From positions 1 to 64,000 of the forward strand of contig CAUJHZ010000007.1 in NCBI GenBank assembly GCA_963205185.1: a stretch of 64,000 nucleotides of DNA, read 5' to 3'. The DNA is from Planctomycetota bacterium. Lineage in GTDB: Bacteria > Planctomycetota > Phycisphaerae > Phycisphaerales > UBA5793. The notes beneath the pieces were generated by a model, which searched no databases, had not been told where the DNA came from, and saw only the letters and a list, made by a program, of their open reading frames with translations. Position numbers and translations under genes: made by a program. Each line of letters opens with the position of its first letter. The stretch's first letter is position 1. Positions 1 to 64,000 of this stretch are shown here, piece after piece.

Positions 1-115
1 GACACGCGCGATTGTCGCGCGGCTTGCGTCCCGGATGGCGTTTTCGCCGTGGTTTGACGGGAATGATGGGCTCGATCAGGTTCCACAGTTCATCATCGAG
101 AAGCGGCTTGGCCAT
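1..115 (-). CDS. IS5-family transposase, N-terminal fragment (truncated by window edge)
   Basis: On the minus strand an ATG at 115-113 opens a frame reading MAKPLLDDELWNLIEPI, then a Pro/Lys/Arg-rich stretch and HPGRKPRDNRAC up to the window edge. This is the typical start of IS5-family (IS4/IS5 superfamily DDE) transposases, whose N-terminal region precedes the catalytic RNase H-like fold. A strong ribosome-binding site, AAGGAGG, sits about 8 bases upstream of the ATG (124-129 on the plus strand). No catalytic DDE residue falls in the visible part. The element appears to have inserted into a subtilase-like gene whose 3' part starts at about 180. I am confident of the family and less so of the subgroup. 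Confidence 0.8.
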   Translation of the reverse strand, partial: MAKPLLDDELWNLIEPIIPVKPRRKRHPGRKPRDNRAC

Positions 116-176
116 GTGCGTGCCTCCTTGCACTGCACGGCCATCAGCAATCAGCGTGCCATTGTGTTAGAGGCTC
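1..176 (-). mobile_element. Right-hand end of an IS5-family insertion sequence (IS1031-like), cut by the window edge
   Basis: The first 115 bases encode, on the minus strand, the N-terminus of an IS5-type transposase, and the element appears to end at about 176. Read outward-in on the minus strand, the putative tip begins GAGCCTCTAACA, and a TTA lies directly outside it at 177-179. A GAGCC-type tip and a TNA target duplication fit my recollection of the IS1031 subgroup. The other end lies outside the window, so the inverted repeat and the second TTA copy cannot be checked. The boundary is inferred; the transposase itself is clear. Confidence 0.7.
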
Positions 177-179
177 TTA

Positions 180-619
180 CGGCAGAGGATGTGCTCGACT
201 ACGTGTTCACGGGGTGCGATCCGATCACGAATTACGATCCTGATCTTCACGGACATGGCCGCATCAACTCGTTCAATACCCTCGCGCTCGTGTCGGGCAA
301 TCTCTGGACGCGAGATCCACATCCGGGAGAAGCAGGCGTTTCCAATATCTTCAAGGCTGCCGGCGCTGCGAGCGGGGCAACCGTCCGCTTCTATTACGGC
401 TCATCCACCGGCCAGACGGCTGTGTCCGGCTGCACCAATGTCAACGTTGGCATTGCGAACGCATCGGTCCTTGGCACTGCTACGGCCGAGACGAATGGTG
501 CCGCGAAACTTACGGCCTCGGTTCCCTCTGGTTGGGCCGGTCAGACGCGCTATTTGCAGGCCGTCGATCTCTCCGATTGTCGTGTCTCCAATTTGATCGA
601 ATTCACCTTCCCCAACTGA
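180..619 (+). pseudogene. 3' remnant of a subtilisin-like (S8) serine peptidase with C-terminal module B, disrupted by the IS
   Basis: The open frame running from inside the IS to 619 becomes meaningful only after about 180. It reads TAEDVLDYVFTGCDPIT, then DPDLHGHGRINSFNTL. That resembles the end of a subtilase catalytic domain, where a G-x-GR-[IV]-N motif closes the fold. The catalytic Asp, His and Ser are missing and must lie beyond the insertion sequence, outside the window. The last 85 residues are a beta-rich module (here called B): ATVRFYYG, a Cys-containing middle, NGAAKLTASVPSGWAGQTRYLQA and SDCRVSNLIEF. The same module ends the 1000-residue protein at 47853-50855, and its tail recurs twice just downstream. 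The fragment has no start signal of its own and is probably not functional. Confidence 0.7.
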
Positions 620-639
620 GCGCAGAACGGAGAACAGAA

Positions 640-1029
640 ATGAAATCGCAGTTTATTGTCTGCTTGTTGTTGATGGCGACGCTCTGGATGAACCCGCGCG
701 ATGCGCGAGCCGACCTCGTGCTTTCAGTGGACGGAGCCTGCCCTGGCGAGATCACTATTCGATGGACAGGCGCGACCGCAGCTCAGCGCTCGGGCCTCTG
801 GTTCAGCAGAAACCTAGGGCAATTCACGCTCCCAGGCCCGTGCTCGGGGACGACGCTTGGACTCGGCACCGATGGTCTCCGGCTCGCTCGCGTGTTTCAG
901 TCAGGAGGACAAGGCGAGGGCCAGATGACGGGACGTGTTCCCGTATTCGCCTGCGGCGGCTACCTCCAGATGGTGGTGCAGGATGGCCATCCCTGCACGA
1001 CCAGCAACGTCGTGCAGATTCCACAGTGA
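640..1029 (+). CDS. Small secreted module-A protein (copy 1)
   Basis: This 129-residue protein has a signal peptide (MKSQFIVCLLLMATLWMNP, probable cleavage after DARA). The rest is a single domain, module A. Module A is marked by ACPGEITIRWTGAT, PCSGTTLGLG, FACGGYLQMV and PCTTSNVVQIPQ, with four cysteines that are invariant in all six copies in this window and could form two disulfides outside the cytoplasm. The ATG at 640 follows a GGAGA site. The stop TGA at 1027 is directly followed by an in-frame remnant of module B (1030-1200). I recognise no described family and give no function. The protein could be a stand-alone version of a terminal domain otherwise carried by larger exported proteins. 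Confidence 0.75.
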   Translation: MKSQFIVCLLLMATLWMNPRDARADLVLSVDGACPGEITIRWTGATAAQRSGLWFSRNLGQFTLPGPCSGTTLGLGTDGLRLARVFQSGGQGEGQMTGRVPVFACGGYLQMVVQDGHPCTTSNVVQIPQ

Positions 1030-1200
1030 AGAACTTCGATTGACAAACAAGGGGGCGAAGCGATTGCCGGAACCAACAGCGCGGCGATTTATGAAGCATC
1101 CGTCCCAAGCGGCTGGGCAGGCCAGACGCGGTTTCTTCAGGCGGTTGACTTGAGTGACTGCCGCGTTTCCAACTTGATCGAGTTTACCTTCCCGAATTGA
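1030..1200 (+). pseudogene. In-frame module-B tail remnant after module-A copy 1
   Basis: Directly after the TGA of the preceding gene the same reading frame stays open for 56 codons and ends in its own TGA. It reads RTSIDKQGGEAIAGTN, then AAIYEASVPSGWAGQTRF, LQAVDLSDC and RVSNLIEFTFPN. The last 40 residues match the C-terminus of the interrupted subtilase (ending at 619) almost residue for residue, so this is the tail of a second module B. There is no in-frame ATG, GTG or TTG near its start with a ribosome-binding site. It would be translated only by stop-codon readthrough or as part of a lost upstream gene. Probably a recombination remnant; see the findings for the reading-frame argument. 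Confidence 0.65.
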
Positions 1201-1224
1201 CACCAATCTCAAGGGAGTTCAGAC

Positions 1225-1635
1225 ATGCGAACCAGCATCATCCTTGGAGTGCTGGCGACGGCGATGTGCGTTGGCCACAGCGATGTGCGCGGAGTGGCAC
1301 TCGCCGGGCCGGACGATCTCGTGATCTCGCTTGAAGGAGACTGCCCGGGTCGACTCTCCATGAGCTGGGACGGCGCGACGCCCAACGAGATGTCGGCTCT
1401 CTGGTTTAGCCGAGAGCAGGGTGAGTACAGGCTTCCGGTTGGAATCTGCGGAGGTACGACTCTCGATCTTGGCCCGCATGGCTTGCATCTCGCTCGGGTT
1501 TTCAACAGCGGTGCGGAAGGGCAGGGTGTGCTTTCGGGAAGAGTCCGCCAGGCCGCCTGCGGGGGTTACCTGCAAATGATGGTCGATGACGGCTATCCCT
1601 GCACGACCAGCAACGTCGTGCAGATTCCGCAGTGA
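1225..1635 (+). CDS. Small secreted module-A protein (copy 2)
   Basis: This is a 136-residue paralogue of the gene at 640. A signal peptide (MRTSIILGVLATAMCVG) is followed by one module A: GDCPGRLSMSWDGATPNE, ICGGTTLDLG, AACGGYLQMM and PCTTSNVVQIPQ. All four module cysteines are kept, with ICGG replacing the usual PCxG. The last 35 bases before the stop and about 45 bases after it are almost identical to copy 1, while the rest has diverged, which points to a shared recombination junction or local gene conversion. AAGGGAG lies upstream of the ATG. The stop is again followed in frame by a module-B tail (1636-1806). The function is unknown; the protein is predicted to be exported and disulfide-bonded. 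Confidence 0.75.
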   Translation: MRTSIILGVLATAMCVGHSDVRGVALAGPDDLVISLEGDCPGRLSMSWDGATPNEMSALWFSREQGEYRLPVGICGGTTLDLGPHGLHLARVFNSGAEGQGVLSGRVRQAACGGYLQMMVDDGYPCTTSNVVQIPQ

Positions 1636-1806
1636 ACAACTTCGATTGACACACAAGGGGGCGAAGCGATTGCCGGAACCAATGGCGCGGCGATCTACGA
1701 AGCAACGGTCCCACGCGGCTGGGCCGGCCAGACGCGCTATCCGCAGGCAGTCGATCTGTCGGATTGTCGCGTCTCGAACCTCATCGAATTCACGTTCCCG
1801 AACTGA
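1636..1806 (+). pseudogene. In-frame module-B tail remnant after module-A copy 2
   Basis: This is a second orphan tail of exactly the same length (171 bases) and in the same frame relative to the preceding TGA as the one at 1030-1200. It reads TTSIDTQGGEAIAGTN, then AAIYEATVPRGWAGQTRY, QAVDLSDC and RVSNLIEFTFPN. A hand codon-by-codon comparison of the two tails gives 19 synonymous and 7 non-synonymous codon differences with no indel. So the sequence evolved under coding constraint, at least until recently. No start codon with a ribosome-binding site serves it. It is best treated as a remnant left by recombination between module-A and module-B genes. Confidence 0.65.
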
Positions 1807-1834
1807 CTAATCCCTGGAGAAAGGTTCACATATC

Positions 1835-2242
1835 ATGAAGAGCATCACTTTCGTCATTCTCGCGGCTGCAGTTCTTCTGTTCAGTTCGCATCGAGCAGCA
1901 CTCGCGCGATCGGTCATCGGCCCGGATAACCTCACCATCTCGATCGAAGGAGAATGCCCCGGAGCAATCACGCTTCGGTGGGAGGGCGCGACGCCGAACC
2001 GCCATATGGGAATCGCGTTCGCGCTCGAGACAGGCACTTACGTCATTCCTACGCCGTGCGGGGGCACCCAACTTGGCTTGGGCACGAACGGGTTGCGTCT
2101 CGTCGCCATTCTTCAGACCCGCCGAGATGGTCAGGGCATCGTAACCGGGACTGCCGCACCTGATTCATGCGGGGGCTTTCTCCAGGCCGTAGTCATGGAT
2201 GGCAACCCCTGCGCCACCAGCAACGTCGTGCAGATTCCGTAG
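1835..2242 (+). CDS. Small secreted module-A protein (copy 3)
   Basis: The third module-A gene encodes 135 residues. A hydrophobic signal peptide (MKSITFVILAAAVLLF) is followed by IEGECPGAITLRWEGATPN, TYVIPTPCGGTQLGLG, SCGGFLQAVV and PCATSNVVQIP. It is closer than copies 1 and 2 to the C-terminal modules of the exported proteins at 35116 and 36204, for example in GIAFALETGTYVIP. The ATG at 1835 is preceded by GGAGAAAGG. Unlike the other two copies it is not followed by a module-B tail; the sequence after its TAG shows no coding similarity. It ends the array, and a spacer of about 490 bases follows. Confidence 0.75.
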   Translation: MKSITFVILAAAVLLFSSHRAALARSVIGPDNLTISIEGECPGAITLRWEGATPNRHMGIAFALETGTYVIPTPCGGTQLGLGTNGLRLVAILQTRRDGQGIVTGTAAPDSCGGFLQAVVMDGNPCATSNVVQIP

Positions 2243-2348
2243 GATCGGCGACATAGACCGGCGGGCCGGGCGCGCAGGAGGCACTGCTCCCGCACACCGC
2301 TCCGCTCGCCGGTCAGCCCTCTCGCCGTACGACATCGAAGCCCCCGCG

Positions 2349-2357
2349 TTATCCACA
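2349..2357 (+). promoter_or_regulatory. Single DnaA-box-like sequence
   Basis: TTATCCACA, identical to the classical DnaA-box consensus, occurs in the spacer. Only one exact copy was noticed. No dnaA or dnaN gene, AT-rich unwinding region or box cluster is nearby, so it is more likely a chance match or a DnaA-titrating or regulatory site than an origin. Confidence 0.25.
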
Positions 2358-2363
2358 ACGCTT

Positions 2364-2552
2364 GCGCGTTTGGGGCGCAGGGACATCGGTTTGGCTCGTC
2401 GAAACCGGCGTTTCGATGGGGGAGTCGCGCTGGGCGGTGCGCCAAATGCGCGCGAGGACGGTTGAACGGCGCCGAATCGTCTTCCGCAGGCCCGAATGAC
2501 CACCGCTCCGGCGCGTTTGGCTCCTCCTCTCGCGCGTTTGGCGCGTCCAAAC
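2364..2552 (+). repeat. Cluster of GCGCGTTTGG motifs with a GTTTGG/CCAAAC palindrome
   Basis: Exact direct copies of GCGCGTTTGG start at 2364, 2511 and 2532, and near-inverted variants (CCAAATGCGC around 2442, CGCGTCCAAAC at 2542-2552) lie between and beside them. The last direct copy forms a palindrome, GTTTGG at 2536-2541 and CCAAAC at 2547-2552 around a 5-base spacer. In GC-rich DNA some repetition is expected, but three exact 10-mers plus the palindrome within 190 non-coding bases look organised. A protein-binding site cluster is possible; no known regulator is assigned. Confidence 0.4.
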
Positions 2553-2733
2553 AGGGGTCCCTGCGCACGAAACGCGCAGCGCGCACCCACGTCCGCGAGA
2601 AAATCGGACTCGCCGCGACGGAATGAGCATTGAGCGACCAAGGGCAGCGCTCGAGGCGGCATGCCGCTGCACCGGTCAAGTCGGCGAAGATCGGGAGAGA
2701 AAAACGCCGTGCCGGCGCGCATATACTGCCGCC

Positions 2734-3153
2734 ATGCAGCGGGTTATTCGCACTATCGGAGCCATGTTCATCCTCGGGTTTCTGCTCGCGCTGACGCCTG
2801 GCGCGTGGGCGCAGGATGGGCACGGGCAGGAGCAGCCGGGGCACAGCGAGCCTCAGGACACGCACGCCGCCGCTCAGGATGAGCACGGCGAGGCGAGCCA
2901 CGAAGACGCCGGGCACGAGCAGGACAGCCACGCCGGCGGGCACGAAGCGGATCCGGGCATGCACGCCGCCGAGGCTCTGGCCGTCGGCGAGCCGCCTTCG
3001 TGGTACGGCAAGGTCATCATCGGCTGCATCACGCTCTTTGTGCTCGCCGCGACGCTCGGCTCCGTGGCGGTGCTCACCAAGGCCCCCGAGCCGGCCGAGC
3101 CCGATCATCATGATGATCACGGCCACGACCACGGCGGGCACGGGCATCACTGA
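2734..3153 (+). CDS. His/Asp/Glu-rich exported membrane-anchored protein, possibly metal-binding
   Basis: This 139-residue protein has an N-terminal hydrophobic signal (VIRTIGAMFILGFLLAL, cleavage near GAWA|Q). A hydrophilic stretch of about 70 residues follows, rich in His, Glu, Asp and Gln in HG/HE/HA pairs. A transmembrane helix comes next (YGKVIIGCITLFVLAATLG, about residues 90-115), and the C-terminal tail is crowded with His (DHHDDHGHDHGGHGHH). Such His/Asp runs typically bind Ni, Zn, Co or Cu, so a metal buffer or chaperone role on either side of the membrane is plausible, but this is inference. No neighbouring metal transporter is visible. The ATG at 2734 is the last start before the signal peptide. 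Confidence 0.7.
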   Translation: MQRVIRTIGAMFILGFLLALTPGAWAQDGHGQEQPGHSEPQDTHAAAQDEHGEASHEDAGHEQDSHAGGHEADPGMHAAEALAVGEPPSWYGKVIIGCITLFVLAATLGSVAVLTKAPEPAEPDHHDDHGHDHGGHGHH

Positions 3154-3168
3154 GCGTGAGCGAGATCT

Positions 3169-3189
3169 CCCTCTCCCCTTGGGAGAGGG
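3169..3189. repeat. REP-like perfect hairpin (CCCTCTCCC/GGGAGAGGG)
   Basis: A 9-base perfect inverted repeat with a 3-base loop, followed by GGTGAGGG-type sequence, lies 15 bases after the His-rich gene. Elements of this CCCTCTCCC...GGGAGAGGG...GGTGAGGG kind are dispersed intergenic (REP-like) repeats in many GC-rich genomes. It could also act as a transcription pause or terminator, but no T-run follows. Other genomic copies cannot be tested from this window. Confidence 0.6.
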
Positions 3190-3304
3190 CCGGGGTGAGG
3201 GCCGAAGTGCGGAGGCGCTCGCAGCGCTTCAAAGCCAGCGCCAGCCAAACGCACGTTCACTCGGACCGGGCCGGGAACTCGCGCGGCCCGGATGGTGCGG
3301 AGGT

Positions 3305-4129
3305 ATGACGAGTCGGGTGCTCAAGTTGCAATCGACAGCCTCCAGTGATTCGCCCCCACGCCAACCCTCCCCCGCGAAGCCGGAGGAGGGAGTCCTGAGC
3401 GCCATCCATCAATGCGACAACCTCGATCTGCTGCGGCGCGTCGGCGCGGGCACGGTCGATCTCGTCTACATCGATCCCCCGTTCAACACGGGGCAGCAGC
3501 AGCGGGGGACACCGCGCGCGGGCGGGATGGCCGGGCCACCAGCCTCCTACGCCGACGCATGGCCGACGATGCAGGACTACCTCGCGTTCATGCGGCCGCG
3601 CCTTGCTGAGATGCATCGCGTGCTCAAGCCGACGGGCTCGCTGCTGCTGCACTGCGACTGGCGCACGAGCCATCACCTGCGGCTGCTGCTCGATGAGATC
3701 TTCGGCGCTGAGCGGTTCGTGAACCATCTCATCTGGTCCTATGGCCTGGGCGGCTCCTCGCCGCGCCGCTTTGCCCGCAAGCACGATGACATTCTCTTCT
3801 ATGGCAGGAGCGACGCGTACTGGTTCGAGCCGCCGCGCGTGCCGGCGACGAGCGCGCGAATGCGCGGGCTTATGAAGAAAGCCACGGATGTGCTCGACAT
3901 CCCCTCGATCAACAACATGGCCGCCGAGCGCACGGGCTATCCGACCCAGAAGCCGCTGGCGCTGCTCGAACTGCTCGTCGCAGCCTGCTGTCCGCCCGGC
4001 GGCGTGGTTGCCGACTTCTTCTGCGGCAGCGGAACAACGCTCGTCGCGGCGAAGCGCTTGCAGCGGAAGTGGATCGGCTGCGATGTGTCTGCAGAGGCAG
4101 TGAAGATCGCGCGGCAGCGGCTTTCGTAG
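3305..4129 (+). CDS. Orphan DNA methyltransferase, N6-adenine or N4-cytosine type (beta-class motif order)
   Basis: The 274-residue product has the catalytic motif IV DPPFNTG before the SAM-binding motif FCGSGTTL. This order is that of beta-class amino-methyltransferases (N6_N4_Mtase family). Between them lie WRTSHHLRLLLDEIFG, NHLIWSYGLGGSS and the motif-X-like YPTQKPLALLELL. The catalytic DPPF and SAM-site residues are intact. No restriction endonuclease gene is adjacent, so it looks like a solitary methyltransferase with a regulatory or modification role. The start is uncertain. The ATG at 3305 has a GGAGG very close upstream, and the first 33 residues are Ser/Pro-rich and partly encoded by a repeat-like element (3366-3390). 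The family core begins at about residue 34 (IHQCDNLDLL). Confidence 0.85.
   Translation: MTSRVLKLQSTASSDSPPRQPSPAKPEEGVLSAIHQCDNLDLLRRVGAGTVDLVYIDPPFNTGQQQRGTPRAGGMAGPPASYADAWPTMQDYLAFMRPRLAEMHRVLKPTGSLLLHCDWRTSHHLRLLLDEIFGAERFVNHLIWSYGLGGSSPRRFARKHDDILFYGRSDAYWFEPPRVPATSARMRGLMKKATDVLDIPSINNMAAERTGYPTQKPLALLELLVAACCPPGGVVADFFCGSGTTLVAAKRLQRKWIGCDVSAEAVKIARQRLS
3366..3390. repeat. Second REP-like inverted repeat, inside the methyltransferase 5' region
   Basis: CCCTCC with a GC-rich loop and GGAGGG forms an imperfect hairpin resembling the dispersed CCCTCCCCCGC...GGAGGGAG repeats seen between genes in many GC-rich genomes. It is about 180 bases from the hairpin at 3169. If the ATG at 3305 is used it is translated as part of a Pro-rich N-terminus; if translation starts later it is intergenic. 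Confidence 0.4.
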
Positions 4130-4177
4130 GGTCCACCAGGCGAACCCTGCGAGGTCGATCATCGAAGTTGCCAGCGA

Positions 4178-5896
4178 TCAGTCGAGATACCCCAGCCCGC
4201 GCAGGCGATCGACGAGCACCTGCTCCTCATCCGGGTTGAAGACATCCTGGCCTTCGCCCCAGCCCTTGCCTTCCTGCGAAGATGAGCCGGCGTAGGTGAT
4301 CTCGTGCGCGGCGAGCCATTCGTCGGTGAACGCCTCGCGGATGAACTTGCCATCCATGTCATCGGGAATCGGCAGGCCCATGTAGCCCAGCACCGTGGGT
4401 ACGACGTTGAAGATATCCGTCGTGACGTTCGGGTTGTGCCTGATACCCGGGCCGCACGCGAGGAAGCAGCCTTCCATGCGGTGCATGCCTGAGCCGGTCT
4501 TCCAGTCGGCTTTGCGGAACGCGCCTTTGCCCAGCGAGAAATCCGCGATCCACTCGCCGTTGTCGAGGAAGAAGACGATGTCGGGCGCGCGCTGCACGTA
4601 CTTGCCGGTGTAGACCTCTTCGCGCACTTTGACGTGTGAAAGCATGGGCCGGCCGGTGTCGGGGTGGCGGATGTCGCGCAATGCTTCGATGACTTCGTTG
4701 CGGACTTTCTCGTAATCGCGCGGCTCGATGCAGCCGTGATCGACGTGCGAGCCGTAGAGTTGGCGACCCTTCACGTTGAGATACAGGCCGCCCTCGGTGT
4801 TGCTGGCCATGTAGGCCTTGGTCTTCTCCCAGTCGATCGACTCGTAGAAAACGTCGTAGAAGGTGCGCGCGGCGCCGGACTGGCGGGCGGCGCGGCGGGT
4901 CAGGCGCTGCCTGGCCCACGCCTGGAAGCCGATGGCCTTGAGGAACTTGAACCACATCTTCTTGAGCAGGATGAGCGCCAGCGCCTGGCGGATCTTCATC
5001 TGGTTGACCACCAGCAGGCCGCGCTGGGCGAGGAAGTTGTTGACCATGAACTTGCCGTAGAGCGGCCCGAAGCCGTGGTCGGAGACGAAGAACACGGTTG
5101 TCTCCGGACCGGCCTTCTCGAGCAGTTGCGCGATCATCTTGTCCTGCTCGCGGTAGAACTCGATGACCTTGTCCATCACCGCCTGGTCGTACTTGCCAGA
5201 CTTTTTGAGCTTCTCGCGCTCTTTCGGGTCGAGGTAGTTCCACATCGCGTGCATCATCCGGTCGGTCTCGGTGAAGCACGGGAAGCAGAGTTCCCAGTCG
5301 GGGTACTGGTCCATCAGGTGCAGGCAGTACCTGGTGCGCTGCCACTCGCACTTGATCTCATCATCGATGAACTGCTGCGGCCGCGCGGCCGAGTAGCCCT
5401 GCCAGTTGACGGTGATGGTGTATTCGCCGAGTTTGGGTTCGAGCGTCTGGATGAGGTCGCGCGGCCAGGAGAAGTCGCCCTCTTTGTGTGGCGAGAGCAT
5501 GTCAGCGAGCATGACGCCCTTGATCGGCGCCGCCGGGTAACTGACGGGCACGTTCATCACGATGCTCGTCTTGCCGGCTTCGGTGAGAATCTGCCAGAGC
5601 GTCTTGCCATCCACCTCGCGGGCGTTGACGACGCGCCGGCTGATCCGGGCCTTGTTGTTGGCCTTGGTCGGCTTGAAGAAGTCGAATACGCCGTGGTTGC
5701 CCGGCTGCTTGCCGGTGGCGAACGACACCCACGCCGGGCCGGTCACCGGCGGGACGGTGCTCATCAGCGTGCCCCACGAACCGCGGTCCATGAGCGATTT
5801 GCAGGTGGGCATCACACCCTGCTCGGTCAGCGGCTTCATGACGTCAAACGTCATGCCGTCGAGGCCGATGATCATGACTCGTGGTGTGCTGCTCAC
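4178..5896 (-). CDS. Alkaline-phosphatase-superfamily phosphodiesterase / nucleotide pyrophosphatase-like enzyme
   Basis: The 572-residue product belongs to the type I phosphodiesterase/nucleotide pyrophosphatase branch. MIIGLDGMTFDVM near the N-terminus carries the first metal-binding Asp. VPPVTGPAWVSFATG holds the likely nucleophilic Thr/Ser region. FFVSDHGFGPL, about residue 270, is the second metal site. Family members hydrolyse phosphate mono- or diesters, and many planctomycete paralogues act on unknown surface or signalling substrates. The start is a GTG at 5896; an ATG lies 7 codons downstream. There is no signal peptide, so it is predicted cytoplasmic. It ends in LRGLGYLD, a tail shared with the enzyme at 7391-8893. 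It neighbours a glycosyltransferase on the same strand, suggesting a surface-polymer context. Confidence 0.8.
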   Translation of the reverse strand: MSSTPRVMIIGLDGMTFDVMKPLTEQGVMPTCKSLMDRGSWGTLMSTVPPVTGPAWVSFATGKQPGNHGVFDFFKPTKANNKARISRRVVNAREVDGKTLWQILTEAGKTSIVMNVPVSYPAAPIKGVMLADMLSPHKEGDFSWPRDLIQTLEPKLGEYTITVNWQGYSAARPQQFIDDEIKCEWQRTRYCLHLMDQYPDWELCFPCFTETDRMMHAMWNYLDPKEREKLKKSGKYDQAVMDKVIEFYREQDKMIAQLLEKAGPETTVFFVSDHGFGPLYGKFMVNNFLAQRGLLVVNQMKIRQALALILLKKMWFKFLKAIGFQAWARQRLTRRAARQSGAARTFYDVFYESIDWEKTKAYMASNTEGGLYLNVKGRQLYGSHVDHGCIEPRDYEKVRNEVIEALRDIRHPDTGRPMLSHVKVREEVYTGKYVQRAPDIVFFLDNGEWIADFSLGKGAFRKADWKTGSGMHRMEGCFLACGPGIRHNPNVTTDIFNVVPTVLGYMGLPIPDDMDGKFIREAFTDEWLAAHEITYAGSSSQEGKGWGEGQDVFNPDEEQVLVDRLRGLGYLD

Positions 5897-5958
5897 TGCT
5901 TTCCCACCTGCATTCTACACGGCTCAGATCGAGCCAGAGGTTCCGCGCTGCGCGACTT

Positions 5959-7146
5959 CTACATCTCGCTCCGCCCGGCTAGAACCTCCTCATACAGATC
6001 CACCAACTGGTCCGCGACGTAACTCCACGTGAGCGTGCGGACCGTCTCGGGCAGTTCGCGGCGGACCTGCTCGCGGTACTCCACATCGCCGATCGCCTTG
6101 CGCAGGCTCTGGGCACACTGCTCGACGTTGCCCGCCTCGAAGAGTTGCCCGAGCCGGCCGCTGTCAGTCTGCTCGACGAAGCACGGCACCGTCGTGAGGA
6201 CTGGAAAGAGCCCGCACGCCATGGCCTCCATCGAGGAGACGCAGAATCCCTCGCCGTGGCTGCCCATGACGTAGATATCCGAGGCGTTTTCCATCTCCGG
6301 CAGCAGCGCGTTGTTCACGTAGCCCAGCAGCGTGACGTGCCGTGTGAGCGTCGGGCTGGCGGCGACGAGCGCTTTGACCTCATGCTCGATGAGCCCCGCG
6401 CCAGCCATGTAGAAGTGCGACTCGGGGAACTCGGGCGCGACCTTCTCGTACGCGCGCAGCACCGTCAGCGGATCCTTGCGCTTGGTAAGACCCGCGGCCC
6501 AGAAGAGAATCGGCTTGCCCTTGAAGCCGGTCTTCTCGCGACACGTCGCCCGATCGAGCGGCCGGAAGCGCTCGTCGTAGCCGACGCGGATGATGCGGCT
6601 CCTGGCGGGATCGAGGCCGAGCCCTTCGCGGTACATCTCTTCGTGGTACTTCGTGAGATAGATGCCGCGCTCGGCCTGCGTGTTGGGATAGTGGAGCAAT
6701 TTGCGGATGTAACCCTTGCGCGCCAGGTGCGGCCCGTGGTGCTGGTAGACGTAGGGGATGCCGCGCTTCACGAACGCACGGGCGGCAAGGTGGAACGTGT
6801 ACGCATAACTGTTCATCTGCCAGTGGATGAGATCCGGCTTCCAGTCGAGGATCTTGTGCAGAAATGCGCGCGACCACTGCTTGCCCTGGTAGAAAGAGCG
6901 GCGCGTCATCGGCCACATGGGCCTCGTGGCGAACCACTCCACGCCGGTGTCGCCCACTGCGTGGCCGCTGATCGTGTACATGATGTGAACGGAAACGGCT
7001 GAGCCGGGGTGCCTGCGGTCGAGCGCCGCCTTGACGGATTCGGCCTCCTGGCCGAGCCAGTCTTTCTTGTCGATGACGGCGCGGCGGAGGTCGGTTTCCC
7101 GATCGTTTCGCGTGGGGATGGAGCCAAAGATGAACGCGATCCGCAC
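5959..7146 (-). CDS. Glycosyltransferase family 4-like (GT-B fold)
   Basis: The product has the two-domain GT-B pattern. An N-terminal acceptor half begins VRIAFIFGSIPTR and contains PDLIHWQMNSYAY and YVYQHHGPHLARKG. The C-terminal nucleotide-sugar half carries ILFWAAGLTKRKDPLTVLRAY, FYMAGAGLIEHEV and the signature SHGEGFCVSSMEAMACG, which includes the E-x7-E region. It probably adds a sugar to a surface glycan or lipid-linked precursor; the donor cannot be read from sequence. I chose a GTG start at 7146 because GGAGG lies 8 bases upstream and the Rossmann strand starts there (395 residues). ATG at 7179 or a longer frame from 7263 are alternatives. It lies divergent from the sulfatase-like gene at 7391. 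Confidence 0.8.
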   Translation of the reverse strand: MRIAFIFGSIPTRNDRETDLRRAVIDKKDWLGQEAESVKAALDRRHPGSAVSVHIMYTISGHAVGDTGVEWFATRPMWPMTRRSFYQGKQWSRAFLHKILDWKPDLIHWQMNSYAYTFHLAARAFVKRGIPYVYQHHGPHLARKGYIRKLLHYPNTQAERGIYLTKYHEEMYREGLGLDPARSRIIRVGYDERFRPLDRATCREKTGFKGKPILFWAAGLTKRKDPLTVLRAYEKVAPEFPESHFYMAGAGLIEHEVKALVAASPTLTRHVTLLGYVNNALLPEMENASDIYVMGSHGEGFCVSSMEAMACGLFPVLTTVPCFVEQTDSGRLGQLFEAGNVEQCAQSLRKAIGDVEYREQVRRELPETVRTLTWSYVADQLVDLYEEVLAGRSEM

Positions 7147-7390
7147 CGCCAATGCCTCCACCTGTTGCGGGGGTGTCATGCCCGGCGGCCAGGTCCGGCG
7201 AGTGCCGTGCAGAAAACCGGGCCAGATGATAGCCCGCGAGACCACCGACTTGACAGCATCCATGTCGGCCGGATGATGGGGGCGTCATCACGCCCGTTGG
7301 CGAGGTGAGGGCCATCTGCACCGGGCGCGGGCGTTTTGATGCCGCAGAGCAGAATACCACGGCGAAAGGCCGATTGAGTGAACATCGCCG

Positions 7391-8893
7391 ATGAATGAGC
7401 GACGTCCCAATATTCTCATCGTGGTGTTCGACGCCGCCCGCGCGGAGAACTTCTCGATCTACGGCTACGGGCGCCCGACCACTCCGAATCTGCAGCGCCA
7501 CGCCCAGCAGATGGCCGTCTACCGCCAGTGCATCTCCTGCGCAATGTGGACAATGGCGAGCACGGCCGGGCTGTTTACGGGCACGTACCCGAGCACGCAT
7601 CGGCTCGAGGTGGATGGCGAGCGTCTGAGCCGGCGCTTCACGACGTTGGCGGAACTGCTCAGTTCGCACAATTACGCCACGGCGAAGATCACCGGGCACG
7701 TGCCGTACGTATCGGAGTTTTCGGGGCTCGATCGCGGCTTTGCGCACAACTTCGAGCCGCCGCCCAACGCCCTTCGGGCGCGCTGGCGCGCCCTGAAGCG
7801 CCGGCGGGCGCAGATCCACGGGCAGCAGCGCCACGAAGGCGTCGATCTCGGACTTGATCTCAAGGCGGAGGCCGACGAGGCGCAGCGCCGCTCAATGCGC
7901 AATCGGCTGCGCTACTGGATGACCGGCTTTGCCGATGCGGGGGCCGCGGCGTGCTTTGACGAACTGCGCCGATTCTGGAACGAGCAGCAGGATCGGCCGC
8001 GCTTCGCCTACCTGCACCTGCAGGAGACGCACGCGGAGTATCGCCCGCCGCACCGTTTCAGAAAAAAGTTTCTGCCTGCCGCACTGCGAAACAGGAATCT
8101 CGCTGAGATCAATCAGCGGCCCAATCCGCATGACGTAGGTTTGGTGAAGATGACCCAAGACGAGTACGACGTGCTGACCGCGCTGTACGACGGCTGTATT
8201 GCGTACCTCGACGAGCAGGTCGGGCGCCTGCTTGACGACCTGTCAAAGCGAAGCGACTTCGATGACACGCTGGTCATCGTCACGGCCGATCACGGCGATT
8301 GCCTCGGCCGCCACGGCATCCTCGGGCACCAGTTCGTGTGCTACGACGAACTCATTCACATCCCGTGGATCGTCAAGTGGCCGCGAGAAGTGGGCCTCAC
8401 CGGTCCGCAGGATGATCTGATTCAGAACGTTGATCTCGTGCCGACCGTGTGTGGTCTATTGGGAGTCGAGCGTCCCGCTGCGTGCGAGGGCGTGGATGTG
8501 CTTTCGGAGCCGCGCGAGGCGGCGATGAGCGAGTTGCTCAAGCCGTTTGGGATGTCCGCGCTGCGGCAGGGGCTGCACGAATTGGCGCCGCAATTCAATC
8601 GAGGCGTGCTGAGTGTGCGCAGCAAATCGTACAAGATTCTCACCTTCACCGGCGATCAAGCCGACGAAGCGTATAACCTCGAACAAGATCCTCGAGAGTT
8701 GCACAATCTTCTGCCGGATCCGCAGAACCGGGCGAACCCCGCTCTGCAGCGGCTTCAATCGCTTGTGAGCGAGTGGAAACCGCGATGGCTGGATGCCTAT
8801 GCGGACGTGCAGTCGCGCCTGTTGGGCGGTGGCGGCGGCGAGATTTCACCGGAGGTGGAAGAAAGGTTGCGTGCTCTCGGTTACCTCGATTGA
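7391..8893 (+). CDS. Sulfatase-superfamily hydrolase / phosphotransferase without formylglycine motif
   Basis: This 500-residue protein has the sulfatase (PF00884-like) fold. ILIVVFDAARAENFSIYGYG carries the first metal Asp, WTMASTAGLFTGTYPSTH covers the nucleophile region, and VIVTADHGDCLGRHG is the second metal site. The C/S-x-P-x-R motif needed for formylglycine is absent. It should therefore act with a Thr/Ser nucleophile as a phosphotransferase or phosphodiesterase rather than a true sulfatase. There is no signal peptide. It ends in LRALGYLD, like the enzyme at 4178-5896. The sulfotransferase gene at 8905 starts 11 bases after its stop, so the two are probably cotranscribed and serve the same glycan-modification pathway. 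Confidence 0.8.
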   Translation: MNERRPNILIVVFDAARAENFSIYGYGRPTTPNLQRHAQQMAVYRQCISCAMWTMASTAGLFTGTYPSTHRLEVDGERLSRRFTTLAELLSSHNYATAKITGHVPYVSEFSGLDRGFAHNFEPPPNALRARWRALKRRRAQIHGQQRHEGVDLGLDLKAEADEAQRRSMRNRLRYWMTGFADAGAAACFDELRRFWNEQQDRPRFAYLHLQETHAEYRPPHRFRKKFLPAALRNRNLAEINQRPNPHDVGLVKMTQDEYDVLTALYDGCIAYLDEQVGRLLDDLSKRSDFDDTLVIVTADHGDCLGRHGILGHQFVCYDELIHIPWIVKWPREVGLTGPQDDLIQNVDLVPTVCGLLGVERPAACEGVDVLSEPREAAMSELLKPFGMSALRQGLHELAPQFNRGVLSVRSKSYKILTFTGDQADEAYNLEQDPRELHNLLPDPQNRANPALQRLQSLVSEWKPRWLDAYADVQSRLLGGGGGEISPEVEERLRALGYLD

Positions 8894-8904
8894 GGGTCAC
8901 GACC

Positions 8905-9786
8905 TTGAGATTTCCGTTGAAGAGATGGCCGAAGTTGCTCTGGGCTGCCGTGCACACGCGAAATCCGTGGGCGCACCGGCTGGTGGCGACCTGGCCCCGC
9001 CTGGATCTGGATCGCCCCGTGTTCGTGGTTGGCCTGCCGCGCTCGGGTACCTCGGTTTTCGTGCGCCACTTCGGGCGGCATCGGCATTTCGCCCACTGGT
9101 CCGAGGCGCCGACGATGTGGGATCCGAAGTTTCGCGCCAAGGACACCGATCACCGCTGGACCGAAGCAGAGGCCACCGATGCGGCTGTCCGCCGAATCAC
9201 GAATAACTTCGCGTACTACGCCAGGTGGAAGGGCAAATCTCGCTTCGTCAACAAGCACCCGCGCAACTCGGTGCGCGTGCCGTTTCTGATGGCGGGCTGG
9301 CCGGATGCGCACATCGTCTGCGTGCAGCGCGATCCGCGCGCGGTGGTGTGGAGCCTCGTGTCCCGCACTCGCAAGGAGGGCTGGAGGGGAAAGTACCCGC
9401 TGGGCCAGTTCGCCCGGCCGCCGGGCTGGCGCGAGATCAACGCTGAACCCGACATGGTGCGGCGCTTCGCGCTCGCGGTTGCGGCCACGTATGAAACCCT
9501 GCAGGCCGACCTGAAGCGCTGCGTTCCCAACAAGCAACTGCACGTGATTCGATATGAGGATTTCGTCGCCGATCCGCGCGGCGCGATCGGCAACCTCTGG
9601 AGGCAGTGCGGCCTGGAACCCGACGACGTTGCCCTGAAGCAGATTCCGGCCCGGCTGACGAACATGAACGCGAAGTGGAGTCGCGATATGTCGGCCAAGG
9701 ACATCGCCGCCATGGAGTCCATCGTCGAGCCTATGCTCAACGACCTCGGCTACGCCGCCAAGCGCGCCATCAAGGCGTCCGCGTAG
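8905..9786 (+). CDS. Sulfotransferase (PAPS-dependent), first of a pair
   Basis: The product contains VFVVGLPRSGTSVFVRHFG at about residues 36-54. This is the 5'-phosphosulfate-binding loop (PRSGT) of PAPS-dependent sulfotransferases. VCVQRDPRAVVWSLVSRTR follows near residue 135 as the 3'-phosphate-binding region. It should transfer sulfate from PAPS to a hydroxyl group of a carbohydrate, lipid or small molecule. The start is taken as TTG at 8905, with GAGGG 8 bases upstream and 11 bases after the preceding stop (293 residues). No ATG lies between that stop and the core, and longer frames would overlap the upstream gene. It is related to the next gene, so the pair may sulfate different positions. 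Confidence 0.8.
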   Translation: MRFPLKRWPKLLWAAVHTRNPWAHRLVATWPRLDLDRPVFVVGLPRSGTSVFVRHFGRHRHFAHWSEAPTMWDPKFRAKDTDHRWTEAEATDAAVRRITNNFAYYARWKGKSRFVNKHPRNSVRVPFLMAGWPDAHIVCVQRDPRAVVWSLVSRTRKEGWRGKYPLGQFARPPGWREINAEPDMVRRFALAVAATYETLQADLKRCVPNKQLHVIRYEDFVADPRGAIGNLWRQCGLEPDDVALKQIPARLTNMNAKWSRDMSAKDIAAMESIVEPMLNDLGYAAKRAIKASA

Positions 9787-9814
9787 CCAGAGAAGTCCAG
9801 GGCTGAGGCGAGCG

Positions 9815-10741
9815 ATGAGGGTTCCGGGAAAAATCGAGCGAATTCTGTGGTACACGCTGTGGGGGAGGAACCCGGTCACGCTGGCGGCGATCGGTCTGCT
9901 GCCGCACCGCCGCGTTGATCGCCCCATCTTCATCCTTGGTTCGCCGCGCTCGGGCACGAGCGTGTTCAGCCGCATCTTCGGCGCCCACCCCGAACTGGCG
10001 AACTGGTCCGAGGGGCACTTTCTCTTCGATCCGCATTACCGCAACCAGAAGAACGAGCATCGCTGGACAGAGAAGGACGTCACGGCCTTCGGCGCCCGGC
10101 GCCTCCGCTCGAACATCGACTGGTATTGCCGGTACATCTCGTTCCGCCAGAGAATCGACGCGCACCGGTTCACCAATAAGCTGCCGCGCAACACGCTCAG
10201 GGTGCCGTGGCTGTTGTCAATCTTCCCGGATGCCCAGTTCGTTCACATCATCCGCGACGGCCGGGCCGTGGTGCGGTCCATGATCCGCGTCATGGAAAAG
10301 CAGCATAAGCAGGATCGCACGCTGGCGGATTTCGCGCGTCCGCCGGGCTGGCAGGAGTACTACAAGGCCGATCCGTACGAGGCGCACGCACGGCAGTGGG
10401 CTGGGATCGAAGACACCGTGCAGGCCGATCTCGAATCGGTGCCGCCTGAGCGCGTCTGCCGCGCCAAGTACGAAGAGTTCATCCTCGATACGCGCAACAT
10501 CATGCGCCGCATGTGCGCCCAGTTCGGTCTGCGCGATGACGACAGCGCGGTTGCGTGCTTCCCCGAGCACCTCGAAAACCGCAACAGCAAGTGGCCCACG
10601 GAGTGCACGGAGCAGCAGATCGAAACCATGCGACCCTGGGTCACACCGCTGCTCATCAAGTACGGCTACGAATCGCGTGAAGACTGGACCGCGCCCGGAC
10701 GAGGCGCCGGTGAAGCGCGCCAGCAAGCCGTTCGCGCATGA
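9815..10741 (+). CDS. Sulfotransferase (PAPS-dependent), second of a pair
   Basis: This 308-residue paralogue of the preceding gene has IFILGSPRSGTSVFSRIFG (about residues 38-56) as the PAPS loop and FVHIIRDGRAVVRSMIRV near residue 145 as the 3'-phosphate site. It also keeps the shared TNKLPRNTLRVPWLL and the CxxxYEEF-like late motif (RAKYEEFILDTRN). The gene starts 28 bases after the first sulfotransferase on the same strand, so the two are likely in one transcript with the phosphotransferase at 7391. The ATG at 9815 is preceded by GAGG. It converges on the methyltransferase at 10745 with only 3 bases between stops. Substrate unknown. Confidence 0.8.
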   Translation: MRVPGKIERILWYTLWGRNPVTLAAIGLLPHRRVDRPIFILGSPRSGTSVFSRIFGAHPELANWSEGHFLFDPHYRNQKNEHRWTEKDVTAFGARRLRSNIDWYCRYISFRQRIDAHRFTNKLPRNTLRVPWLLSIFPDAQFVHIIRDGRAVVRSMIRVMEKQHKQDRTLADFARPPGWQEYYKADPYEAHARQWAGIEDTVQADLESVPPERVCRAKYEEFILDTRNIMRRMCAQFGLRDDDSAVACFPEHLENRNSKWPTECTEQQIETMRPWVTPLLIKYGYESREDWTAPGRGAGEARQQAVRA

Positions 10742-10744
10742 GCC

Positions 10745-11368
10745 TCAGGAAGCGACCTGGAGCGATCGCTTCAGCGCGGGCGGGATATTGAGCAGGCAGA
10801 CCCGTTTGGTGACGTGATTCTCGCGGTCGAATTCATTGAGCAGTTGAGCGATGTCGCCCAGGCGCCGGCGGTCCTTCGTGCCTTTGAACGGCCGGGCGAT
10901 TTTGCGGATTCCCGCGTACTCGAAGAAGTTCAGACAGCCGCCCGGCGCGAGCAGCGCCTTCATGCGATCAAGGATCTCGCGGATCACCTGCGGCTCGAAG
11001 TTGTTGAGCGGAAGCGACGAGATAATGAACCCATACTGGCCCTCGAGCGGCACGGTCTGGATCGGACCACAGTGCATGCGGATCGTCGCGCCCGGCACGC
11101 GCTGCCGCGCCGGCTGGAGGAACTTGCGATCGAGGCTCCGCGCGAAGTCCTCGTTGATTTCGACGAGATCAAACACATCGCCGCTGCCCAGCGTCGGCAC
11201 GATCTGCTCGGTCATCGGGCCGGCGCCCGGTCCGACCTCAAGGATGCGACGAGGCGGTGCGGCCTGACGACACTCCTTGGTCATCAGCCGCGCGAATGTC
11301 GGCATGCTCGGAACGGGTGTGCCGGTGTGGTAGTAGTCTTTGAGGGCGATCTTGATATGCGTGAGCAT
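10745..11368 (-). CDS. Class I SAM-dependent methyltransferase, PmtA/KsgA-like
   Basis: The 207-residue product has a Rossmann SAM site ILEVGPGAGPMTEQI (about residues 42-56), an acidic second-strand end DLVEINEDF and a motif IV-like IISSLPLNNF. The short N-terminus and the SLPLNNF motif resemble phospholipid N-methyltransferases (PmtA) and rRNA adenine methyltransferase relatives. Methylation of phosphatidylethanolamine is a reasonable guess but unproven. The ATG at 11368 has AAAGGG upstream. The gene is convergent with the sulfotransferases and divergent from the cyclodeaminase at 11454, so it is a single transcription unit. Confidence 0.7.
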   Translation of the reverse strand: MLTHIKIALKDYYHTGTPVPSMPTFARLMTKECRQAAPPRRILEVGPGAGPMTEQIVPTLGSGDVFDLVEINEDFARSLDRKFLQPARQRVPGATIRMHCGPIQTVPLEGQYGFIISSLPLNNFEPQVIREILDRMKALLAPGGCLNFFEYAGIRKIARPFKGTKDRRRLGDIAQLLNEFDRENHVTKRVCLLNIPPALKRSLQVAS

Positions 11369-11453
11369 CGATGCCCTTTCGTGATCACGATGCGCGGGCC
11401 GCGGGGACCACTAGTATAGTCCGCGACCGGGTTTCTTGTTTGGAGTCGTTCAC

Positions 11454-12074
11454 ATGGCGTTGCAGGACCAGACTGTCGAATCGCTTCTGGAGGCCGTGGC
11501 GGCCCGAACGCCCACTCCGGGCGGCGGCGCCGTGGCTTCTCTCGTCGGCTCCTTGGGCGCCGCGCTGGGCCGCATGGCTCTGGCCTATTCGATCAACCGC
11601 CGCTCCACCGATGAGCAGCGGCGCGACCTCCAGGGCGCTATCGACCACCTGACGGCCATCGGGCGACAGATGCTCGATCTGGCCGAGCAGGATGCACAGG
11701 CGTATGCAGCCCTGGATGCACTCTTTCGCCTCGCCGAGGACGATCCAAAGCGGATCGAGAAGTGGGAGCCGTCGGTGCAGGCCGCCATTCAAGCGCCGAT
11801 GGCGGTCGTCCAGGCCTCTTGCGGCATGGCGGGCCTGCTCGCCGATCTTGCGGAGTCCTGCAACCCCCGGCTGCTGAGCGATCTTGCAATTGCGGCCGCG
11901 CTCGCGGACGCCGCAGCCCGGAGCGGTGCGTGGAATGTCCGCGTCAATCTGCCGCTGGTGTCTTCGGCGCCGGAGCGCCGCCGGATCGAGGCCCGCCTGG
12001 AGAGGGCGCTGCACAGCACCTCCGCCTCTGCGCACCGGGCGGAGATGGTGGCTCGGCGGCGGGCGCCGCTCTGA
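11454..12074 (+). CDS. Cyclodeaminase/cyclohydrolase family protein (FTCD C-terminal domain-like)
   Basis: This 206-residue protein matches the stand-alone form of the formiminotransferase-cyclodeaminase C-terminal domain. Its signature is VAARTPTPGGGAVASLVGSL near the N-terminus, followed by mostly helical sequence. Family members deaminate 5-formimino-THF or hydrolyse 5,10-methenyl-THF, so the protein probably works in folate one-carbon interconversion in the cytoplasm. The ATG at 11454 has TTGGAG at a good distance; an in-frame alternative start 6 codons upstream lacks a site. It leads a same-strand series of genes to 15568, though no other folate gene is present. Confidence 0.8.
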   Translation: MALQDQTVESLLEAVAARTPTPGGGAVASLVGSLGAALGRMALAYSINRRSTDEQRRDLQGAIDHLTAIGRQMLDLAEQDAQAYAALDALFRLAEDDPKRIEKWEPSVQAAIQAPMAVVQASCGMAGLLADLAESCNPRLLSDLAIAAALADAAARSGAWNVRVNLPLVSSAPERRRIEARLERALHSTSASAHRAEMVARRRAPL

Positions 12075-12120
12075 GGCTCGCCATTCAACCTGCCCCGCTC
12101 GTGCGGCCGATGAATGGGCC

Positions 12121-12339
12121 GTGCTCGATCGCTACGACACACCCGCCAAGCCGAATGCCAGCCGGCCTGAAATCAAGCCCTGGCTGATGGTCTACTTCGA
12201 GTGCTGCCACGCCTATGGCCGCCTGCAGCGCAACCGCGCCGCGACGCAGTATTCGGGGAGATGCCCGAGATGCGGTGGGCGGGTTACGGCCCGAATCGGC
12301 GCCGGCGGTACGACGCAACGCATGTTCCGCGCCGGTTGA
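12121..12339 (+). CDS. Small zinc-ribbon-type protein
   Basis: A frame of 72 codons reads LDRYDTPAKPNA, then PEIKPWLMVYFECCHAYGR, SGRCPRCGGRV and GGTTQRMFRAG. The paired ECC and CPRCGG cysteines look like a small zinc-binding fold, and the sequence resembles short conserved proteins I associate with planctomycetes. The start is uncertain. GTG at 12121 covers the conserved part but has no clear ribosome-binding site, and the frame is open upstream into the cyclodeaminase gene. It lies 46 bases after that gene and just before 12393, so all may be cotranscribed. Function unknown; the Cys pattern suggests a structural zinc site. Confidence 0.6.
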   Translation: MLDRYDTPAKPNASRPEIKPWLMVYFECCHAYGRLQRNRAATQYSGRCPRCGGRVTARIGAGGTTQRMFRAG

Positions 12340-12392
12340 GTTGCAGCCACACGCCGCCGGGGGAGTCGCCGTCGCCGGTCTACGATTGCCGC

Positions 12393-12920
12393 ATGAGCCG
12401 CTTTTCGTCGAATCCGTCGTATGACATTTCCCGGGCCACCGGCTGCTGCGCGGCGACGGGTGAACCGATCCGACCGGGCGACGGCTACGTCGCCACGCTC
12501 TGTGAACGCGAGGGGGAAGAGGGATTCGAGCGGCTGGACTACAGCCTGTCCGCCTGGGAACGCGGCGAGCGTCCGCCTCGGCTCTTCTCTTCATGGCGCA
12601 CGACGATGCCCGAGCCTGGCGGCAGGGCGAAGCCGCTGGTCGATGATGAAGTGCTTCTCAACCTCTTCCACCGCCTGGCGGATGACGAGCAGCCCCAGCG
12701 GATCGCCTATCGCTTCGTCATCGCGCTCATTCTGCTCCGCAAGCGCCTGCTCAAACACGAGTCCACACGGCAGCACAATGGAGCAAGCGTCTGGCTGATG
12801 CGCCTCAAAGGCGATCCCGCCGAGGCGCCGCCGGTCGAAGTCATTGACCCGCATCTGAGCGAAGAGCAGGTGCGCGAGGTGTCGGACCAGTTGGGCGAGA
12901 TCCTCCGGGGTGAATTGTGA
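12393..12920 (+). CDS. Conserved hypothetical protein with N-terminal Cys motif
   Basis: The 175-residue product begins with a Cys-containing segment (ATGCCAATGEPIRPGDGYVATLCERE). A W/R-rich middle follows (FSSWRTTMPEP), then a helical C-terminal half (VLLNLFHRLADDEQPQRIAYRFV and ILLRKRLLKHES). There is no signal peptide or membrane helix. I do not recognise the family with certainty. The pattern CCxxTGxxIxPGxxY could be part of a zinc site. Its stop overlaps the GTG start of the lipoprotein gene by 4 bases (GTGA), so the two are translationally coupled. The ATG at 12393 is chosen because upstream sequence is low-complexity and carries the other small gene. Confidence 0.65.
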   Translation: MSRFSSNPSYDISRATGCCAATGEPIRPGDGYVATLCEREGEEGFERLDYSLSAWERGERPPRLFSSWRTTMPEPGGRAKPLVDDEVLLNLFHRLADDEQPQRIAYRFVIALILLRKRLLKHESTRQHNGASVWLMRLKGDPAEAPPVEVIDPHLSEEQVREVSDQLGEILRGEL

Positions 12921-13861
12921 CTTTGTGGCGCCGCATCGCCGCGGCCGCAGCGCTAGGCGTGGCGTGTCTGGCGGGAGGATGCAAGTCACCCGGCGGAGCC
13001 CAGGGCGGGCCGGGTGCTGAGCCCCTCGGAACGCCGCCGAATTATCGCGAACTCGCGCAGCGCCAGAATGCGCGCGTGGGGGACATCCGGGGCTACTACA
13101 CCCGAGGCAGCGTCGAAGTCTCCTGGATCGACGAGCACGGCCAAAGGCAGAGCGAAGTCGGCGAGGGCAATCTCATCTTCATGCGGCCCGATCAGGTCGC
13201 ACTCACCTTCGAGAAAGTCGGCAAGACCTACCTGTGGATCGGCGGCGGTCCGGATCGCTCGTGGATGCTCTGGGGCGGCGACATCTCACGCGCCTACATC
13301 GCCCGAAATCGCAACGCCTTCAGCGCCTGCTGCGAGGCGTTTCCCGTGTCGCTGCTTCCGGCTGAACTGATCGATTTGTATGGCGTGTTCGAGCTGCCGC
13401 TGGATGTGCCTGAGGGCGTGAGCCCAGCCGTGGAAGGAGACGAGCAGCGCCGGGCGTGGGTTGTCACGGCGCCGGCCCGATGGTGCTCGCGCCGCGTGTG
13501 GCTTGCCGCCGACGATGGCCGGCCGATGCGCGTCGAGCTTTTCGACGCGGCGACGGGGCGCCTCTGGGCCGCCAGCGAACTGACGGAGTACCGCGAGATG
13601 GAAGTGCGCGGCGTCGCCCCCGGTCGCCAGCCCTTCGTACCCACGCGCGTCGAGGTCCGTTCGGGGGAACTCGCCGAGGAAGAATTCGTCCGACTGACGC
13701 TGCGCGATCCCGCGGATGTTCCCGCCGGCCACACCGAGATCAAACCGGCGCTGTTCGACTTCGACGCCATCAGGCGCAGCATGCGCCCTGACGAAGTCAT
13801 CGTGCTGGACGCCAATTGCCCCGAACCGGCGCTGCCAGCTCCATCGGCGGGGTCGAATTGA
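12917..13861 (+). CDS. Lipoprotein with LolA/LolB-like features
   Basis: The 314-residue protein starts with a lipoprotein signal peptide (LWRRIAAAAALGVACLAGGC) whose lipobox ends in Cys at about residue 22, so it is predicted to be lipid-anchored in the envelope. The mature part is rich in beta-strand patterns: GYYTRGSVEVSWIDE, GNLIFMRPDQVALTFEKVG and KTYLWIGGG. It resembles LolA-type lipoprotein carriers or DUF-type relatives with an open beta-barrel. The GTG start overlaps the previous stop by 4 bases, showing translational coupling. The assignment to the LolA fold is inference from strand pattern and length; the lipobox is direct. Confidence 0.65.
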   Translation: MTLWRRIAAAAALGVACLAGGCKSPGGAQGGPGAEPLGTPPNYRELAQRQNARVGDIRGYYTRGSVEVSWIDEHGQRQSEVGEGNLIFMRPDQVALTFEKVGKTYLWIGGGPDRSWMLWGGDISRAYIARNRNAFSACCEAFPVSLLPAELIDLYGVFELPLDVPEGVSPAVEGDEQRRAWVVTAPARWCSRRVWLAADDGRPMRVELFDAATGRLWAASELTEYREMEVRGVAPGRQPFVPTRVEVRSGELAEEEFVRLTLRDPADVPAGHTEIKPALFDFDAIRRSMRPDEVIVLDANCPEPALPAPSAGSN

Positions 13862-13891
13862 GGCTCTCCGCAGCGGCGCCCGTCGCCGACT

Positions 13892-15568
13892 ATGATCCAC
13901 GCGAGCATGCTCGTGGGCCGATACAAGACCAACCTCATGGCAAGGCCGTTCCGCTGCGGCGCGGTGAACTGCTGGCTTGCCTGCCTCGCGGCACTGGCCT
14001 TTGCGGTGGCGGCGCACGCCCAGCCGAATGACCGGCCGCGAACGCCGGTGGTGGTGAGCGATGGGCAGCACGTCTGGTTCTTCCAGTCAGCGGGAATTGC
14101 GGAGAACTCGCGCGTCATCGTCCTGCATCACGGCCCGCGCCACGCCGAAGGTCAGGCCGAACAGGCGAGCATCGTCGAGGACATGCCTGAAGCGGCGCTG
14201 GCGGTTGACAGCAGGCTCTATTGCATCTTTCGCGGCAAGCGCAATCCCGCCGGCGGATTTCAGAACCGATCGGTCTCGACCGTGCGCGCGGAAGCGTACG
14301 ACCCGCGCTCGCGTGCCTGGGTCTACGAGCCTTCGCCCCGCGCCCGCACCGTCGCCGATCTGCCCGGCGAGGGCCGTATCAGCGGGTTTGTCGCCGATGG
14401 CCGCGAGCCGCTCGTCCTGCTCACGGAGTTGCCCGGCACCGGGCAGGGCGATTCTTCAGAGATCGAGACTGCCGAGGCGCCAGATTCAGGCGCCGAAAGC
14501 GGGGTGCCGCAGTTGCTTCGCCTCGCTCTGCCCCGCGGCGAGTGGGAACGCGTCGCGCTGCCGCCAGACGTGCACGCGGCCGATCGGTTGGCGCTGGTCG
14601 CCGGTGTGAAGCCGATGCTGCTCGTGTCCGCACCGTCGGGCCGCTCCGGGGCGTACCTGCTCGAGCCGGACCTGACATGGAGCGCCCAGAACGTCGAGAT
14701 CGCCGCCGAGCGCGTGATCGATTCGGCCTTGTACGACGGCCAGAGTTACGCCGCGCTCTCATCGGACGTGGCCGGTGAGTTGGAGATCGTGCTGCTGCGA
14801 CCACCTTCGGTCTATCCCATCGCCCGGGTCCAGACTCCGTCGGCCAGCACAAGGCTGATTGACTTCGGGGTCAGCCTCTCCCTGGCCACGGCTTCGCCCG
14901 AGGGGGATCGGCTGAGCGTAACGCCTCTTGACGTGGAGACCGGCAAGACCGGCGAGGTCATCGAACTTCGCCAGCGACTTCGGCCGGCGTTCGAGGACTT
15001 CAGCCTGCTCGTGCTGGTTGGCGCGCTTCTGTTCGCGAGTTTGATCATGTTCATCTTCCGTCCGGCGGATCCGGCCCGGATGAACGTGACGCCTCCGAAG
15101 AGCGCACGGATCGCAGAGCCGCGCCGTCGCGCCGTGGCACTGCTCATCGACCTCCTGCCCTCGGCGCTGCTGGCGGGCCTCGTGCTTGACGTGCCGCTCC
15201 GATCGGTCTTCGACATCGCGCACATGCCCATGAGAGCCCAGCACATCGAGCAGAGTTGGCCGATGATGCTCATGTTCCTCATTTGCATCGGGCACTCCAC
15301 GTTGAGCGAACTGCTCTGGGGCCGCACTCTGGGCAAGGCGCTGATGGACTGCTGGGTGGTCGGCACCAATGGCCAGCGCGCTGGCGTTACGGGCATTCTC
15401 GTCCGCAATGCAATGAAGTTCGTCGCGCTCAACGTGCCGCTGCTGTTCCTGTTCGTGTACATCAACCAGTATCGCCAGCGGCTCGGGGATCTCGCCGGCC
15501 GCACCATTGTCGTGACGCACCACGATGGCCCCGAACCCGCGGACGCGTCGATCGACCGCGAGGCTTGA
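13892..15568 (+). CDS. Exported protein with C-terminal RDD membrane domain
   Basis: This 558-residue protein has an N-terminal signal region (CGAVNCWLACLAALAFAVA, cleavage near AHA|QPND). A periplasmic beta-rich part of about 340 residues follows, with no recognised repeat, then a transmembrane helix (LLVLVGALLFASLIMFIF). The C-terminal RDD domain begins RRRAVALLIDLLPSALLAG and contains GRTLGKALMDCWVV and LGDLAGRTIVV. RDD domains are poorly understood membrane modules, some with ion or solute transport roles. The start could be 13892, 13907 or 13937; the last gives the tidiest signal peptide. The gene follows the lipoprotein by 30 bases on the same strand. It ends 8 bases before the convergent kynureninase gene. 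Confidence 0.7.
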   Translation: MIHASMLVGRYKTNLMARPFRCGAVNCWLACLAALAFAVAAHAQPNDRPRTPVVVSDGQHVWFFQSAGIAENSRVIVLHHGPRHAEGQAEQASIVEDMPEAALAVDSRLYCIFRGKRNPAGGFQNRSVSTVRAEAYDPRSRAWVYEPSPRARTVADLPGEGRISGFVADGREPLVLLTELPGTGQGDSSEIETAEAPDSGAESGVPQLLRLALPRGEWERVALPPDVHAADRLALVAGVKPMLLVSAPSGRSGAYLLEPDLTWSAQNVEIAAERVIDSALYDGQSYAALSSDVAGELEIVLLRPPSVYPIARVQTPSASTRLIDFGVSLSLATASPEGDRLSVTPLDVETGKTGEVIELRQRLRPAFEDFSLLVLVGALLFASLIMFIFRPADPARMNVTPPKSARIAEPRRRAVALLIDLLPSALLAGLVLDVPLRSVFDIAHMPMRAQHIEQSWPMMLMFLICIGHSTLSELLWGRTLGKALMDCWVVGTNGQRAGVTGILVRNAMKFVALNVPLLFLFVYINQYRQRLGDLAGRTIVVTHHDGPEPADASIDREA

Positions 15569-15575
15569 TGGACTC

Positions 15576-16904
15576 TTACCGCGGGAGTTCATCCACGGCT
15601 TCGGCCAGCGCGTCGATGGCGGCGTTCAGTTGCCGGTCGGAGAGGTACGGCGCCGGCCCGAGGCGAAGCACGCCGTCGCGATGATCCGTGTACATGCCGC
15701 GCCGGCGCAGCAGCGAACAGATTTCGGCCGCACGCGGCGAATCGAGAGCCAGAAACCCGCCGAGGCGCTCTAGCGGAATCGAGCAGTCGCGCGAGAGGAT
15801 CGCGGGATCGGCATCGAGCGCATCGAAGCGCTGGGCGAGCTGGCCCACCTGGTGCTGGCTCACTTCGCGGAGCCGCTGCGGAGTGAGGCCCATCGCATCG
15901 AAGAAATCGAGTACGCGCGCGGCGCGATAATGGCTTGTCGGGTCGTAGGTCGCGCCCGCAAAGCGGCTGTCGCCGCTGGAGAACGCGACACGGCCGGGAT
16001 GGGCGCGGTCGGCGATGGCGTCGAACTCAGCATACCAGCCGGTGATGACGGGACGAAGTGTGCAATCCGGAGGGAATCGGAGGAAGCAGTTGCCCTCGCC
16101 GCACTGGAGGTACTTGTAACCGCCTCCGAGGATGAACGCGTGTTCGAGACCTTCCAGAAGTGATGACGCCGGGCGCGGCGGTCCGCCCTCGGGATTCGAC
16201 GCGCTGCCCGCGCGGTCGAAATGCTGCAGCGCATCGACGACATTGACGCTGTGATACATGTCAACGAGCAGCGCCGCGCCGAAGCGCTGGCACGCCAGCG
16301 CGACGTCGTGCAGGCCCGGCACGATCTGTCCGGAGCGGAACAGCACGTGCGAAACCATGACCAGAGCCGTGCGATCGTTGACTGCCTCGGCCAGGCGCCA
16401 GGCGATGTCGGCGCTGGGCCGCGACGGGACGCGCACGATCTGCAGCGGGGGCATTTCGGCGAGCCGGTCGAACTGCCGCCGGGCGCTGTGGTATTCGCCG
16501 TCGGTGGTGACGATGCGCGGCCGGTCGCGCAGCGGCAGAGCCGAGAGCAGCCGCACGAGCAGGTCGTGCGTGCTTGATGCGAAGGCGTAGCAGCCATCGC
16601 GATCGCCCAGCCGCTCCATCAGCCCGCGCTTGTAGCGGTTCATTTTTTCGAAAGCGCGGGGCCACTTGTCATCGACGTACGCGGCCGCATCCTCCCATGC
16701 TTCGATCTGGCCTTCGAGCGCGACATCCGGCCACGCCTGGTGTGAGTGACCAGTGAGCAGCAGGCGATTGGCCACGTCGAATCGCGAGTAGTGCGGCGCC
16801 AGGGCGTTGTCGTCGGCGTAGAGGTCGTCCGGGGTTGGCGCTCCCGCGGTCGCCGGGGCTTCGCTTCCGTCGCTCGCTTGCGTCTTCGCCTTGCTTTCGA
16901 TCAT
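15576..16904 (-). CDS. kynU: Kynureninase
   Basis: The product (442 residues) is a PLP-dependent aminotransferase-fold enzyme that splits kynurenine to anthranilate and alanine. Visible landmarks are LLLTGHSHQAWPD, the substrate/PLP-site segment CYAFASSTHDLL, the PLP-ring Asp in LLVDMYHSVNVVDAL (about D215) and the Schiff-base Lys in LGGGYKYLQCGEGNCFLRFP (about K264). The ATG at 16904 is chosen because it lies 12 bases after the kynA stop; an upstream frame would overlap kynA. The pairing with tryptophan 2,3-dioxygenase makes the assignment strong. No kynurenine formamidase is adjacent. Confidence 0.85.
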   Translation of the reverse strand: MIESKAKTQASDGSEAPATAGAPTPDDLYADDNALAPHYSRFDVANRLLLTGHSHQAWPDVALEGQIEAWEDAAAYVDDKWPRAFEKMNRYKRGLMERLGDRDGCYAFASSTHDLLVRLLSALPLRDRPRIVTTDGEYHSARRQFDRLAEMPPLQIVRVPSRPSADIAWRLAEAVNDRTALVMVSHVLFRSGQIVPGLHDVALACQRFGAALLVDMYHSVNVVDALQHFDRAGSASNPEGGPPRPASSLLEGLEHAFILGGGYKYLQCGEGNCFLRFPPDCTLRPVITGWYAEFDAIADRAHPGRVAFSSGDSRFAGATYDPTSHYRAARVLDFFDAMGLTPQRLREVSQHQVGQLAQRFDALDADPAILSRDCSIPLERLGGFLALDSPRAAEICSLLRRRGMYTDHRDGVLRLGPAPYLSDRQLNAAIDALAEAVDELPR

Positions 16905-16915
16905 TGCGCGGCTTT

Positions 16916-17719
16916 CTACAGGTGGATGCGGATGGCCCACAGATCAGGGAACAGCGGTCGAAAGAGCGTCTGCCTGAGGTACTCGGCGCCCGCCGAGCCG
17001 CCCGTGCCGGGCTTGGCGCCGATGGTGCGTTCGACCATCTTCACATGGCGGTAGCGCCACTCCTGCAGCCCTTCATCCAGATCGACGAGGCGCTCGCACA
17101 CCTGCGCGCAGAGCGGGCACGTGCGGTAGACCTTGACGAGCGTCTGCTGCAGCGTCTCGCTCGGCTCCCACCGCTGCGTCACATCGCGCTCCAGCAGTTC
17201 GCGCGGCACATCGAAGCCGTTGGCGACGAGGAAGCGCAGAAACGAGTCGAAGAGCGCCGGTTCGCCCATGCGCTTCGCGAGGCGTCGGCGCGGTTCGCTG
17301 CCCTCAGCCTGCGCGGCGATGGCGTGGGGCTGGCGGTGGCCGAGCACGAACTCCACCTCGCGGAACTGCGCAGACTGAAACCCGCTGGCGCTTTCCAGGC
17401 GCCCTCGGAAAGAGTTGAACGAGAGCGGCGTCATCGTTTCCAGAATGTCCACCTGGCCGACGAGCGTCTTGAGGACCGTCAGGATGCGCTTGAACGTGTG
17501 CAGGGCCGCCGGGGCGTCGTTGGCTTCGAGGCGCGTCCGGAGATAATCCAGTTCGTGGAGCACCTGCTTGAACCAGAGTTCGTACACCTGGTGGATGATG
17601 ATAAAGAGCATCTCATCGTGCTCGGGTCGGCCCTCCTCACCGACCGATCGACAGCGCTGGCAGGCGAGCAATTCATCGACTTTGAGGTAGTTCGAGTAGG
17701 TGACGGCGGCGCTGGTCAT
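16916..17719 (-). CDS. kynA: Tryptophan 2,3-dioxygenase
   Basis: The 267-residue haem enzyme opens the indole ring of L-tryptophan to give N-formylkynurenine. Diagnostic segments are SNYLKVDELL at the N-terminus, HDEMLFIIIHQVYELWFKQ, and near the C-terminus YRHVKMVERTIG (haem-ligand His) with KPGTGGSAGAEYL. Length and motif order fit the family. CCGGAG lies upstream of the ATG at 17719. It is followed 12 bases later by kynU, so the two form a catabolic operon. The operon is transcribed divergently from the CoA-transferase genes, with a 77-base gap that must hold both promoters. Confidence 0.92.
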   Translation of the reverse strand: MTSAAVTYSNYLKVDELLACQRCRSVGEEGRPEHDEMLFIIIHQVYELWFKQVLHELDYLRTRLEANDAPAALHTFKRILTVLKTLVGQVDILETMTPLSFNSFRGRLESASGFQSAQFREVEFVLGHRQPHAIAAQAEGSEPRRRLAKRMGEPALFDSFLRFLVANGFDVPRELLERDVTQRWEPSETLQQTLVKVYRTCPLCAQVCERLVDLDEGLQEWRYRHVKMVERTIGAKPGTGGSAGAEYLRQTLFRPLFPDLWAIRIHL

Positions 17720-17796
17720 GCAGACTCCGGGTGCGGTCAGTGGGGGCGAAATCCGGGCATGGTCGCGGCGGGACGTGGGCCTACGATGATCTCGCC

Positions 17797-18501
17797 ATGA
17801 TCAACAAAGTCTATGCGACACCAGCTGCCGCACTCGACGGCCTGCTCCATGACGGCATGACCGTGATGGTCGGCGGCTTTGGACTCTGCGGCATTCCCGA
17901 GCGGCTCATTCTCGCCCTGCGCGACAGCGGGACAAACGGCATCACGGCCATCTCGAACAACGCCGGGATCGACGACTGGGGCCTGGGACTGCTCCTGCAG
18001 ACGCGGCAGATCCGCAAGATGGTCTCGACCTACGTCGGCGAGAATGACGAATTCGCGCGGCAGTTTCTTTCCGGGGAACTCGAGATCGAGTTCGTGCCGC
18101 AGGGGACGTTCGCCGAGCGCATCCGCGCCGGCGGAGCGGGCATTCCCGCGTTCTACACCCGCACCGCAGTGGGCACGCCGCTGGCGGAGGGCAAAGAGCA
18201 CCACGACTTCGACGGGCATACCTACGTCATGGAGCGCTGGCTCAAGGCAGATGTCTCGCTCGTCAAGGCGTGGAGAGCCGACACGGTCGGCAACCTCATG
18301 TTTCGAAAAACCGCGCGCAACTTCAACCCCATGATGGCGATGGCCGGCCGGACCACCGTGGCCGAGGTTGAAGAGATCGTTCCGGCCGGATACATCGATC
18401 CGGATTCGGTGCACACGCCGGGCATCTTTGTCGATCGCATTGTGAAGACCACCAGCGAAAAACGGATTGAGCAGCGGACCACCACGCCGCGCTCGACCTG
18501 A
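17797..18501 (+). CDS. scoA: 3-oxoacid CoA-transferase, subunit A
   Basis: This 234-residue protein has the alpha-subunit pattern of class I CoA-transferases. [16 protein letters not shown] is the family GGFG-x-x-G-x-P signature, followed by [14 protein letters not shown] and [15 protein letters not shown]. With subunit B it moves CoA from succinyl-CoA (or acetyl-CoA) to acetoacetate, in ketone-body or acetoacetate use. Subunit B starts 16 bases downstream on the same strand. The genes diverge from kynA-kynU. Acetoacetyl-CoA arises in amino acid breakdown, so a joint catabolic role is possible but not shown. Confidence 0.9.
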
Positions 18502-18517
18502 ATCACCGGAGTTGGAA

Positions 18518-19186
18518 ATGCCTCTGACACGCGACCAGATTACCAGGCGGGCCGCCCGGGAACTGCACGACGGCTTTTACGTCAACCTCGGCATCGGCAT
18601 GCCCACCCTCGTGGCCAACCACGTGCCTGCGGGCATGCAGGTGTGGCTCCAATCTGAAAACGGCCTGCTGGGCATGGGCCGGTTTCCGCACGAGGATGAA
18701 GTCGATGCCGATCTCATCAACGCCGGCAAGCAGACGGTCACCGCCGTCGCCGGCGCCTCGTTCTTTGACGGCGCGACGTCGTTCGCGATGATCCGCGGCG
18801 GGCACATCGACATGGCCATTCTCGGCGCCATGGAGATCAGCGAGGACGGCGACATCGCCAACTGGATGGTGCCCGGCAAGATGGTCAAAGGCGTGGGTGG
18901 AGCGATGGATCTCGTGGCCGGCGTCAAGCGCGTCGTCGTCACGATGGAGCACACCACCAAGAAGGGTGAACCCAAGATCATCCCCCAGTGCACGCTCCCG
19001 CTGACCGGCAAGGACTGCATCGACATGATCATCACCGACCTGTGCGTGATGCACCGCCGGGAGCGCGACGGCCGGAAGCGCTTCGAGGTGACCGAGATCG
19101 CCCCCGACGTCACGCGCCAGCAGGTGGAGCAGGCGACGTCGGCCGAGATCTGGTGGTCGCCGGATCTCAAGCCGGTGGCGGTGTGA
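18518..19186 (+). CDS. scoB: 3-oxoacid CoA-transferase, subunit B
   Basis: This 222-residue beta subunit carries the catalytic glutamate in [11 protein letters not shown], which forms the enzyme-CoA thioester. The family stretch [15 protein letters not shown] is near the N-terminus, and [21 protein letters not shown] and [11 protein letters not shown] are further along. It pairs with subunit A immediately upstream (16-base gap). The ATG at 18518 has CGGAG 6 bases before it. All expected motifs are present and the length is normal. The gene ends 164 bases before the secretion operon, with no obvious hairpin terminator. Confidence 0.92.
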
Positions 19187-19350
19187 ACATGCCCCGATAA
19201 TGCCCGCGTTGCGCCTGTGCCGGATCGGCGCAACGTTGCGGCGCTGGCGCGCGGGCGAAGCCTGAATCAGCCGCTGCCGATGGCCGATAGCCCGGCCGGG
19301 GTGGAGCGCGCCCATTTTGCGCGCGGTGCACCCTTTTGAGGTGCGGCGCG

Positions 19351-19845
19351 ATGGCCGAGCGGGCAGATCTGACAATCCGGCAATTCGAGCGGAACGAAGT
19401 CGTGCTCGACGGCGAGTTTGAGGTGGCGCCCGTCGATCGCGCGCAGGTGATCTTCTCCGCCCGGCATGCGGCCGTCATCGACGCGCACACCCTTCGCATC
19501 ACAGTTTCCGATATCGGAGCGGGCGGAATCGGCTTTCAGGCTCCGATGTATCTGCCGCGCATGCTGCGAGGCACCGTTCGCATCCTCGAGGCGGCCAAGA
19601 CGATGGGACAGCACCATTCCCACTCGCCGCGATGCGTCGCGTTTGAGCACGCGGTGCGCATTCGCCGGGTCGATCTCACGAGCCGCATCCCGTCATATTT
19701 CATCGGATCGAGTTTCGAGGCTGCCGATGCGCGTCTGGATGAGGCGCTCGCGGCGATGATGGAGCGCCTTTCCGAAACCATGCAGCTCCGGGCGGCGGAG
19801 GTCTTCTCCGCCGCCGCTCCTGATGAATCGGAAGCCGCGCCATGA
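19351..19845 (+). CDS. PilZ-like domain protein at the head of the secretion/pilus operon
   Basis: This 164-residue protein resembles PilZ domains. RQFER near the N-terminus fits the c-di-GMP-binding RxxxR motif, and SDIGAGGIGF sits where D/NxSxxG is expected, although Gly replaces the Ser. The C-terminal region is a helix (DEALAAMMERLSETMQ). If it binds c-di-GMP it could tune the downstream ATPase, as PilZ proteins do for type IV pili; the imperfect second motif leaves binding uncertain. GAGG precedes the ATG. Its stop overlaps the gspE start (ATGA), showing tight coupling. Confidence 0.6.
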   Translation: MAERADLTIRQFERNEVVLDGEFEVAPVDRAQVIFSARHAAVIDAHTLRITVSDIGAGGIGFQAPMYLPRMLRGTVRILEAAKTMGQHHSHSPRCVAFEHAVRIRRVDLTSRIPSYFIGSSFEAADARLDEALAAMMERLSETMQLRAAEVFSAAAPDESEAAP

Positions 19846-21527
19846 ATGAGTCGGCTGAATTCCTCGGCAAGGCGCTCGTTGAGGAGGGGCTGCTCAGTCG
19901 CGCCCAACTCAGCCAGGCCGCGGCTCTCGCGCGCGAAGCCGACTGCACCCTCGACGAGGCCATCGAGACGCTGGCGCTGCTGCCCGCCGATCGGATCGCC
20001 ATGACCAAGGCGCAGATCTGCGAAGCGCCCTATGCCGATCTCTCGCAATTCGAGATCAACCTCTCCAACTGCCGGCTCATTCCCCGCGCTCTGGCGCGGC
20101 AGCACCTGTGCATCCCGCTGTTCGTCATCGACGACGTGGTCGCGCTGGGGATCGAAGATCCGCTCAACCTTCAGGCGCTCGACCAGGTCCGCCAACTCGT
20201 TCGCCGCGAGGTCGATCCGATTCTGTGCGAGCCCAAGGCGCTGCGCGACCTGATCGAACGGGCGTACGCGCTGACCGGCGACGAATCCAACGAACGCAAC
20301 GGTGATGAAGTCGCGGTGGAGGAGAGCGAGAGCGGGCCGATCGTGCTGGCGGTCAACACCCTGCTGGCGGATGCGATCCGCAGCGGCGCCTCCGATGTCC
20401 ACGTCAACCCCGACCAGGGCGAAATGCACATCCGCTACCGGATCGACGGCGTGCTGCACAAGAGGCAAGGGCCCCCGCTCAGCATGCACAGCAAGATCGT
20501 CCAGCGGCTCAAGGTCATGGCCGGGCTTGACGTCACGCAGACGCGCCGGCCGCAGGATGGCAAGTTCCACTTCGCGCACGGCGATTGGCGCGTGGACATC
20601 CGGCTGAGCGTGATGCCGACCGTTACGGGCGAAAACGCGGTCATTCGCATCCTCAACGCGGGCAGCACGATTCTCACCTTCGCCGAACTGGGCATCGACC
20701 CGACGACCGCCGGGCAACTCGAGCAGATCCTCGCTCAGCCGCACGGCATGCTCCTCGTCACCGGGCCGACCGGCAGCGGCAAGACCACGACGCTCTACAG
20801 CGCCATTTCGCAGATCAACACCCTGCAACTGAACATCATCACCATCGAGGATCCCGTCGAGATCCGCATGCCGCTGGTGCGCCAGGTGCAGGTCAATCCG
20901 GAGATCGACCTGACGTTTGCATCGACGCTGCGATCCGTGCTGCGGCAGGATCCCGACGTCGTTCTCGTCGGCGAGATTCGCGACGAGGAAACGGCGGCGA
21001 TCGCGTTGCAGGCTTCGCTCACCGGCCACCTTGTGCTTTCGACGCTTCACACGAACGACGCCGCGGGTGCGATCGCGCGCCTGACGGATTTCGGACTGCC
21101 GCCGTTTGTCATCAACTCAGCCGTGTCGGGCGTGCTCGCGCAGCGGCTGGTGCGGCGCGTCTGCGACCAGTGCGCAGCGCCGGACGAACCGGCGCCGCTT
21201 CACGTGGCGCAGTTCGACCTGCACGATGCACGCGGCCTGCGGCGAGGGCGCGGCTGTCCGCGTTGCCTCCAGAGCGGCTATCACGGGCGCATCGGCCTGT
21301 ACGAATTGTTGCGCTTCACGGCCCCATTGCAGGAAGCGGTGGCGGGCGGGGCGTCCACAGATGAAATCCGCCGCGTCGCCATGCGCGACGGCTCGCGGCT
21401 GATGTGGCAGGACGGGATCGACAAGGCGCGCCTGGGCCTGACCACCATCGACGAAGTCGGGCGGATGGTCATGGTCGATCAGACGACGCAGGCCGGCGCC
21501 GCTGCGCCGCTGAGGAGATCGGCATGA
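19842..21527 (+). CDS. gspE: Type II secretion / type IV pilus assembly ATPase (GspE/PilB family)
   Basis: This 561-residue hexameric ATPase powers pseudopilus assembly at the inner membrane. The N-terminal MshEN/GspE-N-like region (LGKALVEEGLLSRAQLSQA) is followed by the ATPase core. Its landmarks are the Walker A GPTGSGKTTT (about residue 307), the Asp box ITIEDPVE, Walker B-like DPDVVLVGEIRDEETA (about 370) and the His box LVLSTLHTNDA. A tetracysteine zinc motif is split between VCDQC and CPRC (about 440-475). All catalytic motifs are intact. The start overlaps the PilZ gene stop, and the stop overlaps the next gene start, so translation is coupled across three genes. Confidence 0.95.
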   Translation: MNESAEFLGKALVEEGLLSRAQLSQAAALAREADCTLDEAIETLALLPADRIAMTKAQICEAPYADLSQFEINLSNCRLIPRALARQHLCIPLFVIDDVVALGIEDPLNLQALDQVRQLVRREVDPILCEPKALRDLIERAYALTGDESNERNGDEVAVEESESGPIVLAVNTLLADAIRSGASDVHVNPDQGEMHIRYRIDGVLHKRQGPPLSMHSKIVQRLKVMAGLDVTQTRRPQDGKFHFAHGDWRVDIRLSVMPTVTGENAVIRILNAGSTILTFAELGIDPTTAGQLEQILAQPHGMLLVTGPTGSGKTTTLYSAISQINTLQLNIITIEDPVEIRMPLVRQVQVNPEIDLTFASTLRSVLRQDPDVVLVGEIRDEETAAIALQASLTGHLVLSTLHTNDAAGAIARLTDFGLPPFVINSAVSGVLAQRLVRRVCDQCAAPDEPAPLHVAQFDLHDARGLRRGRGCPRCLQSGYHGRIGLYELLRFTAPLQEAVAGGASTDEIRRVAMRDGSRLMWQDGIDKARLGLTTIDEVGRMVMVDQTTQAGAAAPLRRSA

Positions 21528-22726
21528 CCGCGGGAACCTACGAGTTCAAGGCGGTCGATGCTCGCGGGCAGACGCGCTCGGGCGTCATGGCGGCGAGCAC
21601 GTGGGATGAAGCGTATCGCCGAGTGGTCTCGACCGGCCTGACGCCCGTGTCGGTGCGCGAGCAGCGCCGCCGCCGCCGCCGGGGGGCGCGGCGGATCACG
21701 CTGCGCGACGTAAGCCAGTTCACCTACCAGTTCTCGGTGCTCATCGAAGCGCGCATTCCAATCGCCGACGGCCTGCGGTCGATCGCGCGCGAAGAGTCCA
21801 ACGCGGCGCTGGCGGCGATGATCGATGACATTGCCGCCGGTATCGCCTCGGGCAGCAGCGTGACGGCGGCGATGAGCGGGTACCGCGACGTGCTGGGCGA
21901 CGTGTATATCGAGACCATCAACGCGGCGGAAAAAAGCGGCAACCTCGTGCGCATCCTTGCCCACCTGGCCGAGATGCTCGATCGGGAGGTCGAAACGCGC
22001 GCCAGCCTGCGCTCAGCGCTGATGTACCCGGTCTGCGTCCTCACGGCGCTGGTCGCGGCGATGACGTTTCTGATGATCTTCGTCGTGCCGCGATTCGTGG
22101 CGATGTTCGAGTCGCGCGGCATCGAACTGCCCCTGGCGACGCGCCTTGTTATCGGCATCAGCGACGCTTTCGCGTCATACTGGTGGATCATTGCCGGTGG
22201 GATCATCGCCGCGGCCGCCATTCTCCGGCGGCTCGCGGGCACGGCTCATGGCAGCCTGTTTCTCGACCGATGCGTGCACCGGCTGCCGATCGTGCGCAGC
22301 GCGCTGCAGTCGGCGGCGCTGGCGCGGTTTGCCCACGTCTTTGGCCTCTCGATTTCCAGCGGACTGTCGATGATGGATTGCCTGGAAATGGGCGGTCGAG
22401 CCGCGGGCAGGCCGTTGCTGCTGCTCGATGCGCGGCGCCTGGCTACGCAGGTTTCGCAGGGAGGAAGGCTTGCCGAAGTGTTACAGGACTGCCCGTACAT
22501 CTCGGGTTTCGCGCGGCGGCTCATCTCCGCGGGGGAGCAGTCCGCCGAACTGCCCAACATGTGCCGCATCATCGCCCGGCACTACGACCGGGAAGTGTCG
22601 TACATTACGCGCAACATGGCCACGCTGATCGAACCGGTGGTCGTCGTGGCGCTGGCCGCGATGGTGCTCGGCCTGGCGCTGGCGATCTTCCTGCCGATGT
22701 GGAACTCGATGGCCCTGTTGGGATGA
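21524..22726 (+). CDS. gspF: Type II secretion / pilus inner-membrane platform protein (GspF/PilC family)
   Basis: The 400-residue product starts with the family leader YEFKAVDARGQTRSGVM. It then has two repeated GspF domains (QFSVLIEARIPIADGL and FGLSISSGLSMMDCLEMGG), each followed by transmembrane segments, including YPVCVLTALVAAMTFLMIFVVP and a C-terminal VVVVALAAMVLGLALAIFLP. It forms the membrane platform that couples the ATPase to pseudopilin assembly. The ATG at 21524 overlaps the gspE stop by 4 bases, with GAGGAGA upstream. A 76-base gap separates it from the pseudopilin genes, where an additional promoter or processing site might lie. Confidence 0.92.
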   Translation: MTAGTYEFKAVDARGQTRSGVMAASTWDEAYRRVVSTGLTPVSVREQRRRRRRGARRITLRDVSQFTYQFSVLIEARIPIADGLRSIAREESNAALAAMIDDIAAGIASGSSVTAAMSGYRDVLGDVYIETINAAEKSGNLVRILAHLAEMLDREVETRASLRSALMYPVCVLTALVAAMTFLMIFVVPRFVAMFESRGIELPLATRLVIGISDAFASYWWIIAGGIIAAAAILRRLAGTAHGSLFLDRCVHRLPIVRSALQSAALARFAHVFGLSISSGLSMMDCLEMGGRAAGRPLLLLDARRLATQVSQGGRLAEVLQDCPYISGFARRLISAGEQSAELPNMCRIIARHYDREVSYITRNMATLIEPVVVVALAAMVLGLALAIFLPMWNSMALLG

Positions 22727-22802
22727 CTTTTCGCGGCCGAGCCGTGGTGCGGCCGCATCAACGTGGTGGAATGAACTGAACTGGCAATCGGAGGTTGACA
22801 AG

Positions 22803-23231
22803 ATGGACTCGCATCGGATCGGACACCGGACTCGCCGCGCCTTCACCCTGATCGAACTCATCGCCGTCATCGTGGTGCTGGCGATCCTGTCGGGCGTGGC
22901 GCTGCCCAGGTTCTTCGATTATTCGGCCAAGGCGAAGGAATCCGCCTGCCGCGGCGCGCTGGGCGGCGTGCGCAGCGCCATTGTCAGCTTCTACAGCAAC
23001 TCGGCCGTGAACGGCTCGCCGGTATATCCGACGATCGCGCAACTGCGCACGGCCGGTACGGTCATGCAGGAAGCCATTCCCGAGAATCCGTACAACAACG
23101 ACAGTCGCATCCTCGCCGCCTCGTGGGATGCCAGCAATCCGCCCGTTTCCGGGAACCGCGGCTGGTGTTACGACGAAGCGACTGGTAAGTTCTGGGCCAA
23201 CAGTGACACGTTGGACGAGAACACCTGGTAA
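22803..23231 (+). CDS. Major pseudopilin-like protein (GspG-like)
   Basis: This 142-residue protein has a short basic leader (TRRA) before FTLIELIAVIVVLAILSGVALP, the classical type IV pilin N-terminal helix with Glu at +5. Ala rather than Gly precedes the cleavage site. The C-terminal part ends with NRGWCYDEATGKFWANS. Pseudopilins of the GspG kind form the shaft of the secretion pseudopilus after processing by a prepilin peptidase, which is not encoded here. GGAGG precedes the ATG. It is the first of a run of five N-methylated-pilin-type genes. Most similar in length and place to GspG; the C-terminal calcium site is not clearly visible. Confidence 0.8.
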   Translation: MDSHRIGHRTRRAFTLIELIAVIVVLAILSGVALPRFFDYSAKAKESACRGALGGVRSAIVSFYSNSAVNGSPVYPTIAQLRTAGTVMQEAIPENPYNNDSRILAASWDASNPPVSGNRGWCYDEATGKFWANSDTLDENTW

Positions 23232-23235
23232 CGCC

Positions 23236-23781
23236 ATGCGCCTGACGGGAACGAACCTGGGCCGCCGATCCGGCTTTCGGGTCGGCGGTTTTACGCTGAT
23301 GGAGCTGCTCGCCGTGCTCGTGCTGCTGGCGATCATCAGCGCCGTGGTCGTTCCGACCCTCAGCAGTGTCGGAGCTACGCGCCAGGCGGCCGCGGCATCG
23401 CGCCTGCTGCGCGATGTGCAACTGGCCCGCCAGCGGGCCGTCGCGCGAGGCGTGCGCACCTGGGTGGTCATCGACGCCGAGGCACAGCAGTACGCATTGT
23501 TCATCGAAGACCCGGTGGCGCCCGGTCGCGCCAATCGCCGGCCCATCATCGACGAGGCGACCGGCAAACCGTTCGTGGTGGTGCTGAACCAGGGCGAGTG
23601 GCGCGGCGCTTCGGTCGCCGCCGTTGACATCGCCGGCCGGTCGGAAGTGGGATTTGACAACCGGGGCCGCCCGCTTGGGGCGGATGAAGCGCTGCTCACC
23701 GCCGACGGAACGATCACGCTCTCGGGCGATCACACCGTCCGCATCACAGCGCGCACCGGGCTGGTGCAGCGGATCCAGTAA
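23236..23781 (+). CDS. Minor pseudopilin (GspH/FimT-like)
   Basis: This 181-residue protein has a 17-residue leader ending in RVGG. FTLMELLAVLVLLAIISAVVVP follows as the pilin helix, then AAASRLLRDVQLARQRAVARG, a stretch typical of GspH/FimT proteins. The globular part contains many beta-strand patterns (TADGTITLSGDHTVRITAR). It is expected to be a minor component at the tip or initiation complex of the pseudopilus. It begins 4 bases after the preceding stop, so translation is probably coupled. GspH assignment rests on the leader, length and gene order. Confidence 0.75.
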   Translation: MRLTGTNLGRRSGFRVGGFTLMELLAVLVLLAIISAVVVPTLSSVGATRQAAAASRLLRDVQLARQRAVARGVRTWVVIDAEAQQYALFIEDPVAPGRANRRPIIDEATGKPFVVVLNQGEWRGASVAAVDIAGRSEVGFDNRGRPLGADEALLTADGTITLSGDHTVRITARTGLVQRIQ

Positions 23782-23811
23782 CCAGTCGGAAGCGGAACAG
23801 GGACGTTCCAG

Positions 23812-24246
23812 ATGATGCAGGCAACCGCTCAACCTCGCAGCCGCGCCTTCACGCTGGTCGAGACCATCGCGGCGCTGGTCATTCTGGCTCTGGCGGTGCC
23901 GCCGATGCTGCTGGCGCTGCGCCAGGCGTCTGTCGACCGCATCGATCCAATGCGCTTCTCGCAGGCTCGATGGCTCGCCACGGAGCGGCTCGAAGACATC
24001 GTGGCGGATCGGCACAGCGCGGCTCGCGGCTATGACTACGTCGTCGAGTCGAACTATCCGGCGGAGTCCGAAATTGATTCCAACCCGGCCTTTGCCAGGC
24101 GGGTGCGCATCGTCGAAACGGCGGCTGACCTCCGTAGCGCCGGCCGCGGGTACAAGACCATCACCGTCTCCGTCTCCTGGTACGACTCGCGGCGTCAGGC
24201 GCGAAGCCTTGAAGTCGCGACCATACTCACGGAGATGCAGCCATGA
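23812..24246 (+). CDS. Minor pseudopilin (GspI/PilV-like)
   Basis: This is a 144-residue pilin-type protein: leader TAQPRSRA, then FTLVETIAALVILALAVPPMLLAL with the +5 Glu. ARWLATERLEDIVADRHS follows, the post-helix segment common in GspI/PilV proteins (many carry A-x-x-LAxxxLE). As in the GspG-like protein, the residue before cleavage is Ala. Two ATG codons open the frame; the first has no strong ribosome-binding site, the second is 1 codon later. Its stop overlaps the next start (ATGA). It probably joins the GspI-J-K tip complex. Confidence 0.72.
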   Translation: MMQATAQPRSRAFTLVETIAALVILALAVPPMLLALRQASVDRIDPMRFSQARWLATERLEDIVADRHSAARGYDYVVESNYPAESEIDSNPAFARRVRIVETAADLRSAGRGYKTITVSVSWYDSRRQARSLEVATILTEMQP

Positions 24247-24788
24247 GGCGCCGCGGCTTCAGCCTCGTCGAGGTGATCGCCGTGATCGTGATCCTCGGCC
24301 TCATCGGCAGCGCGACTTCTTCGCTCATTCTCACTGCTGTCGCGTCCTACACCGATTCGAGCGTGCGCCAGGCGCTGCACGGCGAAGCGAGCGTGGCGCT
24401 GGATCGACTCGTGCGGGAGATCCGTGAAATCGACGCTGACCCTGAACAGGGCCCGCCGCAGGTGGCCATCCGCAGCGCCGCCGTAACGGGGTTGCAATGG
24501 GGCGAGTCGAGTTCGCTGCGGTTCGATGGCAACCTGCTCGTGCTCAACACCGACGGCGCGCACGAAGATGCGCTCTGTACGGATGTGTCCGACTTCACCC
24601 TCGACTTTTTCGATGGATCGAATCGCTCGCTGCTCCGCGGCGGAGGCGTTGCCGACGTCGATCTGCCGCGCATCCAGCGCATCGCGCTGCGCCTGAGTCT
24701 CACCCGGCAGGGCATGACTGAAACGCTGAACACGCGCGTGTTCATTCGCGCTGCGATGGCCGGAGAATCGGCCGGAGAATCACCGTGA
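24243..24788 (+). CDS. Minor pseudopilin (GspJ/PilW-like)
   Basis: A very short leader (MRRRG) precedes FSLVEVIAVIVILGLIGSATSSLI, with Gly at -1 and Glu at +5, as expected for prepilin peptidase cleavage. The 181-residue protein continues with EASVALDRLVREIREIDAD, a motif often seen in GspJ/PilW. A beta-rich C-terminal domain follows, containing two Asp-rich loops (NTDGAHEDALCTDVSDF and VADVDLPRIQ). It overlaps the preceding and following genes by 4 bases each. It likely forms the pseudopilus tip with the GspI- and GspK-like proteins. Confidence 0.72.
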   Translation: MRRRGFSLVEVIAVIVILGLIGSATSSLILTAVASYTDSSVRQALHGEASVALDRLVREIREIDADPEQGPPQVAIRSAAVTGLQWGESSSLRFDGNLLVLNTDGAHEDALCTDVSDFTLDFFDGSNRSLLRGGGVADVDLPRIQRIALRLSLTRQGMTETLNTRVFIRAAMAGESAGESP

Positions 24789-25189
24789 AGTGCGCCTCGC
24801 CAGGCGGGTCGCGGTCGAAGCGGCGCGGCAGCGTGCTGGCCGCAGTCATCGTGCTGCTGCTCATTCTCGAATTGGCCATTGCCGCGCTGCTTATGAACAG
24901 CACGAACGAACAGGGGGTCGGCCTCGATCGCATGGACACCGTTCGCGCGTTCTACGCCGCCGAAGCCGGAGCGCAGATGGCCCTGCGCGAGATCACGCTC
25001 GGGCGGGATGAAGACGGCGATGGGACTATCGGCGGCGTCTCGGATGACGGTCAGGCCGCCACCGACCCAGCCATCGGCCCCGCACGATTTCACGTGACCG
25101 TCGCAGCCGGCGCCGAAGGCGCGATCATCACAAGCGAAGGGGCCTGTGGCAATGCCTGCCGCGTGATGCAGTTGATCGTTTCCGACTGA
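24785..25189 (+). CDS. Pseudopilin-like protein (PilX/GspK-like, short)
   Basis: The 134-residue product has a basic leader (SRSKRRG) followed by SVLAAVIVLLLILELAIAAL. The pilin helix here lacks Phe at +1 and has Glu well inside rather than at +5. After it comes RAFYAAEAGAQMALREI, the diagnostic AAEAGxxxA segment of PilX/GspK-type proteins. It is much shorter than GspK (about 300 residues) and lacks the large GspK insertion domain, so a PilX-like minor pilin is the better comparison. GTG start overlapping the upstream stop. Peptidase processing is possible because Gly precedes the helix. Confidence 0.65.
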   Translation: MKCASPGGSRSKRRGSVLAAVIVLLLILELAIAALLMNSTNEQGVGLDRMDTVRAFYAAEAGAQMALREITLGRDEDGDGTIGGVSDDGQAATDPAIGPARFHVTVAAGAEGAIITSEGACGNACRVMQLIVSD

Positions 25190-25208
25190 ACCGCATGGAG
25201 GAGTCGCA

Positions 25209-26720
25209 ATGCGCTCTGTGATCACTGTGGCGACGGTTCTGCTGTGCGGCGCGGTGACCGCAGCTGCGCTTGCGGACGGCCGCACCTTATACGTGCGCCA
25301 GGGCGGCAGCGATCTCAACAGCGGAGTCACTCCCGATGCGGCCCTGCGCTCCATCCAGCGGGCCGTGTCGCTGTGCGCGGGCTCCGGCAACGCGATCATC
25401 GTCGGCCCGGGCATCTACTACGAGCAGGTGTACATCGGCAGCGGGGCCGGCGCTTCGGCCGGAAGCGGCGCCGCTGACGCCCTCAATGCGCTCGTGGCGG
25501 ATTCAAGCGGCAGCGAAACCGGCGACGACGCCGGCGCCGTGGTCATCGAGGGCGACGGTGTGCGCGAGCACGGCATCCGCCTGGCCGATCGAGACGGTTG
25601 GTTCATCAGCGGCTTTACATTCCGCGGCCAATCGCAGCGTGGTCTGCTGATCTCCAGCGCGACGGGAGTGGATGTCGAATCCTGCACATTCCACGCAGCG
25701 CGGCAAGCCGGCATCGAGGCAACCGATTGCGATGAACTCGTCATCGCCGGCAATCACTTCATCCGCGATGGCCAGTCCGGCTCGAGCATTGTGGTCAGAG
25801 CGGAGAGCCGCAAGGGAGAAAGGCACTCGGACCGATACGATTCTGATCGACACGACGAGCGCGCAGCACATGAAACACAGCATGAGAGCGATCGCGGCCG
25901 CAATGAGGCGCGAGACGAACACCGCCGAAGCGAAGACGATCCTCGCAACGACCGCGCCGACGAGCACGATCGCGGACGCAAGTGGGGGCACTTCAAGCGC
26001 CGCCGCCTCGAGCGGGGCGAGACGGTCGTCATCGAGCGCAATCGCTTCTCCCGCACCGGCGCCGATTACCTGGCGTCCGGCTTCGCGGCGTCGAAGCAGG
26101 GGGCGCGGCATCGTCGCGGGGAGAGAGTGATCGGGATCGATGTTCAGATGGTCGGTCAGGACGCGGTTGCTCATGTGCTCAACAACGTCGGCAGCGATTG
26201 CTCAATCGGGATCAACGTGCGGATCGAAGGTGAGGCATGTTCAGCCGTCATTGCCAACAACACGCTCGCGGGCTGCTGGCTGGGGATCAGAGCCTCGGCG
26301 AGGCGCGGCGAAGTGGTCATCAGTGACAACATCGTCGTGCACAGCCGCTTTGCGCTCGCGGCGCCGCCGCGCGACTCGCAAGTCGCCATCTCCAGTCTGC
26401 TCACGTCCGGTATCTCCGGGAGCGTGCTGCAGGGTGGAAGCAGTGCCTCGATTCCAGGCCTCGTGGCGGATGCCGATCCGATGTTCGTTGCGCCCGCAGC
26501 GGGCGACTTCGGCCTGCAGCGCGGTTCGCCGGCGATCGATGCCGGTCGAGGAGTCGCAGGCGTATTGAGCGATCTGAACGAGCGGCTGCGGCCGGTAGAT
26601 GGCGACGGCGACGGCAACGCCTGGCCGGACCTCGGGGCGTGCGAGTTCGATCCTGATCAGGACGGCGTTCGGCGGCTGCGGCTCGTTCAGTGGCGCGAAA
26701 TCGACCGGCCGCAGCGTTAG
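25209..26720 (+). CDS. Exported right-handed parallel beta-helix protein (choice-of-anchor Q-like) inside the secretion operon
   Basis: This 503-residue protein has a signal peptide (VITVATVLLCGAVTAAALA|DG). It then has a DGRTLYVRQGGSDLNSGVTPDAALRSIQRAV start typical of exported beta-helix (pectate-lyase-like) proteins. Repeated helix rungs follow: GIRLADRDGWFISGFTFRG, VDVESCTFHAARQAGIEATDC, VIANNTLAGCWLGIRA and VISDNIVVHS. The C-terminus GSPAIDAG...DLGACEFDPD matches the choice-of-anchor Q signature. Residues 198-270 are a highly charged Arg/Asp/Glu/His insertion between rungs. The gene sits 19 bases after the pseudopilins with GGAGGAG, so it is part of the operon and may be a secreted cargo. 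Substrate unknown. Confidence 0.75.
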   Translation: MRSVITVATVLLCGAVTAAALADGRTLYVRQGGSDLNSGVTPDAALRSIQRAVSLCAGSGNAIIVGPGIYYEQVYIGSGAGASAGSGAADALNALVADSSGSETGDDAGAVVIEGDGVREHGIRLADRDGWFISGFTFRGQSQRGLLISSATGVDVESCTFHAARQAGIEATDCDELVIAGNHFIRDGQSGSSIVVRAESRKGERHSDRYDSDRHDERAAHETQHESDRGRNEARDEHRRSEDDPRNDRADEHDRGRKWGHFKRRRLERGETVVIERNRFSRTGADYLASGFAASKQGARHRRGERVIGIDVQMVGQDAVAHVLNNVGSDCSIGINVRIEGEACSAVIANNTLAGCWLGIRASARRGEVVISDNIVVHSRFALAAPPRDSQVAISSLLTSGISGSVLQGGSSASIPGLVADADPMFVAPAAGDFGLQRGSPAIDAGRGVAGVLSDLNERLRPVDGDGDGNAWPDLGACEFDPDQDGVRRLRLVQWREIDRPQR

Positions 26721-26919
26721 GTATTACCGGTCCTCAACGGATAGAAGTCCGGCTAAGTCGGGCCCGCGGCGAGCCGATACAGAACAAGTGCGCCTGCCGT
26801 CTTCGCGCGGGCGGGCACCGGCGAACGGTTCGTGCGCGTTCGACGCGTCGTGGATTTCCGACGGCGCGGGATTGACGGGTTTTCAGCGGCAGAACCGGAC
26901 GGATGTGGAGGCAGATCGG

Positions 26920-28608
26920 GTGCTCCGGCTCTCCAGTCAACCGATCATCTTCGTCATCGGCTTCAGACAGGTCGAAGTCTGGATCGCCCATGGACGCAGC
27001 GCCGAGCGAGTCGAACTGGCGGTCGATCTGCCGACCGAGCCTCGCGAATGGGCCGCTTCGGTGCGCGCTCTGGACGCTCGCCTGCGGACGATGCTGCGCG
27101 AGCGGCATGTCGGCTCGGCGGCTGCCGTCGTGCTGTATGGCAGCCCCGCGTGCACTTCGCAACTCACCAGCGTGACGACGGCGCGCGACCGTCACTCGCT
27201 CGCCGCGGCGCGGCTGGCGGCCCTGGGCGCCATCGGCTGCCCGGAGAGCGCGGCTGTGGCCGACGCGTGCGAAATCGGGTACGACGCTTCATCCAACCCG
27301 CCTCGCCGCCACCTCATCGCCGCGGCCGATCGCGATGAGTGCGTGCAGGCGGTCGCCGACCTGGTCGAATCGCTCGGACTGCTGCCCGAGAGCATCACGC
27401 CTGTTGACGCAGCGGCCATGATGAGCATCGTCCGGCCGGCGCTGGCGCATCGCGGTCCCACGCGCGGCTGGGTGCACGTCGGCGAGGAGCAGTCCTGGCT
27501 GGTGGTCGTGCAGCAGCAGCACCTGTGCCTCTTTCGACCGATTCGCTTTGGCGTTGCGACGCTCGTGGACGTGCTCACGCGGCCGATCTGCATCCACGGC
27601 GCGCGGGGCGAGTTCGCGCTGACCTGGGATGATGCGCGTGCGCTGCTCCTGAGATGTGGCGTGCCCGATCGCGATCTGCTCCTCGATGAGATCTCCGGGT
27701 TGCATGGGCGGCACGTGCTGCCGCTGCTTCAGCCCGTGCTGCAGCGCGTGATCGTGGAGCTGAAGCAGTCGCTGCGATTCGGCCTCACCGATGCACAGCG
27801 GCGCGAGCTGACGATTCATCTCTGCGGCCAGGGCGCTGCAATCGGAGGGCTGGCGACGATCCTTGGCGGTGCGCTGGAGTGTCCAGTAGAAGCACTCGAC
27901 ACGAGCCTCACGGACCGCAGCGAGCTACTCTCGTGCGGGCTCAGTCGCGAACAGTGCCAGCGCGCCACCGAGCGGGGGCCGAACCTGCTTCCCGCCACTT
28001 CCGTCTCGCTGCAGGCAGCGCGGCGGTTCAATCGGCGCGTGTGGCTGGGGCTCGCAGCGGGCCTGGCGCTCATCGCCTTGGATGTCCGTCGGTTGGACGT
28101 ACGGATTCAGGATTCGCGCGAGCGGCTCGCCTCGCTGAGCGAGCAGATCGACGAAGCCGCGGCGCGGCGGATCGAAGCCGATCGACTTCGGGCGCTTGCG
28201 GCGGGCTGGGCTCAACTGGAGAACTCATGGACGGCGGCGGCGCTGCTCTCGCCGGATTACGGTGCGGTGCTGCGCGAGATCGCCGGCGCTGCGCCGCCAG
28301 AGATCCGCCTCACCAGGCTCGAGAGCGCCAACGCGCCTCTGGATGCGCTCGCCGCGCCGGGCGCGCCGGCCCCGGTACTCACCATCGAAGCCTACGCCAC
28401 CGGGAGCGCGGCGGACGAATCCCTTGCCGCATTCGTCGCTCGCGTGCGTCAAAGCCCGCTGGTCGAGTCGGTCGTGCTCGGCTCCACGCTTCGAAGCGAA
28501 CTCGACGGACAGGCGGCGCGCCGTTTCGAGGCAAGGATGACGTTGCGCCGAGGGCGCGAGGCCCCGGCGCCACGGATGGTTGACGCGGGAGAGGAGGCGC
28601 AGCCATGA
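26920..28608 (+). CDS. PilM/GspL-like pilus or secretion assembly protein
   Basis: The 562-residue product appears to be a cytoplasmic actin-like (PilM/GspL N-domain) region. RGWVHVGEEQSWLVVVQQQHLCLFRPI and ELTIHLCGQGAAIGGLATILGGAL stand for the nucleotide-binding fold. A membrane segment follows (VWLGLAAGLALIALDVRRLD), then a periplasmic coiled coil and ferredoxin-like part, a GspL/PilN-type arrangement. It could therefore combine PilM and PilN functions. I start it at GTG 26920, with GGAGG 8 bases before; the frame is open upstream to 26599 but overlaps the beta-helix gene and lacks a good start. Its stop overlaps the next ATG (ATGA). Confidence 0.7.
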   Translation: MLRLSSQPIIFVIGFRQVEVWIAHGRSAERVELAVDLPTEPREWAASVRALDARLRTMLRERHVGSAAAVVLYGSPACTSQLTSVTTARDRHSLAAARLAALGAIGCPESAAVADACEIGYDASSNPPRRHLIAAADRDECVQAVADLVESLGLLPESITPVDAAAMMSIVRPALAHRGPTRGWVHVGEEQSWLVVVQQQHLCLFRPIRFGVATLVDVLTRPICIHGARGEFALTWDDARALLLRCGVPDRDLLLDEISGLHGRHVLPLLQPVLQRVIVELKQSLRFGLTDAQRRELTIHLCGQGAAIGGLATILGGALECPVEALDTSLTDRSELLSCGLSREQCQRATERGPNLLPATSVSLQAARRFNRRVWLGLAAGLALIALDVRRLDVRIQDSRERLASLSEQIDEAAARRIEADRLRALAAGWAQLENSWTAAALLSPDYGAVLREIAGAAPPEIRLTRLESANAPLDALAAPGAPAPVLTIEAYATGSAADESLAAFVARVRQSPLVESVVLGSTLRSELDGQAARRFEARMTLRRGREAPAPRMVDAGEEAQP

Positions 28609-29198
28609 AGCGCCGCACCAGCCTCAGGAGAATCCTCCCATCTTTCGCCGTCGTGGCCGCGCTGCTGATCGCCTCGTTCATCAACTTCTCCATGCCCCGC
28701 ATGAAGCGACTCAGCGTGTTCGAGCGAGAGTGCCAAGCGCTGCTTGGCCACCAGCAGATCGCCTCCGCGGCGGCAATGCCCGGTGACTTTCGCGAACCGA
28801 GCGAGGTGATGGAATCGGTGAACCGCTTCAATGCGGCAGGCAAGGACGCCTCGGTCGCCTACGACCGACTGCTCGATCTGGCGCAGGGGTCCGGCCTGCA
28901 AGTTGAGTCAATCACGCCCGGTAGCGCGCCACACCGCAGCGAACGGTTCGAGGTGTCGGAGTGGACGCTCGTCGCGACCGGGCCGTTTGGCGCCGCGGTG
29001 GCATTTGTGGACGGGCTCGACGCTTCGGCCGCACTCTACCGGGTGGCGTCGATTCGCATGGTTCCCGCCACAGCCGGCCAGCCGGATGATCTCACGCTGA
29101 CGGTGAGCGTCGAATCGGTGCGCATCGGCGTTCCTGCGGTGCTCGAGGATGTGGCGGGCGCGACTCGCGGGGCGCCCTCGGGGGAGGATCGGCCATGA
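28605..29198 (+). CDS. PilO/GspM-like inner-membrane assembly protein
   Basis: This 197-residue protein has one N-terminal transmembrane helix (LPSFAVVAALLIASFINFSM), a short helical linker and a ferredoxin-like periplasmic domain (LDLAQGSGLQVESITPG, SEWTLVATGPFGAAVAFVDGL and TLTVSVESVRIG). That layout matches GspM/PilO. Such proteins dimerise with the GspL/PilN partner, encoded just upstream with a 4-base overlap. GAGAGGAGG precedes the ATG. Assignment rests on topology and position; sequence identity in this family is low. Confidence 0.65.
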   Translation: MKRRTSLRRILPSFAVVAALLIASFINFSMPRMKRLSVFERECQALLGHQQIASAAAMPGDFREPSEVMESVNRFNAAGKDASVAYDRLLDLAQGSGLQVESITPGSAPHRSERFEVSEWTLVATGPFGAAVAFVDGLDASAALYRVASIRMVPATAGQPDDLTLTVSVESVRIGVPAVLEDVAGATRGAPSGEDRP

Positions 29199-29740
29199 GA
29201 GTGAGCGTGACTGCGGGCCGGCGAGTGGCGGGCATCGCCTCGATTGCTCTGCCGGTGCTAATCGTTGCGACGGCCAAACTGGCCGGGCTGGGGCCGCTGT
29301 CATCCCATGCCGACGCGATCGATGATCCTGATGAAACCTCTCTCGGTGAACCAGCTGCGCCGCCCGCACCCCGCGTGGTCGAGCCTCGACTGCAACTCTC
29401 ACCAGCCGAAATCGAAGCGGTGGCACGGGCGCGAGAGTTGCGCCGTCACGCGGCCCGGAGCGTCAGCAGTCCGTTCTACGCGCCGCGGATCGTCGAATCC
29501 GAGCCGGCGCGCGTCGAGGCGCCAGTGGTCGAACCGGAGCCGCCCGCTCCGCCGACGTTCGTTCTGAGCGGCGTGATGAACGGCAAGCCGCCGATCGCGG
29601 TCATCGACGGGCAGGTTCACCAGGTCGGCGATCGACTCGGCGAGGGCTGGCGGATCATTTCCATCGACGCCCGGAGCCTGAACGTGCTTCTGCGCCACGA
29701 CGATGGCCGCGAACACCAACTGCGCGCCGGCTCGATATAG
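29195..29740 (+). CDS. GspC/PilP-like periplasmic coupling protein
   Basis: This 181-residue protein has an N-terminal membrane anchor (GIASIALPVLIVATAKLAGL), a Pro/Glu-rich linker of about 60 residues, and a C-terminal domain. That domain reads FVLSGVMNGKPPIAVIDGQ, HQVGDRLGEGWRIISID and VLLRHDDGREHQLRAG. A homology region with G-x-x-G and a final V-x-L beta pattern of this sort is found in GspC HR domains, GspB and PilP, which contact the secretin. No secretin gene is found in the window, so its partner must be elsewhere. Last gene of the operon; it overlaps the PilO/GspM-like stop by 4 bases. Confidence 0.62.
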   Translation: MRVSVTAGRRVAGIASIALPVLIVATAKLAGLGPLSSHADAIDDPDETSLGEPAAPPAPRVVEPRLQLSPAEIEAVARARELRRHAARSVSSPFYAPRIVESEPARVEAPVVEPEPPAPPTFVLSGVMNGKPPIAVIDGQVHQVGDRLGEGWRIISIDARSLNVLLRHDDGREHQLRAGSI

Positions 29741-29754
29741 CCGCTCGCGCGACG

Positions 29755-31269
29755 CTACGCCGGCTGCTGCGGGCGATCCGGATTCGACCAGTCGAGATGA
29801 AAGAACTGCCCGCGCGGCTGATCGACGCGCTCGTAGGTGTGGGCGCCGAAGTAGTCCCGCTGGGCCTGGAGCAGGTTCGCCGGCAGGCGCCTGGAGCGGT
29901 ACGAGTCGTAGTACGCCAGTGCCGACATGAACGCCGGGCACGGCACCCCGCCCGTCGCCGCCAGCGCGACGACCTTGCGCCAGGCCTCCTGGCCGGCATT
30001 GATCTGCCGCCGAAAGGTCCGGTCGAGGAGGAGGTTGGGCAGGTCTTTGTCTTCTTCGTATGCCGAGGCGATGCGCTGGAGGAAGCGCGCACGGATGATG
30101 CATCCGCCGCGCCAGATCCGGGCGATCGTCGCGAAGTCCAGCGTCCAGTGGTATTCCGTCTGCGCCTGGCGCATCAGTTGGAACCCCTGCGCGTACGCGC
30201 AGATCTTCGAGCAGTACAGCGCCTGGCGCACGGCGTCGATGAGTTGTTCGCGGGAACCCAGGGCGCGGCGGCTCAGCGGCGCTGGCGCTTTGATCTTCTT
30301 TGCGGCGCCCGCGCGCTCGTCTTTGAGTGAACTGATGATCCGCGCAAACACGGCTTCGGTGATCGTCGCAGCCGGAACGCCCATGTCGAGCGCGTTCACG
30401 CTCGTCCACTTGCCCGTACCCTTCTGGCCGGCGGCATCGAGGACGGAATCGACGAACCACGCGTTCTTCTTCTGTGGGTCTTTCTGATGAAGGATGTCGG
30501 CGGTAATCTCGATGAGATAACTGTCGAGATCGCCCCGATTCCATTTGGCGAACACATCGCCGATCTCGGGCGGAGACATGTCCAGCAGCGTGCTCAGCAG
30601 CCAGTACGCTTCGCAGATCAGTTGCATGTCGGCGTACTCGATGCCGTTGTGAACCATCTTGACGTAGTGGCCGGCGCCATCGGGGCCGATGTACGCGGCA
30701 CACGGCTCGCCGCCCTTGACCGGCTTGCCCGGCGCCGCGCCCTCGAGCGGCCGGCCGGTCTTCGGATCGACTCTTGCGGCGATGGCCTCCCAGATGGGCT
30801 TGAGGCGCTGCCACGACTTCGCGTCTCCTCCAGCCATCAGCGACGGGCCGAAACGCGCGCCTTCCGAGCCGCCGCTCACGCCCGAGCCGAAGAATTTGAG
30901 GCGGTCGGCGTAGTCGCGCTCGCGCCGAATCGTGTCTGTCCACAGCGAATTGCCGGCATCCACGATCAGGTCGGCTTTGCCCACGCCGGCGCCGATCAGT
31001 TGCTCGGTAACCGAGTCCACCGGCTTGCCCGCCGGGACGAGCAGCACGGCGATGCGCGGCGGTTTGAGCGCTGCGACGAATTCGCCCAGGCTCCGGCAGC
31101 CGGTGAGCCCGCCTGGCGTATCGCCGTGCGCGCGCACGAACTCGTCCATCACTTCGGTCGTGCGGTTGTAGACGGCGACGTGAAAGCCGTGGTCGGCCAT
31201 GTTGAGCACGAGGTTCTGACCCATGGTGCCCAGGCCGATGAGTCCGATTTCCGCCTTGCCGCTGCTCAT
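29755..31269 (-). CDS. gnd: 6-phosphogluconate dehydrogenase, decarboxylating
   Basis: This 504-residue cytoplasmic enzyme of the pentose phosphate pathway converts 6-phosphogluconate to ribulose 5-phosphate with NAD(P)H formation. [20 protein letters not shown] is the dinucleotide fold, YNRT the cofactor-specificity loop, [20 protein letters not shown] the substrate loop, and [15 protein letters not shown] carries the catalytic Lys and Asn. Length is near that of long family members. The ATG at 31269 has GGAGG 8 bases before; a GTG 5 codons upstream is the alternative. It converges on the secretion operon with a 14-base gap and lies downstream of a DUF4175-like gene on the same strand. Confidence 0.95.
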
Positions 31270-31344
31270 GCGCGATGCCTCCACCCGGCGATTCGCCGAA
31301 AGGGGAGTCTAGTCGTGCGCAAGCGCGCGGCGACAACCGCGAGG

Positions 31345-34062
31345 TTATTGATCGGCCGACTCGCCGGGCGATTGCGGCGCATCCGGTCGCGGCAATCGCC
31401 GGGCCCAGTTGCGGATCAACTCGCGATAGCGCGGCGGGATGGCTTCCTCGTTGAGGGCCCGCTCGATCGCCTGAGCCGCCTCGCGCAGTTGCGTCGAATC
31501 CATTGGCTGGCGATCGACAGCGCCTTGCGGCCGCTCGTGATCCGGGCCGAACATCTCGGCGATCACGCGATCGTTCACGGGCTTGTCCGGCCTCGAGAGG
31601 TCCATGTCCTGCGTGTCGTATTCAAAGAGGCGCGGATTCTGCACCGTCTGAGTCGGCAGCGTGCGGTCGAGAAGGGACTTCGGAGATCCGTCGCCGCCGC
31701 TGCCGAGGTCCTCGCCGTTCTGCCTGGCTTTTTCCGCGGCCCAGCGCTCCAGTTCCTGCCGCTCCTCAGGCGTCATCTGCTCGAGCAGTTCCCTGGCGGC
31801 GTCCTTCATTTCCTGTGAGATTTCCTGGTCGCCTGAACCGCCGGGAGCGCGGTCGATCTGCTCCAGCGTGTCGCGCAGGCGCTTGACGCGATCGGCGACC
31901 GATCCGGGCTGTTCTCCGGTGCCTGGCTCGCTTGACGATGCCGAATCGCCGGACCCACCCTGAGAGCCGGGAGTCAGCGCGGGATCGATGCGGGCGCCTG
32001 GCCCGCCGGGCGGCTGCCCCTGAGGTTGTGAAGGATCGTGCCCTGGCTGTGGCTGGCCCGCGCCATCACCCGCCGTCGGTTGTCCCTGTTCGCCTGGCCC
32101 TGGCTCGCCGGCTGGTTGAGGCTCGCCGGCACCGGAGGGCTCGGGGCGAGGCTCGCCACCCGGTTCGATTACCTCTTCGGGGGTCGGCTTGCCCTCGCCT
32201 TGGCCGGTCTCGGTCGGCTTGGGTTCGCCGGGTTGGGCTCCTGGCGTCGGCTGGGGCGACTCGCCGGGCTCGCCAGGTTGGGTCTTCTCACCCGGTTGCG
32301 GCTTGTCGCCGGGTTGAGTCTTCTCACTCGGTTGCGGCTTGTCGCCGGGTTGAGTCTTCTCACCCGGTTGCGACTTCTCTCCCGGTTGAGGCAGCTCGGC
32401 GGGCTGGGACTTCTCGCCAGGTCGGGGCTGGTCGCCAGGCTGGGTTTCTTCTCCCGGCTGCGTCTGCTCGCCGGGTTGAGTCTTCTCACCTGGCTCAGTC
32501 TTCTCGCCGATCGGCGGGCTCTGCCCCGGCTGCGTCTGGTCGTCCTGGCCGGGCTGTTGGTTGCCCTGCTCAGCGCCGGAGTTCTTCGACTCGCTCTGGT
32601 TCGACTCCTCTCCGGCAGGCCGGGACTCGTTCTCCCCTTCACGACCCGAGGGAGGCTGGGGCGCGTCGGTTTGCTCGCCGGGATCGGGACGCGGGCCTGC
32701 TTCAGTGTCCTGCGACGGATCGGCTGGCGGCGGCGGATTCTCGACCGAGTCCGCCAGATCGGAGAGCCGCCGGGCAGTTTCTTCAAGTTGTTCGCGCGCC
32801 TGCTGCTCGGCGGCCTGCTCCGCCAGTTCGCGCTGGGCCTGCTCGGCAAGTTGCTGCGCGTCGATGGGATCTCGTCCCTGCTCCTGTAACTCCCGCCTGA
32901 TCTCATCGAGTGAAGGCGGATCCTGCTTCCACTGTTCGATCTGCTCCGCTGGCACGCCGAGGTCTTCGAGCGTCGGCTCGGGTGACTCGCCTGCGGGATC
33001 AGCACGTTCCTGCTGCGCGGATTGGTTGATCTGCTCTGCCGACTGCCTCAGCGACTCGGCCAGCGCCTCACGCTGTTCGGGCGGAGCGTCCTTGAGTCGT
33101 TGATCGAGTTCCTCGAGCCACTTTGCGGCGGCCGCCTGGTCGCCGCGGCGCAGGGCGTCGGTGAACTCGTCCGCCGCGCCGGGATCGACCGGCTCGGGCA
33201 GGCCGGTCAGCCGCTGCGCGGCCCGCTGCCGCGCCTGTTCGGCGATCTGCGACTGTCGATCGAGGCGGTCGGCCAGTTCCATGGCCTCGCGCGCCGCCGA
33301 GGCGATCTCGGCGTCGCGGCTGCCTGAGCCATCCGATCGCGATGCTGTAGTTTCGTTTCCTGCAGGCGCATCGAGTTGTTTTGCGAGGCGGTCAAGCGTG
33401 TTGAGCGCCTGCTCGCGGGCCGTGGTGCTCGCGTCGCTCAGCCCCAGCGGGTCATCGGCATCGCGGTTGCGCAACTGCTCCGCGCGCTGGCGCAGTGACT
33501 CGGCGGCCTTTTGTCGTGCGTCAAGCGCTGCGATCTGCTCTGCCGTCGGCGGAGATCCGGCGAGGAGGTTGCGCGGTTCGACGAGCCAGATCAGCAGTGC
33601 ACACGCAACCGCGCCCGTTGCCGCCGTTCCCCAGGTCATCGGCCACTCGATTCGCGCCGCGGCACGCGGGTCGAGCCGCGACGCCACGCTCTGCGCATCC
33701 TGCTCCACCCACTGGCGCATCGGATTGTCACGATCGGTCGAGGTGAGCGACTCGAGCGCGATCGCCGTGCCCAACCGATCCTTGAGACCGAGTCCTTCGT
33801 CGAGGATGACTGCTGCATCGAGGCTCGCGGCGCGGCGGCGCCAGGCGATGGCGCAGGCGATCGGCATCCCGCCGAGCGCCACCAGGGCAATCAGCCATGC
33901 CGGAGCGCCGATGTTCAGAAAGCGATCAGCGAGCGTGAGCAGCAGCGCCGCCGCAACGCTGACCGACAGCCACAGCCCGCACCGGCGCACGGCATCAGCC
34001 ACCAGCAGCCGCCGCCGGGTGCGCGACATGAGCCGTTCGAGATTCGAGTGCCGCCTGTCCAT
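31345..34062 (-). CDS. Large DUF4175-like membrane protein with Pro/Gln/Gly repeat region
   Basis: This 905-residue protein starts with two transmembrane helices (CGLWLSVSVAAALLLTLADRF and APAWLIALVALGGMPIACAI), a linker containing LGLKDRLGTAIALE, and a third helix (TGAVACALLIWLV). A long Glu/Gln/Ala-rich helical region follows. Then comes a low-complexity segment of tandem QPG[ED]K[TS]-type units (about residues 514-611), and a C-terminal part with MSRPDKPVNDR-like motifs. N-terminal features match DUF4175-type proteins, often encoded near CoxR/BatA-type membrane complexes in planctomycetes. Its function is unknown; the repeats could span the periplasm or wall. I take ATG 34062; a TTG lies 3 codons upstream. 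Confidence 0.65.
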   Translation of the reverse strand: MDRRHSNLERLMSRTRRRLLVADAVRRCGLWLSVSVAAALLLTLADRFLNIGAPAWLIALVALGGMPIACAIAWRRRAASLDAAVILDEGLGLKDRLGTAIALESLTSTDRDNPMRQWVEQDAQSVASRLDPRAAARIEWPMTWGTAATGAVACALLIWLVEPRNLLAGSPPTAEQIAALDARQKAAESLRQRAEQLRNRDADDPLGLSDASTTAREQALNTLDRLAKQLDAPAGNETTASRSDGSGSRDAEIASAAREAMELADRLDRQSQIAEQARQRAAQRLTGLPEPVDPGAADEFTDALRRGDQAAAAKWLEELDQRLKDAPPEQREALAESLRQSAEQINQSAQQERADPAGESPEPTLEDLGVPAEQIEQWKQDPPSLDEIRRELQEQGRDPIDAQQLAEQAQRELAEQAAEQQAREQLEETARRLSDLADSVENPPPPADPSQDTEAGPRPDPGEQTDAPQPPSGREGENESRPAGEESNQSESKNSGAEQGNQQPGQDDQTQPGQSPPIGEKTEPGEKTQPGEQTQPGEETQPGDQPRPGEKSQPAELPQPGEKSQPGEKTQPGDKPQPSEKTQPGDKPQPGEKTQPGEPGESPQPTPGAQPGEPKPTETGQGEGKPTPEEVIEPGGEPRPEPSGAGEPQPAGEPGPGEQGQPTAGDGAGQPQPGHDPSQPQGQPPGGPGARIDPALTPGSQGGSGDSASSSEPGTGEQPGSVADRVKRLRDTLEQIDRAPGGSGDQEISQEMKDAARELLEQMTPEERQELERWAAEKARQNGEDLGSGGDGSPKSLLDRTLPTQTVQNPRLFEYDTQDMDLSRPDKPVNDRVIAEMFGPDHERPQGAVDRQPMDSTQLREAAQAIERALNEEAIPPRYRELIRNWARRLPRPDAPQSPGESADQ
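32230..32520 (-). repeat. About 14 imperfect tandem 21-base units inside the DUF4175-like gene
   Basis: The coding sequence repeats a 21-base (7-codon) unit for QPGEKTQ-type heptads, with stretches repeating exactly at a 42-base period (two near-identical copies around 32290-32360). The pattern gives Pro and Gly at fixed spacing. Such regions change length easily by slippage or recombination, so unit number may vary between strains. Confidence 0.8.
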
Positions 34063-34131
34063 GTCGTTCAAATCGGTTCGGCCGGCATGGCCGCTCCCGG
34101 ATTATACGAGATGAGGACTCAATCCGGTCGT

Positions 34132-34914
34132 TCAGGTGCACGCTTCGAGCGGAATGCGGAAAAAACGGGCCGAATTGGCGTTGATTGCATCGTGAAAGTC
34201 CCCCCATGGCTCGCCGCGCAACTGGGCGACAAAGCGGGCTGTGTCCGCGGCGTACTGCGGTTCGTTGGGGTAAATCTTGCGGTGGGGTTCGGGGGTGAGG
34301 AAGGGCGCATCGGTTTCGATCATGAGGCGGTCGCCAGGCGTGATCTTCGCGGCGTCCTGGATCGATCGGGCGTTTCTAAACGTCACGATGCCGGTGTAAC
34401 TGATCATCGCGCCCAGGTCGAGCACCGCGCGCGCCTCGTCTGGCCCGCCCGTGAAGCAGTGGAAGACAAAGCGGCTGCCCGCGAGGCCGCTGGCGCGAAA
34501 CGTCGGCAGCAGTTCATCGAACGCTTCGCGGCAGTGCACGATGATCGGCAGATCCAGGCCGCTTGAACTGATCGCGTTGAGTTGTTCGCCAAGGATGCGG
34601 CGCTGGACATCGAGCGGCGGATGGTCGTAGTGCTTGTCGAGGCCGAGTTCGCCGAACGCCACGCACCGCTCATCGTGCGCCACGGCGAGCATGGCCGGCC
34701 AGTCCGCCGGTTCGTCGCTGTGCAGCGGATGCACACCGGCTGAGCACCAGACGTTGTGAAACCGCCGGGCGAGGGCAAGGCAATCGGCCGCGTTGGCGGT
34801 CGTGGTCGAGACGGTGATGGCGCCGACCACCCCGCGCTTCGCGGCCGCCTGCAGGACGGCCTCGACGCGACCGCTGTACTGCGGAAAGGTGAGATGGCAG
34901 TGGGTGTCGATCAT
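34132..34914 (-). CDS. tatD: TatD-family metal-dependent deoxyribonuclease
   Basis: The 260-residue product has the exact length of Escherichia coli TatD and all metal-site motifs: MIDTHCHLTF (HxH), CVAFGELGLDKHYD (Glu), LPIIVHCREAFDE (His), FVFHCFTGG (His) and MIETDAPFLTP (Asp). Members are Mg2+-dependent 3'-5' exonucleases acting on DNA or RNA. The ATG at 34914 begins the family-typical N-terminus. The frame is open upstream but is not supported. It lies upstream of the DUF4175-like gene on the same strand and diverges from the exported protein at 35116. Confidence 0.92.
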   Translation of the reverse strand: MIDTHCHLTFPQYSGRVEAVLQAAAKRGVVGAITVSTTTANAADCLALARRFHNVWCSAGVHPLHSDEPADWPAMLAVAHDERCVAFGELGLDKHYDHPPLDVQRRILGEQLNAISSSGLDLPIIVHCREAFDELLPTFRASGLAGSRFVFHCFTGGPDEARAVLDLGAMISYTGIVTFRNARSIQDAAKITPGDRLMIETDAPFLTPEPHRKIYPNEPQYAADTARFVAQLRGEPWGDFHDAINANSARFFRIPLEACT

Positions 34915-35115
34915 GGCTGGACAAGCGTATGGAGCGCGGGGAACTTCCGCGCGAACCTGCGTGAGATCACGAGAAAACCACCCTGAACCGAAGCCCGTGA
35001 GAGTGCCATTCCAGCGGTAGCGCATCGCCGGGAGGTACGCTTGTTGAAGCGGGCGTGGCCCGAAGGCGTGAGATTCTCGCGTCGCCGCCTGATTCTTCTC
35101 CAAGGAGGACTGAAC

Positions 35116-36039
35116 ATGTCTCGTACTTCCATTCTGGCCGCTGCGGCTTCGCTGACCGCTGCGTCGATCGTCCCGTCCGCCATCGGGCAGATCTACCCCG
35201 GCCAGCCTCATCAAGGGTGGAATGCCATTCCGTTCTGGGTCGATGAATGCAGGTATCAGCAGGTGTTTGCGGCGGCGCAGTTCGGCTCTGCGCCCATCGA
35301 GATTCACTCCATTGCGTTCGCCCCGGCGGAAACGTACAACGGCGAAGACTACATCTTCGACCAGGTGCGCATCCACATCGGATACACCGACAAACAGCCG
35401 GGCGAACTCTCGTCAGACCTCCTGACCAACCCGAGCGGGCCGATGCCGGAGGTGTTCAACGTGTTCGAGATGCGCGGCGTCGTCGAATACGGCGGAAGCG
35501 AGTACTTCTCGTTCAAGTTCCCGTTCGACGCGCCGTTCTGCTACGACCCGGGCAACGGCAACCTGCTCATCGAAATCTACAGCGTGAACACGCTCATCGC
35601 GATCGCGACGTCGTACACCTACGGCATGCCCGACGCTTCGCGTGCGTGGAACTCGTTCACCTTCGGCAATGGCACTGACACCATCGCGGCACGGATGATG
35701 TTCGAGATCACGCCATGCACGGGCGGACCGTCCCTGCAACTCGGCGGCCAATGCCCCGGAATCCTCAACATTGCCTGGAGCGGAGCGACCTCCAATCGCC
35801 AGATGGGAATCGTGTACGCCCGCAACACCGGCGCGTTCGTCGTGCCGGGCGGGCCGTGCGCCGGCACAGCGCTGGGCCTGGGCACGAACCAGATTCAACT
35901 GGTGCGCACGGTCAGCACCGGCAGTGGCAGCGGCTCGGTGAACGGCAACGCCGGCCCGGCCGCGTGCGGCGGGTATCTGCAGCTGGTGGTTGTGGATGCC
36001 ACTCCCTGCACGGTGAGCAACACGGCTCGATTGCATTAG
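35116..36039 (+). CDS. Exported protein with C-terminal module A (tandem paralogue 1)
   Basis: This 307-residue protein has a signal peptide (SILAAAASLTAASIVPSAIG|Q) and an N-terminal domain of about 175 residues: GWNAIPFWVDECRYQQVFAAA, IHSIAFAPAETYNGEDY, YFSFKFPFDAPFCYDPGNGN and YTYGMPDASRAWNSFTFG. A C-terminal module A follows (GGQCPG, WSGATSNRQMGIVYARNT, PCAGTALGLG, ACGGYLQLVV, PCTVSN). The N-terminal domain is likely an extracytoplasmic beta-sandwich of unknown role; I do not recognise a described family. AAGGAGG precedes the ATG. The C-terminal 100 codons are almost identical in DNA to those of the next gene. Confidence 0.72.
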   Translation: MSRTSILAAAASLTAASIVPSAIGQIYPGQPHQGWNAIPFWVDECRYQQVFAAAQFGSAPIEIHSIAFAPAETYNGEDYIFDQVRIHIGYTDKQPGELSSDLLTNPSGPMPEVFNVFEMRGVVEYGGSEYFSFKFPFDAPFCYDPGNGNLLIEIYSVNTLIAIATSYTYGMPDASRAWNSFTFGNGTDTIAARMMFEITPCTGGPSLQLGGQCPGILNIAWSGATSNRQMGIVYARNTGAFVVPGGPCAGTALGLGTNQIQLVRTVSTGSGSGSVNGNAGPAACGGYLQLVVVDATPCTVSNTARLH

Positions 36040-36203
36040 CGTTGCAGCGGGCCTGGGTGCGGGGAAATCACCCTGATCCACGCCGGAATCCGATGTGCGT
36101 GAGCCTCGGAGCGAACGCTTCAAGTACGATTGTGTCATCGCTGCAGCGCGGGCACTGGTCCCAAGCGCCGCGACCAAAACACCACTCGACAGGAGCGTGA
36201 TCT

Positions 36204-37124
36204 ATGTCCCGCATTGTTGCCTTGAGCGCGGCTGCGGCTGCAATTGTCGGCTGCGCAGCTTCGAGTCTCGGGCAGGTTTACCCAAACCGCCCACACGGCG
36301 GCTGGAATGGGATTCCTTTCTGGACTCCTCCGTGCGCATATCAGCAGGTCTTCGCGGCCGGCCAGTTCGGATCTTCGCCAATCATGATCCATTCACTCTC
36401 ATTCGCGCCCGATTCGTTTTACAACGGAGAGGACTACACCATCAGCAATCTGGTGGTGCGGCTGGGGTACACCGACAAGGCGCCCGGCGGACTCTCATCT
36501 GATCTGCCGAGCAACGTGCGCGGCTCGCTCACTACCGTGCTTAACATGCCGTCATTCCGCGGGATCGTCGATTCGCAGGGGCCAGACTACTTTTCGATGC
36601 GGCTGCCCTTCACCACCCCATTCTGCTACGAACCGGCCAGCGGGAATCTGCTGGTCCAGATCGATCTCGCGGGAAGTTCGCTTGGAATTGCCATCTCGAC
36701 GACCTATGGCATGCCGGATTCGACCCGAGCGTGGAATTCTTCCATCTTCGGAAACAACACCGACACGATCGCGGCACGGATGATGTTCGAGATCACGCCA
36801 TGCACGGGCGGACCGACCCTGCAACTCAGCGGCCAGTGCCCCGGAGTTCTCAATGTCGCCTGGAGCGGAGCGACATCCAATCGCCAGATGGGAATCGTGT
36901 ACGCCCGCAACACCGGAGCGTTCGTCGTGCCGGGCGGGCCGTGCGCCGGCACTGCGCTGGGCCTGGGCACGAACCAGATTCAACTGGTGCGCACAGTCAG
37001 CACCGGCAGTGGCAGCGGCTCGGTGAACGGCAACGCCGGCCCGGCCGCGTGCGGCGGGTATCTGCAGCTGGTCGTGGCGGACGGCAGCCCGTGCTCGACG
37101 AGCAACGTCGCGGCCATTCCGTAG
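36204..37124 (+). CDS. Exported protein with C-terminal module A (tandem paralogue 2)
   Basis: A 306-residue paralogue with the same architecture: signal peptide (MSRIVALSAAAAAIVGCAASSLG|Q), N-terminal domain (GWNGIPFWTPPCAYQQVFAAG, YNGEDYTISNLVVRLGYTD, FTTPFCYEPASGNLL) and C-terminal module A ending SPCSTSNVAAIP. The N-terminal halves have diverged clearly, while the module-A halves and the sequence just before them (ARMMFEITPCTGGP) are nearly identical at DNA level. Two Cys in the N-terminal domain are conserved in both paralogues, consistent with export. The gene is followed by a strong hairpin terminator at 37140. No function assigned. Confidence 0.72.
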   Translation: MSRIVALSAAAAAIVGCAASSLGQVYPNRPHGGWNGIPFWTPPCAYQQVFAAGQFGSSPIMIHSLSFAPDSFYNGEDYTISNLVVRLGYTDKAPGGLSSDLPSNVRGSLTTVLNMPSFRGIVDSQGPDYFSMRLPFTTPFCYEPASGNLLVQIDLAGSSLGIAISTTYGMPDSTRAWNSSIFGNNTDTIAARMMFEITPCTGGPTLQLSGQCPGVLNVAWSGATSNRQMGIVYARNTGAFVVPGGPCAGTALGLGTNQIQLVRTVSTGSGSGSVNGNAGPAACGGYLQLVVADGSPCSTSNVAAIP

Positions 37125-37139
37125 GTGACGACGCAACGC

Positions 37140-37171
37140 AGGCAGCCTCATCCGCGGGGATGAGGCTGCCT
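37140..37171 (+). terminator. 13-base-pair hairpin terminator after the tandem exported genes
   Basis: AGGCAGCCTCATC and GATGAGGCTGCCT form a perfect 13-base-pair stem with a 6-base loop, 16 bases after the stop codon. Only a weak T-containing tail (GTTCATT) follows, but stem strength and position make termination likely. It could also serve transcripts arriving from the convergent small gene at 37197. Confidence 0.65.
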
Positions 37172-37196
37172 GTTCATTGACTCGGTGTGGATTGGC

Positions 37197-37424
37197 TCAT
37201 GCCGCCGGCCGCGGATCGTCCTCGTATTCGTCGAGCTGGCGGCGGAAGGTGTCCAGGGTGGTGCTGAGACGGTCGATTGTTCGCAGCACTTCGTCGGCGG
37301 TGTCGTCGCCGGCGCCGGCCGGGGGGTGGAGCAGATCGCCGACCCAGCGGAACGGCAGCGGTTCGAAGGTCATCTCATCGTTCGGGCTGCACGTCTCGGT
37401 GAGCCTCAGGTTTGGATAAACCAT
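37197..37424 (-). CDS. Small hypothetical protein
   Basis: The 75-residue product reads MVYPNLRLTETCSPNDEMTF, then EPLPFRWVGDLLHPPAG and a helical C-terminus (DEVLRTIDRLSTTLDTFRRQL) rich in charged residues. The start at 37424 has AAGGAG 9 bases before; a second ATG 9 codons upstream is less well placed. No signal peptide, no recognised domain. It sits on its own between two convergent regions. Codon pattern and the good ribosome-binding site make it a likely real gene. Confidence 0.6.
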   Translation of the reverse strand: MVYPNLRLTETCSPNDEMTFEPLPFRWVGDLLHPPAGAGDDTADEVLRTIDRLSTTLDTFRRQLDEYEDDPRPAA

Positions 37425-37591
37425 CGCATCGCACTCCTTGAAGTGATTCATCGTCCGGATGGACCGTCCTGCTTCAAGATCGGCAACGTCCGCCGGCCGC
37501 TTGACTTACAGCAGCGATGGGAGCGGATGGTGGCTGGAGCCGGGCAGAAAAACCGGCATGCTCAGCCCGATAATGTGCCTGTGCCTGCAGT

Positions 37592-39139
37592 TCAGATCGG
37601 AATGCTGTCGTCCAGGTCGCCCGCTGGGGCGGCCGACGCCCGCTGCGGCGGGGGCGGGGTGTAGGCCGGCCGGGCCGGCCGAACCGACTCGACGGGCGGC
37701 ATCATCGCCGTGAAGTCCTTGAACTTCATGCTGCTGCCCACCCATGTGAGCCGGACCGTGCCGGTAGGGCCGTTGCGCTGCTTGGCGATGATGAGTTCGG
37801 CGATGTTGGTGGGCTCAAAGTCCGGCTTGCTCTGGTTGTAGTAGTCCTCGCGGTGGAGCATCATCACCACGTCGGCGTCCTGCTCGATCGAGCCCGATTC
37901 GCGCAGGTCCGCCATGCGCGGCCGGTGATCTTCGCGGTTCTCGGCGGCCCGGTTCAGCTGGCTCAGGCAGATCACCGGCACGTTCAGCTCGCGCGCCAGC
38001 GACTTGACGCCCCGGCTGATCTCCGCCACTTCCTGCTGGCGCGACTCGCGCGTGGATCCCATCATCAACTGGAGGTAGTCCACGACGATGAGTTTCACCG
38101 CGTGCTTGGCCACCATCCGCCGCGCCTTGGCCCGGAGTTCGAGCACGCTCAGGCCCGGCGTGTCGTCGATGAAGATCGGCGCTTCGCTCAATTGTCCGAC
38201 CGCGGTGGCGATGCGGTGGTAGTCGTGCTTGCTGATCATGTTGCGGCGGAGTTTGTGCGAATCGACTTCGCTGCGCGACGAGAGCAGGCGTTCGGCGAGC
38301 TGCTGCTTGCCCATTTCGAGACTGAACACGCCCACCGGCGTGCCCATTAGCGCGATGTTCTCGGCGACGTTGAGCGCAAACGAAGTCTTGCCCATCGACG
38401 GGCGGGCGGCGATGATGACCATCTCGCCCGGCTGCAGGCCCGACGTCATCTCGTCGAGTTCGCGGAAGTGTGTCGCCAGACCGGTGATGTGGCCCTGCTC
38501 GCGCGATTCGATCGCCTTGAGCGTCTCTTCGAGCAGCGAACTGAGCGAGCGCGTCCCTTCGTGATCGAATTGGAGCACCACGTCGAAGATGGATCGTTGC
38601 GCGGCGTCGAGCACATCGCGCACTTCGCCGCCTTCGAGATAGGCCGCATGCAGGATCTCTCCCGCCGCGCCGATGAGGCGGCGCACCAGCGACTTCTCCG
38701 CCACGACTTTGGCGTAGTAGGGGGCGTTGACCGCCGCGGGCACGCTTTCGGCCAGTTGCAGCAGGTACACCACGCCGCCGATGTCCGCCAGCACGCCCTT
38801 TTCTTCCAGCCTCTGGTGCAGCAGCGTGAGGTCGCCCGCGGCGTGACGATCGTACAACTCGACCAGCGAGGAGAAGATGGCGCCGTGGGCCGGTCGGTAG
38901 AAGTCTTCGGGCGACTTGACCGTCAGAATGACGTCGCCGATCACCTTTGGATCGAGAATCATCGAGCCCAGCAGCGCCATCTCGGTCTCGACTGAGTGCG
39001 GCGGCAGGCGATCGAACAGAGCGCCCAGTTCGACGCTGGCTCGCTCGCGGCGGCGGCCCGAGCGGGTGGCGGCGGAGGTGGAGCTGCTTTGAGCGGGATT
39101 CGGGGGCGACTGGGTCATGCGGTCGGAAGGGCTGATCAT
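37592..39139 (-). CDS. dnaB: Replicative DNA helicase
   Basis: The 515-residue product has the DnaB two-domain form. The N-terminal domain starts with LPPHSVETEMALLGSMILDP. The RecA-like core carries Walker A ARPSMGKTSFALNVAENIA, the arginine-region FSLEMGKQQLAERLLSS, Walker B LIVVDYLQLMMG and the C-terminal CLSQLNRAAENREDHRPRM and AELIIAKQRNGPTGT. It unwinds DNA ahead of the replication fork. An extra Ser/Arg-rich N-terminus of about 40 residues and a Pro-rich C-terminal tail are present. Start could be 39139 or the ATG at 39118; neither has a clear ribosome-binding site. Confidence 0.95.
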   Translation of the reverse strand: MISPSDRMTQSPPNPAQSSSTSAATRSGRRRERASVELGALFDRLPPHSVETEMALLGSMILDPKVIGDVILTVKSPEDFYRPAHGAIFSSLVELYDRHAAGDLTLLHQRLEEKGVLADIGGVVYLLQLAESVPAAVNAPYYAKVVAEKSLVRRLIGAAGEILHAAYLEGGEVRDVLDAAQRSIFDVVLQFDHEGTRSLSSLLEETLKAIESREQGHITGLATHFRELDEMTSGLQPGEMVIIAARPSMGKTSFALNVAENIALMGTPVGVFSLEMGKQQLAERLLSSRSEVDSHKLRRNMISKHDYHRIATAVGQLSEAPIFIDDTPGLSVLELRAKARRMVAKHAVKLIVVDYLQLMMGSTRESRQQEVAEISRGVKSLARELNVPVICLSQLNRAAENREDHRPRMADLRESGSIEQDADVVMMLHREDYYNQSKPDFEPTNIAELIIAKQRNGPTGTVRLTWVGSSMKFKDFTAMMPPVESVRPARPAYTPPPPQRASAAPAGDLDDSIPI

Positions 39140-39272
39140 ACCGGCAACATCGGTGCGGCTGGCATCAGGATATCACCTTTCTCCCGGCGCGGACCGCGTA
39201 CCGACAGCACAGCCGCCGGGCATCCACGACTTGTGCACATCAGCCAGCGGAACCGGGCATCAGCCGGAGAGA

Positions 39273-41075
39273 TCAGGCGGCCTTGCGGCAGACCTTGACG
39301 CGGCGCATCTTCACGATCCTGACGGTGCTCTGGTGGCTGACGTCCCCGGCGTCTTCGCGCCGGCGGCCGCGCCGCGACACGTCCATGAGGTCGCTGCTTG
39401 TGCAGATCCGATTGAGGATGTCCGTCACCACAAACGCGCGCAGGCTGCACAGTGGCATTCGCCCCGACGGCTGTCCGGGAGCGGCGAATGACTCCCGCTT
39501 GAGTTCTTCGGCGTTGAAGAACTGGCTTCGAGATCGGTCGAACTCGGCGGCGAGCATCTGCAAGCGCACCTTCAGATCCGCGCGCGGCGAAAGAACAATG
39601 AAATGGTCGTCGGCCACATGAGCGATGAACTCGTCCGACTCGCGCTCGCCGAAGTGCAGCATGAGCAGGGCGGCCAATTGCCGGAGCATTGAATCGCCCA
39701 TCTCAAAGCCGTAGGCCCGGTTGTAGCGATTGAACGCGCGGATGTCGACGACCGCGGCGGAGGTGGCGGTGCGCTGGTCCTGGCGCCGCTGGATCTGCCA
39801 GTCAAGTTGCACGCGGTTGGGCAGGCCGGTGAGCGATGCAGTGTGTGGCGAGCCCTCCGGTCGCATCTTCCCCGCCGCCATCATGAGCGAGCGCATCGAC
39901 AGCATGCCGACAACGTCTTCGCTGGCCACGAGGATCGGCTCCATGATCTCCGAATCGGGGCGGAGTACGGCCCAGTTGATGATCTCGGCGATGGTCATGT
40001 CCGGGCTGGCGACGATCACGCCCGGACGGCAGAGCCGGCCCAGCGTCATCCGTGGATCGGCTTTGCAGGCTTCCCTGACTTTGTTCGGCGGGACGGCGCC
40101 GAGCACACGCGGTCCCTCGACGACTGCCAGGGTAGCAGCGCTGCTCAAGTGCCCGATCAGTTCCAGCGCATTGGCGACGGACATCTCGGCCGGACAGGAG
40201 ATGAGCGGGTGCGCCAGCTCGCCGATGGGCGCCATGCGCGGGTCTTCGAAGCGCCGCTGCTCCATTCGGTGCCGCATGTGCGGAATCACTTCGACCCACA
40301 GAGGATCGACGCTCTGGTTGGGGGCCGCAGCGGGGCGCGCGATCAGAAAGCCCTGGCCGAACGCGACGCCCAGGTCGATCGCCGTGCGCAGTTCCTCTTC
40401 CCGCTCGATGCCCTCGGCCAGCAGCATCATGCTGCTGAGGCGCGCGAAGTGAACGAAGAACTGGAGCAGGTTGCGCCGAAACGGATCGGCATCCAGATTC
40501 GAAATCAGTTCACGGTCGAGTTTGAGCCAGTTCGGCCGCAGGCGCATGATGCGATTGAGCCCGCTCGTGCCGGCACCGACATCATCGATCGCAAACTGGA
40601 AGCCGCGTTCGCGAAAGGCGTCGGCCTGTGCGGCGAGCATGTCAACGCTGGCGGTTTCGTTGCGCTCGGTCAACTCGATCGTCACGTGGCTCGGTTCGAG
40701 CCTTGAGCAGTTGCGGCAGATCGCCGTCACCTCATCCACAATCCGCGGATCGGCAAACACGGACGGCGAGAGGTTCACAAAGAGAAACTCGCCCGGGGGC
40801 AGGTCCTGGGCGGCGCTGAAGATGGCCTCGTGGCACGCCCGCTCGAGTTCCCAGAGCATGCCGACGCGTTCGGCGGCTTCAAAGAGCGCACCCGCGTGGG
40901 GGAACGGCCCGCCGTCGAGCGGGCGGATCAACCCTTCGCGCGCCGCCACTAGGCCGGTGCGGAATTCGAGAATCGGCTGGAAGACCACCCGCAGCGCGCG
41001 CGATGCGATCACGCTGCTGATCTGCGCTTTGAGATCGGCTGCGTCCGCACTCCCGCTCGGTCGGTTGTCGCCCAT
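39273..41075 (-). CDS. EAL phosphodiesterase with CBS-like linker and degenerate GGDEF domain
   Basis: The N-terminal EAL domain of this 600-residue protein keeps every catalytic residue I can place: the Glu of the EAL motif (ReGLIRP), Asn in FVNLSP, Glu in TIELTERNE, the DD pair in IDDVGAGTSG, Lys in WLKLDREL, Glu in LLAEGIE and Gln in FGQGFL. A middle region with two CBS-like repeats (LISCPAEMSVANALELIGHLS and VIVASPDMTIAEIINWAVLR) follows, then a GGDEF-like domain (SLTGLPNRVQLDWQIQRR). Its GGDEF site is VADDHF, so cyclase activity is unlikely. It probably degrades c-di-GMP under nucleotide control, possibly linked to the PilZ protein at 19351. No signal peptide. Confidence 0.8.
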   Translation of the reverse strand: MGDNRPSGSADAADLKAQISSVIASRALRVVFQPILEFRTGLVAAREGLIRPLDGGPFPHAGALFEAAERVGMLWELERACHEAIFSAAQDLPPGEFLFVNLSPSVFADPRIVDEVTAICRNCSRLEPSHVTIELTERNETASVDMLAAQADAFRERGFQFAIDDVGAGTSGLNRIMRLRPNWLKLDRELISNLDADPFRRNLLQFFVHFARLSSMMLLAEGIEREEELRTAIDLGVAFGQGFLIARPAAAPNQSVDPLWVEVIPHMRHRMEQRRFEDPRMAPIGELAHPLISCPAEMSVANALELIGHLSSAATLAVVEGPRVLGAVPPNKVREACKADPRMTLGRLCRPGVIVASPDMTIAEIINWAVLRPDSEIMEPILVASEDVVGMLSMRSLMMAAGKMRPEGSPHTASLTGLPNRVQLDWQIQRRQDQRTATSAAVVDIRAFNRYNRAYGFEMGDSMLRQLAALLMLHFGERESDEFIAHVADDHFIVLSPRADLKVRLQMLAAEFDRSRSQFFNAEELKRESFAAPGQPSGRMPLCSLRAFVVTDILNRICTSSDLMDVSRRGRRREDAGDVSHQSTVRIVKMRRVKVCRKAA

Positions 41076-41218
41076 TCCACACGCCCTTGGTGGTGCATCC
41101 CCTGTTCGGATGACGCACTTACAGCATCGGCCAATACTGGCCGGCACTTGCCCGGTTCAAGTCGCCGCCGGAGCAGAGAGTTGGAATCAACCGCCGGCCG
41201 GAGCCGGTCCATGCTGCA

Positions 41219-41626
41219 TCAGTCGAAACGGAAAACGCCCTTGCGCCACGCGTAGACGTACGCCGCTGCGGACATGAGCAGGAAGAAGAGAATGCGACCG
41301 AGAAAAACGGCGCTCAGTTCGCTGCCGGGCGCGAGCTGCCGAAACGTCGTCGCCCAGGGGTAGAGGAAGATGATCTCGACGTCGAAGACGAGGAACGTCA
41401 TCGCCAGCAGGTAGTATCGGACGTTGAAGCGCTTGCGAGCGGTGTCGATCGGATTCATGCCCGACTCGTACACCCCGGCCTTGATGGCGCCGCCCCGCCG
41501 CGGACCGAGCAGGTGCGTCAGAATGAGCACCGCCACGGCAAACGAGACCGCCAGCAGCACCAGCAGCAGGATCGGCCAGTAATCGGCCATGATGAGCGAT
41601 GTTGGCGAGGTTGCTTCGTGAGGCAT
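41219..41626 (-). CDS. nuoA: NADH-quinone oxidoreductase subunit A
   Basis: This 135-residue membrane protein has three helices: PILLLVLLAVSFAVAVLIL, YLLAMTFLVFDVEIIFLYPW and VFLGRILFFLLMSAAAYVYAW. It carries the NuoA signatures LGPRRGGAIKAGVYESGMNP and RFNVRYYLLAMTFLVFDVE. It belongs to the membrane arm of complex I. No other nuo gene lies within the window on this side, which is unusual because nuoA normally leads the nuo operon. The genes after it are an EAL protein and others of unrelated function. Start M at 41626 is uncertain; ATG 41590 is an alternative. Confidence 0.88.
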   Translation of the reverse strand: MPHEATSPTSLIMADYWPILLLVLLAVSFAVAVLILTHLLGPRRGGAIKAGVYESGMNPIDTARKRFNVRYYLLAMTFLVFDVEIIFLYPWATTFRQLAPGSELSAVFLGRILFFLLMSAAAYVYAWRKGVFRFD

Positions 41627-41692
41627 GCGAGATCCCGGAGCGAAACTGTAGACGCGGGAAAGCCGAGGATCGCGCCGCGCCGGCAGGGCGGA

Positions 41693-42187
41693 TTACCCGT
41701 TGGGGAGTTCGATCTCCGTCTGGTCCGGCAATTCCGTGTCCTGGTGGACGCCGCGCAGAATGCCGGCCAGGAGCACGACGAGCAAGCCCAGCACCGCCGT
41801 GATCATGAGCATCTTGCCGGGCCGGGACCGCATGCGATCGAACGCCGGGCTGCGGCCGGCCATGACCGAGGCGATGAAGAACACCGCCAGCGAGAGCAGC
41901 ACCTTGGTGCCGAACAGCGCGTGGTAGAGGCCGATCTCTTTCACCTCCGGCAGGCGATAGACCATGAAGTTCCACAGGCCGCTCACGAGCAGCAGTAGAA
42001 TGCACACGCCCGCGAGCATCGCCCAGCGCTTGCGCACCTTGGCCAGCCAGGGCGGGGGCGCGCCGTCGGGCGCGGTGGTCGTCGGCACTGCCACAATGGC
42101 CAGAAAGATCGTCCCGCCGAGCAGGACGATCGCAGGAACGATGTGCATCCAGCGAAACAGAACCGCCACCCAGTCAATGCTTTGCAT
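41693..42187 (-). CDS. CopD-like / DUF-type four-helix membrane protein
   Basis: The 164-residue product has four predicted transmembrane helices: WMHIVPAIVLLGGTIFLAIVAV, WAMLAGVCILLLLVSGLWNF, TKVLLSLAVFFIASVMAG and MLMITAVLGLLVVLLAGILRG. It has short loops and a His near the first helix (RWMHIVP). The layout resembles CopD-type proteins or related b-type-cytochrome-like membrane domains. It lies just upstream of nuoA on the same strand. The ATG at 42187 has AAGGA 7 bases before; longer frames are less supported. A haem- or copper-related role is possible but not demonstrated. Confidence 0.6.
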   Translation of the reverse strand: MQSIDWVAVLFRWMHIVPAIVLLGGTIFLAIVAVPTTTAPDGAPPPWLAKVRKRWAMLAGVCILLLLVSGLWNFMVYRLPEVKEIGLYHALFGTKVLLSLAVFFIASVMAGRSPAFDRMRSRPGKMLMITAVLGLLVVLLAGILRGVHQDTELPDQTEIELPNG

Positions 42188-42281
42188 GTCGAGTTCCTTG
42201 TGAAGCAGATTCACCAATCCGATTGCTGACATCCTAGTCGGCCCGCGCGATGCGCGGGGACTGGGCATCAACCCGAGACGC

Positions 42282-42740
42282 TCAGAGCGGCTTGACGAGG
42301 ATCAGACAGGGGTTGCCCGGCCAGAGGTTCTTCATCTCTTCGAGTGGAATGAATCCCATCGCTTCGTAGAACAGCCGCGTCCGCTCGTAGTGCTCGTCAG
42401 GGCGCGATGGCCCAAGTGTCTTGATCTGAAGCAACCTGGCGCCGCGTGCGCGAACATGCTCTTCAACCAGCCTGACCATCGCGCGGCCGATGCCGGCGCG
42501 GTGATGTTCGGGGCGGACCGCCACGCAGTGAATCTCAGCGGAGTGCGGGTTGTGCATGCGGACGGTGACGAACCCCACGGGCTGACCGTCACGTCGTGCG
42601 ATCCATGTCGGCAGAGCCCGAGCGTCGCGGACGTATTCGACGAGCGCACTTTCGATGCCGAACCAATCCGGCAGGGCTCGAAGGATCTCTTCGCACGATG
42701 CGGATTCGCCATCGCGGATTGGATCGAGGATGATGCTCAT
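42282..42740 (-). CDS. GNAT-family N-acetyltransferase
   Basis: This 152-residue protein has the GNAT fold. TWIARRDGQPVGFVTVRMHN is the beta 2-beta 3 region, IHCVAVRPEHHRAGIGRAMVRLVE carries the R/Q-x-x-G-x-G/A acetyl-CoA loop (RAGIGRA), and RLFYEAMGFIPLEEM the C-terminal part. It transfers an acetyl group from acetyl-CoA to an amine, possibly a small molecule or a protein N-terminus. The substrate is not indicated by its neighbours. The start at 42740 begins the conserved fold directly. Confidence 0.85.
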   Translation of the reverse strand: MSIILDPIRDGESASCEEILRALPDWFGIESALVEYVRDARALPTWIARRDGQPVGFVTVRMHNPHSAEIHCVAVRPEHHRAGIGRAMVRLVEEHVRARGARLLQIKTLGPSRPDEHYERTRLFYEAMGFIPLEEMKNLWPGNPCLILVKPL

Positions 42741-42812
42741 GGATGGTCGGCGCTGACCGGTAGTTCGATGCCTCGACGCACCGATGCCTTTTGGTTCTTC
42801 GATGCCTTTCCG

Positions 42813-43796
42813 TCAAAACCACCACGCCTTGCCGACGGGTTCGCTGAGGATGACGGCGGAGAGGTACTCGACCGCCTTTTCGAAGCCTTCGTTGACGGAC
42901 ATGTAGGAATCTTCGTGCTCGATGCTCAGCACGCCGTCGTAGCCGTGTCGGCGGAGTATGGAGACGAACGGCTTCCAGAACTCGTCGCCGTGGCCGTAGC
43001 CGCAGGTGCGAAAGACCCACGAGCGCCGGTGCAAGTCGCCGTAGGAGCGGGTGTCGAGCGTGCCGTTGATGCGCGTCTGGTGCGGATCGATGGCGGTGTC
43101 CTTGGCATGGCAGTAGAACAGCAAGCCGGCCTCGCCGAGCACGCGCGCCGCTTCGACCGGATCGATGCCCTGCCAGAAGAAGTGGGAGGGGTCGAGATTG
43201 GCGCCGAGATTGGCCTTGCCCTTCCTGCCGCAGCACGCTTCGCTCAGCCGGATGAGCGTGTCGGGGTTGTAGACGGTAAAGCCCGGGTGCGCTTCCCACG
43301 CGACTTTGACGCCGTGCTCGCGGCAGAGTTTGCTCTGCTCGGTCCAGTAGGGGATGAGCACCTCGTTCCACTGGTAGTTGAGCGCCTCGCCATACTCAGG
43401 CGGCCAGGCGCAGGTGATCCAGTTGGGCGTCGCGTCGCGGGCGCTGCCGCCGGGGCATCCCGAAAAGGTGATGATGGTGTCGGTCCCGAGTTTCTTTGCC
43501 AGTTCGCACGCGGTAACAAAGTCGGCGTGGTCCTTCTTCGCGGCCGACTTGATGGGCGAGACGGGATTGCCGTGCACGGCCAGACCGGAGACTTCGAGTT
43601 GACGGTCCTTGAGTTTGGCTTTGATTTCGTCGAGCAGCTTCTTGCTCTCGTTGACCTTGGCCGGGTCGAAGAACGGCTTGCCGGGATAGCCGCCCACGGG
43701 CAGTTCGATCGCCTCAAGGCCGACCTCGGCGCAGTAGTCCAGCGCCTGGTCGAATTCCATGCCGGTGAACAGCGCCGCCATCACACCCAGTTTCAT
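42813..43796 (-). CDS. Sugar phosphate isomerase/epimerase (AP endonuclease 2-type TIM barrel)
   Basis: The 327-residue product has the TIM-barrel fold of the xylose isomerase-like family. MKLGVMAALFTGMEFDQALD opens the barrel, GLEAIELPVGGYPGKPF is the metal-site Glu region, GLAVHGNPVSP carries a His, VAWEAHPGFTVYN holds the Glu/His, LDPSHFFWQGIDPVEAA the His/Asp, and SIEHEDSYMSV the closing Glu. These residues usually bind Zn2+ or Mn2+ in sugar isomerases or epimerases. AAAGGAA precedes the ATG at 43796. Family members act on sugars or polyols such as inositol, but the substrate is unknown here. It diverges from the response regulator at 43972. Confidence 0.82.
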   Translation of the reverse strand: MKLGVMAALFTGMEFDQALDYCAEVGLEAIELPVGGYPGKPFFDPAKVNESKKLLDEIKAKLKDRQLEVSGLAVHGNPVSPIKSAAKKDHADFVTACELAKKLGTDTIITFSGCPGGSARDATPNWITCAWPPEYGEALNYQWNEVLIPYWTEQSKLCREHGVKVAWEAHPGFTVYNPDTLIRLSEACCGRKGKANLGANLDPSHFFWQGIDPVEAARVLGEAGLLFYCHAKDTAIDPHQTRINGTLDTRSYGDLHRRSWVFRTCGYGHGDEFWKPFVSILRRHGYDGVLSIEHEDSYMSVNEGFEKAVEYLSAVILSEPVGKAWWF

Positions 43797-43971
43797 TGTG
43801 GTTCCTTTCGCGGGTCTATGGAGCAGCCGCGGAGAGCCGGCCGCTGGTGAGCGAATTATCGAACCGCCAAGGGCTCCGGACCATCGGCGCAGCTGAGCCG
43901 GCGGCCACTTCATGGCGCCTGGCGCCGGTTCCTGCTCCAGCGGAGCCGCGTTCGGGTCGATGGAGCAGGAC

Positions 43972-44340
43972 ATGCGGGTTCTCATCGTGGACGATTCGCA
44001 GACGATGCGGCTGCTCCAGCGCGCGGCGCTCGAGCAGCTCGGCCACGAATGCGCAGGCGAAGCGGCCGACGGCGCCGAGGCGCTTGAGATGGCCGAGACC
44101 TGCAAGCCTGATCTCATCCTGCTCGATCTGCGCATGCCGGTGATGGATGGGCTCACCTTCGTCAAGGCGTTTCGCCAGCGCGACCGCCACACGCCCGTCA
44201 TCGTCGTTACGAGCGAGACGGAAAAGCCGCGCGTCATCGAAGCGTTTCGACTCGGCGTGACGGACTTTCTCGTCAAGCCCTTTACGCCCGATTCACTCGC
44301 GCGCCGCATCGATGACACCTCGCGCCGGGCTGCGGGTTGA
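43972..44340 (+). CDS. Single-domain response regulator (CheY-like)
   Basis: This 122-residue protein is a stand-alone receiver domain: MRVLIVDDSQTM carries the acidic pair, LILLDLRMPVMDG has the phosphoacceptor Asp at about 52, VIVVTSETEKP includes the switch Thr/Ser, and FLVKPFTPDSL the conserved Lys. All five functional residues are intact. There is no output domain, so it would act by protein contact, for example on flagella, pili or other signalling partners. The ATG at 43972 has GGAG 6 bases upstream; two in-frame ATGs upstream are less supported. No sensor kinase is adjacent. Confidence 0.88.
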   Translation: MRVLIVDDSQTMRLLQRAALEQLGHECAGEAADGAEALEMAETCKPDLILLDLRMPVMDGLTFVKAFRQRDRHTPVIVVTSETEKPRVIEAFRLGVTDFLVKPFTPDSLARRIDDTSRRAAG

Positions 44341-44364
44341 CCAGAACACATCGCGCAGCGTGGT

Positions 44365-44823
44365 CTACATCAGTCCGGCAACCAACGCGATCGCAATGAA
44401 CAGCAGGATCGGCCCACACAACGCGAACACGATCATGATCGCCATCCAATAGTCATGCCTTGCGGGCGGCGCGCCGCTCATAAGCAGGCCCGAGCGGCGC
44501 AGCAGGCGCAGTTGCACCGGGATGTTGGCGTAGCAGGAAAAAAACGCCAGTAACCCGAACGAGAAGACGACGCCACCGCCGCGCGGCGCCAGCGGTGAAA
44601 GGCCCAGCGCGATCACCAGCGCCAGCAGCACGACCGGCCAGCCGAAGCGCAACACGATCTCACCGATGCCCGGCAGATCGCGGCCCTGGGTCGTAACCGG
44701 ACGGTACTCCGAGCCGCACTCGGGACACGTTCCCGATTCGTGCAGATGATCGAGCCGGTAGCCGCACATCGCGCAGTGCCGGGCTCGCACATCGGCCGGA
44801 GCTGGCTCCCCGCGTTCACTCAC
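44365..44823 (-). CDS. Zinc-ribbon membrane protein of planctomycete type
   Basis: The roughly 152-residue product begins with the pattern ARHCAMCGYRLDHLHESGTC, then PECGSEYRP, a CxxCGYxL...CPECG zinc ribbon common in planctomycete proteins. Two or three transmembrane helices follow (PVVLLALVIALGL, VFSFGLLAFFSCYA and MIVFALCGPILLFIAIALVAG). The zinc ribbon probably sits in the cytoplasm near the membrane. The start is uncertain: GTG 44823 leaves the ribbon near the N-terminus, and a GTG 19 codons upstream is the alternative. Function unknown. Confidence 0.65.
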   Translation of the reverse strand: MSERGEPAPADVRARHCAMCGYRLDHLHESGTCPECGSEYRPVTTQGRDLPGIGEIVLRFGWPVVLLALVIALGLSPLAPRGGGVVFSFGLLAFFSCYANIPVQLRLLRRSGLLMSGAPPARHDYWMAIMIVFALCGPILLFIAIALVAGLM

Positions 44824-44887
44824 GAGAAAGCATATCGCCAGTCCCCGCCCAGCAGCGCTTTGGCCATCGGCCGTCTGCACGCTGAGA

Positions 44888-45334
44888 TCAGACGATGCCG
44901 CTGCGCGCCGCCTGGATGAAATCGGTATATGGCGGCGTCGCGCCGCTGGCGGCGATCAACGTCGCGATCTGCCCGCGGTGATAGGACGAGTGCAGCACGG
45001 CGTGCGTGGCCATCTCGCCGATCGAGTTGGCCCACGGTTCGCCCTTGCTGTTTGTATAGCGGATGATCTCCCCCGAGCCGCGTCGATTGAGCAGGCTGCT
45101 CCAGTCGCGGGCGGCTCCATCGAGCGATCGTTCGATCTCCTGCAGCTTCCACTGCGGCCAGACCACCACCGGGCCGGCCTCGTTCGCCCGCGCAAGGAAC
45201 AACTCGTGCACGGCTGCGATGTGGGCAAGCAGTCGGAGGGCTCGAGTCAAATCGCCGGATAAGCCGGCCAGGGCCGCCGCGGTGCGCCGGTTCGCCCAGT
45301 CGTCGTAGGCCAGAAGCCGTTGCAGGTCGATCAC
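44888..45334 (-). CDS. DinB-like four-helix metal-binding protein
   Basis: The roughly 148-residue product has four helices and the DinB/YfiT-type metal residues: His in AAVHELFLARA, and HSSYHRGQIATL with two His near the C-terminus. DinB-superfamily proteins bind Zn or Ni and include thiol-dependent transferases, mycothiol/bacillithiol enzymes and uncharacterised proteins. No thiol partner gene is nearby. Start is GTG 45334 or TTG 45340; the family usually begins with a short helix like this. Function is known only at superfamily level. Confidence 0.75.
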   Translation of the reverse strand: MIDLQRLLAYDDWANRRTAAALAGLSGDLTRALRLLAHIAAVHELFLARANEAGPVVVWPQWKLQEIERSLDGAARDWSSLLNRRGSGEIIRYTNSKGEPWANSIGEMATHAVLHSSYHRGQIATLIAASGATPPYTDFIQAARSGIV

Positions 45335-45469
45335 GATCAATCATAGAACGCCCAATACACAGTTCGGTGCAATGAACCACCGGTTTGCGGCGACAGTAGT
45401 GGGGGGCGGGAAACGCTACGGCCGATGCCGCAGCCGCTCTCTACAGTTGCTTCTGAGGAGACTGGTTTC

Positions 45470-46558
45470 ATGAACACACGAATTGCCGTTGCCCTGGCGG
45501 GTCTGGGTCTCGCGAGCGGAGCCATTGCCGCCGCGCTGGGCCGGCTCGGCGAGGGTCAGGATCCGGGCCAGGTTCAATCGAGCGGAGAAACGATGCAGAC
45601 GCGCGACAAAGCGAAGCCGACGTATTCCAAATCAAACTACGACATCACGCCGCTCTCGCCCGAGCGCGTCGAAGAACTGGCGAGCCGGCTGGATCCTGAA
45701 ACGTATCGCATCACCCAGAAGGCCGGCACCGAGCAGCCGTTCTGCGGCAACCTTCTCGACAACAAGAAGGACGGCACGTACGTCTGCGTCGTGTGCGGCC
45801 TGCCGCTCTTTGCGAGTGAGCACAAGTTTCACTCGGGCACGGGCTGGCCGAGCTTCTACACCGGGTTCGATCCCGCCCATATTCGCGAAATCGAAGACCG
45901 CAGCCACGGCATGGTGCGCACGGAGATTGAGTGCGCCCGCTGCGGCGCGCACCTCGGACACGTTTTCAAAGACGGGCCGCCGCCGACGGGGCTGCGCTAC
46001 TGCCTCAATTCGGCATCGCTCACGTTCTTCGAGAAAGACCAGGCGCTCCCGTCCGAGAGCCAGCCGGTGAAGACCGAGACCGCGTACTTCGCGGGCGGCT
46101 GCTTCTGGGGCATCGAGCATTTCTTCGACGAGGGCCCCGGCGTGATCGAAGCCGCCAGCGGCTACATGCAGGGCGACGTCGAGAAGCCGACCTACAAGCA
46201 GGTGTGCTACGAGAACACGCACCACGCCGAAACGGTTAAGGTCGTTTTCGACCCCAAGCGCATCTCCTATCGCCGCCTGCTCGAGGCGTTTTTCGTCATG
46301 CATGACCCCACGCAGTTGAATCGGCAGGGGCCGGATGTCGGCGATCAGTACCGCTCGGGCATCTGGTACGCAAATGACGAGCAGAAGGCCGAAGCGGAGA
46401 AGTTCATCAGCGAACTCAAGGCATCGGGCCGCTACAAGGGTCGCGACATCGTGACACAGGTGGAGAAAGCGGAGACGTTCTGGCCCGCGGAGGAGTACCA
46501 CCAGGATTATGTGAGCAAGACCGGCAGGGCCTGTCATATCGCCGATCCCTGGAAGTAA
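45470..46558 (+). CDS. Exported MsrB-MsrA fusion, methionine sulfoxide reductase (copy 1)
   Basis: This 362-residue protein has an N-terminal signal ([20 protein letters not shown]), then an MsrB domain and an MsrA domain. The MsrB domain has [47 protein letters not shown] and the catalytic Cys in RYCLNSASL at about residue 176. The MsrA domain has the catalytic GCFWG at about residue 209, [31 protein letters not shown] and [10 protein letters not shown]. The zinc-type Cys pairs of MsrB are present. Together they repair R- and S-methionine sulfoxide. Export suggests it works on envelope proteins. GAGGAG precedes the ATG. Confidence 0.93.
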
Positions 46559-46649
46559 CTGCATGTGAAGCGGCTGTACTGAGGGGCAGAGAATTCTCGC
46601 GCCCGCCGTCCAAGTCGCCCCCTATCGTTGCCGGTTGGGGGTAGGGCTC

Positions 46650-47699
46650 ATGAGGCGACGGCGGACGCTCGCGCTGGTTTTGATAGGGGTGGCGGCGGTT
46701 GCGGTCTGCGCCGCCGTCGCCGTGCTGATCGCGCCGGCCGCTGCAGACGACGTGATCCGGCCGCGCTACTCCGCGTTCGGTTATGACGTGACGCCGCTGA
46801 CGGATGAGCAGCTCGCTCCGCTGGTCGCGAAACTCGATGAAGAAACCTACCGCGTGACGCGCAAGGCCGGGACGGAAGAGCCCTTCTGCGGCGATCTTCT
46901 CAACATCAACGCCGAGGGCACGTACGTCTGCGTCGTGTGCGGCCTGCCGCTGTTTTCGAGCGAACACAAGTTCGTTTCCGGCACGGGCTGGCCGAGCTTT
47001 TATACCGAAATCGACCCGCAGCAGGTCGTGACCATCAAAGACGGCAGCGGCGGCGTGCGCGGCTACGAAATCCAGTGCGGCCGGTGCGCATCACACCTCG
47101 GGCACCGAATGGTGGACGGCCCGCCGCCGACAGGCCTGCGCTACTGCGTCAACTCGGTCTCTCTCAAGTTCTACGCGGCGGATCAGCCGCTGCCGCCCGA
47201 GAGCCAGCCGGTCAAGACCGAGACCGCGTACTTTGCCGGCGGCTGCTTCTGGGGCATCGAGCACTACTTCGACCAGGGGCCGGGAGTGCTCGAGGCCGTC
47301 AGCGGCTACATGCAGGGTGATGTGGAGAATCCGTCCTACGGTCAGGTGTGCATGGAGAACACCCATCACGCGGAAACCGTCAAGGTCGTGTTCGATCCGG
47401 CGCGCATCTCGTTCCGCCGCCTGCTGCAGGCGTTCTTCGACATGCACGACCCAACGCAACTTAACCGCCAGGGGCCCAACCTGGGCGATCAGTATCGATC
47501 AGGGGTCTGGTATGTCAGCGAGGCGCAGAGGATCGAAGCGGAACAGTTCATCGCCGAACTCGCGGCTTCGGGAAAACACAATGCTCCGATCGTGACGCAG
47601 GTGGAGGCGGCGAAAGTCTTCTGGCCCGCAGAGGTCGGGCACCAGGACTTCGTCGTCAAGAACGGCGGAACCTGCGACGTGGCCGATCCCTGGAACTGA
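46650..47699 (+). CDS. Exported MsrB-MsrA fusion, methionine sulfoxide reductase (copy 2)
   Basis: A tandem paralogue of 349 residues with a membrane/signal segment (LALVLIGVAAVAVCAAVAVLI). The MsrB motifs EEPFCGDLLNIN, GWPSFYTEIDP, CGRCASHLGH and RYCVNSVSL are intact. MsrA has the catalytic [10 protein letters not shown] and NRQGPNLGDQYRSG. The C-terminal E-x-YHQDY stretch of copy 1 is replaced by AEVGHQDFV, so the substrate pocket differs. It follows copy 1 by 91 bases. Exported MsrB-MsrA proteins in tandem imply either different substrates or dosage for oxidative stress in the envelope. The start could be an upstream in-frame alternative at 46635. Confidence 0.9.
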   Translation: MRRRRTLALVLIGVAAVAVCAAVAVLIAPAAADDVIRPRYSAFGYDVTPLTDEQLAPLVAKLDEETYRVTRKAGTEEPFCGDLLNINAEGTYVCVVCGLPLFSSEHKFVSGTGWPSFYTEIDPQQVVTIKDGSGGVRGYEIQCGRCASHLGHRMVDGPPPTGLRYCVNSVSLKFYAADQPLPPESQPVKTETAYFAGGCFWGIEHYFDQGPGVLEAVSGYMQGDVENPSYGQVCMENTHHAETVKVVFDPARISFRRLLQAFFDMHDPTQLNRQGPNLGDQYRSGVWYVSEAQRIEAEQFIAELAASGKHNAPIVTQVEAAKVFWPAEVGHQDFVVKNGGTCDVADPWN

Positions 47700-47852
47700 G
47701 GCCGGCGGCGCCTGGCCGCGGGCTTGGAATTCGACTCCATTTGCCTCAACTCGTGGAATTGCTGCAACCTTTCGCGAGTTTTGTGCGGTAACCTAACCGC
47801 CAGACCGGTGATCCGGCTGGACGATTTCTGTGCCGCAACCAGAGGGGGAGTC

Positions 47853-50800
47853 ATGCCCATCAAGCGCCGCTCGCGTTGTTCTTCGATCACTGCTTGCATC
47901 GGAGTTTCGTTCTGTGCCTTGGCGGCAGTGTGGGCGACGGGCAGATGTGCGCTGGGGGCTGGGGATGACCGATCCGATGGCGCCGTGTTGTCGCTGACTG
48001 ACCGCCTGTTCGGCGGCGGAGTCATCGAGACTCAGGCAAACGTCTTCACCAGCAGTTCGCAGGAGCACGGCGCGCTCGCGGCGACGCCCGGCGGCGGATT
48101 CATCGCGGTCTGGGATAGCAGGAGGCAGGAATTCGGCGGCTATGCCGTCGTGGCCCAGCGCTTCGATGCCTTCGGCCGGCCCATCGGCGGCGAAGTGCCG
48201 ATCAACCTGACCTTGCGCGGGATGCAGGAGCGGCCGGCCATCACCGCCACCGGCGATCAGATATGGGTTGCCTGGCAGTCGCATGGGCAGGACGGCAGCG
48301 CGGCGGCGGTGGTCGCTCGGCGCTTTGATCTCCAATTGGCAAACCCCGGCGGTGAAATCGCCGTGAACCAGACGCAGGCGGGCAACCAGATGTCGCCGGC
48401 CATCGTGCCAGACGCGGCTGGCGGCGCGATGATCGCGTGGGTGGACGATTCTGCCGGCGGCGGCCGCATCATGGCCCGCCGATTCGACTCGGCGGGAGCC
48501 GCCCTCGGTGACGAGTTCCAGGTCAGCGGCGATGAGGCGGGTGCCTGCGCCGCACCCTCGCTCGTTCGCACGACCGAGGGACTCTGCTGGGTCGCCTGGG
48601 CGCACACGGACGAAGATGGGAACCCGAATCGGATCGTCGCCCAGCAGGTGGCGGCGGACGGTTCGCTTGCAGGCGATCCCATCACCGTCAACGAGATGGA
48701 CGGCCACGATCACATCGAACCGTCGCTTGCGGCGGCTGCGGATGGCGGCTTCGTTGCAACGTGGCACGCCGCAGTCGATGGCGGCTTTGCCGTCGATGTC
48801 CGCTTCTTCGATCGCGACGGCTCGCCGCTGACCGACCCCGTGACGGTCGCCGAGCCTTCCAACGGCTGGAAGAGCGGCGCATCCATCGTGCGAGCAGCCG
48901 ACGATCAGTACCTCGTCGTGTGCAACAGCGACGGCGCCGGCGGCGACGGCGATGGGTCGGGGGTCATGGGTCAGCTCATCGATTCGCGCGGGCGCATCAT
49001 CGCTCAGCCGTTTGCATTGAATCTCAACTCAAAGGGCCTGCAGGCGATCACGGCCGCCACTGGTGCTTCGCGCGTGGTCATCGATGACGCGGGTCGTCTC
49101 GCGGTGTGCTGGAATGGCGCTTCGAGCGAGGGCGACGAGTCATCTGTCAATCTGACCGTTCGACTGCCGCGCGCGATGGCCGTGGAGGATTCGCCGACGA
49201 CAATTGATCGTCTCGCGTACGTTCCGGGCGCCGACGAAAGCGCCACGCCCATCCCGCCGATCTGGGATCCGAACCACGTCAAACTCGAGCGGCTGGGCAA
49301 CGAAGGCGGCGACGGGCCGGACTTTGGCTTCGAGGGAGTCACCAGCACCGGCTGGACGCCGCCCGACCCGGAAATGGCCGTCAGCAACGACCGCATCCTC
49401 ATCATCACCAACGGCGAGATTTCGCTCTTCGACAAGAGCGGCAACAACCTCTTCCGTGATGAAATCGAGGACTCGTTCGGCTTTTGGGGCGAAGTTGGCG
49501 CCACCAACTTCACGTTCGACCCCGAGTGCGTGTGGGACCCGCACAGCAACCGGCTCTTCGCCATGGCATGCGAGCGAAGCAACACGGGCCGCTCGATGTT
49601 CCTGCTCGCGGTTTCCAAGACCGGCACGCCCAACACGCGCGACGACTGGTGGAAATACCGCATCGACGTGACGGCCATCTCGGACAACGACATCGATTCG
49701 CCCAACATGGCTGTGGACGCCCACAACGTGTTGCTCACCGCGGACTTCTTCGGGCCTGACAAGTACCTGCTCTACTTCATCGACAAGAACTCGATCCTGT
49801 CCGGCGGTACGCCCGTTGCGCGGCATGAACTCATCACCGGGGCGACCCAGCAATCAATGGGCATTCCGGTCATGCACGACGCCGGCGCGCCGGCCCAGTA
49901 CATCCTGCAGTCAACGGAGATGACGACCAACAACACCGTCATCTTCCACGCGTGCGTCGATCCGTTCGGTTCTTATATGCGGACCACCTACACGCTGGCC
50001 GTGCCGTCGTATACCTATCCGAACCAGCCGCCCCAGCGTGGTTCGAGCAGCCGGCCGTTCCTTTTCGAGCCTCGCTTCTGGAGCTGCGTTCAGATGAACG
50101 ATTCGCTCTGGGCGGTGCATCATGTGAACTCTTCACGGGCCCGGGTGCGGTGGTACGAGTTTGACATGCGCGGCTGGCCGGGCAGCGGCAACACGCCCGA
50201 GATCGCCCAGTGGGGCGAACTCGACTACGGCGGCACGATCCACACCTTCTTTCCGAGCATCGGCGTGGACTCGGAAGGCAACGCGGCCATCACGTTCGCC
50301 CGCTCATCGCCGGATGAATACATCTCCATGTCGCGAGCGGTGCGCAAGTTCAGCGATCCGCCGGGGCAATTCCAGCCGCCGCAGTTCGTCAAGGAGAGCA
50401 CCGCAGCGCACACGAGCGGTCGCTGGGGAGACTACAGCGCCACCGTCAACGACCCGGCGACCCTGGGCTCGTTCTGGGGACATCATGAGTTCACGCTCAA
50501 CGGCCAGTGGCGAACCTGGGTCGCGCGCTACGGCGTCGGCGAGCCGCCGATGATTCTCGTTTCATCGCGCCTGGTCTCCGGTGTGCGCGGCACGCTCGAC
50601 GTCACCGGCGCCACGCCCGGCGCGCAGGTCGTGTTCCTCTACTCCATTCGCGGCCTCGGCAGCGCCTACATCCCGCAACTCGACGTCACAGTTGACATCG
50701 ACGCGCCGGTGTTCATCGGCGCCCGCACGGCTGACAGCAACGGCGCTGCGAGCCTGTCGAAGCGCATTCCGGATGGAACGGCGGGCCGGCGCATCTGGCT

Positions 50801-50855
50801 GCAGGCCGCCGAGTATCAGAAGGCGAGCAATGTCGTGGAGACGGTCATCGAATAG
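47853..50855 (+). CDS. Large exported beta-propeller-type protein with C-terminal module B
   Basis: This 1000-residue protein has a signal peptide (SSITACIGVSFCALAAVWATG). Its N-terminal half holds about six imperfect repeats of FIAVWDSR...VVAQRFDAFGRPIGGEVPIN type (aromatic, V-A-x-R-F-D, G-x-P), consistent with a beta-propeller. The second half contains conserved segments such as DPEMAVSNDRILIITNGEI, DPHSNRLFAMACERS and GRWGDYSATVNDPATLGSFWGHHEF. The C-terminus is a module B (LDVTGATPGAQVVFLYS, GAASLSKRIPDGTAGRR, QKASNVVETVIE) related to the tail of the broken subtilase. Cell-surface or secreted; no catalytic domain recognised. GAGGGGGAG precedes the ATG. Confidence 0.7.
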   Translation: MPIKRRSRCSSITACIGVSFCALAAVWATGRCALGAGDDRSDGAVLSLTDRLFGGGVIETQANVFTSSSQEHGALAATPGGGFIAVWDSRRQEFGGYAVVAQRFDAFGRPIGGEVPINLTLRGMQERPAITATGDQIWVAWQSHGQDGSAAAVVARRFDLQLANPGGEIAVNQTQAGNQMSPAIVPDAAGGAMIAWVDDSAGGGRIMARRFDSAGAALGDEFQVSGDEAGACAAPSLVRTTEGLCWVAWAHTDEDGNPNRIVAQQVAADGSLAGDPITVNEMDGHDHIEPSLAAAADGGFVATWHAAVDGGFAVDVRFFDRDGSPLTDPVTVAEPSNGWKSGASIVRAADDQYLVVCNSDGAGGDGDGSGVMGQLIDSRGRIIAQPFALNLNSKGLQAITAATGASRVVIDDAGRLAVCWNGASSEGDESSVNLTVRLPRAMAVEDSPTTIDRLAYVPGADESATPIPPIWDPNHVKLERLGNEGGDGPDFGFEGVTSTGWTPPDPEMAVSNDRILIITNGEISLFDKSGNNLFRDEIEDSFGFWGEVGATNFTFDPECVWDPHSNRLFAMACERSNTGRSMFLLAVSKTGTPNTRDDWWKYRIDVTAISDNDIDSPNMAVDAHNVLLTADFFGPDKYLLYFIDKNSILSGGTPVARHELITGATQQSMGIPVMHDAGAPAQYILQSTEMTTNNTVIFHACVDPFGSYMRTTYTLAVPSYTYPNQPPQRGSSSRPFLFEPRFWSCVQMNDSLWAVHHVNSSRARVRWYEFDMRGWPGSGNTPEIAQWGELDYGGTIHTFFPSIGVDSEGNAAITFARSSPDEYISMSRAVRKFSDPPGQFQPPQFVKESTAAHTSGRWGDYSATVNDPATLGSFWGHHEFTLNGQWRTWVARYGVGEPPMILVSSRLVSGVRGTLDVTGATPGAQVVFLYSIRGLGSAYIPQLDVTVDIDAPVFIGARTADSNGAASLSKRIPDGTAGRRIWLQAAEYQKASNVVETVIE

Positions 50856-50861
50856 CCGCAG

Positions 50862-52034
50862 CTACGTCTCGCGCGGAGCTTCGCGCGGCCAGAACTTGAG
50901 ATCGTGAACCACCGCCCGGGCCCGCTGACCCTCGGCGTTGACGATCACTTCCGTGCCGATGCCCGTCCTGGAATATTTGACCATGGCGAAGGCAATGATC
51001 GTGCGCCCGAGCATCGGGCTGGGCGTGGCGCTGGTGACCGCGCCGATGATTTCCGCCACCTGGTCGGCGGGGTCGAAGACCTGCGAACCCGTGACGGGCA
51101 TGTGCTCGCCCGCGACCTTGAGGCCGACAAGCACCTTGGAGGGGTGTCCGAGGCTTTCCATGCGGGCGACGACTTCCTGCCCGAGATAGCAGCCCTTCGT
51201 GAACGACACGTGGCGGCGGAGAATGCCGGTCTCGTGCGGCAACGAGTCGAGGCCGAAGTCGATCAGGTGCATCGGGCAGCCCGCTTCGATGCGAGCGATG
51301 TTGAACGCGTACCAGCCGATCGAGCGCAGTCCCTGGCCGAGGCCGACTTCGAGCAGTTGCTCGTGGACCGCAACGGCCTGTTCCGTCCGGCAGATGAGAT
51401 GGAGCCCGACTTCGCCGAGCAGATCGTCTCGATAGACAACAACGGGGTGGCCGTGGACCGTGCATCGCATCGCGCGTCCCGGCGTCAGGTCGGTCAGGGC
51501 CGCCGCCTGGGGCTCTTCGGCCACCGACCGGAGGAACTCGATCGCGCGCGGGCCAAGCAGACTCAGGATGTGCTGCCGGCCCGTGACATTTTCGATGGCC
51601 ACGTCTTCGCTGAAGAGGAATCCGCTGAGCGAATCGGCCGTTCGCTGGGCCAGCGTGGCATCCACGACGAGCAGCATCTCGTCGCCGAGTTCGATCACGC
51701 TCAGGTCCGCTTCGATCCGGCCCTTGCGATTGAGCCAGAGGGCGTTGACGACCTGTCCTGCCGCAAGGCCCTTGAGTTCGTTGGTGAGCATGCGGTTGAG
51801 AAAATCGACGCGGTCGGCGCCGGTCACGCGCAGGACGCCGCGCTGCGGAAGGTCCATAAGCGCCGCTGATCGCCGCAGCGACGCGTACTCCGCCTCGATT
51901 TCGCCATAGGTGGAGACGATTTCAATGCCTTCCGCGGCCACGTCGGCGGCCGAGCCGGCGTCGCGACGGCCGTACACCATGAATTCGGCCTCGGCCTGTT
52001 CCTGGAGATTGCGCAGTGGACTGATGGTCGCCAT
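50862..52034 (-). CDS. ygfZ: Folate-binding YgfZ-family protein
   Basis: The 390-residue product has the GcvT-like folate-binding fold and the YgfZ signature RHVSFTKGCYLGQEVVARM (KGCY-x-GQE), which distinguishes it from true aminomethyltransferases. ALMDLPQRGVLRVTGADRVDFL and LTNELKGLAAGQVVNALWLN are further family segments. YgfZ helps maintain or repair Fe-S clusters (iron-sulfur enzyme maturation) with tetrahydrofolate. Length and motif fit. It is followed by no other glycine-cleavage gene, supporting the YgfZ role. Convergent with the 1000-residue exported gene, with a 6-base gap. Confidence 0.88.
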   Translation of the reverse strand: MATISPLRNLQEQAEAEFMVYGRRDAGSAADVAAEGIEIVSTYGEIEAEYASLRRSAALMDLPQRGVLRVTGADRVDFLNRMLTNELKGLAAGQVVNALWLNRKGRIEADLSVIELGDEMLLVVDATLAQRTADSLSGFLFSEDVAIENVTGRQHILSLLGPRAIEFLRSVAEEPQAAALTDLTPGRAMRCTVHGHPVVVYRDDLLGEVGLHLICRTEQAVAVHEQLLEVGLGQGLRSIGWYAFNIARIEAGCPMHLIDFGLDSLPHETGILRRHVSFTKGCYLGQEVVARMESLGHPSKVLVGLKVAGEHMPVTGSQVFDPADQVAEIIGAVTSATPSPMLGRTIIAFAMVKYSRTGIGTEVIVNAEGQRARAVVHDLKFWPREAPRET

Positions 52035-52138
52035 CGGCTCGCCTTGCCTCCCGGCGCGGCAGGGTTATGCTCGTCAACTCGTCGGAGCGATTGGACCGCT
52101 CCAGCATGATCATAAGTCCTTCGGCTGCGAGAAACTCG

Positions 52139-53227
52139 ATGAATGTCGATCTGCTCAAGAGGCTCTGCGAAACTCCCGGAATTCCCGGACGCGAAGAGCG
52201 CGTCCGGGCTCTCATCGAACGTGAGGTCAAGGGGCTGTTCGATGAAGTCCGAACGGATCCCATGGGATCGCTCATCTGCGTCCGCAAACCGACGCGCCAG
52301 GCGGCCAAGGGCCAGTCACCGCTGCGGGTGATGCTCGCCTGCCACATGGACGAAATCGGCTTTTACGTGCGGCACATCGACGACAAGGGGTTCGTGTGGC
52401 TCAACCCCGCCGGCGGCTTTGATCCGCGCAACCTCTTCTCCCGCCGCGTGCTCACCTGCGCGGAAGACGGCGATTTCGTCGGCGTGCTCAACCCCGGCGG
52501 CAAACCGATTCACATCTCCTCGCCGGAAGACCGCAAAAAGATTCCCGAAGTCACCGAGTTCTACATCGACCTGGGCATGAAGCCCGACCAGGTGAAGAAG
52601 AAAATCCGCATCGGCGACATGGTCGTGCTCCATGAGCCATTCGCGGAGATCGGCGACACGCTCGTGAGCAAGGCGATGGACAACCGCGTCGCCTGCTGGC
52701 TGGGCATCGAAGCCGTGCGGCAGGTGGCGGGCGGCGCCAGGGCAAAGGGCAGGTCGGGAGCGCCAAAGTCGGCCGGCCATTCGTGCGAGATCCATTGCGT
52801 GTTCACCGTGCAGGAGGAAGTCGGCCTGCGCGGCGCGATGACCAGCGCCTACACCGTCAAGCCGGACGTCGGTGTGGGTATTGACACCACGCTCTGTTGC
52901 GACACGCCCGGTGTGTGCGAAACGGACCGGGTCACCAAGCAGGGCGATGGCGTGGCGATCACGGTCATGGACGGTTCGGTCATTTCGGCCCACTCGCTCG
53001 TCAACCAGTTCGAGCAGATCGCGCGCAAGCACCACATTCCGCATCAGCGATCCATCCTTGGCCGGGGCGGGACCGACACCGCCGCTCTGCAGCGCGCCGG
53101 CTCGGGCGCCCGGGCCCTCACGATTTCCGTTGGCACGCGCTACATCCACACCGTGACGGAGATGGTGCACCGGACTGATCTCGAAGCGGCTCGCAACCTC
53201 CTGGCGGCCTATCTCGAAGTCGCCTGA
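52139..53227 (+). CDS. M42-family metallopeptidase (glutamyl/aspartyl aminopeptidase-like)
   Basis: The 362-residue product contains the di-zinc site motifs of M42 peptidases: LACHMDEIGFYV (HxD), KAMDNRVACWLG (Asp), CVFTVQEEVGLRGA (catalytic EE), VGIDTTLCCDTPG (Asp) and IHTVTEMVHRTDL (final His). M42 members form large tetrahedral aminopeptidase shells that cut peptides in the cytoplasm; some act on N-acetyl or endoglucanase-labelled substrates. ATG at 52139 lacks a strong ribosome-binding site. It is divergent from ygfZ. All catalytic residues appear intact. Confidence 0.9.
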   Translation: MNVDLLKRLCETPGIPGREERVRALIEREVKGLFDEVRTDPMGSLICVRKPTRQAAKGQSPLRVMLACHMDEIGFYVRHIDDKGFVWLNPAGGFDPRNLFSRRVLTCAEDGDFVGVLNPGGKPIHISSPEDRKKIPEVTEFYIDLGMKPDQVKKKIRIGDMVVLHEPFAEIGDTLVSKAMDNRVACWLGIEAVRQVAGGARAKGRSGAPKSAGHSCEIHCVFTVQEEVGLRGAMTSAYTVKPDVGVGIDTTLCCDTPGVCETDRVTKQGDGVAITVMDGSVISAHSLVNQFEQIARKHHIPHQRSILGRGGTDTAALQRAGSGARALTISVGTRYIHTVTEMVHRTDLEAARNLLAAYLEVA

Positions 53228-53522
53228 ATGGCGGGGTCGGTCAGCCCACGGTAGCCGGTGCGTCCGATAGGCGCGCCCGGGGTCTCGGTGCACCCGCCCG
53301 CCGCAAGTCCTTCGCAGCCGGTTGCGATTCGATCCCCGGCTGTGGTGTTGCTGCCAAACGGAGAGAAAGTGCCGGAAGCGGAAACCCGGCGGGAAGAAAT
53401 CGCTGGTCGATTCTGGTTGAGCAGAATCATGAGGCAGGCATCGGCACGCACCTGATGCCGCCGACTATAATCGCACCGACAGGCTCGTCCAACGCGCGCC
53501 GCGATTCGACTGGAGCACAGAA
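53228..53522 (+). other. Intergenic region with no clear gene
   Basis: About 295 bases between the M42 peptidase and the Minf_1886-type gene. Short frames on either strand (60-80 codons) are Pro/Ser/Gly-rich and lack ribosome-binding sites. It must contain the promoter for 53523, but no definite -35/-10 pair is seen. Confidence 0.4.
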
Positions 53523-53930
53523 GTGACGCAAGAGCAGCAGCAGGTCAGAGTTTCGCCTTCACTCCCGGCCGTTAATCCGTATCCGCGCGGCGCCTACCTC
53601 TTCGTGCAGGAAGCGCTCGGTTTCACCGTCGGCAAGGTGCACGGCGGCGAGAAGAAGCGCGAGACCGGCACGCGGCACATCAGCGGCCAGCAACTCTGCC
53701 ACGGCCTGCGCGAATATGCGATCACCAAGTACGGCCTGCTCGCGCGCTCGGTGCTCGAACACTGGAACATCCACCGCACCGACGACTTCGGCCGCATCGT
53801 CTACAACCTCATCGAGTCCGGCCAGTTGTCGTGCAGCGACGAGGACCGTATCGAAGACTTCGCCGCCGTCTATTCGTTCGACGAGGCCTTCGACCAGACG
53901 CAGGTCCTCGAATCACTGATCCGCAACTGA
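53523..53930 (+). CDS. Minf_1886-type conserved protein
   Basis: The 135-residue product matches the small family often annotated Minf_1886, widespread in planctomycetes and verrucomicrobia. Its pattern is PYPRGAYLFVQEALGFTV, HISGQQLCHGLREYAITKYG, ARSVLEHWNIHRTDDFGRIV, YNLIESGQLSCSDEDRIEDF. Secondary structure is mainly helical. Function is unknown. It starts with GTG at 53523 after GGAG. No signal peptide. A weak hairpin follows. Confidence 0.85.
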   Translation: MTQEQQQVRVSPSLPAVNPYPRGAYLFVQEALGFTVGKVHGGEKKRETGTRHISGQQLCHGLREYAITKYGLLARSVLEHWNIHRTDDFGRIVYNLIESGQLSCSDEDRIEDFAAVYSFDEAFDQTQVLESLIRN

Positions 53931-53967
53931 CGCGCCACTGATTACCCGACACCATCGGCTCTGACGT

Positions 53968-53991
53968 GTCCGCCCCGCGCCCCCGGCGGAC
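53968..53991 (+). terminator. Possible weak hairpin terminator after the Minf_1886 gene
   Basis: GTCCGCC and GGCGGAC form a 7-base stem around a 10-base GC-rich loop, about 40 bases after the stop codon and 38 bases before the permease ATG. There is no T-run. It could end the upstream transcript or lie in the 5' leader of the permease. Confidence 0.35.
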
Positions 53992-54028
53992 TTGTCGCCG
54001 TCCATCGGATCGGTATCCTGCACCGACC

Positions 54029-55414
54029 ATGGAAGAGCCCGGCAACGGCGAAGTGACGCCGAAATTCCAGCCCGACGATCCGCGGCACCTGCACCTCTGG
54101 CAGATTCAGTCGGTGCGCGACATCGCCGTCATCGCGCTGGTGATCTTTCTGATCCTGTGCGGCTACTGGCTGCGCAGCGTCACGGTGCCCCTGCTGATCG
54201 CGCTGGCGCTGGCGTACCTGTTTGAGCCGATCATCGTTCGCGTAACCCGGCGATTCAATGTGTCGCGACCCGTCGTGGTTGGCAGCCTTGTCGGCGCGGT
54301 GGCGATTCTGTTCGCCGTGGCGCTTTTGGGTGTCGCGTTGTCGCTGGTGCAGACGGTTCAGCTGCTGCGAACGTTGCCCGACACGATCGGCGGGGCCATC
54401 CGGTTCGTCGATGAACACCTGCCCGAGCCGGCCGGCGAGGCATTCATAGGCGGGCTTGAAAGTCTGTTCGGACCCGCCGACGGGGCTGCCGATTCTGCCA
54501 CCGTTCAGGGCGGCAATGAGCAGGACGAAGCAGGCGGCGCTCAGGCCGAATCTGACGAGGCTGAGACGGTCGAGGGAGAGACTGCCGAAGGCGAGGCGGG
54601 CGAAGCATCGATCGAGCCGCCGGACCGGCAGACCCAGTCGAGGCGGATCGCCGAGAACATCCGCGACTGGGTGCATGCGAATCTGGGCACGGTGTTTCAG
54701 GCGACGGTCCGGACCACGGGCGATGCGATCTCACTCATTTTCGCGCTGCTGGGTTCGACGATTTACATCGCCTTCACTTTGTTCCTCATCCCGTTCTACT
54801 TCTACGCGTTCTCGACCGGCTGGCCGAAGTTGCGCGATGGAGTAGTCGAACTGTTCCCGGTGGAGCACTCGCAGAACATCTACGACATGCTCCACAAGAT
54901 GGACCGCGCCGTCAGCGGATTCGTGCGCGGCCGCGTCGTCATCTCGGCCATCATGGGCGTGCTGCTCGCGGCGGGCTGGTGGGCGTGCGGCGTGCCGTAC
55001 TGGCTGCTGCTGGGCATCCTGACGGGCGTTTTGAGCATGGTGCCGTATCTCGGCGGCATCGGCCTGCCCCTCGCCATCGGCCTGCTCTGGATGTCGCAGG
55101 CTGATGCCCAAGGCGGCGAGCAGATGGCCTGGTGGGCCATCCTGCTCTGGCCATCCGTGGTGTTCACGGTCGTGCAACTGGTTGAGGGCTATGTGCTGAC
55201 GCCGGTGATCTCCGGCAAGGCGACGAATCTCGGCCCCGTGTCGGTCCTGGTCGTTGTTCTGGCCGGCGGCGTGGTGGCCGGCGTGTACGGCATGCTGCTC
55301 GCCATTCCCGTCGCCGCGTGCGGAAAGATCATCATCACGGACGTCGTCGTGCCGCGCATCAAAGCCTATGGCCGGGGCCAAGTGAGCGATGTGCTGCCGA
55401 TTGATGAGCAGTGA
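54029..55414 (+). CDS. AI-2E family (PerM-like) membrane permease
   Basis: The 461-residue protein has about eight transmembrane helices. DIAVIALVIFLILCGYWL and VPLLIALALAYLFEPIIV are at the N-terminus, and FVRGRVVISAIMGVLLAAGWW, YWLLLGILTGVLSMVPYLGG and VFTVVQLVEGYVLTPVISG form the conserved C-terminal core. These are hallmarks of the AI-2E/PerM family. Members export autoinducer-2 or sodium ions, or are uncharacterised. Residues 147-205 form an unusual acidic, Glu/Ala/Gly-rich loop (EAGGAQAESDEAETVEG) between helices that is not typical of the family. Confidence 0.88.
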   Translation: MEEPGNGEVTPKFQPDDPRHLHLWQIQSVRDIAVIALVIFLILCGYWLRSVTVPLLIALALAYLFEPIIVRVTRRFNVSRPVVVGSLVGAVAILFAVALLGVALSLVQTVQLLRTLPDTIGGAIRFVDEHLPEPAGEAFIGGLESLFGPADGAADSATVQGGNEQDEAGGAQAESDEAETVEGETAEGEAGEASIEPPDRQTQSRRIAENIRDWVHANLGTVFQATVRTTGDAISLIFALLGSTIYIAFTLFLIPFYFYAFSTGWPKLRDGVVELFPVEHSQNIYDMLHKMDRAVSGFVRGRVVISAIMGVLLAAGWWACGVPYWLLLGILTGVLSMVPYLGGIGLPLAIGLLWMSQADAQGGEQMAWWAILLWPSVVFTVVQLVEGYVLTPVISGKATNLGPVSVLVVVLAGGVVAGVYGMLLAIPVAACGKIIITDVVVPRIKAYGRGQVSDVLPIDEQ

Positions 55415-55483
55415 CACGCCAGGGGCGATGCAGCATCGCGGCGCAACCTGCCGCGGCCGTATGATCCCGCGAGGAGGATCACC

Positions 55484-56383
55484 ATGCACGTCGCCCTCAC
55501 CGGCGCCTCGGGATTCATCGGCTCAGCGATCGCGCGCGACCTTCATGCCGCGGGGCACACCTGCGCGGCACTGGTGCGTCCGGGCAGTCGCCGCGATCAC
55601 ATCGAGCCGCTCGTCGATCGATTCGTCGTGGGAGATCTGGCGGATGAACGGACGTGGGCTGATCTGCTCGATGGAGCCGAGTGCGTCATTCACTGCGGCG
55701 TGGACTGGGCGCCGCTGAAGAACAACGACCTCGAGGCGCATCTCAAGCACAACCTGCTGGGCTCGATCCGCTTTCTGCAGGTCAGCGCCCCCAGGCGGTT
55801 CATCTTCATCAGCACGATCGCGGTCCATCACGACATGAGGCCGCGCTGGGGCGGAGTCATCGACGAGGATCATCCGCTCAGGCCCGGCTCGTGGTATGGC
55901 GCGTACAAAGCGGCGGTGGAGGCGCACCTCTGGGCAGCCCACTTCAGCACCGGGCAGCATACCTGCGCGCTGCGGCCGTGCGGCGTATACGGTCTCGATC
56001 CAAACCTCGAACGGACCTACGGCATCGGCATGCTCCGACGACTGCGCAGCGGTGAATCCGTGGACAAGCCCGGCGGCGGAAAGTTCGTGCACGTCGATGA
56101 TGTCTCCGCTGCCACGGTTGCGTGCGTGGGCAATCCTGACGCGGCGGGCAAAGCGTACAACCTCGTGGACTGCTACGCCCGCTGGGCCGACTGGGCCCTC
56201 ATCGCCGCCAACCTGCTCGGGCTCGAAGCGAAGGTGGACACCTCAAGCCCGCCCGAGCCGAAAAACACCTTCACGAAGGACGCCGCCCGCTCGCTGGGCG
56301 TCGCTCTTGATCGCGGCCACGGCGGCATCCGCGACTACCTGCGCGAGTTGATCGCGGCCACGGAACACAACGCGGGATCCTGA
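55484..56383 (+). CDS. Extended SDR: NAD-dependent epimerase/dehydratase
   Basis: The 299-residue product starts with VALTGASGFIGSAIARDLH, the TGxxGxxG NAD(P) loop of extended SDRs. It also has VGDLADERTW, FIFISTIAVHHDM, YGAYKAAVEA (catalytic Tyr and Lys, YxxxK) and RPCGVYGLDP. This indicates a nucleotide-sugar epimerase, dehydratase or reductase of the extended class. Family members act on NDP-sugars, but smaller substrates are common. A good GAGGAGG precedes the ATG. Downstream, the convergent 936-residue gene ends 2 bases after. Confidence 0.88.
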   Translation: MHVALTGASGFIGSAIARDLHAAGHTCAALVRPGSRRDHIEPLVDRFVVGDLADERTWADLLDGAECVIHCGVDWAPLKNNDLEAHLKHNLLGSIRFLQVSAPRRFIFISTIAVHHDMRPRWGGVIDEDHPLRPGSWYGAYKAAVEAHLWAAHFSTGQHTCALRPCGVYGLDPNLERTYGIGMLRRLRSGESVDKPGGGKFVHVDDVSAATVACVGNPDAAGKAYNLVDCYARWADWALIAANLLGLEAKVDTSSPPEPKNTFTKDAARSLGVALDRGHGGIRDYLRELIAATEHNAGS

Positions 56384-56385
56384 GT

Positions 56386-59196
56386 TCAGCGCGTCGCATT
56401 CACCAGCAGGTTGAAGCGCCCCGATCCGCCGCGCTCGCGCAGGCCGACGCGGATCTGCGTATTGAGCAGACGCGTGGCCGGGTCGGTCAGGCGAAAGACG
56501 CGCACGGTGGTCTCGCCCGGATTCAGTTGCGCCACGTCGAGTTCGAGGCGGCCGTAGCCTTCCGCAAGCACCATGGCGGAGAGCCATGCCGGCGCGTCGG
56601 AGTTATTGGAGATCTCGAGCGTGACGACCAGTTCTTCCTTGCCTTCCGGATTGATCACGTACTCGTAGTGCGGCATGAGAGCGATCTTCTGGAAGCCGAT
56701 TTCGACGATCGACTCCATGCGGACCGCGTTGGTGGAGATGTTCTGGAGAGCGAGATCGACCACGATGCGCTTGGGCCCGCCCGTTTCGTAGGCCGGATAG
56801 GTGAAGATGAGCGGCAGGCGGATCTCCTCGCCGGCGCCCATCGAAATTTGCCGCACCCGCTGACGGATATCCCAGTCCGCCGGCTCGATGATGCGCAGTG
56901 TGCCCGCGATGCTCGTCTTCCATGGGTTGGTCAGCACCATCTCGTGCATGTGCACCGCCGCGGCGCCCTCAATCCAGCGCGGCGTCACGCGAAAGCCTGA
57001 TCGCAGCAGCGCGAGGTTGATGACGGCGCCGTCAACGAACTGCGGCTCGCGCGTGATGCGGATCTCGTGCACGCCACCGACCACCGGCACCTGCTCGGTG
57101 TTGCCATACGCGTCGCACATGCGGATGGGGTGATTGCCGAGGAAGATCGAAGCGCGAACCACTTCGCTCTCCGGCGAATCGTGCCAGACCGCGATCGTGC
57201 CGTTGCCCAGCGCATCGCGAAAGACGACGGCGGTGACGTCGTTTCCGAGATCGAGCCTCGCGTGTTCCATGCGCCCGCTCAGGTGAGCCGCCAGAGTGCG
57301 CCACACCGGATAGAGCGCTCCAGGAATGGCGCGATCGGACTGAAGCGGCTGCACGCCCCATGGGTGCCTGATGGCCACGTCCGAAGCGCCGGCTTCCCAC
57401 GCCATCACCGTGCGGCGGACCAGGTCGCCGACCTGGTGTTCGAGACCGAACAACTCTGCGTCAGCCGGTTCGATCACAACGGTGCAGGCGAGTTCGCGAT
57501 CGACCCACGGCGCGAGGTACTGCCCGACCACATCGGGGGCCACTTCATTGGGAAGGATCGTCGCAAAGCGGATCGGAGGCGTGCTCAGCGACCGCCGGCC
57601 GCCGGCCGGGAGTGCGCTGACGGCGCTGGCCGCCGTGTCGGCGATGAGCGCCGCCGCAGCCGGCTGTTCGGCGGTCCAGGGAACGACGAGCTGCGGCGAG
57701 GGCACGAGAGAGAACAGGCGGCGGAGAATGGCCTCGAGCCGTTGCGGGTGCTGATCCACCCGTCCGGCGCCGAGACTCTCCGTGGGCGCAAACTGCCACT
57801 GTCCCACCACCTGCCCGAATGAAACGAGGAAGTCTTCGAGGTATCGCCACACATCGTCGGTGCCGGCGCCGAAGGTCTCGTAAACGAGTGATGAATTCGC
57901 GTGCTCTTGCGCCGAAAGTTCATCGGGCAGAGCCGTGATGACGAAACTCACGCCGCGCCCCGAGGCGTTGAGGCGATTGACCGTCGGACTCAGCGCCGCA
58001 CGGTGCGCCTGGATGCGGCTGCGCGTCAAGTCACTCGACCACATCGGCAATGAGATGGAATCGGCGCCGAGCCCGGACATCAGTTCAGGAATCTGCGGCC
58101 ACTGTTCCAGCGACAGATCGTCTCCGACCACGCTGAATCCGCGCAAGTGCAGCGGCGCGCCCGGCTCGCCCACGCGAGGCATCCACGCAAAGTCCAGCCA
58201 CGCGCGCGAGACCGCGGTGCCGTTTTCGGTCACGTTGGCGATCGCGCGATACCAGCCAAAGCCGGGCAGATTCGGCCGGTACAGGACCGGCTGCCAGTCG
58301 TTGCTCAGGCTCAGTTCACGCTCGTCAACGAGGTCGCCGCGAAAGTCGTAGATGCGCATCGTGGACTGCAGCGAAGCCGCAGCCACGTCCTGGGCGCGAA
58401 GATAAAGAGTCGGCTCGTCGGGCGCGACCATCAGGTTGTGGGGTGCGGTTGAGGACAGCTCAACCCGCGGAACGCGCCAGATCGTGAGATCGTCAAAGTA
58501 CGCGGCTGCGCCAACCACGTCCTCGAGCAGTACCCGGGGGCGCGTGTCCGGGTTGGCATTCCATGTGGCGGGCTGTTCGATGAGCATTTCCACCTGCAGC
58601 CACGCCGGTGCGGTGGTCCGGTTGCCGTCCGCGTCGCGCCACATCACTCCGGGCGCTATGCCGCGCAGTACGACCTCGGCGTCGCGCCACTGCCCATCCG
58701 TTTCCAGCAGGGGCGAAGCGGATAGAGACGGTTCGATGCGCCGCCCGTCTTCGTCGGCGAAGTATGCCACGACGCGAGCCCGCGAGCGACGCAGGCCCTC
58801 GGTGCGAACCCGGATGCGAAGGTGGTAGTCAATCTCGGGGATGATCGGCACTACGCCCGCCACCAGGCGCAGCCCGGCGTTGCCGCCGATGGTGGGGATG
58901 CGGATGCACCGATCCTCGCCCTCACCGGCCGGTGTTTCCGGAAAGAACGCGGCGTCGTTCCAGTGCGGGAAGCCCTTGTCGGCGATGCGCACCCAGTACA
59001 GCGGCACCGGGTCGGCATTCTGCGGCTCGTTGAAGTCGAACGCCTGCACCACGCGCGAGGTCAGATCCTCGAACAGATCGCCTGGAGACGGGTCGGCTTG
59101 TCCATGCGCCGGTTGAGCCAGGGCCGCAGCCGGCGGTGAGCCCAGCGACGCGGCGAGCAAGATGGGGAGCAGCAGACTTTTCAGAGCGGGGCGCAT
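56386..59196 (-). CDS. Large exported protein with carbohydrate-binding-like N-terminus
   Basis: This 936-residue protein has a signal peptide (LKSLLLPILLAASLGSPPAAALA). The following 200 residues read like a carbohydrate-binding beta-sandwich (FDFNEPQNADPVPLYW, RIRVRTEGLRRSRARVVAYF, GQWRDAEVVLRGI). A middle region suggests a TIM-barrel-like or GH-like fold (GADSISLPMWSSDL, NASGRGVSFVITALPDEL, WTAEQPAAAALIADTAASA). The C-terminal part has beta strands (YEYVINPEGKEELVVTLEI, GETTVRVFRLTD). I recognise no established family; the arrangement is typical of exported polysaccharide-active proteins. It lies divergent from the 251-residue protein. Confidence 0.55.
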   Translation of the reverse strand: MRPALKSLLLPILLAASLGSPPAAALAQPAHGQADPSPGDLFEDLTSRVVQAFDFNEPQNADPVPLYWVRIADKGFPHWNDAAFFPETPAGEGEDRCIRIPTIGGNAGLRLVAGVVPIIPEIDYHLRIRVRTEGLRRSRARVVAYFADEDGRRIEPSLSASPLLETDGQWRDAEVVLRGIAPGVMWRDADGNRTTAPAWLQVEMLIEQPATWNANPDTRPRVLLEDVVGAAAYFDDLTIWRVPRVELSSTAPHNLMVAPDEPTLYLRAQDVAAASLQSTMRIYDFRGDLVDERELSLSNDWQPVLYRPNLPGFGWYRAIANVTENGTAVSRAWLDFAWMPRVGEPGAPLHLRGFSVVGDDLSLEQWPQIPELMSGLGADSISLPMWSSDLTRSRIQAHRAALSPTVNRLNASGRGVSFVITALPDELSAQEHANSSLVYETFGAGTDDVWRYLEDFLVSFGQVVGQWQFAPTESLGAGRVDQHPQRLEAILRRLFSLVPSPQLVVPWTAEQPAAAALIADTAASAVSALPAGGRRSLSTPPIRFATILPNEVAPDVVGQYLAPWVDRELACTVVIEPADAELFGLEHQVGDLVRRTVMAWEAGASDVAIRHPWGVQPLQSDRAIPGALYPVWRTLAAHLSGRMEHARLDLGNDVTAVVFRDALGNGTIAVWHDSPESEVVRASIFLGNHPIRMCDAYGNTEQVPVVGGVHEIRITREPQFVDGAVINLALLRSGFRVTPRWIEGAAAVHMHEMVLTNPWKTSIAGTLRIIEPADWDIRQRVRQISMGAGEEIRLPLIFTYPAYETGGPKRIVVDLALQNISTNAVRMESIVEIGFQKIALMPHYEYVINPEGKEELVVTLEISNNSDAPAWLSAMVLAEGYGRLELDVAQLNPGETTVRVFRLTDPATRLLNTQIRVGLRERGGSGRFNLLVNATR

Positions 59197-59255
59197 TTCC
59201 AGAGGTATCGACTCGCTTACGGATCGGCCTGCAACTGTGCCGATAAGATCATCCG

Positions 59256-60011
59256 ATGCCGCGACTTTCCACAATCGCCAGCCTGCCGCTCACGCTGCTG
59301 GCCCTGGCGCTGATCGTCCTCGCCTCGGCCATGGGCGGCGCGTACTGGCACTACCGCCAGGTCGCCCACGGTCGGGAGCAGCAGCTCGAGCAGTCGCTCA
59401 TCGAGGCCGCCCGCCGCCAGCAGGCGCTCGAGAACATGATCGACCGCCTCACCCGCAGCCGGCGGCTGGCCCAGATCGTGGTCACTGAGCAGAAGACCGG
59501 CCCGGCAGGCCTGCCGACTGAAACGTCACTGCTCATGGTCGAACTCGGACCCGATGAAAAGCCCGTCGGCCGGCACTGCTTCACCATCCCCGGCCACGTC
59601 GCCTTCTTTGATGGCCTGGTGGTCAAGTTCGATCACGAAGCCGTCGCCACGGCTCATCCGATGCGCGGCCAGACGGTCGTACTTCTCCGCCGCGTCTACT
59701 CCGAAATGCTCGCGCCCGCGGACGGCTTCCCCATCGACGTCGCCGGCGAGGTTCCCGCCGGCTACAGCGGGCCCGAACGGCCGGCCGACTTCGAGAAGAA
59801 GTTGTGGGAGCGGTTCTGGGATCTGTGCAACGACCCCGCGCTTGCGGCCGAATACGGCGTTCGCGTGGCGCAAGGCGAAGCGGTGTACAAGCCGCTGAAG
59901 CCCGGCGTGCTGTATGAACTGAGCGTTGAAGCAAACGGCGGGCTCAACCTCGAAACCCGACCGCTGCCCGAAGCCGTGGGCGAAGTCCTCGCGGCGGTGG
60001 GGGAGAAGTAG
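59256..60011 (+). CDS. Membrane-anchored coiled-coil protein of unknown function
   Basis: This 251-residue protein has one N-terminal transmembrane helix (IASLPLTLLALALIVLASAMGGAYW), then a helical coiled-coil segment (EQQLEQSLIEAARRQQALENM). A globular domain follows with VVTEQKTGPAGLPTETSLLM, VGRHCFTIPGHVAFFDGLVVKF and PMRGQTVVLLRRVYSEM. Probably anchored to the inner membrane with the domain outside. The domain is not one I recognise. It is divergent from the 936-residue exported gene and ends before a strong bidirectional hairpin. Confidence 0.65.
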   Translation: MPRLSTIASLPLTLLALALIVLASAMGGAYWHYRQVAHGREQQLEQSLIEAARRQQALENMIDRLTRSRRLAQIVVTEQKTGPAGLPTETSLLMVELGPDEKPVGRHCFTIPGHVAFFDGLVVKFDHEAVATAHPMRGQTVVLLRRVYSEMLAPADGFPIDVAGEVPAGYSGPERPADFEKKLWERFWDLCNDPALAAEYGVRVAQGEAVYKPLKPGVLYELSVEANGGLNLETRPLPEAVGEVLAAVGEK

Positions 60012-60042
60012 GGGACCGTGTCTGCCCGATCTCCAAAGTGCA

Positions 60043-60068
60043 AGCGGCGGCCGTTTCCAGCCGCCGCT
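60043..60068. terminator. Bidirectional hairpin between convergent genes
   Basis: AGCGGCGGC and GCCGCCGCT form a perfect 9-base-pair stem with an 8-base loop in the 82-base gap between the 251-residue gene and the convergent PQQ-like gene. A T-containing stretch (TCTCGTTATT) follows on the plus strand. Position and symmetry fit a terminator serving both genes. Confidence 0.55.
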
Positions 60069-60093
60069 GCTCTCGTTATTCCTGCCGGCTGCG

Positions 60094-61773
60094 TTACTGA
60101 ATCCGCGCCACGTTGCTGAGCACGCACGAGCCGCCCTGGATGAGTTGCAGATAGCCGCCGCACGCGCCCGACGGCGCCTGGCCGTTGATCGTGCCGCTGC
60201 CGCTGTTGCCGGTGCTGAAGAACCCCGGCGGATCGACGAGCATCAGGCCGTTGGCGTTCAGACCCAGCTGGGTGCCCGCGCACGGGTTGCCCGGCGGGAT
60301 GACCTGCTGCCCGGTACCGCGGGCGAAGAGAATGCCCTGCTGAATGCGCGGGGTGGCTCCGCTCCAACTGATTCCGATCTGGCCGGGGCAGGAGCCGGTG
60401 AGCGTGAGCCGATAGCCGCCGCCGCCCGCAGGTGCGAACTTGTAGATCGCGCTGGGGCCGACGCCTGCATCGACCGGATTGCCCCCGCCGATGTACAGTC
60501 CGCCGTCGCCATCGACCAGGCACGAACTCGTCGAGTAGTTCGACCGCAGCATGGTCCCGTTGAGATCGGTCTGAAGCAGAAGCGTGTAACTGTTGCCATC
60601 ATCGCGGAGGACGATCAGTTCGCCGTGTGGCGGATTGAAGTTACCGCCCTGCTTTACGGCGTAGATGTAAGTCTTGTTGTCGGGGGCCCGCGCCGCCGAG
60701 ATGCACGTGTGTTCGTCCGTGAGGTCGCGGTACTCCCAGAGCAGCGTGGCACTGCTGCCGTTGTCCTGGTAGCAGGCGACGACGCCGTTGGCCCCGCCGC
60801 AGTAGATGCGGTTGCCGACGACGGCCGGGCGGGCGAAGAAGTTCATTTCTCTGGTGGGATCGCCGCGGAAGCCGGGCACCTGCCACACGATCAAGCCGGT
60901 GTTCTTGTCGATAGCCCACAGCGGCGACACGTCGTTGTCGTTGAAGGTGGTGACGTAGATGCGGTTGCCATCGGCGCTCATGGCGCCGCTGCCCCACCAG
61001 TTGAAACTGTCGGGACCGCCGAGCCAGAGTTCGGTCGAGGTGTTGTCGCCGTTGTCGCGGATGGCGCTGCCGCCAAAGAACTGTGCGTTGCCGAAGTGGG
61101 CGATGACCTGCTTGCCGTTTCCGTCTTCCCACATCGGGCCCGCGGCTCCGAAGAACCCCACTGCGGGCAACGCGCGCGACCACATCAGTGAGCCCGTTAC
61201 GGAATCAACCGCGTGGAGCATGATCGCGCCGTAGTCGACGACGTACAGGTTGAGATGGCCCGCGTCGTTGAGCGCGGTGCCCATGAGCGGCGTACCGAGC
61301 AGGCTCTGGAACGCCGCGTTGGTGATCGTGTTGGTCACCGCGAGCGTGTCCTTGTCGAGCACTTTGATCGACGTGTTGCCGGCGCCGGAGTAGATGGTCG
61401 TGTAGATGCGGTTGACGCCGACGGCCACGCCCGAGTAACTGCCGTTGACGCCGCCGAGGTTCACGCTCTGGGCGATGACGTTTCCATCGCTCGGATCAAC
61501 GCGATAGACGTAGCAGCCGTCATCATCCATGCTCTTGTAGTAGATGTCGCCGTTGGCCGCAACGCAGATTCCGCCGGGCGAGGGGATGGCTACCGTGTCG
61601 TTGGTCCACGCATGCTCCACGGCAGGGCCGGGCGCCATCACGGCGCCGGCCTTGGCGTCATTGGCGCGGAATTGCGGCCAGACGCTGTTGTCGAGTTGAG
61701 CGTGCGCTGAAGCGGCGACCAGCGCCGCCGTGGCAACGAGACCGATGGCTTGCAGTCGTGGGTGTTCTGCCAT
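60094..61773 (-). CDS. Exported PQQ-like beta-propeller protein with C-terminal module A
   Basis: This 559-residue protein has a signal peptide (AIGLVATAALVAASAHA|QLDNSVWP). The propeller shows PQQ-like repeats such as VWPQFRANDAKAG, GDIYYKSMDDDGCYVYRVDPSDG, LHAVDSVTGSLMWSRALP, PLWAIDKNTGLIVWQVPG and NRIYCGGANGVVACYQDNG. No PQQ-dehydrogenase catalytic residues are evident, so this is likely a binding or structural propeller. The last 100 residues are module A (GSCPGQIGISWSGATPR, NPCAGTQLGLN, ACGGYLQLI, SCVLSNVARIQ). AAGGAGAG precedes the ATG. Surface-exposed or secreted; ligand unknown. Confidence 0.75.
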   Translation of the reverse strand: MAEHPRLQAIGLVATAALVAASAHAQLDNSVWPQFRANDAKAGAVMAPGPAVEHAWTNDTVAIPSPGGICVAANGDIYYKSMDDDGCYVYRVDPSDGNVIAQSVNLGGVNGSYSGVAVGVNRIYTTIYSGAGNTSIKVLDKDTLAVTNTITNAAFQSLLGTPLMGTALNDAGHLNLYVVDYGAIMLHAVDSVTGSLMWSRALPAVGFFGAAGPMWEDGNGKQVIAHFGNAQFFGGSAIRDNGDNTSTELWLGGPDSFNWWGSGAMSADGNRIYVTTFNDNDVSPLWAIDKNTGLIVWQVPGFRGDPTREMNFFARPAVVGNRIYCGGANGVVACYQDNGSSATLLWEYRDLTDEHTCISAARAPDNKTYIYAVKQGGNFNPPHGELIVLRDDGNSYTLLLQTDLNGTMLRSNYSTSSCLVDGDGGLYIGGGNPVDAGVGPSAIYKFAPAGGGGYRLTLTGSCPGQIGISWSGATPRIQQGILFARGTGQQVIPPGNPCAGTQLGLNANGLMLVDPPGFFSTGNSGSGTINGQAPSGACGGYLQLIQGGSCVLSNVARIQ

Positions 61774-62117
61774 TGATTCTCTCCTTCCAGAAGTGTCCAG
61801 TTGGATCGCGTAAGGCGACCCGTGCGGATGGCCGCTACGGCCGGCCCTCCGCCCGTCTATTAGACCCGATTCTGCCGCTCCACGCCACCGCATTTCGAGA
61901 ATCGGGTTGATTTTCGCTAGCCGATTCGCGCCGGCTGATGAGCAGAAAAGCGGCAGATTCCGGTTGCGGCGCCGCTCTGAGCAAGGTACATTCAAGAAGT
62001 CGGCGGCTTGGCGGCGCTGGCAAGGGACTCTGTCCCCTGTCAGAAGAGACGCCGGTACAATTGAGCGGTATGCCGCTGGTGTCGCAGCGGCGCGCCACGA
62101 CGGGAAGGAGTGTCAAG
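61774..62117. other. Divergent intergenic region upstream of two exported genes
   Basis: About 340 bases between the PQQ-like gene (minus) and the H-X9-DG prepilin-like gene (plus). I see no gene. The plus-strand frame open from 61938 has no supported start before 62118. The region must hold both promoters, but no clear -35/-10 pair is visible; planctomycete promoters often diverge from the E. coli consensus. Confidence 0.4.
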
Positions 62118-62930
62118 ATGAGGCCTGATCCCGCCCACAGACATTCGCTCCATCGCCCCTCGCCGCATTGGCGACCGGGTTTCACACTCATCGAACTGCT
62201 CGTGGTGATTTCGATCATTGCGCTGCTCATCTCGCTGCTGCTGCCGGCGCTGAGCCAGGCGCGCGAGCGGGCCAAGCAGATCGGATGCCTCTCCAACCAG
62301 CGCCAGCTTGGCCTCGCTTTTTTGAATTACGGTAACGATTTCGGGCAGATTCCGGGGTGCACGAATCAGGGTCCGCGCGACAACCTCGATTGGTCCGGGT
62401 ACGCCAATCGGCACCCTCCGAATGAAGCGGCGTTTCCATACGGCCGCATCTATCCGTACGTGAGTCGCTCCAACAGGGCCGTTGAGTGCCCGAAGGCCAA
62501 GCGACTCGCCAATAACGAGTTCGATTACACGTTCGTGGCCGGCATGGCGGGAGCTCGCGTCGATCTTCAGTGGCGCACCATGTATCCGATCGAACCAACA
62601 AGTCCCGGCCGTAATCTGAAGGCCTTCCAGGCGATGCCCGTGCTCATCGAGGAAGATGAGACGTGGTACAACAACTCCGTCCCGGACGGCACGTGGGCTT
62701 GGTATGACCAGTTCTCGACGCGCCATGGAGGAACGTGCAACATCGCCTACCTCGATGGATCGGGCGGAGAGTTCAAGAGCCCCAAGGGACTCAACGACAG
62801 CCTGGAGGAGCCGGCTGATCTGAAATCGCTCCATCTGCTCGTCGAGACCACACCCGGTAAGAACTACAACGGTCTGTACAAGTCGAACTTCGACAAGTAC
62901 GGATGGGTGAACCACCCGTTCAACTGGTGA
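62118..62930 (+). CDS. Prepilin-type exported protein with H-X9-DG motif
   Basis: The 270-residue product has a leader ending WRPG, then [22 protein letters not shown], the type IV prepilin cleavage/methylation helix with Glu at +5. Near the C-terminus, [18 protein letters not shown] fits the H-X9-DG motif (His, nine residues, Asp-Gly) of the prepilin-processing-associated domain found in hundreds of planctomycete proteins. The middle is a globular domain ([19 protein letters not shown] and [12 protein letters not shown]). AAGGAG sits before the ATG at 62118. Its role in planctomycetes is unknown, though such proteins are abundant. It is unlinked to the secretion operon at 19351-29740. Confidence 0.88.
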
Positions 62931-63104
62931 CACATCCGCGCGAGCCGCGCGCTCGCCCCACCCGCCCCCCGCGCACCCGCAACTTGAGACTCTCTCGCGC
63001 CGCCCCTGCGCGCCGCGACGAACGCGCTCCATTGAGGGAATTCCCCGTAAATGGTGCGCGGCGGCACTCTTTCGAGCGGTCGGCTCTGGAGCCGGGTCGA
63101 TAAT

Positions 63105-63120
63105 CGGATATCGTTATCCG
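63105..63120. promoter_or_regulatory. Palindrome CGGATA-N4-TATCCG in the cytochrome promoter region
   Basis: A perfect 6-base inverted repeat around a 4-base spacer (TCGT) lies 35 bases before the tetraheme cytochrome ATG, inside a 224-base gap that otherwise shows nothing coding. Its place and symmetry suggest an operator for a dimeric regulator. I cannot name the regulator from sequence. Confidence 0.4.
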
Positions 63121-63154
63121 TATTTTGGGTCCGGCGGCTTTGCGGGTGGCCGTG

Positions 63155-63922
63155 ATGAAGCAGTCCCTGACGAGGCAGATCTCCGACTACGCCACGACCT
63201 GCGTCTTTTTGGCGCTGCTGGCGTACTTCCTGATCCAGCCGGTTGAGCCCAACTGGCCCGAAACTTCGCCACCGCTCATTGCCGCCGAGGCGCTGCCGCG
63301 CGGCCCGTTGCGGACGGGAGCGCTTCTCACCGCGCCGCCGCAGGCGCTCATCAACGGCTTCGTGCGCGACTGCAACGACTGCCACGCGCTCATGAAGCCG
63401 CCCGCCGAAGCCGCACGCCGCCTCACCCAGCACACCCATCTCGTGCTCGACCACGGCATGAACGATCGCTGCTTCAACTGCCACGCGCGCGAAAACCGCA
63501 ACCGGCTCGCCCTGCGCGGCAGCGAGACCGTCGGCTTCGATCAGGTCGAGCTGCTCTGCGCCCAGTGCCACGGCCCGACGTTTCGCGACTGGGAGCGCGG
63601 CGTGCACGGCAAATCGCTGGGCTCGTGGATCATCGGCAGTGCTGCACGGATCCGGCTGACGTGCGTGCAGTGCCACGACCCGCACGCCCCGCGCTACGCG
63701 CCCATGCAGCCGCTGCCGGCGCCTCACACGCTGCGCATGGGCCCGCAGGATCCGCGTGGCGTTCACGGCCGCGAGAGCGAGGAGAACCCGCTCAGGCGCT
63801 ATCCGTACGAGGAAGACTGGCCCTACGAGCCGGTGCGCATCGGCGTGGAGGAAGAGCCCGGCCCATATGAGTCGGATTCGGCGCCGGAAAAGTCGCCCGC
63901 CCACGGAGAGGATGAGCACTGA
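63155..63922 (+). CDS. Membrane-anchored tetraheme c-type cytochrome
   Basis: This 255-residue protein has an N-terminal hydrophobic anchor (YATTCVFLALLAYFLIQPV). Four haem-binding CxxCH motifs follow: CNDCH, CFNCH, CAQCH and CVQCH (about residues 80-190). The C-terminus is Pro/Glu-rich. Such multihaem cytochromes carry electrons in the periplasm between quinol oxidoreductases and terminal enzymes. The stop overlaps the ATG of the next gene by one base (TGATG), indicating an operon. It is likely the first gene of a respiratory complex; the partner is cut by the window edge. The ATG at 63155 is chosen over an upstream in-frame GTG. Confidence 0.88.
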   Translation: MKQSLTRQISDYATTCVFLALLAYFLIQPVEPNWPETSPPLIAAEALPRGPLRTGALLTAPPQALINGFVRDCNDCHALMKPPAEAARRLTQHTHLVLDHGMNDRCFNCHARENRNRLALRGSETVGFDQVELLCAQCHGPTFRDWERGVHGKSLGSWIIGSAARIRLTCVQCHDPHAPRYAPMQPLPAPHTLRMGPQDPRGVHGRESEENPLRRYPYEEDWPYEPVRIGVEEEPGPYESDSAPEKSPAHGEDEH

Positions 63923-64000
63923 TGCGCATCTTCGATTCATCTCAGTCGAAGTGTTCACACGGCGAGTGTTCATCCGCCTGCTCCGGTCCGGGGCCGCACC
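63922..64000 (+). CDS. 5' fragment of the gene after the tetraheme cytochrome (runs off window)
   Basis: The ATG overlaps the preceding stop. The visible 26 codons read MRIFDSSQSKC, then SHGECSSACSGPGP, a Cys-rich start. This may be an Fe-S or molybdopterin-type oxidoreductase subunit, but the fragment is too short to decide. Coupled translation suggests a functional partner of the cytochrome. Confidence 0.55.
   Translation, partial: MRIFDSSQSKCSHGECSSACSGPGPH

Follow-up and report, generated by a model that had tools for sequence, protein, structure and literature searches.

The protein-like open frames that follow the stop codons of small secreted Ig-like protein genes (A genes) in this genome, hereafter tails, are probably severed remnants of subtilase genes that end in an Ig-like B module (S8-B genes), and we attribute their repeated occurrence to short-tract recombination, which would have carried an S8-B deletion joint from unit to unit of a tandem (S8-B)-A array.

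The window (the whole 64,000-nucleotide stretch analysed, at the start of contig C7) begins with the end of a multi-copy IS4/5-family insertion sequence (1..177, minus strand), which has a partial match to a DUF4096 transposase below the cut-off (E 4e-4) and near-identical DNA at approximately 15 other places, mostly contig ends. It interrupts the upstream S8-B gene (2-619), which is thus cut at the contig start. The 3′ part of this gene (178..619, plus strand), comprising the end of the subtilase domain and a complete C-terminal B module, was recognized by its 78% identity to the C-terminal ends of the complete S8-B copies on contigs C6 and C56 of the same genome, and the full-length protein of C6 is a subtilase (PF00082, E 1e-21). 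It is followed, all on the plus strand, by A1 (640..1029, TGA at 1027-1029), tail t1 (1030..1200), A2 (1225..1635, TGA at 1633-1635), tail t2 (1636..1806), and A3 (1835..2242), the last A gene, which ends in TAG and has no tail behind it. The two tails lie 606 nt apart, and a third copy with the same breakpoint, t3, is located at the end of contig C6 (C6:144173-144343). Further A-type or B-type modules were present in other genes of the window (35734-36030, 36816-37121, 50577-50843, and 60100-60462).

The architecture described in the earlier note was reproduced: the frames of A1 and A2 stay open after the TGA for 56 codons up to a second TGA, spanning 171 nt each, with no indel and with identical breakpoints. 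Its hand count proved exact, with 31 nucleotide differences between t1 and t2 falling in 26 codons, 19 synonymous and 7 non-synonymous. The near-identity that it placed around the TGA over approximately 80 nt likewise holds, as 1000-1080 and 1606-1686 (81 nt) differ at only 5 positions. These two stretches are homogenized copies of a joint block that consists of the A 3′ end, the TGA, and the first ~45 nt of the tail; the first is 94% identical to the second and 90-96% identical to the copy on C6, versus 50-70% upstream.

Both modules were predicted to fold as Ig-like sandwiches, with a pLDDT of 97 for A and of 95 for B (the last ~110 residues of S8-B, modelled through the window copy, a close relative of the intact S8-B of C6), and profile comparison indicated that they are homologous (probability 99.3%). 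More than 100 places in this genome match an A query and more than 100 match a B query, and the two counts overlap because homology leads both queries to some of the same places. No family for A or for the tails was returned from Pfam and NCBIfam, Foldseek and VIA-align yielded only generic Ig-like sandwiches as structural relatives of A (VIA Z ~8-9), Foldseek alone was applied to B, and nothing was found on this array in the literature. The stop lies 0-2 residues after an IP motif in all 34 distinct A domain ends, which marks it as the natural C-terminus of the A family, including the TGA codons of A1 and A2. The recent loss of function that had been suggested for the locus thus fits the S8-B part and does not fit A. 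The tails share 79-83% identity with three S8-B ends over query residues 9-56, and the tail is the C-terminal half of the Ig-like domain closing the secreted subtilase S8-B; it keeps B only from about the fifth strand onward and so lacks approximately half of the sandwich.

Two histories are combined within each tail. Pairwise, t1, t2, and t3 show 0-2 differences in the first 45 nt (15 codons), none of them synonymous, and 29-33 in the other 126 nt, an uneven spread (Fisher p 1.4e-5 for t1-t3 and 0.006 for both remaining pairs). Synonymous sites in the last 32 codons are close to saturation (14.5-20 of ~23 differ) while amino acids are almost unchanged (dN 0.01-0.09), and the upstream A bodies are just as old, with dS mostly above 1.3. 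Identity along the units forms a sharp island, with mostly 45-70% in the A bodies, 90-96% in a joint block of ~85 nt, and 60-83% in the tail ends, so that the history of this segment differs from that of its flanks. The joint (the A 3′ end together with the first 45 nt of the tail) and the remaining 126 nt therefore have different histories. With the joint excluded, monophyly of the four tail ends relative to intact S8-B ends, and hence a single origin, was rejected (AU p about 0.002); using the last 32 codons only, the rejection was weaker (AU p 0.014-0.054), and these alignments are short (96-135 nt) with weak bootstrap support. The earlier proposal that A 3′ ends and B tails were joined repeatedly by recombination holds.

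The same pattern qualifies the claim that the tails evolved under protein-coding selection. The low dN of the last 32 codons bears it out, but it does not extend to the present tails, since a tail evolving as one coding unit would show synonymous change in its first 15 codons as well; this change is absent, and hence the divergence predates the position behind the joint. The low dN/dS was most likely gathered while the tail ends still belonged to intact S8-B genes. In t2, a Leu has been replaced by Pro, a residue that all 26 aligned B modules lack at this position. The joint copies within this genome are too alike for decay to show either way.

We propose that the ancestral locus would have been a tandem array in which intact S8-B genes alternated with small secreted A genes, and that a single deletion probably stripped an S8-B gene of everything ahead of the middle of B. 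Short-tract gene conversion or unequal crossing-over would then have transferred the resulting patch of A end, joint, and mid-B sequence to S8-B copies nearby, probably using homology in the conserved A 3′ end and in mid-B. In every converted unit the original A body and B end would have been retained, and the coding signature of the tails would therefore be mostly inherited from the time when the genes were intact. The tails themselves are probably untranslated leftovers in an operon with intact A genes. The deletion joint is common to three copies in the genome under study (G000) and one in its congener G003. As the breakpoint is shared, the in-phase joint is a single event, whose phase with A arises by chance in about 1 in 3 cases. 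No close S8-B donor for t1 or t2 survives in the assembly, in which the array is broken by the gap between C6 and C7, so donors have been lost or lie in that gap. No convincing match to the first ~25 nt of the joint was found in S8-B upstream regions, S8-B genes, or A-A intergenic regions.

The A 3′ ends merit attention in this context. Among 65 distinct A domains of five genomes, the last seven codons (1003-1026, 1609-1632, and 2216-2239 in the window) are unusually uniform in DNA, favouring AGC (56/58), GTC, and ATT (36/48), while ATT makes up 16% of Ile codons in window genes and most codons elsewhere in the A domain follow background usage. This codon uniformity makes the A 3′ end a candidate recombination anchor. 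A broader version, in which A 3′ ends are kept alike as DNA anchors with which this genus shuffles a very large family of exported C-terminal domains, present in more than 100 copies in this genome, and the joint patch is one by-product, appears unlikely, though it deserves to be kept in mind. As a separate observation, a 23-nt element, GTAGTCTCATAATCAGAAGGAGG, occurs with at most one mismatch at five sites in G000 (C6:142095, C20:43, C22:51367, C1:17806, and C56:5696; none in the control); its copies at C6, C56, and C1 immediately precede S8-B or A genes, and the element also heads the array of G003.

Congeners place the array in a wider context. In G003, one contig carries, in order, a UGDH gene, an A gene, a tail, a second A gene, and a His-rich protein gene. 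The same UGDH and His-rich protein genes delimit the array in G000, one lying on C6 and the other on C7, such that it has the same two neighbours in both genomes, and the two contigs very probably represent a single locus split in two. In G002 and G004 these genes are adjacent, with no array between them. Intact S8-B followed by A was found at C6, at C56, and in G002 and G004, where it is located elsewhere in the genome and without tails. The intact A-B fusions that the earlier note suggested looking for in relatives were absent from all loci read; G002 and G004 instead have intact S8-B then A. The idea of a domain-swapping hotspot is partly supported, in that the locus stands as an exchange hotspot for exported proteins. 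One scan of named genome records for further tails returned only intact S8-B, in two congeners.

Several other arrangements were seen in congeners. In the first A gene of G003 (C23, L065), the S8 upstream region and signal-peptide start are apparently fused directly to A (VGRATIHR...), and the subtilase was therefore lost there by a separate deletion. G004 (C38, L138) and G002 (C45, L139) have tandem runs made up of three or four tailless A genes, in which the next ribosome-binding site sometimes directly follows the stop. In G001 (C34, L133:7295-8671), a gene for a 458-aa repeat-like protein lies between the UGDH and His-rich protein genes and occupies the place of the array in G000 and G003.

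The G003 joint is homologous to that of G000 with a 2-nt indel, and the tail follows the homologous A stop over 169 nt instead of 171 nt and in another frame. Coding continuity is thus lost in this relative: the A frame is closed by a stop 20 codons on, whereas the tail frame itself is intact. The joints of the two species differ at 8 of 40 aligned sites (~20% substitutions), similar to the silent divergence of flanking genes for the same species pair (Ks 0.27 and 0.15). The last 32 codons of the G003 tail nevertheless have no amino-acid changes, against 5-7 expected under neutral decay since the split (P(0) 0.0003-0.004). Our reading is that an S8-B copy still intact until then was severed recently, in line with exchange in G000, although continued translation by another route, or selection, may also account for it.

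One such route would be for ribosomes to reinitiate at a non-standard start behind the A stop, with the tail still selected as a small ORF of its own. It would account for the unchanged codons of G003 despite the shifted frame, and a non-standard ATT (G000) or ATA (G003) is found at the same tail codon. We nevertheless regard it as quite improbable, given that t1 and t2 contain no ATG or GTG and have no TTG near the tail start, that a product would have no signal peptide and only half a domain, that the G000 copies have not diverged synonymously within the joint block, and that t2 has Pro in place of Leu. A purely vertical scenario, in which one A-tail unit was duplicated, with subsequent pseudogene decay and without exchange between the units, is very improbable: it fits the identical breakpoints and the 606-nt spacing of the two tails, but it would have required uniform divergence across units, and it leaves unexplained both the near-identity of the joint, flanked as it is by synonymously saturated A bodies and tail ends, and the polyphyly of the tail ends. 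Least probable of all is programmed or leaky readthrough of the A TGA into A-B fusion proteins with the ~80-nt block as a conserved recoding signal, since, although all three G000 tails are in frame behind a TGA with a near-identical block and are conserved as protein, G003 lost the frame while its tail stayed intact, between species the block changes about as fast as silent sites do, shuffled sequences fold at least as well as the RNA around the TGA (z-scores +0.4 to +1.3, structure not always being required), the TGA is the natural end of A domains, the opening half of the B fold is missing from the tail, tail ends are polyphyletic, and coding selection does not start directly after the stop. 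The loss of phase, the silent-rate joint, and the unstructured RNA together argue against selected readthrough, and the suggestion that the tails are made in this way is not supported.

The recombinational spread of a deletion joint resembles concerted evolution and short-tract gene conversion in tandem paralogue arrays in having a near-identity island between divergent paralogues and adjacent segments with conflicting histories; however, the homogenized piece here is a gene-truncating deletion joint and not an intact coding stretch. The tails correspond to the last part of peptidase S8 (subtilase) genes with a C-terminal Ig-like domain, but without the protease and half of that domain. They share with stop-codon readthrough extensions an open protein-like frame behind a TGA, yet this frame is not conserved between species and has no coding signature beside the stop. 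Recombination among paralogues can thus mimic selected readthrough, producing an open frame after a stop, low dN/dS, and identical breakpoints, and uneven synonymous divergence along the extension together with phase loss in a relative offers a useful diagnostic. Protein-like tail sequence here most likely records past selection and is not good evidence for readthrough. The locus also points to rapid turnover in an exported Ig-like protein array within a bacterial genus that has received little study.
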